NCBI GenBank assembly: GCA_001692895.1
Contig: KV748203.1
Coordinates: 1,084,330-1,148,329, forward strand
Direction: 5' to 3'
Source of the DNA: Cenococcum geophilum 1.58
Lineage: Eukaryota; Ascomycota; Dothideomycetes; Gloniales; Gloniaceae
Length of the DNA stretch: 64,000 bases
This document shows positions 1 to 64,000 of this stretch, one piece after another (positions within the stretch are counted from its first letter, which is position 1; each line of letters begins with the position of its first letter). The position numbers and the translations under genes are program-made. A model generated the notes under the pieces. The model worked only from the letters and a program-made list of their open reading frames with translations, did not search any database and was not told the DNA's origin.

Positions 1-322
1 TAGGTGAGTTTTGAGTGACCATGAAACCACTGAAGAACGATGTAGAGTTCAGTGGTTGGCAGGGATTTTCGAAGGAGGATTGAGTGACAGTGTGGTTTGG
101 TGGGAAGAACTGGAATTCAACCTGCTGGCCAATAGAGGCAACGGTGGTGTTGGGCGTAAAGATGAAGCCACCTTGACCGACAGAAACAGTGTGAATGTTG
201 GGGTTGGCAGAGGTAGTTGCGCTGGGAGCAGCAGAAGCAGAGGAACTATCGGCTGGAGCGCCATACTGGCCAAGTACAAGAGGCAAGGCTCCCAGAGCAA
301 GCAAACTGGCGAATTTAAGCAT
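1..322 (-). CDS. secreted cupredoxin-like serine-rich protein, 5' part only
   Basis: Reading from the ATG at 322 leftward gives 107 codons and then runs off the window, so only the N-terminal half is seen. The protein starts with a clear signal peptide (MLKFASLLALGALPLVLG, cleavage probably just after), then a short Ser/Ala-rich linker, then a cupredoxin-type beta fold: HTVSVGQGGFIFTPN, followed by VEFQFFPPNHTVTQSSF and ENPCQP. The His of NHTV and the Cys of ENPCQP sit where fungal extracellular serine-rich proteins carry copper-site residues. Family knowledge: such proteins are secreted or GPI-anchored at the wall, and most lack a proven enzyme activity. The remaining copper ligands and any GPI signal lie outside the window. 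Other open frames over the same bases are shadows. Confidence 0.8.
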   Translation of the reverse strand, partial: MLKFASLLALGALPLVLGQYGAPADSSSASAAPSATTSANPNIHTVSVGQGGFIFTPNTTVASIGQQVEFQFFPPNHTVTQSSFENPCQPLNSTSFFSGFMVTQNSP

Positions 323-416
323 ATCTGAGAAGTCACAGTTTCAGTGTCTTTTGTTCGCGGGATTAGAACCAAAGTAAAGTTAAGTATGCTGGATTGAAAC
401 CTGAGAGCTGGTCTGA

Positions 417-425
417 TATTTTATA
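417..425 (-). promoter_or_regulatory. TATA box of the cupredoxin-like gene
   Basis: On the minus strand the sequence reads TATAAAATA about 95 bases upstream of the ATG at 322, a usual distance for an inducible fungal promoter. Confidence 0.45.
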
Positions 426-1960
426 CTAGCAACGGCTGGAGAAGAGCCACAAGGAAAACTCCGCCTTGCGATTACCAAACCTTTCGAAAAACCGTTGGAA
501 AGATGCGCACAACGAGAGGGACGTGCAACGAATAATTTGATGCGTGTACACCACCCTGGCGCATCCGGTTGAAAGTGTGTGTTGATCACGCTAATCAAAA
601 TGCGTAGATTTATACCTTAAAAAGGTAAAAGTACGTTAAAATGGCTGTGCGTATTACTTCAAAAGGCATAAACTCTGCCGTTTGATCACCAAGATCAACA
701 CGTGCTTTCAACCGGATGCGCCAGGATGGTGTACAACACAGTGCATATTTAGGGCGATTGCAAGAGACAGGGTTACGATTGGTAACGGGCTGGAAGTTGA
801 AGCCTTGCGGCACGATGTTTGATGTGCTCGTATTGCCTTTTCCATACCTCAGCATGCACGTTGACTGCAGCATAGCCACCACCAAACCCCGCAGCTGACC
901 AAAGGGCTAAAGAGTCAAGATTATGGCTCAAAACCGTGTATTATTTCGGACCGGATGGGTCTTAGTCTCTCAATTGGTCTTAAGCTTTGTGCTCAGATTT
1001 CCCTTCCCCAGAATCTTGTTTTATGTCGATGTTGTAAGATATTTGTTTGTGAAGATGACATGGCTGACAGCCGTGTGATCATAGTGACACCCAATGATAA
1101 GCGAGAGATGAGATAGCGACGGATACAGTAAGTATTCCTCCTTGCGGTAAGATTTCCGAATGAAGATAACAATAATGGACCATGAATAGAAAGGTCAGAA
1201 CAAGGTCAGAATAAGGTTGCATATTGAACCTGGCACAGCTTTGGACTCCATGTCGCTCGGAACTCCGTAGCCTTGCACATAGCCACCCCATACAATTAAA
1301 AAGGGGTTCCTGGTGTCCTGATAACAGCTGGTGCGTCATTCCGTGGTATGCTGGAACGAATCTCCGGCTTCCGGAAGCCGCAAGTGTTTATTGTCTTGTT
1401 CTTGTAATAGATTGTGTCATAAGGGCGATGAAAGTGATATTACTGTAGGCTCCTGATATCGATATAAAACTACTGGCCAGATAGTGACTGATTAGATTGA
1501 CAAAGGAGCCCCTGTGGCAGAGAATAGGGAAATACTATGTTTCGTTTTTCTACTTGCCTGTGAATTTGCAAGTCTCGAGTGGAATTTATATGAAGTCAGC
1601 AACATGCTCCAACGATGCCTACAATTTTACTTGCAATTGAGTCATTGCGGGACCTTTGAAACATGTTCCTCGTAGTGAAAATATGCGACGTGACTAGCAA
1701 CCGCGAACGATACCGGAGCGCAACTGGGAGCAGCAGACTATGCATCGAGAAAACCTCCACAATCAATTACCAATGTTGGAGGCTCTAGGTATGAAAGGTG
1801 TGTATATGTTTATGCACATTTCGATGCCCCTTTAAGTTGCTACGCGTAAAATGGAAGCGTGTGGTTGGGGACAGACCTCAAATGCCAAGAAGCTAGATGC
1901 TTATATAATTTTGGGTTTTGAGATTCCCCGTTTAGCGACCACGTATCCACTGCAAGGCAT
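426..1960. other. intergenic region, no gene supported
   Basis: Ordinary base composition. Several open frames of 60-95 codons occur on both strands, but none resembles a known family, none links by splice sites to a longer frame, and they overlap each other. It separates the divergently read cupredoxin-like gene and SEC61, so it should contain both promoters. No tRNA-like or rRNA-like sequence was noticed. Confidence 0.6.
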
Positions 1961-1966
1961 TCAGCT

Positions 1967-2040
1967 AACTGTTCCTTTCTCTTTCTATTCTTCTCTTCTA
2001 TTCATACGCCCCTTCCTGCAATCTTTCACTCCCTTGGTCT
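1967..2040 (+). promoter_or_regulatory. pyrimidine-rich tract upstream of SEC61
   Basis: A long C/T-rich run ends about 35 bases before the SEC61 ATG. Such tracts mark the transcription start zone of strongly expressed housekeeping genes in filamentous fungi. The assignment is by position and composition only. Confidence 0.5.
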
Positions 2041-2075
2041 CTTTTGTACTAATATAGAGCCATTCAGCCGCAACC

Positions 2076-3661
2076 ATGAGTGGCCGTAAGTCTCATTTCC
2101 CCTTGCGCCTCGAGCCTCCGCAATACCCCATTCTTGAAAACAATCACTCTCAATACAACGTGACTGACTTCTCAATTGCAATATAGTACGCTTCCTCGAC
2201 CTCGTAAAACCGTTCGTACCTCTCGTCCCCGAGATCCAGCTTCCAGAGACCAAAGTCCCGTTCAACAACCGGGTAATATGGACGGGCCTCACTCTCCTGG
2301 TTTTCTTGGTCATGAGCCAAATGCCTCTTTACGGAATTGTGTCATCAGATACTTCAGATCCACTATACTGGCTGCGAATGATGATGGCAAGTAACCGTGG
2401 AACTTTGATGGAGCTGGGAATAACACCCATTATCTCCTCGGGCATGGTTTTCCAACTTTTGGCTGGTACCCATCTGATTGATGTCAACTTGGATCTAAAG
2501 ACGGATCGCGAACTATACCAGACGGCACAGAAGCTTCTTGCCATCATCTTGTCCTTTGGTCAAGCGGTCGTGTATGTCCTTTCTGGCCTTTACGGCCAGC
2601 CTTCCGACCTCGGCGCTGGAATCTGCGTTCTCCTCGTAGTCCAGCTCATCATCGCTGGTCTCATTGTCATCCTTCTCGATGAACTGCTCCAGAAAGGCTA
2701 TGGTCTTGGAAGCGGTATTTCTCTCTTCATTGCGACCAATATTTGCGAGTCGATTGTATGGAAGGCTTTCTCTCCAACCACTATCAACACTGGACGTGGC
2801 CCTGAATTCGAAGGCGCCATTATCGCCCTTATCCACCTCCTTTTCACATGGCCAAACAAGACCATCGCTCTCCGCGAGGCTTTCTACCGACAAAACCTAC
2901 CCAACGTCATGAACCTGCTAGCGACCGTCATCGTTTTCGGCGCCGTTATCTATCTCCAGGGCTTCCGCGTTGAAATCCCCGTCAAATCTTCGCGCCAGCG
3001 TGGTGTCCGCGGCTCTTACCCCGTCCGCCTGTTCTACACCTCCAACATGCCCATCATGCTGCAATCTGCGCTCTCCTCTAACATCTTCATCGTCAGCCAA
3101 ATGCTGTACTCTCGTTTCTCTGAGAACCTGCTCGTCCGCCTCCTCGGTGTCTGGGAACCCCGCGAGGGATCTGCTCAGCTCTATGCCGCCTCTGGTATCG
3201 CATACTACATGTCAGTAAACTCCTACCCACACCACATTATGTACTAACAAGATCGTTTTCTCAGGTCTCCTCCCCTCAGCATCACCGAGGCCCTCTCTGA
3301 CCCCCTTAAGACCGCCATCTTTATTGTCTACATGCTCGTCGCCTGCGCCGTCTTCTCCAAGACCTGGATCGAGGTTTCCGGCTCCTCCCCCCGTGACGTC
3401 GCCAAACAGCTCAAGGAACAAGGACTCGTCATGGCTGGCCACCGCGAGGAATCTATGTACAAGGAACTCAAGCGCGTCATCCCCACGGCCGCGGCCTTCG
3501 GGGGTGCTTGCATCGGTGCTTTGTCGGTTGGAAGCGACTTGATGGGTGCTCTGGGCAGCGGCACCGGTATCCTTATGGCCGTCACTATTATTTATGGCTA
3601 CTTCGAGATTGCCGCCAAGGAAGGTGATATGGGTGGCTTGAAAGGTATGGTGATGGGATAG
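2076..3661 (+). CDS. SEC61: Sec61 alpha, protein-conducting channel of the ER
   Basis: Three exons: 2076-2085, 2187-3210 and 3265-3661. Together they give 1431 nt and a 476-residue protein, the usual length. The first exon holds only three codons and one base (ATG AGT GGC C) before a GTAAGT donor. The spliced start [13 protein letters not shown] is typical of fungal Sec61. The second intron (3211-3264) has a TACTAAC branch site. The whole chain is recognisable, with about ten hydrophobic membrane segments, QMPLYG after TM1, the cytosolic loop [19 protein letters not shown] used for ribosome contact, and the C-terminal segment [17 protein letters not shown]. It forms the Sec61 translocon with beta and gamma subunits, moving nascent proteins into or across the ER membrane. 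No broken or missing part is seen. Confidence 0.97.
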
Positions 3662-4372
3662 GTGACGGCACGGGCATCAGGGAGGGGATGGATTGCAGGT
3701 TGAAAAGGAGGTCACGTGCGGAGTTTCTGTATAATATGTTGTGCATAAAAAATCAAGGCGGTATTGTGTGAGTAATCATGAGTACGCCACGGTGAATATG
3801 CAACTTGGTTGGACAGGGCAATAGTTTGATAAGGGAAAATGGTTGGGTGTCTAGAAAAAAGCTTTCTAAGTAAGCGCGGTATAGAAGCCTTTATTACTAT
3901 CTCATGCGCCGTTGTGGCGTGTACTTTACTATGGCATCTCAGTCATGTTCTGACGCATGGCTTCAGATGCCTAAGCAGATTGTACGAGTTCTATGCTATG
4001 TTATGTTTTGAAGTACATTTTATTAAAACCTCCACCACTGCTGGCTCCAATTATTACTCGCAAATACTCGGAGGGGATGCTTACAAGTCTGAGACTGGTA
4101 AGTAGGGCATATGTAACCGTCAAGGATATCTAGTCCCTAAAGGAGGAAGACTCCGACCAAAGCAGCAAAACCTCTCAGAACCAAACTGCAATGGCAAAAT
4201 AGCACTTCTATTCCTCCTCGCACACCCTTCTCCCTCAACTCCAATGCGAAAAAGCCTTAGCCCGCTAGATTTGACAGAATGCCATCCTCACCCAACGCCC
4301 AGAAAATGCTCACACATTCATAAACACCATTTCCATGCTCAACCCCCTTCCGTCTTCCCGGCGTTCACACGC
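3662..4372. other. convergent intergenic region SEC61 / TRS31
   Basis: The 3' ends of two convergent genes meet here. An 88-codon open frame (3839-4105, plus) shows no family resemblance and is probably chance or 3' UTR. No other gene is supported. Confidence 0.6.
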
Positions 4373-5342
4373 TTATCCACCCCTCCCCAAAATCTCCTCC
4401 CGCTCCAACACCTCTTCGGTAAACTTAATCAAAAACACCGTCTTGCCCGGCCACATCCCCCCCTTGGCCTCGCCGGCCCCATCCTCGCCCACAGTATGCG
4501 CACTCACGCCCATAGTCGCGAACCCCGCGCCATCACACACGCCCTCGATGATACCCGCGACGTACGCCGCGCAGTTGAGCTGGCTCATCTCGCGCGGCAG
4601 GCTGATGTACGTGTTGACGAGCGGTTCGTTGTCGTAGAGCATGTACTGGGCGGCGTCGTTCTCGGAGCGCTCGAGGGCGTCGGCGGGGCGGCCGAACAGG
4701 TGGCGCCACAGCGTCTGGGCGATGAACTGCAGGAGGGGCAGGATGCGCGTCGGGCGCAGCGAGACGGCGGAGCCGGGCGGCTGCCGTGCTAGCAGCAGGT
4801 CGAGGAGCTTGAGGCCGAGCGGGTAGCCCTGCGTGTTTAGCCTAGGGGTTCGCGTGGTGCGTTAGCGGTTGCGTTGGTTCCGTGCTTGGTCTGGGTCTGG
4901 GTCTGGGTCTGAATCTGAATCTGAATCTGAATCCCAACTCATAGCTTCCTGAGTCTGGATCCCTGATTCCCAATCCCTCTATCCTCTAGCCCAATCCTTC
5001 CCCTAACTTGCCCTCTCCTGGAAATTCGAGAGCATGGAAACACGCGCCGAAAACCCACCTTTTCTCCAGATCCGCAATCCCCGTGACGCGCCTCTGCGCA
5101 TACCCGATCATCTCGACGAACAGGAACGCAAACGCTGCCCGGCTCAGCTCCGCATTCTTGCTCCGGCTCAGGTTGCGGTCGTAGATGGTCTTGCGGTTCG
5201 ACGGGTACCGCAGCCCGGGCGTCTGGCCCGGCGCCCGCTGCTGCACTGCCTGCTGCGATTGCTGCTGCTGCTGTTGCTGGGCGGGGAGAGGCGTGGAGGA
5301 GGTGGTGGAGATGAGGCCGGGGCCTGGTTTGAGGGTGCTCAT
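4373..5342 (-). CDS. TRS31: TRAPP complex subunit Trs31 (TRAPPC5)
   Basis: Two exons on the minus strand, 5342-5059 and 4841-4373, give 753 nt and 250 residues. The join restores IADLEKRLNTQGYPLGLKLL in frame. After a disordered, glutamine-rich head (poly-Q near residues 20-35) comes the Bet3/Trs31 fold: KTIYDRNLSRSKNAELSR, FAFLFVEMIGYAQRRV, LQFIAQTLWRHLFGRPAD, then SQLNCAAYVAGIIEGVCDGAGF and a C-terminal KTVFLIKF. Known role: a core subunit of TRAPP, the tether and Rab-GEF (Ypt1/Rab1) for ER-to-Golgi and intra-Golgi vesicles. It is longer than human TRAPPC5 because of the head. The donor is GTGGG, weaker than its neighbours, but the frame and protein match leave little doubt. Confidence 0.93.
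4888..4932. repeat. hexanucleotide microsatellite in the TRS31 intron
   Basis: About seven units of a 6-bp repeat, GGTCTG on the left changing to AATCTG on the right, lie within the 217-nt intron 4842-5058. The intron is about four times longer than the usual 50 nt here, so repeat expansion may explain its length. Confidence 0.8.
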
Positions 5343-6108
5343 TATGCGGTCAGGAGGTGGGAGGTGGGAGGTGGGATGAAGAATGCGAGGTGTGGGTTGG
5401 GGAGGCAGAGATGCTGTGGTGGGTTTGATATTCGAGCTGTGCGGGGTCTAGAGACCAGTCGGCGTAGCTGTGGGCATAGACTTCCTCCGCTGTGGGCATA
5501 GGCTTCCTCCGCTGTGGGCCATAACATTAAGAAACACTTCTCGAATCACGACGTAAAAATGGTGAGCTTATGTGGACGGTCCAAACACACTATCAACTCT
5601 CTGCTCCACTTCCGCAGTATTAATATTATACAATCGAAGCCCTCCGCTTCCTCTCCTTGAATATACCTTCGCACTATCAGACTGACTCCGCTCATCCTCG
5701 CCGCCTGGGTATGTGGCTCCACTCGCCTCCGTAGGAAAAAGAAGAGCCTCCTCGTCACACGGGGAATAGAAGGAATAAAAAAGCCGTGTGCGCCGTTATC
5801 CAGGCGACGTCGAAAAGCGGCGACAAAAGAAATAATCAAGCTGTTTTTGGTCCCCGGCCGCCCCCCAAAAAACCGCGCTTCCCTAATACCCATCGAAAAG
5901 GATCCTATCGACTCTCTATCCAACAAAAGAGAAATGCCCAACGTCGTACGGTCGTCCTAGTAGGGGGAACTGCGTGATATTTAAAAAGTATAAGGAAATT
6001 GTTGCAAAAGCTTCTGGGTATGTTGCGGAAGTCCAAGGTAGAAAAGGCGCTGCCAATTATATGGCGTAGAGAGTGCTGTACTGTGGAATTAAAAAGGGGT
6101 TTCTTCGG
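5343..6108. other. intergenic region between TRS31 and the ADF-H/PH gene
   Basis: Contains the TRS31 promoter (minus) and the 3' end of the next minus-strand gene. A 22-bp tandem repeat (5467-5523, two full units and a part, GCTGTGGGCATA core) lies about 125 bp upstream of the TRS31 ATG. A 131-codon frame at 5546-5941 (minus) has no family resemblance and is not called. Confidence 0.6.
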
Positions 6109-9100
6109 TTATTGCCCATACGCCATCCAGGCATCGTGGGCTTCTCTTAGAACTGTAGAATGTTAGAGAGCGTATAGAATTTGCAGGAGATCCTAAACTT
6201 ACCTTGGAGAACTTGTGTTTGCGCGATGTAAGTTTCGCAAGCACACTGCAGGGTTCGACCATCCAGGAAATCCAAGATTACGCCTTTTACCATGTTAACT
6301 GTGTGAGCTCAGATGATTAAAGATACTACTTACTATTTGGAAGTTCCTGTCGGTCTTGATCTGGAGCGTATGGTGTGCGGAACTCGCTGAGATGATATCG
6401 CTTTGTAATGCCTCGCGGATGCTATATTACTGTTAGATTGGAGATTAAATAAGGAGTATTGTGGTACAAACTTCATTTGCTTTTGACAGTGTCAAAACGA
6501 TATTCCCCATTCCATCAATCTCGACCCATCTTCGTTTCCAGAGCTAGTCATTGTTACTAACTGAGAGCATACATCAGATGCTACGCAACTTACCAGGGTA
6601 TCGGGGAATTGAACATTAAGATCTCCTACTTGTACCGCAGGTGGAGGTTCTCGAAATGATGACAAGCCAGCCTCGTAGTCCTCTTCCTTAACTGTGGGGC
6701 TGATAGATTGAGACATGCCTTTACGAGATGCCGCTGATATCGATGACGACATCCTCTTGAAAAGTCGGCTAGTTCTCGAATCTTTCTTATCCTTCTTGTC
6801 TTCCCTCTTGTCATCATTGCTTTCAAGACTGTTCACCGATCGACTCCGGATGGACATGGATGCGGGTGGGGACTTGGCTTCACTCATACGTCGTCCTAGT
6901 GATCTCCAACTGGTTTCCGAAGAAGATCTTGGGAGACCAGAGTTGGTATCTCTCGAGGGAGGGGATGAAGGAGGAACTGGTGATGTCGGCTCTGCTCGCG
7001 ATAGGTTGACTTTCGAGCTCGATAAAGACACGGGGGCTCTCTGATGGTCGATGATAATCGGACTTTGATGAAGTTCAAGAGGAGAGTTTCCCGTCGGCAT
7101 TGTCAAATTCGGCTTCTGTGTTCGTGGATCCCGTACAATACGAGCAGTAACTTGGACTGATTCTGGCTTGTCATGCTGCTGTTGGACGTTGTACACTGCG
7201 TGTATGCTGTCCTGAGGTGGCGGAACAGCCTGCCTTTCAGGTGAGGGCCCAGTCATTGATGTAAAAGAGGTTCTGCTAAAACGCTTTACATGCTTCGGTT
7301 TGGGCGAAGGTCCGGAAGGCGGTGCCCGAAACGATGATTTGCGTTGTGCGACAATTGAATTAGATGACTCGGGACTTGGGCTGGGGTTTAATGATGCCGA
7401 AGACTCCCGATTGGAGTTCTCAGCAAGAGCTTTAATTCTTTGAGAGATGCCTGATGAGACGTTGATCTTCTTTGCTATTACCATATTTTCCTGATTTGGC
7501 TTGGCGAACCATGATCCAGAGGATGTACGGTCACCCGCACTCTGTTCCGGCGAAAGTTGACCAGAAGGGAATTGATTTGCAGACGATCTTTCCGGAATAT
7601 TGACAACGGAAGTTGAGGATTTCCGGGCAAAAAATGATGGAGTGATAGGAGACTTAGAGACAGAGACAGGCTTGGCTTGTTCGAATTTGGCGCTTTGGAG
7701 CTCTTCCATGAAGGAGTCGTCTGATAAATACTCAGTATCTGAGTTCTCAGCGCTGAGATCAATTCGAATTGGCTCCACGAGTGCACGTCGCTTCTCTCGG
7801 ACTTCGATGGTACTCTTCCGTTTAAGCGGTGATAGCGTTGTAGCCTCCGCTTCCGCATCCACATTCTTGTCCTCATCCTGCGCAGGAGAGGCTTCATGTT
7901 CCACCTTCTCTTCGGCCTCTTCCGAAGGCAGTACCGGAGGAGCATTAACTTCGATTGATGGGATAGGCGAGGCATCCTCAGGAACGACGGTCGGAGAGCT
8001 TTCGATAGACTCTTTCTCTAAAGTTTCCTGGCTATCTGGCTCCGCGGTGGAATCTTCCTTCGTGATGATCTCAGAGTCTTGGAAAACCATGGGTTTCACC
8101 TTTAAAATAGAATCTGAAGGATCCTCTTCCTCTGATATAGATGACGGCCTTGTTGAGGAAGAATCCGAAGATTCTTGTGTTTGGGCGGAAGTCGGTGATG
8201 AAGCAGATGCAGAAGACTGTTGATCCTCGGCTTTTCGTTGTCCGTTAAGTACGATTTCTACTCCAGAATCTGCCATTGAGTGGTCCGTCAATGGCAATGG
8301 GAAGTTCTCTACGCTGGCAGCATTGACAGTGGAAAGTGGCTCCTCCATTTTGGGTCCCTCGGCTGGCGGTGGATCAACAATTGGTTCCTTTTCAACAGGC
8401 GGATCGGGCTCCACTACTACCACGGGAGGGACTTCATCTTTGGCCTTATTCGCCTCTTCTATCTTGCGAGCATTCATCTGTTTCTTCCGTAGCTCTATAG
8501 CTTTCATTAACCTCTGTTTTTCGGGAGTCATTCCGGACGAGCGGTAGGCTGTTGCGGGTAAAGATCTGATGCTGGCAGGGCTAGAAGTAGGTCGCATCGG
8601 TGTTATTAGAGATAGTTCTGGAATATTAGGTATAGGTGGAGGTGGCGGGAAGGCGATGCTTGGGACGACACTTGAATCTCTGGACTTTGGACGTTTTTGA
8701 TCTGTTTTCCTTGGCGCAATGCGTAGACCTGCTGGAAGTGTCGACACTGGTCTAGCTTCAGCTCGAGAACCGGTGCCTGAAGTATGTGGTCGTTTGCTGC
8801 CCTCCATAGAAGGTCGTGGCCGTGGCCCCAGCTTAACTTTTGGCTTGTAGTCATAGTAGATGGAGCTATACAGATCAGAAGCGCTTGGCCTTGCGGTTTG
8901 TGATGAAAGCCGGGGCTCCTCGCCGTTCTGCAGGAGAAATTCGTAGTTTTTCAGAGTGGCCATATAACCTGCATTTATCGGCTCGCTTTTACCGGCGTTT
9001 GATGATTCCAAGACAGCTTCCGCAGTAACCTGAGACACCGAAGTCTTTGCTCGTGGTGTGGTTGGCTGATTATCAAGCGAGGTCCGCACCGGTGATGGAA

Positions 9101-9804
9101 CGTCTGATTTTGCTGGAGTCTTTACTTCAGGGCTGGAAGGTTCCAAGATCGTTGGTATTGTGGAAGTAGCAGTCGCTGGCCGAGCTATGGAAGAGGTGTC
9201 ATCTGCACTGGCCTGCCCTTCCTCAGCATCTTCGGTTATTTCATCCAACTTCCGCCTTCGGGAAGAGCCGCTGGATGAGCAGCTCGATGGAGCAGCGGTG
9301 TGGAGAGAACATGCTGCGGTGAGCGCGGTATCATTGAGCTCCTCAGCAGCGCTTATAGGGAAGATTGTATCATGTGGGGAGAATTTCTCAGTAACGGCTT
9401 GGAAGTGCACAGCTACCCGGGCTACGACTGGAAGTTAGCTCTAATTCCTCCGAAAAAGCTTTATCAAGACGTGCCTTGGAGTAATCGCGATGTTCCATCC
9501 GGTATGTACTTTATCAGAACCTTGCGCCGTCGATATAGCAGGAAACCGTAGAGGGGTGACTTTTCGGAATATTGCGCAACCGCTCCTCGGGCTTCGGCAA
9601 GACCACCGGCACCACGTGTGAGGATATCCGTGGCATCTCTCGAGGTGTATTTGAGCAGGAACCTGCAATGGAAGAGTTAGTGGGCGGAGCCTTGCAGGTG
9701 TACGAGCGCAAGGCAAAGGCAGGAACTCACCAGCCTCCAGCTTCGGCTAATGCAGACTGGTATGCTTCGGAAACTTTTACGGAATCGAGGCCATTCAACG
9801 ACAT
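6109..9804 (-). CDS. fungal ADF-H (cofilin-fold) plus PH-like domain protein
   Basis: I rebuilt seven exons on the minus strand: 9804-9731, 9662-9475, 9421-6594, 6543-6472, 6421-6334, 6283-6203 and 6152-6109. They sum to 3375 nt, exactly 1125 codons, 1124 residues. The N-terminus MSLNGLDSVKV...GGWFLLKYTSRD...SPLYGFLLYRRRKVLIKYIPDGTSRLLQARVAVHF is the ADF/cofilin-type fold seen in a conserved fungal family (residues about 1-140). A long disordered Ser/Pro-rich middle follows, and the C-terminal 110 residues look like a PH domain (LWKRRWVEIDGMGNIVLTL, YHLSEFRTPYAPDQDRQELPN, VILDFLDGRTLQCACE, LREAHDAW). A role linking actin to membrane or cortex is inference. Intron 9422-9474 begins with GC, not GT. 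Intron 6284-6333 uses an AAG acceptor, chosen because it restores PNSVILDF and gives a normal 50-nt length. The large middle exon alone would give only a truncated call starting at an internal Met. Confidence 0.85.
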
Positions 9805-11728
9805 TGTGATATCTGCACCCAAGAAGCTCTTGAGGTAATGTTATCTGGTGGTCAGGCGTCGTGGTAGCAGCTGAAGAGAGTAATCTGCGGGCCGAGCCCT
9901 GTGTCAGGGGGGTTCTCAGACGCCTCGTTGGCGAGGGTCAGATGAGGGTTGCGCGGACCATTGAGGCCTTAGGGAAGCAACAATAGACAGGCGGACCATG
10001 TAATCGCAGTGCACTAGGCACTTGGAGTTGGCAAGTGTTTGGTGGAGGAATGATTGCAAAAAATCTTGTCGGCAAAGATGGGTACAGAGGCAGCTGTTGC
10101 GGGTTTCAGCTGGGGACGAAGTAATCGGCAGTCTTAGCGCCCCGAAGTACCACCACACCTTGCGAAGATGGCGTCGTCGATCCAGCCAGCCCAGCGTCTA
10201 TGAGATTAAATTCCCGGACAAAGCGAGGGCGACGGTTTGGCCCGGCAAAAGCTGTTTGATGGGCGATAATTTGAGATTGCCGTCAGTCGACCAAGGAGAA
10301 TAATGTGGGCACCTCAATTGGCAGACGCAACAGTTGACTGGCTTGCAGCATGCCGTCCATGGATTTGTTCAAGCAGTCTTACGCGAAGCGCGTCAGAAGT
10401 ACTTATGATACTACACCCGGACGCCCATCTCGCAGACGGAGAAGAGCTAAAGCTTACTGACATCTATATAACCTGCACTATTGCCTGGGCTGTGTGAGGA
10501 CCTCGCCACACCCGCAAACGTCTACGCCGCAAAGCGCTCATCTAGCCTTTCGTTAAGGATGTGTGCCGCTGTGGTATTGCTTGCGCACCATCAAACATAC
10601 AAGCACAGTATGCGCTTTATATTCCGAGCTAAGCCAAAACCTTGGATCTCATGATGGCGGGTATGGAAAATAAAAATCCATCAGGTTGGGCATCAGTAGT
10701 CGATCTGAAGTCACGATGGGAGGGATTATCTATGCATGAACGATTTCGATGTGGAGGTGCATCTCTGGTGGGGCCAGATCAATTTCCCCTTCTCTCTAAA
10801 ATACGCGACCAGGTGCAGAAAGAAAGGCAGGGCTAGGAAAAGGTCGGGGGATTTGTCTCAGAAGATTCTGGCGACACGGTGCAACGCACGGACCGCGGGA
10901 TTTCTCCCTAGGGGTCTAAGCAATACAGCACGTGAAGCTAATTAATATCTAACCTCTATTCACTATCTCTTAGGGCCTACAATGGGTTGGGTAGGTATTG
11001 TTAATACTACCTTGCTCCCTACCCATCACGGAGTAGGTATATAAAAACCGCATACCTATAATGATCTATCCCTTGACACGATTGGGTCCTCGGAGTGGGT
11101 AGTCCGGTGCGAACGTCAGAATCAAAATAACGCGATTACACCACTACTATGCCTTCCAATCGTACCAGAATCGATATAGACCTTGTTCAGCCTACTTAGT
11201 ATAACGTTAGGCCGAATTAAAGTGTAAAAAAACCCCGCCTTAAGCCCTGGCCGTTGCCCAGATTCCTGAGTACGGACATGAATTCAGCTAATTTAATTGG
11301 TTGGTTCTTATCGATAACATGAGGACCCGAAGCATCGTGTTAAGGGATAAGACCTTATCCCTTATATTAGTGGTTAAGCCCACTAAGCTGTAGCCCGCAC
11401 GCGATCCAATCAGAACCAGGCGGTCTAGTATTCTGCCAGTCTTTCTATCTTAACTTTTGGTGTTCCTCGCACGGAGCACCGGTTTATACACACCACCAGT
11501 ACAAGGGATAGAGTTACCCATTTTAATAGTAAACGGAGTGTTAACGTAATCCACAAGCAAGTGGCCAGCACAAGCATGTGGCCACCCTGCACCTGAGCGA
11601 ACCCCTCCACAATGCGGCTGTGCTGATGGCAGGGATGTGCTTCTTCAGCGCCATGTCGCTCAGCCTGCTCCTCTCTTCACTGCGACAACGATATCCTGAT
11701 TTTCTAATGCCTGTACGCGCCTTTGGAC
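9805..11728. other. divergent intergenic region between the ADF-H/PH and PNP-Hsp40 genes
   Basis: 1.9 kb between two divergently transcribed genes. Open frames up to about 90 codons occur, but none is convincing. The right half (10.93-11.56 kb) is richer in A/T and contains several copies of AAGGGATA or its complement (see the candidate MITE). No RNA gene was seen. Confidence 0.6.
11065..11512. mobile_element. possible MITE-like relic with inverted ends
   Basis: TCTATCCCTTG at 11065-11075 is exactly inverted as CAAGGGATAGA at 11502-11512, 448 bp apart, and a perfect 11-bp-arm hairpin (TAAGGGATAAG, 11341-11351, with 11354-11364) sits between them carrying the same core. There is no coding sequence. 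No clear target-site duplication was found, so this may be chance or a very old element. Confidence 0.25.
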
Positions 11729-14502
11729 ATGAATCGCCGCCGCCTTCGAGCCCAAGACTACACTATAGGATGGATATGCGCCCTTCCCATCGAGCTTGCC
11801 GCTGCCCAAGAGATGCTGGATGAGGTGGATGAGAGGCCCATTCCAGATAGCCTTGATCCGATTCTCTACACGCTCGGCCGCATCAATGTCCACAATGTCG
11901 TCCTTGCCTGTCTTCCGGCGGGGAACACCGGCACCCAGTCCGCCGCTACGGTTGCGGCCCGAATGAGATCCAAGTTTACGTCAATCCGATTTGGCCTAAT
12001 GGTTGGCATCGGTGGTGGAGTCCCCAGCCTCGAATTAGACATACGACTTGGGGACGTGGTAATCAGTCAGCCCTACATGCAGCATGGAGGCGTGGTGCAG
12101 TATGACTTTGGGAAGACAGAAGCAGGCGGAAATATAACACGGACAGGATGGCTTAACGCACCGCCGCCAGTGCTACTCCATGCGATTGTGGAGCAACGAG
12201 CGCTCCACTACAGAGGCCGGAGCAACCTTTCCACGTATTTAGCCACCTTCGACCGACTAGAAAACTTTAGCCGTAACACGGCGGGACCTGACGTATTATT
12301 CGAGGCGACATACGATCATGTTGGAGGAGCAACATGCGAGCAATGCAGCAATGAGATGAAAGTAAGGCGGCCTGCGCGAAAGGGCCGAGAGGTGGGGATC
12401 CATTACGGCACAATAGCATCAGGCAACCAGGTCATGAAGGACGGCATTACTAGGGACAAGAAAAGCAGGGAGCTAGGCGGAGTAATGTGCTTTGAGATGG
12501 AGGCTGCCGGTCTAATGAACGACTTCCCTTGTCTTGTTATTCGAGGGATTTGTGATTATGCGGACTCGCACAAGAACAAGAAATGGCAGCCATGTGCTGC
12601 GGCAACGGCGGCTGCATGCGCGAAAGAGATACTGTCCATTATCCCTGGCATCCCTGGAGCTACAGTAGCTAGGACGGCCACCGTGGACGAGACTGGACAA
12701 ACAAAGATTGAAATGAAGTTGGACCAGCTCGTAAAGGAATTTCGACTTGGATTTAAGTCTCCCGCGCTGTTTGCGCAAAACTTGGAGAAAGAGCTTGTGG
12801 ATGACAACATAACGGAGGTGGATGTCGAAGAGAATAAGGACTTCATAAACGAGTGGCTGAAAAGCACGCATGATAAGGGAGAGTTTGACGATCCGGGCCG
12901 GGTTGAGCGACGTCCTGGCAAAGTCAATGAAAATGTGACTGACGCCCAGTCTCCGCAAAATTACCAAGGCATACCTCCGAAAAGCAATTCGGCGACTCCG
13001 AAGCCACAACAGGCCTATTGTGAGGATTATGATGACAACGAAGACGACGTGTCCGACTACAGCGATGGTCCTCTCCCAAGCGCTGAGACAGAAGTGCTGG
13101 ATGATCAGCCTTCTGTGCCGTCTGCTAGCCGTAACGCTCCCAGTCCCAAACGGAGACCAGACTACGTTCCTAGATATGTCCATCCATTAGCTGAAAATGA
13201 AAGGAACAGGTTGAAGAAACCCCAACACTTTTCCAGAGGCGATGCTTTTGGCGAGGACGGGGTTGCAGCTGCCGTTTCAAAAGATGAACCTTTGAGAAAG
13301 GCAAGATCAAGACGGGATTGGAGCAGGGAGCAGACCGAATTTGACGACACGAGTCCATATAGGGATTTTTTAAAGCCTTCGGGACATTCCTCGAGAAGGA
13401 GGCCTCACAGTGATCAAGAGAATACAGGAAAACCCGTTCCAGAGAGACCCAAAAGCAATCCCTCTTTCCCATCTCACCAATATCATCGTCCACAAGCGGG
13501 TCCTACGTACTACCGCGACGAGCCAGGTTACGCGGCTAACTATGATGGAAATCAGCCTCAAGGTGCTTACGACTCTTACTTTTACGAAAACGCCTATCCG
13601 AATCACCCTAGCGCTCCCCCCTCCAATACGTTTAACAGCTCTAATGGGTATTCAAGGCCGCCTCCGTCAAGGTATGGTGCTCCGCCTCCCGGTTTCGTCC
13701 CACCACCCCACCAATCTACCCCAACGAGCGGTCCTGAAATGAGAAATCCCGGTGGGACTAGAACTTTCCATTTTAGTAATGGGGGAGGCGGAGGCGGTTT
13801 CAATTTCAGCAACCCGGAATCAATATTTTCGGAGTATCTTAGAGGGGGTGGAGAAGATGTCGACTTCGGTGGCAGGCCCGTACCAGCACCAGCTCGAGTG
13901 CCAGCACCGGAGATAGCCATAGTAGAGAAACTGCTTCCAATGTCTTTGGAGGAACTCTTCTATGGTGCTACGAAAAAAATGAAGATTACACGGAAAACGT
14001 ATGATCCAGCTACTGGCCGCACTTCACCGGAGGATCGCATTTTAGAAGTACCCATTAAGAAAGGGCTTAAAGCTGGCTCAAAAATCAAATTCTCGGACGT
14101 CGGTGATCAGGTTGAAGGAGGAACTCAAGACCTCCATTTCATAATCCAAGAGGCAAATGGGTCCACTCATATTTTACATACCCATCACTAACAATATTTC
14201 GATAGAAACCGCATTCTCTATTCAGACGTGATGACGATGACCTCCACCACACTGTCGATATCAATCTCCTAGAATCTCTCTGTGGTTGGGCTCGGGTCGT
14301 TTCAAGTATCGACGGAAAACAGGTCAGAGTTTCCCATCACGGCCCAACGTCTTCCAAATGGGAAGAGCGGTTCCCAGGCCTCGGCATGCCGCTATCTAAG
14401 AAGCCAGATGAGAGAGGCGATTACGTAGTTGGGGTCAACATTAAACACCCGACAAGCTTGACCGAGGCCCAAAAGGCTGTGTTGAAAGAAATATTGACAT
14501 GA
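11729..14502 (+). CDS. PNP_UDP nucleoside-phosphorylase-like domain fused to Hsp40 (DnaJ class B) C-terminal domains
   Basis: Two exons, 11729-14152 and 14206-14502, give 2721 nt and 906 residues. Residues about 9-305 are the PNP_UDP fold typical of fungal NLR N-termini: DYTIGWICALPIELAAA, the Gly loop GIGGGVPS, the nucleoside-site FEMEAAGL and GICDYADSHKNK with the presumed catalytic Asp. Residues about 306-670 are mostly disordered with acidic and Pro/Tyr-rich tracts. Residues about 675-712 are a Gly/Phe-type segment (TFHFSNGGGGGGFNFSN), then Sis1-like CTD1 (LPMSLEELFYGATKKMKITRK, LKAGSKIKFSDVGD) and CTD2 (KPHSLFRRDDDDLHHTVDI, FPGLGMP, LTEAQKAVLKEIL). There is no J-domain or HPD motif, and no NB-ARC or repeats. 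The intron 14153-14205 starts GC and ends AG with a CTAAC branch; only this splice restores QEKPHSLF. An upstream TTG is in frame, but ATG at 11729 gives the family's normal start. A link between nucleotide cleavage and misfolded-protein sensing is inference. Confidence 0.88.
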
Positions 14503-15157
14503 TGTTAACGATTGGGCGAAATAAAGTATTAACGAGTACACATTATCGCATCTAGGCTCTGAGAGGAAACATTGGACATAGATATCAGAGTCACTTTGTA
14601 TATAACGTCATCGTATCACTTGTCGATAATGCTACGTCGTAATACTAGCATTGCTTCGCAATTTGCCCTCCTGAACAGGATTACAAAAGATACCAACTAA
14701 GTCTCCACCGGTATCGATTACTCTAAGATAATCATAGCAATTTCTTATCCTGTTAATCTTATGCCTAGATTTACAAAGTTGCTTCAAGTCATAGCATAAA
14801 GCTAGTGCTAACGGAACGGTTGAGCTGCGTAAGCACGCTTTGAAGTGATGTGTAACGTAAGTGAAAGTAGTTTGGCATTAGATGTCACTACCTGTCGATC
14901 GGTAGTCCGTGCACCGATTGTAAGAAAAGAATGAGGACTCTGTCTTATTGCACGAGGCTCTAGAGCCTCACTATATACACTAGATAGGTGGCAAAGACTG
15001 ACGTCGACACTAACGTCGATTTAAAACTGTTACCTCATAGCCACTTAATTGACATTGCTAGTAGGTAATAAAAAGGTAATAGAAATAGTATGAAGTTATA
15101 AGGTAATAAGCAACTAGAACAGGAACAGGGTAATTATTAAAATTCGACCTTGATTGA
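14503..15157. other. transition from the gene-rich region to the AT-rich block
   Basis: No gene is supported. Composition is still near normal to about 15.04 kb and then turns AT-rich. Because a poly-G tract (minus) of a copia remnant ends at 15158, part of this stretch could be that element's 3' LTR, but no second copy is present to prove it. Confidence 0.4.
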
Positions 15158-16063
15158 CCCCCCCCCCCCGCTTTAAGCCTCTATATGTTAAAGCTATATC
15201 GCGGGTTTTGGCATACTGTTAAGTTAAATATACCCTGTATCTTCCTCCTTGTTTACCTTTGTTAATTTAGATCCTTTCCTTAATATTAACTAAATTTAAT
15301 TAATAAATAAACATCCTGTGCTTCTGCCTTAGCAGAGCTTTTATTAAACCGTTTGCTATTATAGCTACGGTAGGCGTCTAGTTAATCTTAATTTAATTAT
15401 TATATACTTCTTAACGTAACTAGTGGTGGTATATATTAATATATCTAAGCTTTATAAATAGCTCTGATTCGTCCTTTATAAGTAGTTAAATTATTTATAA
15501 ATTGTTACAGTTAATCGTTTGCCTATTATTTAAGGTTGATCTAATTTCTTTAAAGAAGCGACTCCACTAAATTAATTCCGTCTCTACGTGTAATAGAGCT
15601 ATAAACTCTATCTCTATGCTTAACTTTGTTATAATATCTACTTAGTAAAACGCTAGTTAATTAGTCCCCTAAATAAAGTAAATAGATATTATTCTATACT
15701 ATATCTACTTATTAAGTTGTCTCTAAACACTATATTACTTGCTCCTATAAATACTTAACTTCCTATATTATATCCTAAGTATTTAATTGCAAGAGTCCTT
15801 ATTTAATAAAGGTAGGCAATTACTTAATAAGCTATAGCGTTATAAAGGGGTAAAAGATTATATAGGAATTCTAAGAGCTTACTTAAAGCTTTAGCTATAT
15901 TAGGTCTTATAATATAATTATCCTCTAGTAGACATAGGTGTCTTATTTTAACGCTTCCTTTAGGTTTAGTATAAGCTTACTAGTGCTTATAAGTATACTA
16001 ACAAATTATATATTAGTTAAATAAAAATTACTAGCAATATTTTTAATATAGAAGTCTTAATAG
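15158..16063 (-). mobile_element. Ty1/copia-type remnant (end of RT, RNase H)
   Basis: On the minus strand the text still reads as the C-terminal part of a fungal copia polyprotein: a segment like RPNIAKALSKLLEFL with IAYLYQIRTLAI (end of RT), then a stretch corresponding to the STEAEF-type RNase H start, FFKEIRSTL, KLRYI-I-HH-LRQEV and ADGLTKAL-RQKH. A run of 12 G at 15169-15158 (minus) is placed as a polypurine tract. The left part of the element is absent: it stops at the LTR starting at 16064. It is an old fossil with many breaks. Confidence 0.6.
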
Positions 16064-16682
16064 TGTAACGAAGCCTTATAGGAAATACTACGTTAGATAT
16101 ATTAAAGGGCTAGGTATATAGGTATAGAATAGTTAATAATATAAATATAATTAGTGGAGTAGATTACCTAATAGATTAACTTTAATTATATTCTATGATT
16201 TACTATAAAGAAGAGAACTATTTAGGTAGGGGCTATAGTCCTTTAAATATATAATACTGCGCTTAAGAAATATACTAAGTACGTTAGTGTATTAGTATAT
16301 TAGTACATCCTATATTCCTATATTCCCATATTTTTATATTCCGAACTTATAATATAACTAGCTATATAATTTAGCTACCCCTTATTTTATAGCTTAATTA
16401 GTTTTAGCGCCTTCTATACTATTTTAACTAACTTATTTATATCTCTTCTTAGTAGTTATACTACTACTACTATAAGGTCTATAATACTATCCCCTTTCTC
16501 TTTATCTTTGTTTTTAAAGATATTTCCTATCTCTAAGTTGTCTATTAAAGGTATAGTATTCTCGTCTTTAATTTAATAACCTTTATTATTTCTAATATCT
16601 TTTATTGGATCCTATATATCTAATTATTATAATTATAAAATCTACTACTAACTACTTTATTTATAGGTATCTCTATTTAAGA
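16064..16682 (-). mobile_element. LTR and internal stub of a Ty3/gypsy chromovirus
   Basis: 16064-16486 is an LTR of the same family as those at 52578 and 59860, in minus orientation. The following 196 bases match the polypurine-tract side of the internal region of that family. LINE copy A interrupts it at about 16683, and no second LTR was found, so it is a partial fossil and among the oldest layers. Confidence 0.7.
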
Positions 16683-17339
16683 GGAGCTCTTACTATACCC
16701 GGCCTAAAAAGACCAAAACCAACTAAAAGAACCCTGAAAAACATCTAGAGAATCCCCCTAAGATGTATATATTGTAGGGGAGGCATACGTTAAATAACGG
16801 TGGTTCGTACTCGCGCGTATCCGCTAGACCCACGCCTAGTAATAGCCCTCGATAATAAAAATAGGCGAATACTATACTATAAAGCGGGAAGACCTTTATT
16901 AAGAAGGTATTTAATAAAATATAAAGCCTATTAGACGCGTTTAGTATTTATAATTATAGGGGAGTAACCGTTAGCTATAATAAACTAATATAGCTAGTAG
17001 AATAGCTTCGCTAGTCTAGTAAATCTTAAGCGCCTCTTTAGTAAACCCTTAATTAAATTCTTTAATAGCTAAGTAAAATTAAAATTAAATAAAAACCCTT
17101 TTTACTGGTAAGCCGTATATAGACCGCTGTAGCTATACTTTTATAGTATAGGGAACCTACTCCCCTTAAGGTAATAACTAGGTATATAATTATAATATAA
17201 CTAAATATAGAAAAAGTAGAGGGGCTTAGGGGATAATTAGAAATAGAAGTCCTTATAGAGATTTATAAAGAGGTTTATAACGCTGTTATAGTCTAATACC
17301 TTAGAAGCGGAGATATTAGAGTTACCTTAAGGGACTAAT

Positions 17340-17753
17340 TGTAACGGAGCCTTGTAGCAAGAACTACGATAGACTCGTTAATGGGCTAGGTGTATAGGTA
17401 ATATAAGAAGTTAATAACGTAATAATAACTAATAGAGTAGTTGCCTAATAGATTAACTCTAATTGTATTCTAAGAATTACTATAAGGAAGGAACTATCTA
17501 GGTAGGGACTAAGGGTCCTTAAATATATAACCGTACTCCTATGAAATCCTTTTTATATATAAGGTATATAAGGTATATAAGACGTTCCTTATAGATTTTA
17601 TAGAGCTTATAGAGCTTATTATATAACCTTAGTTACTATTCCTCGTTATATAGTTCTACCGGCTCTATCCTAAACTATACTTATATTAACTAACTAGCTT
17701 CCTTTAACTCCTCTCCTAGTAGTTATAATATTGTACTTAAAGCGTCCGTAATA
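17340..17753 (-). repeat. LTR (3' side) of chromovirus 1
   Basis: Starts TGTAACGGAGCC and matches 25208-25632 over its length. It is about 10 bp shorter because one ATAAGGTAT-type unit is missing. Confidence 0.9.
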
Positions 17754-20700
17754 CTATCTCCCTCCTTTTTATCTTTATCCTTAAAGATACCTAGCATCTT
17801 TAGGTCGTTTACTAAAGGTATAATATCCGTTTAATTAATTTGGTTAATATTGTTACTTATTATACCTAAGGCTACTCCTTTTTCCTTAGCTAAGCGTTGG
17901 TCTTATACTATAGCCGTTATATTATTACTAGGTGAGATTATATCTTCCTATTCTTATTGCGCGAAAAAGGGGTTAGTTTATATTGCGATTATATTACCTA
18001 TTAACTAATAACCGTTTTTTTATACCGAATGCACGCGAGCGAATATGCGATCTTCTTATAATGTTTGTTTTATTTTTAACGCTAAGTATATGCATTCTAT
18101 TACTCTAAATAGTTTTTAAGTACCCTTATTAATTGCTACTAGGGTCCTAGGTTTAATCTACTGCTATAAAGCTTAATAATAAACTATTAGAGGCGCTGGC
18201 TAAGATTTATTAACTTTAATATACTAATAAGCTTTATTTAACTTGTATTTATAATAAGGAGCGTTATGCCCTTAAGGCTTATTAAAACGCTTATACTTAT
18301 CTTCTTTATTTTAAAAAAGTTTATAAAAAGGTTTATTTTAAGGAGTGGAAACTTATAAAATAAGGTTTATAGAAACTTAGCGATAAAAGAACGGATTCTC
18401 TTTTAATAGAGAAGGAAATAACTCTAAGTAGTTTAGTAATCGTTCTTCCTATATTCCCCTTAGGTGGTTTATTCTTTAGTAATTTTTCTTTATTAATGCT
18501 GCCTAACCTTTTCTCTTTTAATACTTCTGTACCTTTTTTATAACGTTCTTTAAATTTTTTTATAGCTTTTAAGTAGTCTTATTATAGCCTATCTACTTTA
18601 CTTTATACTATATTTTATTATTAACGTTCTTATAACTAATAATCTTTAAAACTTACTATTTATCCTTTTCTTATCCTCTATATGTGTCTGCTTTATAAAC
18701 TAGTAGCTTGATATTTTTATATACTAGCTCTAGTATTGCGATATACTATATAGGGTAGATCTTTATTTTAGCTAGTAAGTTTAACTTAAATATAACTAGT
18801 AAAATCCTTTTTTTAATTTTAAAAGGTCCTAGTCTAATATAATCTAACTTTTTACTTAGTTATTAACTCTTAAAAAATTTATATAGTAGCTATACTTTAT
18901 CTCCCTCCTTAAGATCTGGTCCCTTAGATCTCTTAGCGTTATAGTACTTTTTTATTCTTTGCTATACTACCTTTACTATTTCTATAAGGTTTATATAAAG
19001 ATTTATTAGTATCTCTATTCTTTACTTAGCTATACTACTTATTTTCTTTGCTTATTATAGCGATAGTAATATTTTAAGCTTATATCCGTAATTTGCCTTA
19101 AATAGTAATATTCCTATTCCTTCTTAAGGTGTTATATTGTATATAAACTGTATAACTAGTAATAATAATACCCAATTATTCTATATATAATTAATATAGT
19201 GTTTTAGATACTGCTCTAGTGTCTAGTTTAATTTTTCCGTTTAACCGTCTATCTGCGGATAATATACGGTAGAAGTTACTGCTTAAACTCCTTATTCCGC
19301 TAAAAATACTTTTTAAAATACTACTATAAATCTTAAATCCCTATCTAATATAATCTTACTTAGTGCTCTATACCTTATAAATACTTCTTTAATATAGATT
19401 CTAGCGATATCTTCTGCTAAGATTTCTTTTGTATATGCTATAAAGTATCCCTACTTCGTTAGCTTATCTACTATTATTAAGATTATATTATAATCTTATC
19501 CGGTAATAGGATTTCTTAATTTTAGTAACTTTATAATAAAGTCCTATAATATAACCTCCTATAGTCTTTTTAGTATTTTAATAGGTTATAGCCCTCTATA
19601 TAGCCTATGCCTTATTAGTTTATTTCTTTAATAATTTAGATATTTCTTTATAACTTATCTTACTAGTCCCTAGATTTTATTAATAATATACTCCTTTTAA
19701 AGTCTTAATATTAAGCCTATAGCTCTATTATATCCTTAAGTTAATCCCTTATAAAATAATTTAATAAACTCTTTTATAATACTTCTAGGTATATATATTA
19801 CTTTTTAGTTTTTATACTACTTTAAGTCTAGATCCTTTACCTATACGTCTTAGATCTTTTATAACTAGTTATTTTTTAGTAATTTATAGGTTTAACTAAT
19901 TTCCCTTATTACTATAATTTTTGGATAATTATATCTAATTAATCCGTCTATGTTTTTTTACAGTAAAGCCCCTAATGGCTTTTTATTATTTTATAGTTTA
20001 GCCTTTTTACTTAAAGTATCTGCTCGTGTATTATCTGTACCCTTAGTATACTAAATCTTAAAATAGTATTCTATAAGCATTTCTGCTTATCTAACTTATC
20101 TTTAGTTAAGTTTTTTTGTTATTAGGAACCCCGTTAGGTTTTTATAATTTATTTTAACTATAAATAGCTTTTCTATACCTTATAAGAATACTCTTTATTT
20201 TTAAAGTGCTATAACTATATCTAATAACTCCTTATTATAGATGTTATAGTTTAGTTTTAGTGGTATTATTTTCTAACTATAGTATGCTACTAGGTGTTAT
20301 TTGTCTTTATATTTCTATAAAAAGTATACCCCTAGTATAAAGTCTAATATATTAATTTTAACCACTGTTTCTAGTTTTAGTTGGTAGATTTTAAGGATTA
20401 GGTTTTAAGTAAATAACTTCTTAACCTTTTTAAATAGTTTCCTTTACTTTTTTCCCTATACCTAAGGTTCTTCTTTCTTTGTTAACCTTATAAATAGCTT
20501 AATATTTTTTAACTATTAAGCTTTAAACCTTTTATAGTAATTGCAAAACCCTAGAAATAACCTTAACTCTATAATATTCTCTTATTCTTACTAATTTACT
20601 ATAGCCTTAATCTTTTTTAAATCTATATTAAGTTGGCCTAGTTTAATAATAAATCTAATAAAATCTGTCTTCTTAGTAAAGAACTCGTATTTTTTAATTA

Positions 20701-21506
20701 CTATTAGTATCTGTTTTTTATAGTCTCTTTAAGACCTATTTAACGTGTTCTCCGTGCTCTTCTTTACTTATTAAGTAGATAATATTATTATTAAGGTATA
20801 CTATAACAAATTTATCTAAGTGCTTTTTTAATATATTATTAATATATTTTTAGAACGTTGCTAGTATATTTATAAGCCCGAACTATATTACTAATAGTTT
20901 ATATAGTCCTTTCTTTAACCTAAAGGCTGCCTTTTATTTATTACCTTCCTTAATCCTAATCTAATAATATGCCTATTTTAGATCTATCTTTATAAAGATT
21001 TGCGTATTGCTAATCCTATTTTAGATTTTGCTAATTAAGGGTAAAGGATACCTATCCTTTCTAGTAATACTATTTAACTGCCTATAGTTAATGCATAGCC
21101 TAAGTTTCCCGTTTTTCTTTAGTATAAATAGTACTAGATAATTTACTAATAACTGCGATGGTTTAATATATCCCTTTTATAAGTTCTTTTAGATAAACTC
21201 TTTTAGTGCTTTTTTTTCTCTTTAGTAAGCTTATAGATTAGAAAGAACCTTAAACTTATTTTTAGTTTTAATTTTATTTTATAGTCCTATACTATATACT
21301 TTAACAGCTTTTTACTTTTTAGTAACTATAGTTTTTTGCCGTACTTATGGTATTTCTTTAGTATATAACTTAGTCCTTTATTTATTTCTTTATAGGTTGC
21401 CCCTACTTAGTACTATACTATCTTAGCTTATTATTATATTTTATAGCATTAAGTATTTTTAATATTAACCTAACCTATAACCTAATTAATTTTTAGATTA
21501 TATTTC

Positions 21507-21802
21507 TGTCACGGGACGGGGCAGTGGCTACAAGACGTATGTATTCGAGGAGTCTACAAGACGTTGCGCGATCGATCGTAAGGGTCGAGGGCGTAAGGAG
21601 GTGATATACTGTCACGGAACGAGGGCAGTGGCTACAGAGCGTATGTATTCGAGGAGTCTACAAGACGTTGCGCGATCGATCGTAAGGGTCGAGGGCGTAA
21701 GGAGGTGATATACCTACGCGTAGCTGACATAAGCTGTACGCGAGGTGTACGCGAGAGCACGGGGCTCTCCTATGGAGGCCCCTGCGGTGGGGTTCCGTGA
21801 CA
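21507..21802. mobile_element. unmutated solo-LTR-like insert with internal tandem duplication
   Basis: A 296-bp GC-rich segment with ends TGTCACGG...CCGTGACA and a perfect 5-bp duplication ATTTC on both sides (21502-21506, 21803-21807). The first 207 bp are two near-identical units (21507-21609 and 21610-21713), each starting TGTCACGG. It keeps CpA, TpG and many CpG (GCGCGATCGATCG), so it entered after the host element had been degraded. TG/CA ends and a 5-bp TSD favour a solo LTR; a MITE is the alternative. Confidence 0.8.
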
Positions 21803-24800
21803 ATTTCTATAATTAAGGTGTTCCTAATACTGCCTTATTATTCCCTAATAGTAATATATTAAAGAATATCTTAATCTGTCTTCCTTTAATAGTTATCTAA
21901 ATAGGTTCTATTTTAAGATTAATAATGCCTCCTTTATAGGCTATTAGATTTTCTAAAATTATAACTAGTAGATATAGGTGCTCTTTTTATCTATATGGTA
22001 GCCCTATCCTTTTAACTGCTATTGGTAAGATATAGTTCCTTATTGCTTTACTATCTATTAATACTTTAAACTATTAATCTTACTATTTAACTTATAAATT
22101 TAGGTGTTATTCTTAAATTTCTTTAAGGGTTTAAGGCTCTACTACTAGCTCCCTCTGGTTTTATAGGCCTCTATTTTTCCTAACTATTAGCTACTAGATT
22201 TTTGTATACTTAACTTATTCTTTAGCTAATACTTTATTCGCTTTTTATCCTTAATATACTATAGATACATATTCTTTAAATATTTCTACTACTATTATCT
22301 ATTTAAGCATTTTCCCGTAAGGAATCTTCCTAGTTAAAGTATTAAGTTTTTTAACTCCTAAACTTTTACTAGATGTTAGCTATATATATACTTAGTATTT
22401 CTATACTATCGCTTATTTAGCGCCTAATATATCCTTATAGGGTATTTCCGGTTCTTTTTTTATTTAGATTTTTGTATATTTTATATATATTATCTATATA
22501 TATAATCTATACTAATGTATAATACGCTAGGTGCTTTAGGTTAACTCTTAACTTATCTTTATTCTTAAGTTTAAACCTCTATTATATTAATTTAAACGTT
22601 ATAACTTTATTTATAGGTATTAAGATATATCTTTCGCTTCTTTAGTCCTTTAATTATTCCTTTAGATCCTTTAATATTATAATTAAGGCTCCCTTAATAT
22701 AATTTATTGCTTTTTCCATAATTAGGTAGTTTTAGATAACTTTTTTGTCTAACTATATATAGAAATCTTCCTCTTTATTATTATGTCTTTGCCTATACTA
22801 CCTTTAATATAGCTGCTAGAGTGTATACAGTTTATCCGTAAGGAAGTATCTTCTTATTACTATATTATAATAGCCCTTTATATACCGTTCCTTAAACCTA
22901 GTTAGAATCCCTAAATTCTTTTTATTTTTTAGTTTAGTAAGCTACTTAGCTCTTAGCGTGCCCGCTTTTAGCCTATTAGTAATTTTTTATACTAGTGCTC
23001 TGTTTTATATATAACTTAGTATACTAGATCTTATATCTAGTTTCTATTCTTACTATATAAGGATTCTTACTTTAAATTTATCTATAGTTTTTTGTTATTT
23101 ACGTCTTATAATTAAATCCTTAAAATTCTCTTACTTCTTAATTATAGTATTAACTTTTTAATCTTTAGGCTAAACGCTAGTAAGTCTTTTAGGTTTATAT
23201 ATCTGTCTCCTAGTCTAACTGCTATTTATACTATAGATTCTCTAATTTATAGTAAAGCCTCTTACCTTTTACTTATAGGTGTCCTTATTTATACTCTAAA
23301 TTCTTAGTCCCTTAAATTCTTTAATCCTAAGCTTGCTTCTTTCTTAAGCTATACTTTAGCCTTAGTTTAATTAGGCTTTACTAGTATTCTTATCTCGTCT
23401 TAAGAGTCTTAAATCTTACTTATCTTACTTTAAGAATTTTATGCCTTTAGAAAACTTCGTCCTAAGCTTATTTATATATTACTAAACTAAGCCGTTACTC
23501 TACTCTATCGGTTATTGTCTATTATAGGTCCCTAAGTATGCCTTATCTTATCTTAAGAATTTTAAGCCTTTAGCCTTTTGCCTTTATTAAGTAGTAAGCT
23601 AGCACTAGTAGTCGTCTGCTTACTTAATTACCTTTAGATATTACTCCTTCCGTTTTATAAAGCGATAGATGCCGTATCTAATAGTATTATAATACCCGTT
23701 ACTAAACCTTACTCTATAGCGGTTTTAGTCTCTACTTCTATTATATTATTAAGGTTTAGATACCCCTAGTTAGTTTCTTTCTTTACCTTATTACTATTAA
23801 TTAATAAGTACTTTAACTTTATTATTATTTCTGCTAATCTTTATCCGTATATTGCTGTAATATCTTAATTTAGCTTATAGAGTTAATCTTATTCTTTATC
23901 TAACTTTATAGTTCCTTTAAGTCCTCTTAACTCTGGCTCTTATAGCTAATAGCTTACGCCGTATTTAGCGTCTTTATAAACTTAATATACGTTATTATAA
24001 TAAAACATAAAACTTTAGATTAAATATTCTTTTGTTTTTTTTATAGTATACTATTATCTCTTTATACGTGTATATTATATACTATTAGTCTAGTTCCCTT
24101 TACTATATAGTAACTCTAACCACTTCTATAGTCTCTAGTAAAATAACCCTATTTTCTATAATTTATATAAGCTCTATTTTTAAACCATTATTTTTACTAT
24201 AGAGTCCGCTTAAACGTCTTCTACTATTAAGATCCTTAGTTTAGCCTATACTCCTTAGTCCTTTAATTACTTAATCCTTAACTTTTAGGTTTTTATAGTT
24301 GTTTTCCCTATCTTTTATAGGTTTTTTTAGTACTACTTAGGTCTATTAGCTCTACGCCATACTATAGTTTTTAATTTAACTTTAGTTGTTACGTACTTTA
24401 CGCCTTATATAACTATAAAACTCTATCTTAGCCTCTCCTAGCCTGTTCTCTTTAGAAGATCCTATTATTAATTTTAATTGCTTAATCTATTAAATCCCTA
24501 AGGGTATCCGTATCTTCTATTAGAATAATTATATCCTAGACTTTAGCCTTAAGTCCCTATTTATACTGTGCTATAAGCGCCTTATTGTTTCATTTAACTT
24601 ACGTAGCTAATATTTAAAACTGCGTTATATACTTAATTATTAAGGTTCACTATATTAGGTCCTAAAGCTTTATTATTATTATTATTATTGCTTTTAGGTC
24701 CCTAAATATTTATATTAATTATTCCGCGAATTTATTCTAGCTTATAAATATATATCGTACTTCCTAATTAGTGGTTGTTATACTATTATCTTATATTTCC

Positions 24801-25207
24801 GTAAGGTAGGGTTTAAACTATTTAAGCGCCCTTCCTATTAAGAATAATCCTGCGTACGCTACTTAATCTATAGGTGTTACTAACTTCGCTCCTTCCTATA
24901 TAACTTTAAAGTGTATTTATATAAGGAATCCTTTAAGCTTTAATTTCTCTCCTAAGAATTATTTAATTAAAGGTAACTTAACCTTAGCTACTCCTATTCC
25001 ATTAACCCTATTTTTAAGTACCTTATTATTATCTATTAACTAATTAACTATTACCTATAACTATCTAACTGTAACTAGTTACAAGTTAATATCTACTATA
25101 CTAGTATTGTTACCTAACCCTAAGGTCGTTGCTGCTATTAATAGCGTTGTTATAGCTGCTTTTAGTGGCATATTATTTAACTTCTAAGACTATAACTAGG
25201 TAATAAT

Positions 25208-25632
25208 TGTATAACGGAGCCTTATAGCAAGAACTACGGTAGACTCGTTAATAGGCTAGGTATATAGGTAATATAGAAAGTTAATAACATAATAATAACT
25301 AGTGGAGTGGTTGCCTAACAAATTAACTCTAATTATATTCTAAGAATTACTATAAGGAAGGAACTATCTAGGTAGGGACTAAGGGTCCTTAAATATATAA
25401 CTATACTCCTATAAAATCCTTCTTGTATATAAGGTACGTAAGGTATATAAGGTATATAAGACGTTCCTTATAGATCTTATAGAGCTTATAGAGCTTATTA
25501 TATAACCTTAGTTACTATTCCTCGTTATATGGTTCTACCGGCTCTATCCTAGACCGTGCTTATATTAACCAACTAGCTTCCTCTAACTCCTCTCCTAGTA
25601 GTCGTAATATTGTACTTAAAGCGTCCGTAACA
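25208..25632 (-). repeat. LTR (5' side) of chromovirus 1
   Basis: Partner of 17340-17753. It ends GCGTCCGTAACA and is followed directly by the CTAAT duplication. Confidence 0.9.
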
Positions 25633-27324
25633 CTAATAGGCAAAGAAACGAGCTATAAGGGTAGGGGATAGGCTAAGAGAATATATTAGTATAAAAGTAC
25701 TTTATAAAGATTACCTAGTTAAAGTCCTAGTGGTCCCCCTAAGCCTTAGGGTAAAAAAGGGACGCTAGGCGGATAATACAGCAACTATATATATAAGATA
25801 GTAAAATAAATAGAACGCCTTATACTAGGACTTAAGATTACCTAAATCTAATAGCTTTAATAGGAAAATGTAAACTAAGTATATAATAAAAATAATAAGA
25901 GGATATAAGGGTTGCTAGAGACTTGCTAGGGAGTTACTAGTTAAACATATAGCTCCCTTATTATTAGTATATATATACTAGAAATGTATAAACTCCTTAT
26001 CTAAAAAGAAATAATTATAAATGGCCTTATATATAATATAAGGCTCTATAACTATAGGCTATGCCTAAAATAATACTATTACTATATATAATAGGGATAT
26101 ACCTAATCTATATACGCAGTATAGGTGTGCTGCGGCCACTATATAGGCCCCTATAATATAAGACACTGTATAAATTAAGACTAAATAAAATACGTAAACT
26201 GCTACTAAAGCACATATAAGGCATAGGAGAGAGAAGACTATATTAAATATAGGAGATAAAAGGTAAGGGCCCAATAGCTACGGGAATAACTACACGCTAG
26301 GTTATATAAATAAAAATAATAGGTAATAAGCTAGGGGGACGTAGGTACCTTCCTAGCGTTTCCCACCTTTAATACTAGGGGGCTAGGCCGGCTATTCTAA
26401 ACCTTAATAGGCTAGAAGCGACGCCGTATAATATCGCTAGACTAAATAGGAATATAAGGGTTATATAGGATATAAGGGAGAGGACGCCATATAGAAAAAC
26501 CCCTATAGATAGCTATAGTAAGCTTAAGACTAGGATAATTAAGAATTAGACTTAATGCAGTAAATATAATATACGCAGCCGACCTATAAAGGGTGTATAG
26601 CTAACTAGTAAAAATAGGGGAAGAACTAGAAATAATAATAGATTTAAACCTAAAAGGGCTAATAGGAATATAAGATATAGAAACGGAAAGCCCTATATAA
26701 AATAAGTAGTAACTAAAAAGTAGATATAAGAGATAGAAGTTCTAAATATCCTAGAGAAAGTAGAAATAGAAAAGCGAGAAAAAAAGAAGAGGTAAAGGAC
26801 CCTCGCTAGGGGTCCGCCACCTATCTATTATAGTATAACTGCGGCAATATAAACCACCGTTTTATAAGGCCCCTACTAGACAGTCTAAACCTAGAGAAAT
26901 ACTATATCCTTACTATATAAGAGCCGTATTATAATACCTATATATAATTAATATATTGCCCCTAAGGATTTTAGCTTTTATATAAACCAAAAGCACTTAT
27001 ACGCGTGTACTTTATAATTAGTAAGACTATTAGCCTATCCTTATAGTTATAGCAGGCAGTTAACCTAAATATTATTGTTATAATAATCCAAATATATAGG
27101 GGACTAGTATAAATTATTAATATATATAATCCTAGGGTTAAAGGGGTACTATAAACAGAGAATATTATATTAGTAACAAGCTTACTAAAAACTAAAGGTA
27201 TAGAGTTTATCCTATTAGAAGATATAAACCTCTACTACCTATAGTAGGGGGGTATCTATATTACTGCTAAATAATAGGTAGAGTGCCTACTAAAAGCTAT
27301 AGATATTTGGGGCCTTAAACTAGC

Positions 27325-27582
27325 TATTAGCGACTTAGTCAATTAAGGCACGAGCACGGTATAAGGGACGCGCAAGCCTATATAATTGGATTGTCTATAA
27401 ACGAGAATCTAAAGCTAGAGAAAGGAAAGGAGAAGAAGAGCAGCGCCGGTTAAAGTAGGGTTCTTTTATACGGTCCTCTAGTTACGTAACCGCAAAGTTC
27501 TGTTAAGTTCTGCTAACTAAGTTCTGCTAACTAAGTTCTGCTAACTAAGTTCTGCTAACTAAGTTCTGCCAGTGTCGTAATA
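27325..27582 (-). repeat. LTR (3' side) of gypsy element 4 with tandem AAGTTCTGCTAACT units
   Basis: Matches 40990-41205. It is longer because the 14-bp unit AAGTTCTGCTAACT is repeated about four to five times (27505-27570), against about two in the partner. Confidence 0.88.
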
Positions 27583-30500
27583 TTACCCCCCTCTCGGCAA
27601 AAGCCTGCCCTCAGGCTTTATATGTCCATATTATGCCTATAGGGCATTCTTATCTTTATATTCTTCCGGTAGCTTATCGTCTTCGCTATACTAGCACTCT
27701 ATCCACTTATCTAGGTACTTTGGGGGTCCTAGTTTATTAGGGTAATAGCTATAGAATTCTTAAAGCTTATGGGGACTACTAATAAAGTTCTATATAGGGT
27801 ACTAGGTAGGGTCTAGGTTATAGCCTTTCCAACTAACGCGGTACTTTAGCGTTTTCCTTACTAGTTTATAGGCTAGTACTTCTTTAATTTCCTATTTGTT
27901 ATCGCCATTAACTTAAATTAGTAAGGGAGGTTCGTTTTTTTATCTAGGTAATAGGTTATTTATAGCTTTCCGTAGCTTATCCAGCGAGAAAACGGGGTAA
28001 ACCTTAATTAAATCTAGGAGCTTTACTTTATATAAGTTACCTATCTTCTTAAGGACCTTATATGGTCCCGCTATCTAATAGTCTAGCTTACGGCTAGGCC
28101 GTTCCGTCTTTTAGTTCTTTATTATAACCTAGACTATATCGCCTACGGTAAAGTCGGGTTCGCGCCTATACTTATTTACCTGCTATTTTATTAATTTCTA
28201 GGCCTTTTCTAGATTTATATAGGCTACCGTTTAGGCTTCCTCTAAGCGCTTAGTATACTGCTAGGCTTCCTTATAAGATAATTTCTTGCGTACAGTCTAT
28301 AGTCCTTCTAGTCTATCCCAGTTAAAGCTTATTTAGAGTAAATACCCTATTTCTAGTTGGATAGGTGCAAATCCCGTAAAGTTATAGGATAGGGTTGCCT
28401 GGGCGTAGTCTATTAGGGGTAGCAGTTCGCCCTAGTTATTTTAAAAGTAGTTAAAAGGCCGGAGTCTCTAATCTAAATATTAATTTATAATCTCCGTCTA
28501 GCCGTTTATCTAGGGGTAGTATATTATAGAGAGCTTTAGCCTAATACCTAGGATCCGGGTAAACTTATTCTAAAAGGCTAATATAAATTACGGGCTATAA
28601 TTAGATATAATAGTATCTAGGAGTCCGTAAATGTAATAGACGTAGTAGATATATAGTCGGGCCGCCTCCTTAGCATTAATATTCTTATAATAGGGAATTA
28701 AAAACGGGCGCTTGCTAAGGCGGTTAACTAGAATTATAACTATATTATATCTGTCGCGGTTTATAGGTAGCTTATAAAAGTCTATAGAGATATACTGCTA
28801 GGGGCGGTCGGGTATTAGGAGAGGTTTTAATAGTCCTAGGGTCTTATCTCGTGGAATTATAAACCTACGGCAGTTATTACAGTTCCGTATGTAACGGTTA
28901 ATATTTATAACTATTCCGGGCTAGTAGTAACGGTTACTAATAATCTTATAGGTCTTATTTTTTTTAGGGTAGGCCGTAGAGACCTAGGTATATACTTTGG
29001 TAATAAGCTAGGTTTATAAGTTCCGTTCCTTTACTACTACTAGCCGTTTCTAGTACTTAAGCAGTCTATTTTTAAGGGACTATAGGCTAGTAACATCCTT
29101 TGCCTTTTCGCGGTATTCCTATAGAAAAGGGTCCGTACGGTTTACTTGCAGTAGTTTATTAATAAGGTTGAATTCCGTAGGGTTAATAGGATATATCTTA
29201 GCGCTTAGAGATTTAGTACTTAGTTCTTCCTATATCTAAGGGTTAAGGTGCTCTAGTTATAGTAGCGTCTAGGTCTATAATAAGATCTTCGCGGCTATCT
29301 AATTATTTAGGTCCTGTTTACGTCTTATAAGAGCGTCCGCACGGTTAGTGGCGCCTAGCCTATATATAATTAGGAAGTTAAACTAGGATAGAACGTCTAC
29401 CTAGTGCGCTTGCCGGGCCATAAGGGCCTTAGTTATTATAAAGTATTCTAGGGCCTTATAATCCGAAACTACCTAGATAGGCTTAGGGGTCCCTTCTAGC
29501 TATACTCGCCAGTGCTAAAAGCTAGAGATAATAGCCAACATTTCTTTATTGTAGATTAGGTAGTTTAGCTTAGCATCTATTATAGTCTTTAAGTAGTAAG
29601 TAATAGGGTGCTATTCTCCGTCCGTCTACTTCTAAAAATAAACGCTAGCAATAACACTATCTAAGGCATCCGTTTCTAGTATTAAGGGCCATTCTAGGTT
29701 AAAGTAGGCAAGTAAGGGAGTGGAGATTAGTCGTTTCTTAAGCTTATTAAATGCCTACTTATATACGGTGTTAAAGTAGAAGGGCCGGTCCTTTATAGTA
29801 AGGCGGCTAAGGGGCCGAGTAATCCTGCTATAGTTTTTAATAAAGCGTTGGTAGAAGTTATAGAAGTCTAAAAATAACTGTATCCCTTTTACGGTCCGTA
29901 GTAGTTCCTACTAATTAATTACGGCCGTTTTTTCTAGGTTAGCATTAATTCCGTCCGTACTAATAATAAACCCTAAGTACTTTATACGCTTTACACTAAA
30001 TTCTAACTTCTTAATATTGGCCTGGAGGCCAGCCTTATAGAGCTATTATAGGACCTTATAAATGTGCTCCTTGTATTCTAACTCGTTCTTAAAGTAAATT
30101 ATAATATTATCTAGGTAGGCTGTATAGAAGTCATTAAGGTAGTTAAAGAGTACATCCTTTATATATCGTTAGTATATAGCCGGTCCGTTAGTCAGTCTAA
30201 AAGGAAGTACTTTATACTTATATAATCTATATTAAGTCCGAAATATAGTAAGATTTATAGATCTAGGGTCTATTCTAATTTGGTAAAACGCTTAATAAAT
30301 ATCGAGCTTTATAAATACCTTAGCTCTATTTATTTAGGCCAGTGTTTTATTAAGTAGGGGTAGTAGATAACAGTCTTTGCGGGTTATATTATTAAGCTTA
30401 TAGTAGTTAATATAGAAACAAAGTCCTCTATTTAGCTTTTTTATAAAGAGAATAGGGGAGGTAAAAGGGGCCTAGCTAGGCTTAATAAACCCCTTTACTA

Positions 30501-31126
30501 GGTTATTAATAAGGTACTACTTAATAGCCTATAACTTAGCAATAGATTATTTATAGAGGGGGGTATAGCTAAGGGCGTTTTCCTTATCTAACTTAATCTC
30601 GATCTTGTGGTTATACGGTTAGTGCGGTAAAAGTATATTAAATACTACCTTAAAGAATACGTCCTTAAACTTTTAGTATTAATAGGGTAGTTTTTATTCT
30701 ACTAGCTCCTTATCTATAAGCTCACTTTTCTATCCGCTAAGCTTACTTTTCTTTTCCTTAAGTATTCGGTTAATTTCGTATAAGCTAGTTGTAAAAGTAA
30801 TAGTATTAGGCTGAACTAAGTTCCGGTAGAATCCTATAGAGCTAATATAGCAGATATTAACTAGTGGGAGGTCTGTAGGTTTTCTTATAGCCGTTTAGGG
30901 TTTATAATCTTTCTTAGCTCCTATTCTATCTTCCACAAGTTATCCCTCTAATCTATTAGTTTAGTATAGCGTCCGACATTCCTTACTATTCTTTATAGCT
31001 GTATAGGGCCTAAGCTCTCTATAGGGGGCTTTTTTAGGTCACTACTAACTTCTTAGGTCTTTAATACGGGTAGTATAATATAGGTAGTCTAGGGGCGGCG
31101 TAGTATACGGATCCGTTATAGATTAA

Positions 31127-31547
31127 TATTACGGACGCTTTAAGTACAATATTATAACTACTTAGAGAAGAGTCGGAAGAAGCTAGTTGGTTAATATAAG
31201 CACGGTCTAGAATAGAACCCGTGGAACCATATAACGAGAAATAGTAACCGAGGTTATATAATGTTGTACGCAGTATACGCGGTATACGCATTATACGTCT
31301 ACGTATAATACGTATAACACGTACCTTATGTATAAGGAGGATTTTATAGGAGTACGGTTATATATTTAAGGACCTTTAATCCCTACCTAGATAGTTCCTT
31401 CCTTATAGTAATTCTTAGAATACAATTAGAGTTAATCTGTTAGGCAACTACTCTACTAGTTATTATTACGTTGTTAACTTATCTATTCCTATATACCTAG
31501 CCTATTAATAGGACCTATTATAGTTTAAGCTATAAGGTTCCGTTATA
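31127..31547 (+). repeat. 5' LTR of chromovirus 2
   Basis: 421 bp, the same length as its partner. The differences between the two are almost all C/T or G/A transitions, as RIP would give. Confidence 0.9.
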
Positions 31548-34500
31548 TAATTACTACCTAGTTATAGTTAATAAGTTAAATAATATACCACTAAAAGCAG
31601 CCACCACGACGCCATTAACGGCGGTAACTACTTCGAGATTAGGTAACGATACTAGTATAGTAGACACTAACTTACAGCAACCTATAATAGTAGGACAGTT
31701 ATAGGAAATAGTGGACCGGTTAATAGAAAATAATATAATATTTAAAAATAGAATTAACGGGATAGGCGCGGTAAAGATTAAGCTATTATTAATTAAGCGG
31801 TTTATAGGAGAGAGACTAAAGCTTAAAGGATTTCTTATATAAATGCACTTTAAGGTTTTATAAGAAGGGGCTAAGTTACTAATACCTATAGATTAAGTAG
31901 CGTACGTAGGATTATTCTTATTAGGAAGAGCACTTAAATGGTTTAAGCCTTACCTTATAGAGATATAAGTAAACGGAATAATAACTATAAACTAAGATAT
32001 ACGGTTTATGTTCTTAAGCTAGGGCAGATTTACGGAGCAACTTACGTAAATATTTAGGGACCTAAAAGCAACGATAATAGTAAAAAAAAAGCTTTAGAAC
32101 CTAACGCAACGAACTTTAGTAATTAAATATATAATATAGTTCTAAACGCTAGCTATATAAGTTAAGTAGAATAATAAGGCGCTTATAGTATAGTATAAAT
32201 AAGGACTTAAAGTAAAAGTCTAGGATATAATTATTCTAATAGAAGATGCGGATACCCTTAGGGAATTAATAAATTAAGTAATTAAGATTAATAATAGGAT
32301 CTTCTAAAGAGAACAGGCTAAAAAAGGCTAGGATAGAGTTCTATAGTTATATAAGATATAAAGTATATAATAACTAAAGATAAATTAAAAACTATAGTAT
32401 AGCGCAGAGCTAATAGACCTAAGTAGTACTAAAGAAACCTATAAGAGGTAGGGAAAATAACTATAGAAACCTAGAAGTTAAAGATTAAGTAATTAAAGGA
32501 CTAAGAAATATAGGCTAAACTAAGGATTTTAATAGCAGAAGACGTTTAAGCGGACTCTATAGTAAAAGCAATAGTTTAAAGACGGAGCTTATATAAATTG
32601 TGGAAAATAGGGTTATTTTGCTAGAGACTATAGAAGTGGGCAGAGTTACTATATAGTAAAGGGAACTAGACTAATAGTATATAATATATACGTATAGAGA
32701 GATAATAGTACACTATAAGGAATAAAAGAATGTTTAATCTAAAGTTTTTGCGTTCTATTATAATAACGTATACTAAGTTTATAAAGACGCTAAGTATAGC
32801 GTAAGCTATTGGCTATAAAAGCTAGAGTTAAAAGAACTTAAAGGAACTATAGAGTTAGATAAAGAATAAGATTAACTCTATAAGCTAGATTAAGATATTA
32901 TAGTAATATATAGATAAAGATTAGTAATAATAATAATAGAGTTAAAGTACTTATTAATTAATAGCGATAAGGTAAAGAAAGAAACTAACTAGGAGTATCT
33001 AAACCTTAATAATGTAATAAAAGTAGAGACTAAAACCGCTATAAAGTAAGGTTTAGTAACGGGTATTATAATACCATTAAATACGGCATCTATTACTTTA
33101 TAAGATAAAAGGAGTAATATCTATAGGAAATTAAGTAAGTAGACAACTGCTAGTGCTAGCTTACTACTTAATAAAGGCTAAAGGCTATAGGCTTAAGATT
33201 CTTAAGATAAGATAAGGTATGCTTAGGGACCTATAATAGATAATAACTAATAGAGCAGAGCAATGGCTTAGTTTAGTAATATATAAATAAGCTTAGGACG
33301 AAGTTTCCTAAAGGTATAAGATTCTTAAGATAAGATAAGTGAGATTTAAGACTCTTAAGATGAGATAAGAATACTAGTAAAGCCTAGTTGGACTAAGGCT
33401 AGAGCGCAGCTTAAGAAAGAAGTAAGCTTAGGATTAAAGAATTTAAGGGACTAAGAATTTGGAGTATAAATAAGGATACTTATAAGAAAGAAGTAAGAGA
33501 TTTTACTATAAATTAGAGAATCTGTAGTACAAATAGCGATTAAACTAGGAGATAAATATATAAACTTAGAAGACTTACTAGGAGAACAGAGTGTTTAGCC
33601 TAAAGATTAAAAAGTTAATACTACAATTAAGAAGTAAGAAGACTTTAAGGATCTAGCTGTAAGATGTAAGTACTAAGAAACTACAAATAAATTTAGGATA
33701 AGAATCTTCGCGTGGTATAAATAAGGACTAGATATAAGATCTAGTATAATAGGTTGTATATAAGATAGAATACTAGTATAAAGAATTACTAATAGGCTAA
33801 GAGTAGGCACGCTAAGAGCTAAATAGCTTATTAAACTAGAAGATAAGGAGAATCTAGGGATTCTAACTAGGTTTAAAGAACGGCATATAAAGGGCTGTTA
33901 TAACGCAGTAATAAGAAGATACTTCCTTATAGATAGGCCGTATATACTCTAATAGCTATACTAAAGATAGTATAGATAGAGGCATAATAATAAGTAGGAA
34001 GATTTCTATATGTGGTTAAATAAGAAAGTTATCTAAGACCACCTAATTATGGAAAAAGCAATAAATTATATTAAGGGAGCCTTAATTATAATATTAAAGG
34101 ATCTAAAGGAACGATTAGAGGACTAGAGAAGTAAAAGGTATATCTTAGTACCTACAAACAAAGTTATAACGTTTAGATTAATATAATAAAGGTTTAAACT
34201 TAAAAATAAAAATAAGTTAAGAGTTAACCTAAAGCACGTAGTATATTACACGCTATTGTGGATTGTATATATGGATAATATATATAAAATGTATAAAAAT
34301 TTAAAGGAAAAGAATTGGAAATACCCTATAAGGATATATTAGGCGCTAGATAAGCAATAATATAGGAATACTAAGTATATGTATAGCTAGTATCTAGTAG
34401 AAGTTTAGGAGTTAGGAAACTTAATACTTTAACTAGAAAAATTCCTTACGGAAGAATACTTAGATAGATAACAGTAGTAGGAATACTTAGAAAATATATA

Positions 34501-37500
34501 TTTATAGCATATTAAGGATAAAAAGTAAATAAGGTATTAGCTAAAGAATAAGCTAAGTATACTAGGATCTAGCAGCTAATAGTTAGGAAAAGTAAAGGCC
34601 TATAGGACTAGAGGGAGCTAGTAGTAGAGCCTTAAACCCTTAAAGGAATTTAAGGATGATACCTAAATTTATAAGTTAAATAGTAAAATTAATAGTTTAA
34701 AGCGCTAGTAGATAGTAGAGTAATAAGGAACTATATCTTACTAGTAGTAGTTAAAAGGATAGGGCTACTATATAGATAGAAAGAGTACCTATATCTACTA
34801 GTTATAATTTTAAGAAATCTAATAGCCTATAGAGGAGGCATTATTAATCTTAAAACAGAACCTATTTAAATAACCATTAAAGGAAAATAAGTTAGAATGT
34901 CCTTTAATATATTACTATTAGAGAATAATAAGGTAGTATTAGGAATACCTTAGTTACAAAAATATAATTTAAAGATTAATTGGGTTATAGGTTAGGTTAA
35001 TATTAAAGATACTTAACGCCGTAAGAGGCGATAATAGACTAAGATAGTATAGTACTAAGTAGGGGTAACCTATAAAGACATAAATATCGGATTAAGTTAT
35101 GTACTAAAGAGATACTATAAGTATAGTAAGAAACTATAGTCACTAGAAAGTAAAAAGCTATTAGAGTATATAGTATAGGACTATAAAATAGAATTAGAAC
35201 TAGGAATAAGTTTAAGATTCTTTCTAATTTATAAGCTTACTAAAGAAGAAGGAAGAGTATTAAAAGAGTTTATTTAGGAAAACCTATAAAAGGGATATAT
35301 TAGACCATTATAATTATTAGCAGGTTATTTAGTATTATTTATACTAAAGAAAAACGGGAAACTTAGACTATGCATTAACTATAGGCGGTTAAATAGCATT
35401 ATTAGAAAGGATAGGTATCCTTTACCCTTAATTAGCGAAATTTAAGACAGGATTGGCAATATATAAATCTTTACGAAGATAGATCTAAGATAGGCGTACT
35501 ATTAAATTAGGATTAAAGAAGGCAATAAATAAAAGGCAGCCTTTAGGTTAAAGGAAGGACTATATAAACTATTAGTAATATAATTCGGACTTATAAATAT
35601 ACTAGCAATATTTTAGAAACGTATTAATAATATATTAAGAGAGTACTTAGATGAATTTATTATAGTATACCTTAACAATATTATTATCTACTTAATAAGT
35701 AAGGAAGAGCACGAAGAATATATTAAATAGGTCTTAAAGAGACTATAAAAAGAATAAATACTAGTAGCAATTAAGAAATGCGAGTTTTTTACTAGGAAGA
35801 CAGATTTTATTAGATTTATTATTAAACTAGGCTAACTTAGCATAGATCTAAAAAAGATTAAAGCTATAGTAAATTAGTAAGAACTAGAGAACGTTACGCA
35901 GTTAAGGTTATTTCTAGGGTTTTATAATTACTGCAGGAGGTTTATAGCTTAATAGTTAAAGGATATTAAGCCATTTATAAGGTTAATAAAGAAAGAAGAA
36001 CCTTAGGTATAAGAAAAAGAATAGAGAAAACTATTTAAAGAGGTTAAGGAGTTATTTACTTAAGACTTAATCCTTAAGATCTACTAACTAAAACTAGAGA
36101 CAGTGGTTAAAATAAATATATTAGACTTTATACTAGGGGCATACTTTTTATAAAAATATAAAGATGGATGGCACCTAGTAGCATACTATAGTTAGAAGAT
36201 AATACTATTAGAACTAAACTATAACATCTATAATAAGGAGTTATTAGGTATAGTTATAGCACTTTAGGAATAGAGAGTGTTCTTATAAGGTATAGAGAAA
36301 CTATTTATAGTTAAAACGGATTATAAGAACCTAATAGGGTTCCTAATAATAAAAGAACTTAATTAGAGATAAGTTAAATAGATAGAGATGCTTATAAAAT
36401 ACTATTTTAAGATTTAGTATACTAAGGGTGTAGATAATATATAAGCAGATGCTTTAAGTAAGAAAGCTAAACTATAAAATAATAATAAGCTATTAGGGGC
36501 TTTACTATAAAAAGACACAGACGGATTAATTAGATATAATTATCCGAAAATCGTAATAATAGAAGAAATTAGTTAGACTTATAAATTACCTAAAAGTAAC
36601 TAGTTATAAAAGATTTAAAAGGTATAGGCAGAGAATCTAAACTTAAAGTAGTATAAAAACTAAGAAGTAACGTATATACCTAGGAGTATCGCAAAAGAAT
36701 TTATTAAGTTATTCTATAAGGGACTAATTTAGGGATATAATAGAGCTATAAGCTTAGTATTAAGACTTTAAGAGGAGTATATTATTAATAAAATCTAGGG
36801 ACTAGCAAGGCAAATTACTAAGAAATACCTAAACTATTAGAGAAATAAGCTAGTAAGATATAAGCTATATAGAGGGCTATAACCTATTAAAATACTAGAA
36901 AGACTATAAGAGGTTATATTATAGGACTTTATTATAAAGTTGCTAAAATTAAGAGACCCTATTACTGGATAAGATTATAATATAATTTTAGTAATAATAA
37001 ATAAGCTAATAAAGTAGGGGTACTTTATAGTATGTACGGAAGAAATCTTAGCGGAAGATATTACTAGAATCTATATTAAAGAAGTATTCGTAAGATATAA
37101 AGTACTAAGTAAAATTATATTGGATAGAGATTTAAGATTTATAGTAGTATTTTAGGAGGTATTCTTAGCGGAATAAGGAGTTTAAGTAGTAACTTTTACT
37201 ATATATTACCTATAAACAAACGGTTAAACGGAAAGATTAAATTAGATACTAGAGCAGTATCTAAAATACTATATTAATTATATATAGAATAATTGGGTAT
37301 TATTATTACTAGTTATATAGTTTGTATATAATATAACACCTTAAGAAGGAATAGGAATATTACTATTTAAGGTAAATTACGGATATAAGCTAAGAACATT
37401 ATTATTGCTATATTAAGTAAAGAAAACAAGTAGCATAGCTAAGTAAAGAATAGAGATATTAATAAATCTTTATATAAACCTTATGGAAATAATAAAGGTA

Positions 37501-38683
37501 GTATAATAAAGAATAAAAAAGTACTATAACGCTAAGAGATCTAAGGGACTAGATCTTAAGGAGGGGGATAAAGTATGGCTACTATATAAAAATTTTAAGA
37601 GTTAATAACTAAGTAAGAAGTTAGACTATATTAGATTAGGACCTTTTAAAATTAAAAAAAGAATTTTATTAGTTATATTTAAGTTAAACCTACTAGCTAA
37701 AATAAAAATCTACCCTATATAGTATATTGTAATACTAAAGCTAGTATATAGAAATATTAAGCTACTAGTTTACAAAGCAGACATATATAAAGGGTAAGAA
37801 GAGAATAAATAGTAAGTTTTAAGGATTATTAGTTATAAGGATATTAATAATAAAATATAGTATAAAGTAAAGTAAATAGGCTATAATAAGACTACCTAAA
37901 AGCTACTAGAGAATTTAAAAAACGCTATAAGAAAGGTATAGGAGTATCGGAAGAGAAAAGGTTAGGCAGCATTAATAAAGAAGAATCGCTAAAGAATGAG
38001 CTACCTAAGGGGGATATAGGAAAAACGATTGCCAAACTACTTAGAGTTATTTCCTTCTCTATTAGAAGAGAATCCGTTTTTTTATTACTAAGCTCCTACA
38101 AGCCTTATTTTATAAGTTTTAATTTCTTTAAACAACCCTTCTTACGAACGCGTTAAAGACGCTAAACTTTTATAAAGGCAGCCTACTAAGCAGCTATAGC
38201 TTAAGCAGACTCCTTAGATTAATAATAGGCTTCCGCCAATGCTAAAGCGAGATCCCCTTTAAGTTTTTTAGCGGTAGATTAAACACGAGACCCTAAAATA
38301 GATTAACTAGGGAATATAGTAACTATTTAAAAAAAAATAGAACGCGTATATTTAGCATTAAATATAGACCGGATATTATAGAACGATTACATATTCGCTC
38401 GCGTATACTCCGTATAAGAGGATAGTTATTAACCGGCAGGCGCCGCAATCGCAATATAAACTAACCCCTCTTTTACGCAACGAGAGTAAGGAGGTATTAC
38501 TTTACCTATTAATAATATGGACGCAATAGTACAAGTATAACGCTTAGATTGTAAGATAAAAGGAGCCTTAGGTATAATAAGTAAAGATATTAACTAAGTT
38601 AATTAGATGGATATTATACCTCTAGTAAACGACCTAGAGATATTAGGTATCTTTAAGGACAAAGATAGAGAGGAGGGAGATAG

Positions 38684-39104
38684 TGTTACGGACGCTTTAA
38701 GTACAATATTATAACTACTTAGAGAAGAGTTAGAAGAAGCTAGTTAGTTAATATAAGTATAGTATAGGATAAAACCCGTAGAACTATGTAACGAGAAATA
38801 GTAACTAAGGTCACATAATATTATACGCAGTATACGCGGTATACGTATTATACGTCTATATACAATACGTATAACATATACCTTATATATAAGGAGGATT
38901 TTATAGGAGTACGGTTATGTATTTAAGGACCCTTAATCCCTACCTAGATAGTTCCTTCCTTATAGTAATTCTTAGAATATAATTGGAGTTAATCTATTGG
39001 GCAACTACTCTACTAGTTATTATTATATTGTTAACTTATCTGTTCCTATATACCTAGCCCATTAACAGGATCTATTGTAGTTTAAGCTATAAGGTTCCGT
39101 TACA
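38684..39104 (+). repeat. 3' LTR of chromovirus 2
   Basis: Starts TGTTACGGACGC and ends GGTTCCGTTACA. It is preceded by the purine-rich AGAGAGGAGGGAGATAG. Confidence 0.92.
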
Positions 39105-40989
39105 ATTAAGCTATATATCTTTTTTAAAGGCCTAGTCCCTACGCATAGTATTAGCCTAGTAAATAGTGTTAATCTAGGGCCGTATAAGGGTTTCTATTAT
39201 AATGCTGATTTCTTTTATAAAGGAAGGAGTTAGGGGTAGGGTTTTAGGCTAGATAAGCCATCTACTCTATATATTAAGCTATAAGCCTAAATAGGCTAGC
39301 CATTTTCTCTTTAAGATTATATTATAGCTTCCTAGGTCTGTAATAAGAAAGGGGATATTATACTACCTTTATCCGTTAATACAAAGGTAAATCCGTAATA
39401 TAGTTGTAATAGGTAGCCCTATCCGTCCATTATACCCGCAAATAAGAATTAGTTTAGGCAGTTCTTTAAGGGGTGTATTTAAAAAGTTAGCCAGCTTTAT
39501 AGCGTACTAGGTATCTATTAAGGTAAAGGCATTTACTCTAAAGTTAGCTAAAGCAGAGGTTAAAACTTAATATCTATTACAGAATAAAGTATAAGGGATA
39601 GTATAGCTTTTTTCGCTAACTAGCTGACCTAGATTAATATATAATATATTAATCCCTTTTAACCCTAAAGAGAAGTCTTTCTTTAAAGTTCCTCTTTTTC
39701 TAACTCCGCACTATTCTCCTAGATTAATAAAACTTTATCCCCTTTTACGTTTATTAGGTAGTCTTTTATAATATAGCCCTTTTGGCTATAAGAGAAGCAA
39801 GCGCCTTAATCACTAAGGGCTTATATATAGGGGCTGCTATATATAGGCCGAGTATTCACCGGACCTATAGTAGGACTAGCCGCATAGCTAGCTGCTATAT
39901 TGGCGGTAGGCTATATAGCTAGTGCTACGGAAGTTGCCGATTATATTAGGGCACTATAGGCCATTCTTGCGTTGCTTATAGTCTAATTTAAAGGGTTTTT
40001 AGCTTTATACTATTTAGCGCATACCTTAATTTAACGGAGGCCTTAGTTAATAGCTAAGTACTAATCCATAAGTTCCTTTAGCGTCTATACGGTAGTAAAA
40101 ACTAGCAGTATGGCCCGCTGTAGGTCTAGGGTAAGCTTATTAAATAGGTCTAATATTAAATCTTCCTAGGAAATTCGGGCTTAGCTAGCTAGGTACAGAA
40201 AGCGGGTCTAAAAGGCTAAAAAGGTCTCCGTTGTTTTTATATTTAGGCCTTTATAATTAAGGCGGGCGTTCTATACCTTAAAGGGGTCCTTATAAATAAA
40301 AGATAAGTAATTAATTATTTCTTCTTTAGAGGTAAAAGGGTTTGCTAAGTCCTTAGTGTATTGTAGGCGTAGGTACGTTTAGGCGTCCCCGCTAGTACAG
40401 CTAAAGATATAGGCTATTTAGGCCCAAGGGGTAGGAAAGTGGTTGGTATTAACTTTAAGCTTATCCCATAGTTAGAGCTTCTGGTTATTAAATATAGGGT
40501 CTATTCCGTCTATAAGTAATAGGGGATCCGTAACCTTTATAGACCGCAATAGTGCTATATAGGGCTTAGTGGGTCCGCTAAGGCGTTGGGATAAGGCTTT
40601 AAGGACTATAGCAAGTCTCTAGGTATTTAATAATTCGTTACTAGATATAGAAGTAGGGGTATCTCTAGCTTTAAGCAGCTCTCGCAGTTATTTAATTTTA
40701 GTATTAGCTGCTACTAGCTCTACCTAGGGGTTTAAAACATTAACTATTTTATTATCTAAGGTATTTGAAGGTCCTATAGCTGCTTTACTAGCTACTATAT
40801 TTCTTGGTATAGTAGTAGGGGTATTAGATAATTTTAGGTAAATTATTTAGGGGTTTTGGTCCGTGCTTATCCTATTCTTAAGGGTTGTGTTCTTTTTATA
40901 TTCTTTAGTTCCGGTTCTTATTCTTATTTTAGTTCCCAGATATATTTAAGTTCCTTCTTAGGAAAAAAGGGTAAATAAGCTTTAGATAA

Positions 40990-41205
40990 TATTAGCGACT
41001 TAGTTAATTAAGGCATAAGTACGGTATAAGGGACGTGCAAGCCTATATAATTAGATTGTCTATAAACAAGAATCTAAAGCTAGAGAAAGGAAAGGAGAAA
41101 AAGAGCAGCGCCGGTTAAAGTAGGGTTCTTTTATACGGTCCTCTAGTTACGTAACCGCAAAGTTCTGCCAAGTTCTACTAACTAAGTTCTGCTAGTGCCG
41201 TAATA
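40990..41205 (-). repeat. LTR (5' side) of gypsy element 4
   Basis: Partner of 27325-27582, followed by the CTAGC duplication at 41206-41210. Confidence 0.88.
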
Positions 41206-41366
41206 CTAGCTACCCCCTTAGGAGTAATTATATAGTAATAAGGTACCGCTAAAAGTATAATTAACCTTATATTTATAGAAAAAGGCCTATACTAAAGACT
41301 TAAAAGGTATAACCCTAAAGAAGAATAGGCACTCGCTTTAAACTATATATAATAGTACTAGAGCGC

Positions 41367-41418
41367 GTTACCTACTAAGTTCTGCTATATTCTGCTACCA
41401 TTATATTATTATATACTA
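41367..41418. other. short junction segment with the LINE B target site
   Basis: Joins the end of LINE copy A to LINE copy B. It contains two AAGTTCTGCTA-like units and then TTATTATATACTA (41406-41418), which is repeated at 49295-49307. Confidence 0.6.
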
Positions 41419-43119
41419 TTATTATTATTATTATTATTATTTATTGCTTAACGTTCGATTTAGATCCCTATTAGGCCTATATAAACTACTCCTTATTTAT
41501 ATATAGGGAGAAAACTCTGCTTAAGAAAACCCCGTAATCTATCTCTCCGCCTTTTAGAACTCGCCTACTTAACGCCTACGAGTCGCCTGTAGTGCTTTAC
41601 TACCTTACTTTTTAACCTCTTTAGGAACCACTGCTGCCATAGTAAGCCTACGGATGCGCTAGTATCGCAAACTTTACTCTACTACTGTAGAGTTATTAGG
41701 GGGCGCCTATTACTTACCCCTTTGCCTTTTATTACTATTTTCTTTGTAACCTAAAACTAGTTTAGCATATTTTAGCTAATAAGCCACTAGGTAACCGCCT
41801 TAAGACCTTTTTATATTAAGAGCAGTGTATTATAGTTCTTTATACCAGCTACTAAGAGCATTACTTCTTAGTTGGTGTATAGGGGGCATAATAGTATTAC
41901 GTATTTTAGTGTCTGTCTTAACCAGCTATATTTATATCTTAGGCTACCTACTAGGACACCTACCTAGTAGAGCCAATCTTTTAGTCCTATTATCCCTATT
42001 CTTAAGAGTATTACTATTATATTTTCTGCCTTTATTAGGCCTTCTTAGAGCCCTTAAGTATTTACCCCCTATAGCGTTAACTATATTATAGCTTAGGTTT
42101 CTCTTACCTAAGTTAGCCTCTGTACCTTTAACTCCTATACGCCTTTCCAGCGTTAATCTAACCAGTATTATATTGCGGTAGATAGTTTCCCAGCGTTCTT
42201 TTATATACTACTTTAGCTCCTTTCTCTTTCTTACTATTATCTTTACTAGCCTCTTACGCGTTTCCCTTTTTCTACTATATAGGCCTAGGCCCTAATATAA
42301 CACTATTCTTCTTTTGCTTTCTTTACCTGTTTCTCTAATATATCTTCCCTACTTTAGGGTTGTTAGTTTGTTCTCCTATAGGGTACCCTAGGGTCCCTCT
42401 ATAGTTTATTTAGGCGTGTCTTAATATACTTTATAATATTAGAGTTGCGTTTATTTTACGCTCTTTATATTACAGCGGCTTTAATATATAGTTATAGAGG
42501 GGGAATATTGGCTTCCTTTTTAAGCAGTACTATAGCTGTTCGCTTATACCCGCCTATTATACTCTAGAGGTAGGCTGTTTAGACCTTTTAAAGTAGTTTA
42601 AGGAGTAATTTAGGAGGGCCTTTTCTAGTTTCTCTAATAGCCCAGATACTAGATCTATATATTATAGTTAGCCGGACAACTACTATATATAGTAGGCGTA
42701 ACCTCTAGAAGTATGGACCCTATATAGAATTAACGATCCTAGATAGTATAATATACTATACTTAGCCCTTATAGGCCGCTTGCGCCGTATATACGCTCTA
42801 CTAAAGCTTACTATTTACCTATATTCCTAATACCCTTAGACCCTAAACTGGTTAACCCCTAAAGCCTTAAATATAGATTATATAATAGAGATCTGCAGAT
42901 TAGTTGCGTTTTCTTATAAAATAGATTAGCTGGTATTTCTCTAGTAAGAATTAGACTCTATATTATCTTACCTATTCTATATAGGTATTATAGGCTTTCT
43001 CTAGTGTCCTACAATTCTCTGCGGCTATTGGCCCGTATATAATTAGGTTTATATTATTAATAAAGCCTATCCCCTAGGTCGCCCCTTCCTTAAAGGTATT
43101 AAGTAAATTGCTTATAAAG

Positions 43120-43321
43120 TGTTACGGTATTGACGCGCGTAACCTAGATAGGGCCTAGTCAGGGGGGTTCGCTTACGTCTTAGCTCCATATATATAGACG
43201 TGTCCTTTCCACGACCTTCTTCTGCTCCTTATCTTGATATCCTCGTCAATAGACTACCAATTGTACAGGCTTGCATACGTTCTACGGCGCTCGTGCCTCG
43301 ATTGACTAAGTCGCTGTGATA
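43120..43321 (-). mobile_element. unmutated solo LTR related to the element 4 LTR
   Basis: 202 bp with TAAAG on both sides (43115-43119 and 43322-43326). Its reverse complement contains GCGACTTAGTCAAT, GAGGCACGAG and GCAAGCCT in the same order as the LTRs at 27325 and 40990. It keeps normal CpA and TpG content, unlike the surrounding LINE. Confidence 0.78.
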
Positions 43322-46300
43322 TAAAGAAGAGAAAGAGTATAGGCGAAAGAGGTAATCCTTATAGTATACCTGTTATAACTGCAATAGGGGGGCTTAGTAT
43401 CCGCTAAAGACCAGTAATATTTCTTTTTAGCCTATAAACCCCTAGATAAATTATATAATCTATTTTAGGAAGCCCTTTACCCTAAGGATATATAGGAGGC
43501 GCTTATAGAGTATATTATTATAGGCGCCGCTAATATCTAGGCTAAGTATTAATACTATAAAGTTCTTTCGCATAGCCCATGTAGTTTTAATGGTAGTAGC
43601 GAGCAGTATAAGTGCTAATAGCGTTAAGCGATTCTTTTTTACCCCTACTTAGCTTTATAGTAGTAGGGCGTGTTCCTCTACCGTGTCTACTATATAGTCC
43701 ACTATAACCTTTTCTAAGATCTTACTTAGGGTATTTTTTTAAAGTAATAGGGCGGTAGCTTCTTAGGATTAAATAGTCTGCTTTACCTTCTTTTTATAAA
43801 ATAACCGTCGTTATAGATCTTCCGAGTCGCGGGTAGTAGCCTATTATAAAGTATACTCTAGCTACATCTATAAGCTAAGGTGCTAAAAGTAGTCTATAGA
43901 TCTTTAGGACTTTATTTAGGATTCTATCTAGTCCTAGTACTATATTATTTAAGAGGCGGCTAATAGTTCTAGCTATTTCTTTAGTTGTTATATCGCTATT
44001 AACCTTTAGGCAAGTTACTAGTATTTCGCTAGTAATATTACTAAGGTTTACTAGAGCTAGTTAGGGGAAGAATCTTTCTATAAGGATCTTTGCCTTCTTA
44101 TTATTATTACTTATAGCCTATAGTTTACCTGCTCTTTATAGGGGTAATAGGTATAGGTCTTCTACTAAGCGTCCCACCTTTTTCTTTACCTTTTTCGCTA
44201 TAGTCTAAAGGCCCTTATTATAGGGGAGGCTTAGGTTAATAATATGTTTATTTATAAACCGTCTCCAGTTATTCCTTACCTTTTTTAAGGGTATTCTTTA
44301 GCTGGTTTCTTATGTCTATATTATCTCTTATCTTTAGGATTATAGCTACTTATATATTTCCTTCTTACTTATTATTAGCTAGCTATAAGGGCCGCGCACT
44401 ATACGGACTATACATATCGCGCGTAGGGGCCCGGTTTTAAAACTAGGCAATACTCTTTTAGCCTACTTTTAATTGCTGCCTAGATCCTTTTTAGTCTTTA
44501 ATTAATTTCCTTAGAGGTAGCCAATAAGCCTCGCTTATTTAGTATTAGGTAGATTTCTTCTAGGTCTTAGAGTTATTGTTTAATCGTATTAAGGAAGCTG
44601 TCTATATTAAGCCTTCTTATTACATATCTTTTACCGTTTAGTTGCGCCTTAGTATCTAGATCTAGTTATATATAAATAGGGATATAGTCTAAGGTAAGTG
44701 CTTATTCTTCTTTAGGGGTACACCTTTTAAGTCTCTGGTATAGGTTTTCGTCTATAAACGTAAAATTAATTATGCTTTTAGCGGTGCCCCATTACCATAT
44801 AATTGCGCCTAGGGGGGTGGCTAGCTTAAGGCCTAGGTTATTTATAGCTTTTAATAGGCAATCTACCTATTAATTAGCAGTAACATAAATATCTCCCTAC
44901 CGTAGGTAGTAGAGGTTTATATCTCCTAATAGAATAAACTCTATACCTTTAGTTTCTAGTAAGCTTATTACTAATATAATATTCTCTATTTATAGGACCC
45001 CTTTAATCCTAGGGTTATATACATTAATAATTTATACTAGTCCCCTATATATTTGGATTATTATAACTACAATATTTAGGTTAACTGCCTACTATAACTA
45101 TAAGGACAGGCTAATAGCCTTGCTAATTATAAAGTACACGCGTATAGCTGCTTTTGGTTTATATAGGAGCTAGAATTCTTAGGGGCAGTATATTAATTAT
45201 ATGTAGGTATTATAATACGGCTCTTATATAGTAAGGATATAGTATTTTTCTAGGTCTAAACTGTCTAGTAGGGGCCTTGCAAGACAGTGGTTTATATTGC
45301 CGCAGTTATACTATATAATAGATAGGTAGCGGACCCCCGGTAAGGGTCCTTTATCTTTCCTTTATTTCTTACTTCTTCTATTTCTACTTTCTCTAAAATA
45401 TTTAGAACTTCTATCTCTTATATCTATACCCTAGTCGCTACTTATTTTATATAGAGTTTTTTATTTCCGTGTCTTATATTCCTACTAGCGCTTCTATATC
45501 TAAATCTATTATTATCTTTAGTTTTTCCCCTAATTTTACTAGTCGGCTATATACCCTTTATAGATTGGCTGTAAATATTATATTTACCACATTAAGTCTA
45601 ATTCTTAATTATCCTAGTCTTAAACTTACTATAGCTGTCTATAGGGGTCTTCCTATAGGGCGTCCTCTCCCTTATATCCCCTGCAACCCTTATATCCCTA
45701 TTTAGTCTAGTAATATTACGCGGCGTCGCTCTTGGCCTATTAAGGCTTGGGATAGCTAGCCTAGCCCCCTAGTATTAAAGGTAGGAAACGCCAGGAAGGC
45801 GCCTATATCCCCTTAGCTTATCGCCTATTATTTCTATTTATATAACCTAGTATACAGTTATTCCCGCAGCTATTAAGCCCTTATCTTCTGTTTCCTATAT
45901 TTAATACAGTCTTCTCTCTCCTACGCCTTATATGTGCTTCGGTAGCAGTTTGCGCATTTTATTTAGTCTTAATTTAAGCAGTGTCTTATATTATAGGGGC
46001 CTATATAGTGGCTATAGCACACCTATACTACGTATATAGATTAGGTATGTCCCTATTATATATAGCAATAGCCTTATTTTAGGCGTAGTCTATAGTTATA
46101 GAGCCTTATATTATATATAAGGCTATTTATAATTATTCCTTTTTAGATAAGGAGTTTTTATATTCCTAGTATATGTGTGCTAATAATAAGGGAGCTATAT
46201 ATTTATCTAGTGTCTCCTTAGCGAGTCTCTAGCGACCCTTATATCCTCTTATTATTCTTATTATTTACTTAGTTTGTATTTTCCTATTAAAACTATTAAA

Positions 46301-46673
46301 TTTAGGTAATCTTAAGTCCTAGTATAAGGCGTTCCGTTTATTTTACTATCTTTTATATAATTGCTGTATTATCCGCCTAGCGTCCCTTTTTTACCCTAAG
46401 GCTTAGGGGGATCACTAGGACTTTAACTAGGTAATTTTTATAGAGTACTTTTATGCTAATATATTCTCCTAGCCTATCCCCTACCCTTACAGCTTATTCC
46501 TTTACCTATTAATTCTTTAGGGTAACTCTAATATCTCTACTCCTAAGGTATTAGACTATAATAGCGTTATAAATCTCTTTATAAATCTCTATAAGGACTT
46601 CTATTTTTAATTATCCCCTAAGCCCCTTTACTTTTTCTATATTTGGTTATATTATAATTATATACTCGGTTAT

Positions 46674-48784
46674 TTTTATTTTTATTTTTATCCGTTGTAT
46701 TATACTACGTACAATACTGCGCATGCAGCCTCTGGGCTATGGCGCTATAGTTCTATATACATAAATCCTTTCTAGGCAGCTTAATATATACTAGTAACTA
46801 TGTCCTAGTAGTTTATAAACCCCTAAATTAGGAGTTTATAGTTTCTTAGTAAAAATACTAAGATACTACAACTACTAGGGAATAAGAAAATGGTAAGAAA
46901 AACTATAAGAAATCCTAACCCCTATCCCTGTCCTTTTACAATTTATTTCTATCCTTTTGCTCTCTACTATCTTTTAACCTAAAAGCCTAGTAGGAGTTAC
47001 CTCCTTCTAGACTCCTATTAATTTTATTCTTCCATANANTCTTCTACGCTAGTACTATGTACTAGTTTAGCTGCTCTAAGATTCTCGCAGTCTCTACTAT
47101 TAGTAAAGTGTTTTTCTTTATAATTAATGCAAAGAGGGGTGGTATGCTTGTAAGGCCTGCCGCTTATTAAGCAAGTAGGACAGCAGTGGTCTTTAGATAG
47201 ATATGTAGCCGCATAATATCTACAGGCCCTAGTAGAGCATCTGTCTCCTATATGGCCAAATTTTGGCAGCTATTATACTGCGTAGTAGGAGAGACTTTAA
47301 GGTATTTTACTACCTTAGTAGCTGTACCTGCAATTAATATCTCTTTTTGCTTAAGGATTTCTTGTCTTTTTTCTTCGTTCTCTATAGTAAAAACTATGGA
47401 GCCAAATCTGGTCTATAGATTGTGTCTTTTTACACTAGATAAGATCTATCTAAGTAGTCCTTATATCCTTATAGGATTAAAAGTCTCAATTTCTTCTTTT
47501 AGAAGCTTAGAGCCTCCTTCTCCTAANAAAGGTAGGGTAGGAACNCNATGGGCTATAATTTAAACCCATNGTTCTAGCTTTTGTTCTCTTTAAAAGGTAA
47601 AGCAGTTATGCCAGATTTCCTTATATTTGACTAGGAAATCTACATTATACTCTTCCGTAGTCGTAAGGAGAATATTTTATTTTCCTTTAGTTCTAGCTAT
47701 AGATACTAAAACCGGTTTTTCTACTTACAGTTTTAATGCAAATAGTTAATTGACTTTGTTTCGTATAGAGAAGGTATCTAAAGGTTGGTCCTTTTGGTCT
47801 ATAATTAGGACTAGCTTTCTTTCTTATAGCTGCTTTTTCTTACTTCTAGTAGAAGTAGAAGGAGTAGGAAATAGTAGTAATAAGGAGGNTAGAGAGGACG
47901 AAGTAGGGAGNTCCTTTTTTAGCCTCTCTGCGTANNTTTCTTTAGTAGGGGCTACCTCCTTACGGAGAGCTCTTACTTCTTTAACTAGTCCTTTTAGGAC
48001 ATCTTTTATCTTTTCTTTTCCTTTTATAAAGGGATTTTCTCCTGCTAGGATATTACGTGTATAGTCCTCTAGCTGTTTAACTTATTCCTTTTTATCTTCT
48101 TCTTCTAGCCCTTTATAGGCCTGGGTTAAGCTATCTAGAGCCTTTTATAGGTGTTATTCTGGAGAAAGGGGAGAGAAAGATATACTAGGTATACCAGCCG
48201 TAAAAGTTATTAGTTTAGTTATCTTTTTTATAGGTTTTTGGTTTTCTTTTTTAGTGGAAGACTGAGGATATCCTCTTTTTTCTCCTGTCCCAAATAGGCC
48301 AGGAGAAGGAGAAGGGCCAGAAAAAGTGAATGTAGATATAGACTCATTATCACTTATTTCTATAGGAGGTTTCTTTTTAGGCCTACCGGGCCTTGGCATT
48401 TTATATCTTATAAGGGGGTTTTCCTAGTTTTTACTATCCTTATACCCTTTTCTCCTTACTAATCCTACTAGAAGATTTCTGGGGAGATTAGGCTAAGAGG
48501 TAGTAGAGAAACTAGCCCCTATTTTATAGTTTTGGTATTAGTGGTAGTAGTAGTAATTTTAGTGTTCCTGTCCGTGCCTCGCTTATAAGCTAGGGCCACC
48601 CTTAGAGAAAATTTTCTGTTGGGGAAAGGGGGTAAAACGACAAATAAATCCACCTCTAGCTCGCTAGGCAGTAGGAATTAGGTCTTAAAAGTTAGAAAAT
48701 CGATTGTTTTTGATGGTAAGATGGGTATGCGTAAGTTTTGGAGTGTGGCGCTACCTTTTGGTAAGGTTGTATGTGTGGTGAAGA
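46674..48784 (-). mobile_element. ORF1-only LINE insert with A-rich tail
   Basis: ATAC(T/C)CGGTTAT flanks it on both sides (46662-46673 and 48785-48796) and occurs once, uninterrupted, at the same place in LINE copy A, so this is a true insertion. On the minus strand it starts with about 0.38 kb of leader, then a frame from the ATG at 48399 (MPRPGRPKKKPPIEISDNES..., 81 residues to a stop), continuing as a degraded ORF1 with a basic and coiled middle and C2HC-type knuckles (FGHIGDRC, ACRYYAATYLSKDHC near 47.2 kb). About 0.3 kb of 3' UTR and a (TAAAAA)n tail follow. There is no endonuclease or RT. At least one frameshift lies before the knuckles. It is less RIP-degraded than its host, and all ambiguous bases (N) in the window lie inside it. 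Confidence 0.78.
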
Positions 48785-49307
48785 ATACCCGGTTATTATC
48801 TTAAGGGGGGTAGGTTCCCTATACTATAAAAGCATAGCTATAGCGGCCTAGGTGCGGTTCGCTAGTAAAGGGGGGTTTTATTTAATTTTAATTTTACTTA
48901 GCTATTAGAGGATTTAATTAAGGGTTTATTAAAGCAGCGCCTAAGGTTTACTAGACTAGCGAAGCTATTCTACTAGCTATATTAGTTTATTATAGCTAAT
49001 GGTTACTCCCCTATAGTTCTAGATACTAGACGCGTCTAATAGGCCTTATATTTTATTAGATGCCTTCTTAATAGAGGTATTTCCGCTTTATAGTATGGTA
49101 TACGCCTATCTTTATTATGGAGGGCCATTGCTAGGCGTAGGTCTGGCGGTCGCGCGCGAGTGCAAACCACCGTCGTTTGACGTATAACTCCCCTATGATG
49201 CATGCATCTTAGGGGGGTTTTCTGGGTATTTTTCAGGGTTCTTTTAGTTAGTTTTAGTCTTTTTAGGCCAGGTGTAGCAAGAGCTCCAATTTTGTTATTA
49301 TATACTA

Positions 49308-50800
49308 ACTAGTACTATTTCTTACTATTAGCTTACCTACTATTAGCTCGTCTACTACTAGCGCCTTAGCGGCTCGCGCTACCTATTTATTAACACTAGC
49401 CCTCGTAACCCCCTTTTCTTCTCCTTAGCTTAGAATATTTATTAAATAGTAATTTATAAGCTTTAGTTTAGAGGCATTTATGCGAGCCGTTATATTATAC
49501 TAAGCTCTCCCTATATTGCCTAGGAAGGCCTTAATAATATCCTACCCTAAAAGAAAACCCTTATCTATAACAACGCGTTAATACGTTATACTTAGACACT
49601 AAAGTTACTCTATATTACCTAGGAAGGCCTTAACAATATTCCACTTTATAAGCTAGACAGGACTAGACCTATACCCCTAAAATTAAAACCAAAGCATATA
49701 ATACTAATAAACCCTAAGAAGCTAATAATAGTACCTAAAGCTAGCTTATCTAAAAGAGCTGCCTTTATTTAAGAGGAACCTAAGATCTAATTAGGATTAG
49801 AAATTAAAGATAATAATAACGTTATATATATACGTAAGCAGATTCGCGCCCTTATAGCTAGCTAGAAAGCCAATTATATTAAGGTAAGAAATATATAAAA
49901 GACTCTATAAGAGATTCTAGAAAGCCTTACGGCCCTATAAAATAGCCTAGCTTCCCTTTCTTAAAGCACTAGCCGACCTATTTACTTAACCAAATATAAT
50001 ATACTAGGGAGTATAGATATAATTATAAAGTAATTAAAGCCTATTAAGCTCCCTAACCCCTAACCACTATTTAACGGGATAGACCCTACCTTTAAGAATT
50101 AGAGGATTTAAGTATAAGAAAAGCTCCGCGTTAACTATAACTATTTTCTTTCTAAAGAAGCTAAAATGCTCTACCTTTTTAGTTGAACCACTAGGGATGC
50201 CTAACGGCACCTTTAAGTCAAGTTTAAGGACAAGTCCCCTGTCCGATTTATATTTATTAATAAAATAATATAGTACCTAGCGGCTATCTATATTAACCTA
50301 AATAAAGTATAGGATACCTAGTATAACAATAATCGCCTAATAATAAAACCGAACTAACCCTTTACTAAATTTTAAACTTAATTTCTATACCTTATAATAA
50401 TAATAATAATATTCAATTACGCTGTTGCGGCTCCTATTAGGGTCTATATAGCGGGTCTATCTAGGTATATATAATATATATAAGAGGGAAACCGTGCTAC
50501 TATCTAGAGCCGGATAAAACCTCTCCTTCTACTGTTATATGGCCTATATAGCCTCTCTTCTAATTAATAACTGCTAAGCACGCGTAGATGTCTCCTTAAG
50601 GCGCTATAGAAAAGCCATCTTAATGCGTACTCCTAGGTCCGTCCAGTAAGGTATATAGCTAGGCCTAAGTTTTATTCCTAGCTACTCCGGTTATCTAGGT
50701 AGGGTATAGGCCAGCAGCCCATAAGGCTAGCAGTATAGAAGGTTAGTAGTAAGGAGGTAGACGTAGGACGGTATCGTAGGACCACCCTATAACACCTTAT
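49308..50800 (+). mobile_element. gag-like LTR-retrotransposon remnant and flanking AT-rich sequence
   Basis: Between about 49.8 and 50.4 kb the plus strand reads like a fungal retrotransposon Gag: text such as DPTFKN, VQEKLRVNYNYF, KEAKMLYLFSRTT, FKDKSPVRFIFINKIIQYL and NRLIIKPNQPFTKF. No LTR, protease or pol was found with it, so it is a broken fossil of unknown superfamily. 50.4-50.8 kb is unidentified. Confidence 0.55.
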
Positions 50801-50814
50801 ATACGCCCCTTACC

Positions 50815-51062
50815 AAATTTTACTAAATTCTACCATATTCTATTTTTACTGCAATATCTATAATATCTATAATTTTCGCAGTATCCGTAGCTTCTGCTAA
50901 ATTCTACTAAGTTCTGCTAGCTTACTAAATTCTACTAAATTCTACTAAATTATTAACTTCTACCAACTTCTGCTAATTTTTGCTAACTTCTGCTAACTTA
51001 CTAAATTCTGCTAAGTTCTATTAAGTTCTACTAAGTTCTGCTATGTCACTAAGTTCTGCCAG
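50815..51062. repeat. degenerate TTCTGCTAAST-type tandem array
   Basis: About fifteen imperfect copies of a 10-15 bp unit around AAGTTCTGCTAACT. The same unit is in the LTR of gypsy element 4 and next to the LINE A/B junction. Confidence 0.75.
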
Positions 51063-52577
51063 ATTATTAAAGCACTTCTTAGCCTCCTTTATTCGCCCTA
51101 GTTAGCTCTCTAGCTAATAATAGGTATAGTAGGAGATCCGTCTGTATAAACCAGTCTATAACCGCCTTAGTAGCCTTTAGCTTAGCTAGGAGCTCCCTAT
51201 ATAAGGACGTTCCGGCGCGGTAATATATTTCTACTTAGCTAATAGTATACCTAGGGCAGAACACCACTACGTGTATTATTAATTATTAGTTATAACTGTA
51301 TAGGTAGGCCGAAGTTAGGTATCCTGGTACTTTTTAGTGGTAAAGGTATTTATTAAGCCCTATATATTCGGTTTTAAGCAGTATATTAATTATGCTCTCT
51401 ACCTTAATAAGCCTTATATAGCGTTTAAAAACCGTCTTACTCTATAGCTCGGCCTAGGCCGTTATACGTTAAGTAAGCGTACTCTAGTACTTTTCCTACT
51501 CCCTTTTCCACCATTCTTTAAACGCCTCTTTTACCCTAGTCCTTCTACTCTTCCTATACTGCGCTTTAAATAGTTCCGCTAGCTATACGTCTATCCCTAT
51601 AATAGCAGCCGCTATTCTCTTAAGCTTATCCCGTCTAGTAGGCTGTATTAATAGCTTCGTTCTAGGCTAGAGCTAATAGGCTATCGTGGCCCGTATAGTG
51701 TTGCACTCCCTCTTAATATACTCTCTTACTAGTCCTTCCCGCGTCCTCTCTGTGTAGGCTACAGCTAGCTCTTTAAGGTATATCTAGAGCGGCGGAAACC
51801 CTATCTCGTACTCCAGTACTACTATTAGCGTTAATTTATACGCCCCCATAATAGTGCGGAGGTATAGGTTCTATACTATACCTAGCTAGCGTAGCTTAGT
51901 TTTACTTATCTCCTTAGGCTTTATCCACTTCGATGGCGAATATTAGGTACTATATCCGTATAAGATTGCCGGCTAGACCATAGCGGAGTATACCGTCCGC
52001 GCCTTCTAAAAGGAGGCGCCCCATATAGAGGCCGTAAGCTGGGTTAGTACAGCTATTTAGGTAACCGTCTTCGCCTTAACGATATTAATATGCAGTCCCT
52101 ATTTAAGCTTTAAGTTAACCTATACCCTTAATATATATAGGTTACTAACTAGGCCTTCTATAAAGCCCTATATATAACTAAGGCCTTTATATTAAACTTC
52201 TTATAACTCCTTATAAGGTAAATAAGGTGGTACTTTTTAGGGGTAAAGACTACCCTATACCTACGTGCCTACGTTATATATACTTTATATACCCTCTTTA
52301 GGGCTCTATAGTTCTTCTCCGTGGTCTTACTATATATTAGTATATTAGAGTTATTAACAAACCCAAACGCCGTAGTAGTGCCCCCTTATAGCTCTAGTAG
52401 GAGCGTATAGGCAAAGAAGAGAAATAGGATTAGTAATAGCGCTAAGCCTTAGGGTATACTAGTGTTCGTCTATATTATTTGTGCCATATATCCTCTAATT
52501 AAGAGTCTTATTATTTAATCCTTAAGGAAGGACTTTATAAACTATACTATCCAGTAGGGCACAGCCTAGGCCTTTAT

Positions 52578-53002
52578 TATTACGGACCTTATATCGGCAG
52601 TAGTAGAACTACTAAGGAGAGACATAAACAGACTAGTGGTAGAAGCTTAGGAGGAGCTGGAACCAGTTAAACTATGGGACGAAGGGTAGCCGAGTTATAT
52701 AACATGTTACGTTACCAGTTTAGTACGTAGAAACGTGGGAACGTAGGAATATGGGCGACGTACTAACGTACTGGCGTACCGACGTACTTAGTTATTACTA
52801 TAGGAAGGAGTTATATATTTAAAGGACCACGGTTCCTACCTAGATAGTTCCTTTCTTTATAGTGAATCTCAGAATATAATTAGAGTTAATCTATTAGGCA
52901 ACCACTCTACTAGTTATATTTAAGTTATTAACTATTATTATTACCTATATACCTAGCCTATTAACAAGTCCACCGTAGTTCCTACTATAAGGCTTTGTTA
53001 CA
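52578..53002 (+). repeat. 5' LTR of chromovirus 3
   Basis: 425 bp, matching 59860-60284. It contains several ACGTAC-type repeats in its U3-like part. Confidence 0.9.
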
Positions 53003-56000
53003 TATTTACTATCTAGTTATAGTATTAATAAAAAAGAGTTAAATAACATGCCACTAAAAGCAGCAGTTATAACGCCATTAATAGTAGTAACTACCTTAAG
53101 AACGAGTGGAGATACAAGTATGCAAGATACTGATTCGCAACTAGTTACGGTTGGATAGTTATAGAAAATAATTAATCAATTAAATAATAATAATAAGATA
53201 CTTAAAGAAAGACTTAATGTGGTTAGAGCAGTAAAGATTAAGCTACCATTAATTAAGAGATTCTTAGGTAAGAAGTTAAAGCTTAAGGGATTTCTAATAT
53301 AGATATATTTTAAGGTTATATAAGAGGTAGTAAAGCTACTAATATTTATGGACTAAGTAGCGTATACAGGACTATTTCTAACAGGATGAGCACTAGAGTA
53401 GTTTAAGCTATATCTTACGGAGATATAAGCTAATAGCATAAGTACTACTAATTAGAAAGTGCGGTTTATATTCTTTAGTTAAGAAGGGTTTACGGAACAG
53501 CTAATATAGATATTTAGAGACCTAGAGGCAACAACTATAGCAGAAAAAAAGTTACAGAACTTATTATAAAGGGCTTTAGCAATTAAGTATATAATATAGT
53601 TTTAAACACTTATAATATAGGTTAAATAGAATAATAAGGCGCTTATAGCATAGTATAAGTAAGGGCTTAAAGCAAATGTACAGAATGTAATTATCTTAAT
53701 AGAAGATACAGACACCTTATAAGAGTTAATAGATTAAGTAATAAAGATTAATAATAGGATCTACTAACGGGAACTAGCTAAGAAAGGGTAAGATAGAGTT
53801 CTATAGTTATATAAGGTATAGAGCACGTAATAACCAATATAGAGTTAAAAACTATAGAATAGTGGACTAGAGCTAATGGACCTAAGCGGTACTAAAAAAT
53901 CTAAAAAGTGGAAATAACTATGGAAACCTAGAGGTTAAGAATTAAGTAATTATAGGACTATAGAGTATAGGCCAAACTAAGGATTTTAGTAGAAGAAGAC
54001 GTTTAAGCGGACTCTATAGCAGAATAAATGGTTTAAAAACGGAGCTTGCATAAATTACGGAAAATAGGGTTATTTTACCAGGAACTATAAAGATGGTTAG
54101 AGATACTATACGGTAAAGGAAACTAGATTAGTAGAAGATATATACGTATAGAGGGACAATAGTATACTATAAGGAACAAAAGAATATTTAATTAGAAGCT
54201 TTACGTTTTGTTATAATAATATATACCTAATTTATAAGGACGCTAAGTATGGCATAAGCTATTAGCTATAAGAGCTAAAGTTAAGAGGACTTAGAGGAAC
54301 TAATAAACTAACACACAGATTAGATATTAAGGACAATAAGTTTAATATAGGTAAAGCGTTTACTAACAACAAGGTAATAAGGGCGGTTTACTAAAAACAT
54401 ATAGGCCTTAGAGAAATTACATTAGAAGTAGAAATTATATCAGCTATAAAAACTAGGATAGTAGCGGAGATTAAAACTCCATTAAATACGATATCTATCG
54501 CTTTATAAGATAGCAGGAGTAGTATCTATACAGGATTAAGCAAGCTTAAGACAGAAGCTAGTACTAGCTTACCACTTAATAAAGGCAAAAGGCTACAGGT
54601 CTAAGACTTTTAAGACGAGATAAGGAAGGATTTAGACTCGTAAAACGCGACAAGGATAGCTTAAGAACCCACGACGGACGATAACTAATAGGAAAGGGTA
54701 ATAGCTTAGTTTAAGTATATACAAATAAGCCAGGGATAAAGATTCCTAGGAAGCCAAGATTTCGAAGAATAAATAAGGTCTATAACAATTCTAGGTAAAC
54801 GTAGTGTTTAGCCTAAAGATTAAAAAGTTAATACTATAATTAAGAAGTAAGAAGACTTTAAGGATCTAGCTATAAGACGCAAGCATTAAGAAACTATAGA
54901 AGAATTTAGAGTAAGAATTATAGTATAGTAAGAGGAGAAACTAGATATAAGATCTAGTACGCCAGAATATATAAGGGATAGAGCACCTATACAAAAAGTT
55001 ATAAATAGGCTAAGGGTAGGAACACTAGGAGCTAAATAGTTAAACAAACTGGAAGAAGAGGAAGATATAGGAGTTCTAACTAGATTCGCAGAATGACATA
55101 CTAAAGGTTATAACGATGTAGTAATAAAGAGATATTTCCTTATAGATAGGTTGTATACGCTTATAGAGCTATACCGCAAGTGGTATAGGCAGCGAAGAAA
55201 TAACGAGTGGGAAGATTTTTGTATATGGCTAGATAAAAGAGCTATACTAAATTAAGTAATGTTAAAATAACAGATAGGTTATATTAAAGGAGCTTTAATT
55301 ATAATAGCAAGAAATCTAAAAGAATAGGCTGTAGACTAGAGAGAAATAATATAGATATTAGTACTAGCGAATAATATAGTAATACCCAGATTAATACGGT
55401 ATAGGTTTAAACTTAAAGACGAAGATAAGTTATAAGTTAACCTAAGACACTAAGCGTATTACACATTAGTATAGATTATATATGTAAATAATATATATAA
55501 TATATATAGGGCACTAAAGGACAGAATCCGTAGATACCCTATAAGAATATATTAGGTACTAGATAAAAGAAAGTATAAAGATACTAAGTATATATATAGC
55601 TGGCATCTAGTAGAAGTTTAGGAGTTAGGTAACTTAATACTTTAACTAGGAAGATTCCTTACGGAAGAATACCTAGATAAATAATAGTGGTGGAAATACC
55701 TAGAGAATATATGTTTATAGTATATTAAGAAAAAGAAATAAACTAAGTATTAGCTAAAAGTGGACTAAGTATAAATAGGATCTAGTAGCTAATAGTTAGG
55801 AAAAGTAGAGGCCTACGGAACTAAAGGGAGCTAGTAGTAGAGCCTTAGACCCTTAAAGGAATTTAAGGATAACACCTAAATTTATAAGTTAAATAGTAAG
55901 ATTAACAGTTTAAGGTATTGGTAGACAGTGGAGTAATAAGAAACTATATCTTACTAGTAGTAGTAAAAAGGATGGGGTTACTATATAAACAAAAAGAGCA

Positions 56001-59000
56001 CCCTTATTTATTAGTTACAATTTTAGGAGATCTAATAGCCTATAAAGGAGGCATTATTAATCTTAAAATAGGACCTATTTAGATAACCATTAAAAGGAGA
56101 CAAATTGAGATGTCCATTAATATCCTACTATTAGGACGGGATAAAGCAGTTTTAGGAATGCCTTAGTTATAGGAATATAATCTAAAGATTGATTGGATTA
56201 TAGGTTAGGTCAATATTAGAGATACTTAACGCCGTAAGACGTAATAATAAGCCAAAATAGTATAGTATTAAGTAGGGGCGACCTATAAAGAAACAGATAA
56301 AGGACTAGGTTATATACCAAAAAGATACTATAAGTACGGCAAGAAATTATAGTCACTAGAAAGTGAAAAGCTATTAGAGTATATAGTATAGGATTATAAA
56401 ATAGAGTTAAAACTAGAAATAAGTCTAAAGTTCTTTTTAATCTATAAGCTGACCGAAGAAGAGTTAAGAGCTTTAAAAGAGTTTGTCTAGGAAAATCTAT
56501 AAAAGGGATACATCCGACCATTATAATTATTAGCAGGATATTTAGTACTGTTCGTACTAAAGAAAAATAGAAAACTTAGGCTATATATTAACTATAAACA
56601 GTTAAACAGCATTACCAGAAAGGATAGGTATCCTTTACCCTTAATTAGCGAAATCTAAGATAGAATAAGTAATGCGCAAATCTTTACGAAGATAGATCTA
56701 AGATGGGCGTATTATTAGATTAGAATTAAGGAAGGCGACAAATAAAAGACAGCCTTTAGGTTAAAGGAAGGACTATATAAACTATTAGTTATATAATTCG
56801 GGCTTATAAACACACTAGTGACGTTCTAAAAGCGGATTAATAGTATATTAGGAGAATACCGTAATAAGTTTATTATAGTATACCTTAATAATATTATTAT
56901 CTACTTAATAAGTAAAGAAGAACACGAAGAACACGTTAAATAGGTCTTAAGGAGACTATAAGAAGAATAAATGCTAGTAGCAATTAAGAAATGCGAGTTC
57001 TCTACTAGGAAGACCAATTTTATAGGATTTATTATTAAACTAGGTTATATTAGTATGGACCTAAAGAAGATAGAAGCTATAGTAAGTTAGTAAGAACTAG
57101 AAAACGTTACGCAGTTAAGATTATTTTTAGGGTTTTGTAACTACTATAGGAGGTTTATAATATAATAGTTGAAGAATATTAAACCCTTTACTAGGCTTAT
57201 GAAGAAGGAGAAACTATAGGTATAGGGAAAGAAGTAAAAAAGGCTATTTTAAGAACTTAAGGAATTGTTTACCTAGGAACCAATCCTTAAAATCTACTAA
57301 TTAGGGTTAGACATAGTTGTAGAAATAGATATATTAGACTTTACACTAGGAGTATATTTACTATAGAGGTATAAGGACGTATGGCATCCAGTAGCATACT
57401 ATAGTTAGAAGATAACACTACTAGAGTTAAACTATAACATCTATAATAAGGAGTTATTAGGTATAGTTACAGCACTTAAAGAATAAAGAGAATTCTTATA
57501 AGGTATAAAAAAGCTATTTATAGTTAAAACGGATTATAAGAACCTAATAGGGTTCCTAATAACAAAAGAACTTAATTAGAGATAGGTTAGATGGGCAGAG
57601 ATGCTTATAGAATACTATTTTAAGATTTAGTATACTAAGGGTATAGAAAACATATAAGCAGACGCTTTTAGTAGAAAAGCTAAACTATAGAATAATAAGA
57701 AACTATTAGGGGTAATGTTACAAAAAGACAAAGACAGATTAATTAGATATAATTATCCCAAAATTACAGCAATAAGAGAAATTAGTTAGACCCATAAAGT
57801 ATTAGAGAGTGTATAGTTATAAAGGATTTAAGAAGTATAGAGTAAGGATCTAGAAGCAGATTAATATAAGAACTAAAAGGCAACCTATATTTTAAGATCT
57901 ATTATAGAGGAGTTTATTAAAGAGTTCTATAAGGGAATAATATAAGGACACAACGGAGCTATAGGCTTAGTGTTAAGACTCCAAAAGGAGTACATTATTA
58001 ATAAAATCTAGAGACTAGCGAGATAAGTTATAAAGGAATATCTAGATTATTAAAGAAATAAACTAATAAGATATAAGCTATATAGAGGGCTATAACCAGT
58101 TAAAATACTAGAGAGACTATAGGAGGTTATATTATAGAACTTTATCGTAAAGTTACTAAAGTTAAGAGACCCTATTACTAGGTAAGATTATAACACAATT
58201 TTAGTAATAGTAGACAAGCTAATAAAGTGGGGATACTTTATAGCATGTATAGAAGAAATCTTAGTAGAGGATGTCGCTAGAATCTATGTTAAAGAAGTGT
58301 TTATAAGACATAGAGCACTAATAAAGATTATATTAGACAGAGATTTAAGATTTGTAATAGTATTTTAGGAGGTATTCTTAGCTGAATAAGGGGTTCGCGT
58401 AGTAACATTAATAGCGTATTATCTACAAACAGACGGTTAAACGGAAAGATTAAATTAGATACTAGAACAATACCTAAGGCATTATATTAACTATATACAG
58501 AATAATTAGGTATTACTATTACCAGTTATATAGTTTAAATATAATATAACACTATAGAAAGGGATAGGCATATTACCTTTTAAGGCGAATTATAGATACG
58601 AGCTAAGAACATTATTATTACCACATTAAGTAAAAAAGATGAGTAGTATAGCTAAATAAAGAATAGAGATATTAATAAATCTTTATGCATACCTTATAGA
58701 TATAGCTAAGGTAGTATAGTAAAGAATAAAGAAATACTATAATGCTAAGAGATCTAAGGGACTAGATCTTAAGGAGGGAGATAAAGTATAGCTACTACAC
58801 AAAAATTTTAAGAGTTAATAACTAAGTAAGAAATTGGACTACGTTAGACTAGGACCTTTTAAAATTATATAAAAATTTTTACCGGTTATATTTAAGTTAG
58901 ACTTACTAGCTAAAATAAAGATCTACCCTATATAGCACATTGCAATACTAGAGCCAGTATACGGGAATATTAAGCTATTAGTTTACGAGGCAGATATATA

Positions 59001-59859
59001 TAGAAGATAAAAGGAAGACAAATAGTAAGTTTTAAAGATTGTTAGTTATAAGGATATTGACGACAAAATATAGTATAAGGTAAAGTAGATAGGCTATAAT
59101 AAGACTACCTAGGAGCTATTAGATAACCTAAAAAACGCTATAGAAAAGGTATAGGAGTATTAAAAGAGAATAGGTTAGGTAATATTAAGAAGGAGCTAAA
59201 GATAAAGGGATTAGTTAAGGGCGATAGACGAGCCGGATTATCTATAAAATCTATTACTGGCGTATAAACTGTTTCCGCCTCTTTTAGAACGAAATCTATT
59301 TTAGCCTTTTTAGCCTTAAGCTTACAAAGACCTTATTTAGTAAGCTTTAACTCCTTAAAATAGACTTTTTTACGAACCTACTTAAGCATTAAGGATCTGC
59401 AACTCCTTAAAACGTAAACGCTAAAACTTAGCTAAGGTACGATCTTATTTATCGCGTAAGGACTAAAGTTTATTACAGGTAGTAGAGAGTTAGTCTTTTA
59501 ACTTCTTAGCAGCGGATTAAATCTAAGGCCCTATAATAAATTTAGTATAGTACTAGATGATTATAAAGAATTACAAGACGCGTATACTTAGCGTAGGAAG
59601 AAGGTTAGTAACCGGATAGAGCCGTAATCGCAATATATACTAACTTCTTCTCCGCATAATAAGAATAGGACGGCATAACTTTACCTAGTAAAAGTATAAG
59701 AGTTACTAGCTAGTTATAATGATTAGACATAGAGGATCTAATAGGAGGTATTAGGAATAATAAAGGTTATTAAATTAAAGACGGGAATGCCACACCTCTA
59801 ATAGACGACTTAGAGATGTAGGATATCTTTAAGGATAAAGATAAAGAGGTGGGGGATAG

Positions 59860-60284
59860 TGTTACGGACCTTATATTAGCAGTAGTAGAACTACTAAGGA
59901 GAGATATAAATAGACTAGTGGTGGAAGCTTAAGAGGAGCTAGAATTAGTTAAACTATAGAATAAGGGGTAGCTGAGTTATATAATATATTACGTTACTAG
60001 TTTAGTATATAGGAACGTGGGAATGTAGAAACGTAGGCGATATACTAACGTACTAGCGTACTAACGTACTTAGTTATTACTATAGGAAGGAGTTATATAT
60101 TTAAAGGACCACGGTCCCTACCTAGATAGTTCCTTTCTTTATAGTAAATCTTAGAATATAATTGGAGTTAATCTATTAGGTAACTACTCCACTAGTTATA
60201 TTTAAGTTGTTAACTATTATTATTACCTATATACCTAGCCCATTAATAAGTCCACTGTAGTTCCTACTATAAGGCTTCGTTATA
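59860..60284 (+). repeat. 3' LTR of chromovirus 3
   Basis: Starts TGTTACGGACC just after a purine-rich AAAGAGGTGGGGGATAG. It is followed by the TTTAT duplication. Confidence 0.92.
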
Positions 60285-61559
60285 TTTATATTATAGATTA
60301 TTCTTTTATAAAAGACTTAGTTAAAGGCCCTAGAAATATTAAGGCTAAGTAATAAGGCTATTAGGTTTAGGTTACTCCTTTACACTATATATATCTGTTA
60401 GGTTAGCAGTTCTAGCGCTATCTATATTAAGCGCCTTAGCCTTACTCCTATCTAACTAGCTAGTAGTATACCCATCTCCTCCGCAATTCTAGATAGCTGG
60501 CCTACTACTATTCTCTTAAGTAGCTTCCTAATGGTGTTAAGCAGCGCAATTAGCTGGTAGGCCTTTACCGTAGTATAGGACGGCTTCTACGGTTTCCGGA
60601 GGACTACTATAATAGAGTCTTTAAACGGCTTTAGGTAATATCCAATTGCTATATAGCTGCTAAAGAGCTTAGCCAGCGCTAGGGCTAGCTGCTCTCCGCA
60701 CGTCTTAAGGAATCAATTAGTGATCTTTTTTAGGCCTAGGGCCTTATTAGGGGCAAGCCCCTTTAGGGCTATAATGATGTCCTCCTCTTTAACTACTTCC
60801 TTTACCGTTTACGGCTCTAGGTATATAAAGCCTGGTTAGGTAGTTATATATTAGCTAGTAATATAGTAGAGTTTAATATACCTACTTATCTAGGCCTCTA
60901 CCCTAGTTTTCTAGTACTTTAGTCCTAGTCTATAAGTAGTTAGCTGCTACTACCCATAACACGGGAAATTTCACCAGTTCTCTCGGGTATTTTATAATAG
61001 GATTGGCCTAAGTACTAGTCTGCCCCCTAGCAGTCTATATAAGAGTCTCCTCCTAAAGTTAGTATACTTTTACACGGCTTAAGAGCCTTCTATAGCCTCT
61101 AGTTTTACGCTTCTCTTTATTATTTCCGCTAGCGCGGGTATAAGCTACTATTTATAGGGGTCGTAACTCCCGTCTTACGCGCCTACTGGCGTAATCCTAT
61201 AAGGGCGTTATGGCTGCATCCTGCAATATAGCTAGGTATACCTTTTATAGTCAAGGCCTAGCTAAAGCCTCTCCCGCCTAAGTAACTCCTATTTGCTTCT
61301 TAAGCGTACCTCACTAGTATACTACCCTAGCGAGCAGTCCCGTCTATTAGTACACTAATATACGTATCTATTCTCTTAAGCCGCGTAGTAGTCTCTCTAG
61401 CTAGGACGTAATTCTACCTACCTACTAGGTGCACTAGGGGTTAGAGCCTAGCTAAGGGGTAAGGTCCCTAGAGCTAGTAGTAGTACTACTAGTTCCCGTT
61501 TCGCGTTGCCTATAAAAGTCTCCTTATAATAGGCCGACCGTGTCTTATAGGAGGGGGCT

Positions 61560-62329
61560 ATAGAGACGCTAGGTCCCGTGCCAGGTAACCTACTTCCCCC
61601 TCTCCTACTAACTAAGCTTATGTCCCCCCTTTATATAAGCTGGCCTATGTCTTTAACTATTAAGTCCTTATACGACTGGCCTGTGTTTCCTTAGAGCCTC
61701 CCCTATATATATGCGCAGGTTGCGTGCACCACGCCTATTAAGACCCTCCTGTAAGTCACCTATAGGTTAACCGTAAGTCGAACGCTATAGGGCCTTCGAA
61801 GCTGGCCTGTGTTTCCGCTGCCTAGAGCTTTGCCCGTGTTTCCACCTCGTTAAGCCGTCTGGTCGCCGTCGTGTCGCTATCGCGTCGCTATCGCGTCGCT
61901 ATCCAGGTCGCGCGCACTACGCCTATTAAGACCCTCTTTTAAGTCACCTGGGTGTATCGGATACTAGATAGGCCCTTATAGAGGGGCCTTAATAAGTTCT
62001 CTAGGCAGGGCCTTAATAAGTTTCGTACAAGGTGCCTGCGACGCGTTAACCTTAACAAGTTCTTATAAAAAGAGGTTCCCTACGCCCTCGCCACGTTTCC
62101 TTTACGATCTCAGAGCTAGTGCAAGCCTAAGGGTGTCCTATTGTACGCCTAGGGCGCGTCTATATCAACTGGCTAAGTAAGGCCAGTTTCGGGCCTAGCT
62201 GCGAGCCAGGTAGTCGTATATTGGGTGGTTTTCATATCCTAGTTTCCCTTAATAGACCTCCCTAGATGGTAGAACAAGAGCTCTAAGCGGAGGCAGTAAG
62301 GCTCCTGGTGTCGTTGGGGGCGATACATT
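61560..62329. repeat. less-mutated patch with short tandem and direct repeats
   Basis: GC content rises and CpA/TpG return. Direct repeats include a 46-bp unit (61716-61761 and 61904-61949, ACGCCTATTAAGACCCTC core), CTGGCCTGTGTTTCC (61676-61690 and 61802-61816), an 11-bp GTCGCTATCGC repeated three times (61873-61904), and GGGCCTTAATAAGTT twice (61984-62022). No protein frame is recognised. It may be the 5' region of LINE copy C or a separate insertion. Confidence 0.5.
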
Positions 62330-63801
62330 ATACAATGCTTCGTACGCGCAGTATAGTTGTCAATAATTTATTATCAAGCGTATTATCGATATCGCTTATT
62401 AATAAGATCGATATCGATTAAATTTATTATCAATAATTCTTAACACCCATATAAATTTTAAAACCACTTCAAAAATCTACCTTTTTCCGGCATTACACGA
62501 AATATAGATTCTAAAGTTAATTTATCTTCTCTTACCCCTTTAACTACTTAAGACTCAATTAAAACTGTGTTAAAAAAGAGTAAAAAACGCACGCCTACGG
62601 CTACCAAGACTTGGGCCCACACACGCGAGCCAAAGAATGGAGAGCTAGAAGAACAAAGAAAAAACCATATTTTCTACTATAAATACTGTTTAGATCCACT
62701 ATATACTACTCTTACTAGTAATAGCTTCCGAGCTTACCTTAATAGCAAATATAGAATTAAAGTTAAATTAACTCCAGGCCCCATTTAATTAGTAACTCTT
62801 AATTAATTATAATAGCTATATATTAGAGCAATATCTATAGGTTAAATATAACAGCTTAATATCTAAGTTCTTCAGAAAGTCTTAAATAAAGATATTATTA
62901 ATAAGGCGCTAGTCACCATAATTATTATAGAAAATCTTCCGTTCTATATTATTAAATGGCCAGAGTTTTATACCTTATATTAAGTTCTTAACCCTAAAGT
63001 AAAAGGTAATATTATAACTGCACACTCTAAAGTTATAAAGAAGATTAGAAAATTATAGCTATCCTATAAAGACCTTATACAAAAGAAGCTTTAGTTAGCA
63101 ATAGTAAGCGTTTATCTTTTATTTAATATCTAGACCTCTCTAAATAAACTTCTTCTTCTTCTTAGGATTTGCGCCCACTTTGTTAAAGTAATTAGTAAAA
63201 AGCTATTAAATATTCTTATTACGCTTCGTCTAGTTGCGAATTATAGTAGAAATAAGCAATTCTCTACTCTTCTTCTAGTCCTTTAAGAGTATAGGATTAT
63301 ATTAAAAAATTGGTGCTATTATTTCTAATAACGCTTCTTTAAACGATACTCTTTGCTAACAATTCAGTATCTACCTCCAGGAGGAAGAGGCAATTAAGTA
63401 GGATGCTTTATATTAACGGATTTAATGTATTAGGCATATTGTTAACCTAGCCGTATAAGCCTTTTTATTTTAGAATCTAATTAAAATAAAGTAAGTTAAA
63501 TAGTATAATAAATAAGAAAGAATAGGAGAAGTTAGAAATAAAGAAGAGAAGCAGGTAACCATTTAAGTAATAGGTCTACTTAGAAAACTTTATAATATTA
63601 TTATACACATCCGCAGTTCCGCTAATCGTATAAAGGAGTTTAAAGCTCTAGCAGGAAGGTTAATTCCCCTTAATAATTAAACAAGATGGAATAGCTAGTA
63701 TTTAATACTACTTATAGCAATTAAAAAAGCAGGAGCTATTAACACCTATTTAAAGAATAACTTTACCACGCTTAAAAAGGACTATCTTTCTCCAAGCATC
63801 T
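62330..63801 (+). mobile_element. hAT-family DNA transposon, 3'-truncated and RIP-degraded
   Basis: From about 62.56 kb the plus strand encodes a degraded hAT transposase. A BED-type zinc finger region comes first (TWAHTREPKNGE, then YKYC...NSFRAYLNSKYRIKV; the first Cys and a His appear lost by RIP). Core text follows, such as RHIVNLAV-AFLF near 63.43 kb and the strongly conserved IIIHIRSSANRIKEFKALAG near 63.6 kb, followed by IPLNN-TRWNS and KKAGAINTYLKNNF. The frame is interrupted by many stops and stops abruptly at about 63801, before the C-terminal dimerisation domain. AT-rich subterminal repeats (TTATCAATAATT, CGATATCG) occur at 62.36-62.44 kb. The 5' terminal inverted repeat cannot be fixed without the other end. 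Confidence 0.75.
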
Positions 63802-64000
63802 ATGTAACCGACTACCAGACCCTGTTTCACTAGCGTCAGCACTACCCTCGTATGTCTCGGATATAGTCAAAATGAGTCATGGACCTCGGAGTTCAGGGGT
63901 CTACTTTCATGTATTTATACCACTTGATTTCCATAGATTTATAATTAAGTCGCTCGTTTAATTCCCACACACTGCAAAGCTTACAGTTATGAGCCCGGCC
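63802..64000. other. non-degraded flank, no gene seen
   Basis: Composition returns to normal within a few bases after the hAT remnant. No coding frame of note occurs in the 199 bases available. Confidence 0.6.

What the first reader, a model, noticed from the sequence alone, without database searches (positions are those of the whole stretch)
11729..14502. PNP_UDP domain fused to a J-less class-B Hsp40 client-binding half
Seen: one 906-residue gene carries an NLR-type nucleoside-phosphorylase-like domain with conserved FEMEAAG and GICDYAD motifs, a long disordered linker, a Gly/Phe-like segment and both Sis1-type C-terminal domains, with no J-domain, NB-ARC or repeats. Known: PNP_UDP domains are common N-terminal effectors of fungal NLRs, and members of this superfamily cleave ATP in bacterial anti-phage systems (Detocs). 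Hsp40 C-terminal domains bind misfolded or amyloid clients and the EEVD tail of Hsp70. Inference: a one-protein sensor-effector in which client binding or chaperone titration gates nucleotide cleavage, perhaps in nonself recognition or proteotoxic-stress death. I do not recall this architecture being described.
Basis: partly seen in the sequence, partly recalled or inferred. Interest (0 to 1): 0.88.

Follow-up and report, generated by a model that had tools for sequence, protein, structure and literature searches.

The report
Hsp40 tail fused to death effectors
A fungal gene joins a nucleosidase domain of the kind used by immune receptors to the client-gripping half of an Hsp40 chaperone, and relatives carry the same tail behind a different, probably membrane-attacking, domain, which suggests a chaperone-based sensor for cell-death effectors.

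Summary
It is not an artefact: 12 of 120 listed homologs carry both domains, and the named ones come from two subclasses of Dothideomycetes.

New result: the same tail (helical module, linker, G/F helix, Sis1-type CTDs, no J) also follows a HeLo-like helical bundle in other Dothideomycetes. PNP_UDP and HeLo-like are two of the commonest fungal NLR effector domains, so the J-less Sis1 tail looks like a regulatory module with interchangeable effectors, standing where NLRs have NOD plus repeats. In the window protein the catalytic residues and Hsp70-EEVD lysines are kept. Best reading: a chaperone-tail receptor that brings an effector to misfolded or amyloid clients or to Hsp70. The architecture is solid; the HeLo-like naming is sub-threshold; the mechanism is inferred. 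Caveat: the intron has a GC donor here where relatives seem to have GT.

The parts
11729..14502 (+). whole gene, exons 11729-14152 and 14206-14502 (stop included), 906 aa
11729..12643 (+). PNP_UDP effector domain (residues 1-305); E22, E258, D276 correspond to MTAN catalytic E12, E174, D197
12698..12886 (+). helical mid module (residues 324-386) shared with the HeLo-like/DnaJ_C proteins
   Evidence: helices in the model
12887..13765 (+). low-complexity, probably disordered linker (residues 387-679)
   Evidence: composition, and 36% identity to P0003; no disorder predictor was run
13766..13927 (+). Gly/Phe segment with helix motif IFSEYL (residues 680-733; motif at 699), counterpart of the class-B autoinhibitory-helix region
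   Evidence: the own Sis1-type paralog reads IYSEFL there
13928..14152 (+). Sis1-type CTD1 (residues 734-808) with EEVD-site lysines
14153..14205 (+). 53-nt GC-AG intron, same place and phase as an intron in the genome's own Sis1-type gene
14206..14499 (+). Sis1-type CTD2 and C-terminal helix (residues 809-906)

Best explanation
A chaperone-tail receptor: an old, conserved fusion in Dothideomycetes in which the client-binding half of a Sis1-type Hsp40 (without its J-domain) is the sensing and recruiting module for a cell-damaging effector, here a PNP_UDP nucleosidase and in relatives a HeLo-like bundle. Proposed working: CTD1 and CTD2 bind misfolded or amyloid clients, or Hsp70 through its EEVD tail; the long linker lets many copies gather on one aggregate; clustering, or release from Hsp70, activates the effector, which cleaves a purine nucleotide or nucleoside and stops or kills the cell. 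Shown: architecture, conservation, a shared tail behind two different N-terminal domains, kept catalytic and binding residues in the window protein. Inferred: ligand, activation step, substrate, biological role.
Confidence: 0.45

Rival explanations
1. Hsp70 restraint: CTD1 is normally held by Hsp70 through EEVD, which keeps the effector off; proteotoxic stress or a parasite that takes up Hsp70 frees it. The trigger is loss of Hsp70, not gain of a client.
For: EEVD-site lysines kept in the window protein and 8 of 12 PNP-type CTD1s; the J-domain is missing, so Hsp70 could bind without being cycled (inference); EEVD and clients compete at CTD1 of Sis1 (PMC11722011, passages).
Against: The lysines are kept in only 1 of 6 HeLo-type CTD1s; nothing shows that Hsp70 binding inhibits the effector.
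Confidence: 0.2
2. Integrated decoy: the tail imitates the cell's Sis1 as a target of mycoviruses or hostile effectors; binding or damage of the tail by an intruder sets off the effector.
For: Integrated decoys are proposed for fungal NLRs (PMC12258605, passages); bNACHT25 may guard a DnaJ-linked process (PMC12169576, abstract); the tail stays close to the genome's own Sis1-type CTD1 (87%).
Against: No intruder protein that targets fungal Sis1 is known to me (recalled, not searched); CTD1 is conserved rather than fast-changing against its paralog.
Confidence: 0.13
3. Executor behind an amyloid-signalling NLR: the tail docks on the prion-like assembly made by an NLR and so relays its signal.
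For: PNP_UDP and HeLo-like effectors are both coupled to NLR amyloid motifs (PMC9815663, passages); class-B Hsp40 CTDs bind fibrils without J (PMC11955550, passages).
Against: No PUASM motif in the protein by exact pattern; no NACHT or NB-ARC match in the 8 neighbouring frames scanned on the 5' side (the 3' side and shorter exons were not scanned).
Confidence: 0.12
4. Non-immune enzyme: an MTAN-like nucleosidase of salvage metabolism whose chaperone tail only keeps it soluble or places it in the cell.
For: MTAN fold and the three catalytic residues.
Against: The PNP clade lies among NLR-type PNP domains, and the tail also follows a HeLo-like bundle, for which I recall no metabolic role.
Confidence: 0.08
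5. Assembly or gene-model fusion, or a dead gene.
For: GC donor at the intron.
Against: Same fusion in 12 other listed proteins; one open frame of 827 codons joins PNP and CTD1; saturated synonymous sites with low pN in CTD1.
Confidence: 0.02

Closest known systems
Fungal NLRs (STAND proteins) with PNP_UDP or HeLo-like N-terminus
   Same: Same N-terminal effector families, and the same habit of swapping them over a shared C-terminal part
   Different: No NACHT or NB-ARC and no ANK/TPR/WD40; a J-less Sis1 tail stands in their place
Class-B Hsp40 (Sis1/Psi1, DNAJB1)
   Same: G/F helix motif, CTD1, CTD2, EEVD-site lysines, intron place
   Different: J-domain (HPD) absent, so it should not stimulate Hsp70; fused to an effector
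Detocs PNP effector (anti-phage)
   Same: PNP superfamily effector domain (PADLOC PN-superfamily match)
   Different: No response-regulator domain (that Detocs has one is recalled); ATP cleavage not shown
bNACHT25 with DnaJ (E. coli)
   Same: An immune effector coupled to Hsp40 for sensing (PMC12169576, abstract)
   Different: There DnaJ is a separate full protein and the effector is a NACHT protein; here the J-less half is built in
MTA/SAH nucleosidase (MTAN)
   Different: About 300 residues instead of about 230, 21% identity to 4l0m, fused to a tail

Membership tests
PNP_UDP / MTAN superfamily | Pfam PNP_UDP_1 over cut-off | tested here: met
   46 bits against a cut-off of 25.1
PNP_UDP / MTAN superfamily | MTAN fold | tested here: met
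PNP_UDP / MTAN superfamily | Catalytic Glu12, Glu174, Asp197 (E. coli numbering; Glu12 and Asp197 named in entry titles, Glu174 recalled) | tested here: met
   E22, E258, D276 by alignment to 1zos; E258 and D276 invariant and E22 in 90% or more of 31 rows
PNP_UDP / MTAN superfamily | N-glycosidic bond cleavage | not testable with these tools
   needs an enzyme assay
Class-B J-domain protein | J-domain with HPD | tested here: not met
   No PF00226; HPDK in 0 of 21 J-less proteins examined, some of them truncated frames
Class-B J-domain protein | CTD1 and CTD2 of Sis1/DNAJB1 type | tested here: met
Class-B J-domain protein | EEVD-site residues | tested here: met
   Counterparts of DNAJB1 K181, K182, K184, K213, K217 all Lys in the window protein
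Class-B J-domain protein | Sequence motif of the G/F helix (its autoinhibitory role not testable here) | tested here: met
   IFSEYL at 699 in the window protein; motif in 9 of 14 PNP-type, 4 of 7 HeLo-type, 0 of 107 background proteins
Fungal NLR (STAND) | NACHT or NB-ARC domain | tested here: not met
   none at E up to 1
Fungal NLR (STAND) | ANK, TPR or WD40 repeats | tested here: not met
   none at E up to 1
Fungal NLR (STAND) | NLR-type N-terminal effector | tested here: met
   PNP domain lies among NLR-type PNP domains
Detocs | Response-regulator receiver domain joined to PNP (recalled) | tested here: not met
   no such Pfam family
Detocs | ATP cleavage | not testable with these tools
   needs an assay
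Amyloid-signalling PNP_UDP effector | PUASM C-terminal motif FxGxGxQxxGxGxF | tested here: inconclusive
   exact pattern absent; looser forms and other amyloid motifs not scanned
HeLo-like (for the relative P0122) | PF17111 over cut-off | tested here: not met
   21.6 bits against 27.2, E 1.5e-4
HeLo-like (for the relative P0122) | four-helix MLKL/RPW8-type bundle | tested here: inconclusive

The most novel reading that the evidence does not exclude
A receptor class without a nucleotide-binding switch, in which fungi turned the client-binding half of Hsp40 into an immune or proteostasis sensor and fitted interchangeable death effectors (nucleosidase or membrane-active bundle) to it, so that protein aggregation or Hsp70 state is read out directly as cell death.
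Probability: 0.35. Interest if true: 0.88.

Novelty: new variant of a known kind. Interest (0 to 1): 0.74.

Why it matters
Fungal non-self recognition and regulated cell death are known mainly through NLRs, amyloid motifs and HET proteins (general knowledge). A chaperone tail that carries the same exchangeable effectors would tie protein quality control directly to cell death, and would give a testable eukaryotic parallel to bacterial DnaJ-dependent phage sensing (PMC12169576, abstract). It also gives a simple two-part system in which both modules have well-developed assays: client or EEVD binding, and nucleosidase activity.

Tried and rejected
Artefact or chance fusion: rejected on homologs. 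Recent fusion or gene conversion from the genome's own Sis1-type gene: rejected, because synonymous sites are saturated in CTD1 (pS 0.99) although the protein is 87% identical. One or several origins of the J-less tails from a CTD1 tree: led nowhere, too few columns. PUASM amyloid motif: exact pattern not found. Further copies of the mid module in the own genome: a single-protein search at E up to 1 gave only the window gene, with two candidates scored. Mid module as an EF-hand: a sub-threshold STIM1 EF-hand match (E 0.003 with the piece alone), not taken further. A profile search of the PDB with the family alignment gave as its top row a spurious huntingtin hit from low-complexity columns. 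Grouping notes: P0137 (no J-domain found) and P0139 (partial J) were counted with the canonical set; the own Sis1-type row starts after its J exon. P0020 has no CTD1 in its model, so its CTD1 cells are meaningless and left out of my counts; it was also left out of the PNP tree (stretch too short). P0126 and P0128 have DnaJ_C and no J-domain but no clear mid module and no Helo_like_N match, so they are weak members. The 140 proteins and the 120 are those my own searches returned, not a random sample.

Full report
1. What is there. Window 11729-14502 on the + strand holds one gene. An open frame runs 11708-14191 (827 codons). Removing 14153-14205 gives a 906-residue protein. Pfam finds PNP_UDP_1 at 12-302 (E 5.5e-12) and DnaJ_C at 736-890 (E 1.1e-28); up to E 1 the only other match is a sub-threshold EF-hand, so no J-domain, NACHT, NB-ARC or repeats. 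By sequence the C-terminus matches solved CTDs of DNAJB1 (6e-32) and Sis1 (1.1e-30). PADLOC gives a PN-superfamily effector match (E 5.9e-17) and NCBIfam sub-threshold MTA/SAH nucleosidase matches, both for the 808-residue first exon.

2. Where it comes from. The window lies in a 177.2-Mb assembly of 162 contigs. I take the organism to be that fungus (Dothideomycetes, Gloniales; that it is ectomycorrhizal is recalled). The gene stands at the edge of a gene-bearing stretch with a SecY/Sec61 gene (2168-3658), next to about 49 kb of AT-rich sequence.

3. The intron. It begins GC, not GT. In P0002, whose PNP domain is 98% identical, the read-through codon is Val where the window has Ala, and P0004, P0005, P0006, P0007, P0013, P0015 and P0018 also read E-V at that point in what appear to be unspliced frames, so GT seems to be the usual donor. 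The genome's own Sis1-type gene on C17 has an intron at the same place and phase (GAG|GTAAG...CAG|AAGCCC), so the tail was probably derived from such a gene. A GT-AG alternative (14161-14225) is in frame but removes KPHSLF. GC-AG introns work in general (recalled), but no transcript was available; this strain might make a truncated tail.

4. The fusion is a conserved family. A search of 5.8 billion proteins gave 3386 hits among 7985 scored candidates, best 120 listed; 12 of 120 carry both Pfam families: P0002-P0007, P0011, P0013-P0015, P0018, P0020. Named ones are Neocucurbitaria sp. VM-36, N. cava, Dendryphion nanum and Aureobasidium pullulans; these genera lie in Pleosporales and Dothideales, two subclasses of Dothideomycetes. 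P0023 has PNP and the mid module but ends before the CTDs. A quick, midpoint-rooted tree of 120 PNP domains puts the 13 usable rows of this family in one clade (SH-aLRT 97); nearest rows include P0026 and P0032, whose listed Pfam accessions include NACHT or NB-ARC, and P0034, which has neither. On these rows the PNP part was taken once from an NLR-type pool.

8. How it may work. Class-B CTDs bind clients and the Hsp70 EEVD tail, and these compete at CTD1 (PMC11722011, passages). DNAJB1 binds alpha-synuclein fibrils without its J-domain and G/F linker (PMC11955550, passages). The PNP effector of Detocs cleaves ATP (PMC11249213, passages), and a review links the fungal NLR PNP_UDP domain to that finding (PMC10197012, passage). 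I infer a receptor that gathers on misfolded or amyloid clients, or is released from Hsp70, and then cleaves a purine nucleotide. In E. coli, bNACHT25 needs DnaJ to detect MS2 coat protein (PMC12169576, abstract), so coupling Hsp40 to an immune effector has a precedent in bacteria, but there as two proteins.

9. What speaks against or stays open. No biochemical or expression data. The CTD1 tree is unresolved and does not join the J-less tails. The HeLo-like naming is below the curated cut-off. P0126 and P0128 lack a clear mid module. Whether fusions occur outside Dothideomycetes is unknown: only 120 of 3386 hits were listed, and most of the 12 are unnamed.

10. In print? No paper in the held library has PNP_UDP with DnaJ_C or 'DnaJ C-terminal' with 'nucleoside phosphorylase' and 'fungi'. 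Of two papers with HeLo, DnaJ, fungal and incompatibility, the one on a fungal NACHT protein names DnaJ only in its reference list (PMC13311144, passages); the other (PMC2292706) and those not named below were seen as listings. Four texts on fungal NLRs or immunity have no 'DnaJ' or 'Hsp40' in the main text (PMC9815663, PMC4986451, PMC12258605, PMC10197012; term counts); supplements were not read, and the library holds only openly licensed papers. So I did not find it described, which is not proof that it was not.

11. Verdict. Real, old, conserved, and more interesting than first reported because the tail is a shared module. New variant of a known kind: an effector-sensor fusion in which a chaperone half stands where NLRs have NOD and repeats.

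Noticed in passing
P0052 (Pochonia chlamydosporia 170, 1505 aa): Argonaute domains (ArgoN, PAZ, Piwi, 107-977) followed by a PNP_UDP domain (1031-1305) in one protein; could be an Argonaute with an attached nucleosidase effector or two neighbouring genes merged by annotation.
   Followed up: partly
L056:4654-5287 (own genome contig C38, about 1,016,650-1,017,290): Decayed copy of a Sis1-type CTD1/CTD2 stretch with in-frame stops; a J-bearing query matched only the CTD part in the 8 kb fetched. Possibly a relic of another J-less tail.
   Followed up: partly
L043, L044, L047 (own genome contigs C7, C53, C85): Frames whose N-terminal helical domain resembles that of P0122, adjoined by frames with ankyrin or TPR repeats; no NB domain in the frames scanned. 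Perhaps more effector-sensor fusions without NOD.
   Followed up: partly
P0034 (Xylogone) and P0112 (Aspergillus fumigatiaffinis): PNP_UDP in one protein with a ubiquitin-like domain and with a Vps62 match: further PNP fusions without a detected NB domain.
   Followed up: no
window 15000-64000: About 49 kb of AT-rich sequence (GC 24-42% in 2-kb windows) with strong strand skews, without a stop-to-stop frame of 130 codons; probably decayed repeats.
   Followed up: no
window 6495-9434 (-): 980-codon stop-to-stop frame without a Pfam match at E up to 0.01.
   Followed up: no
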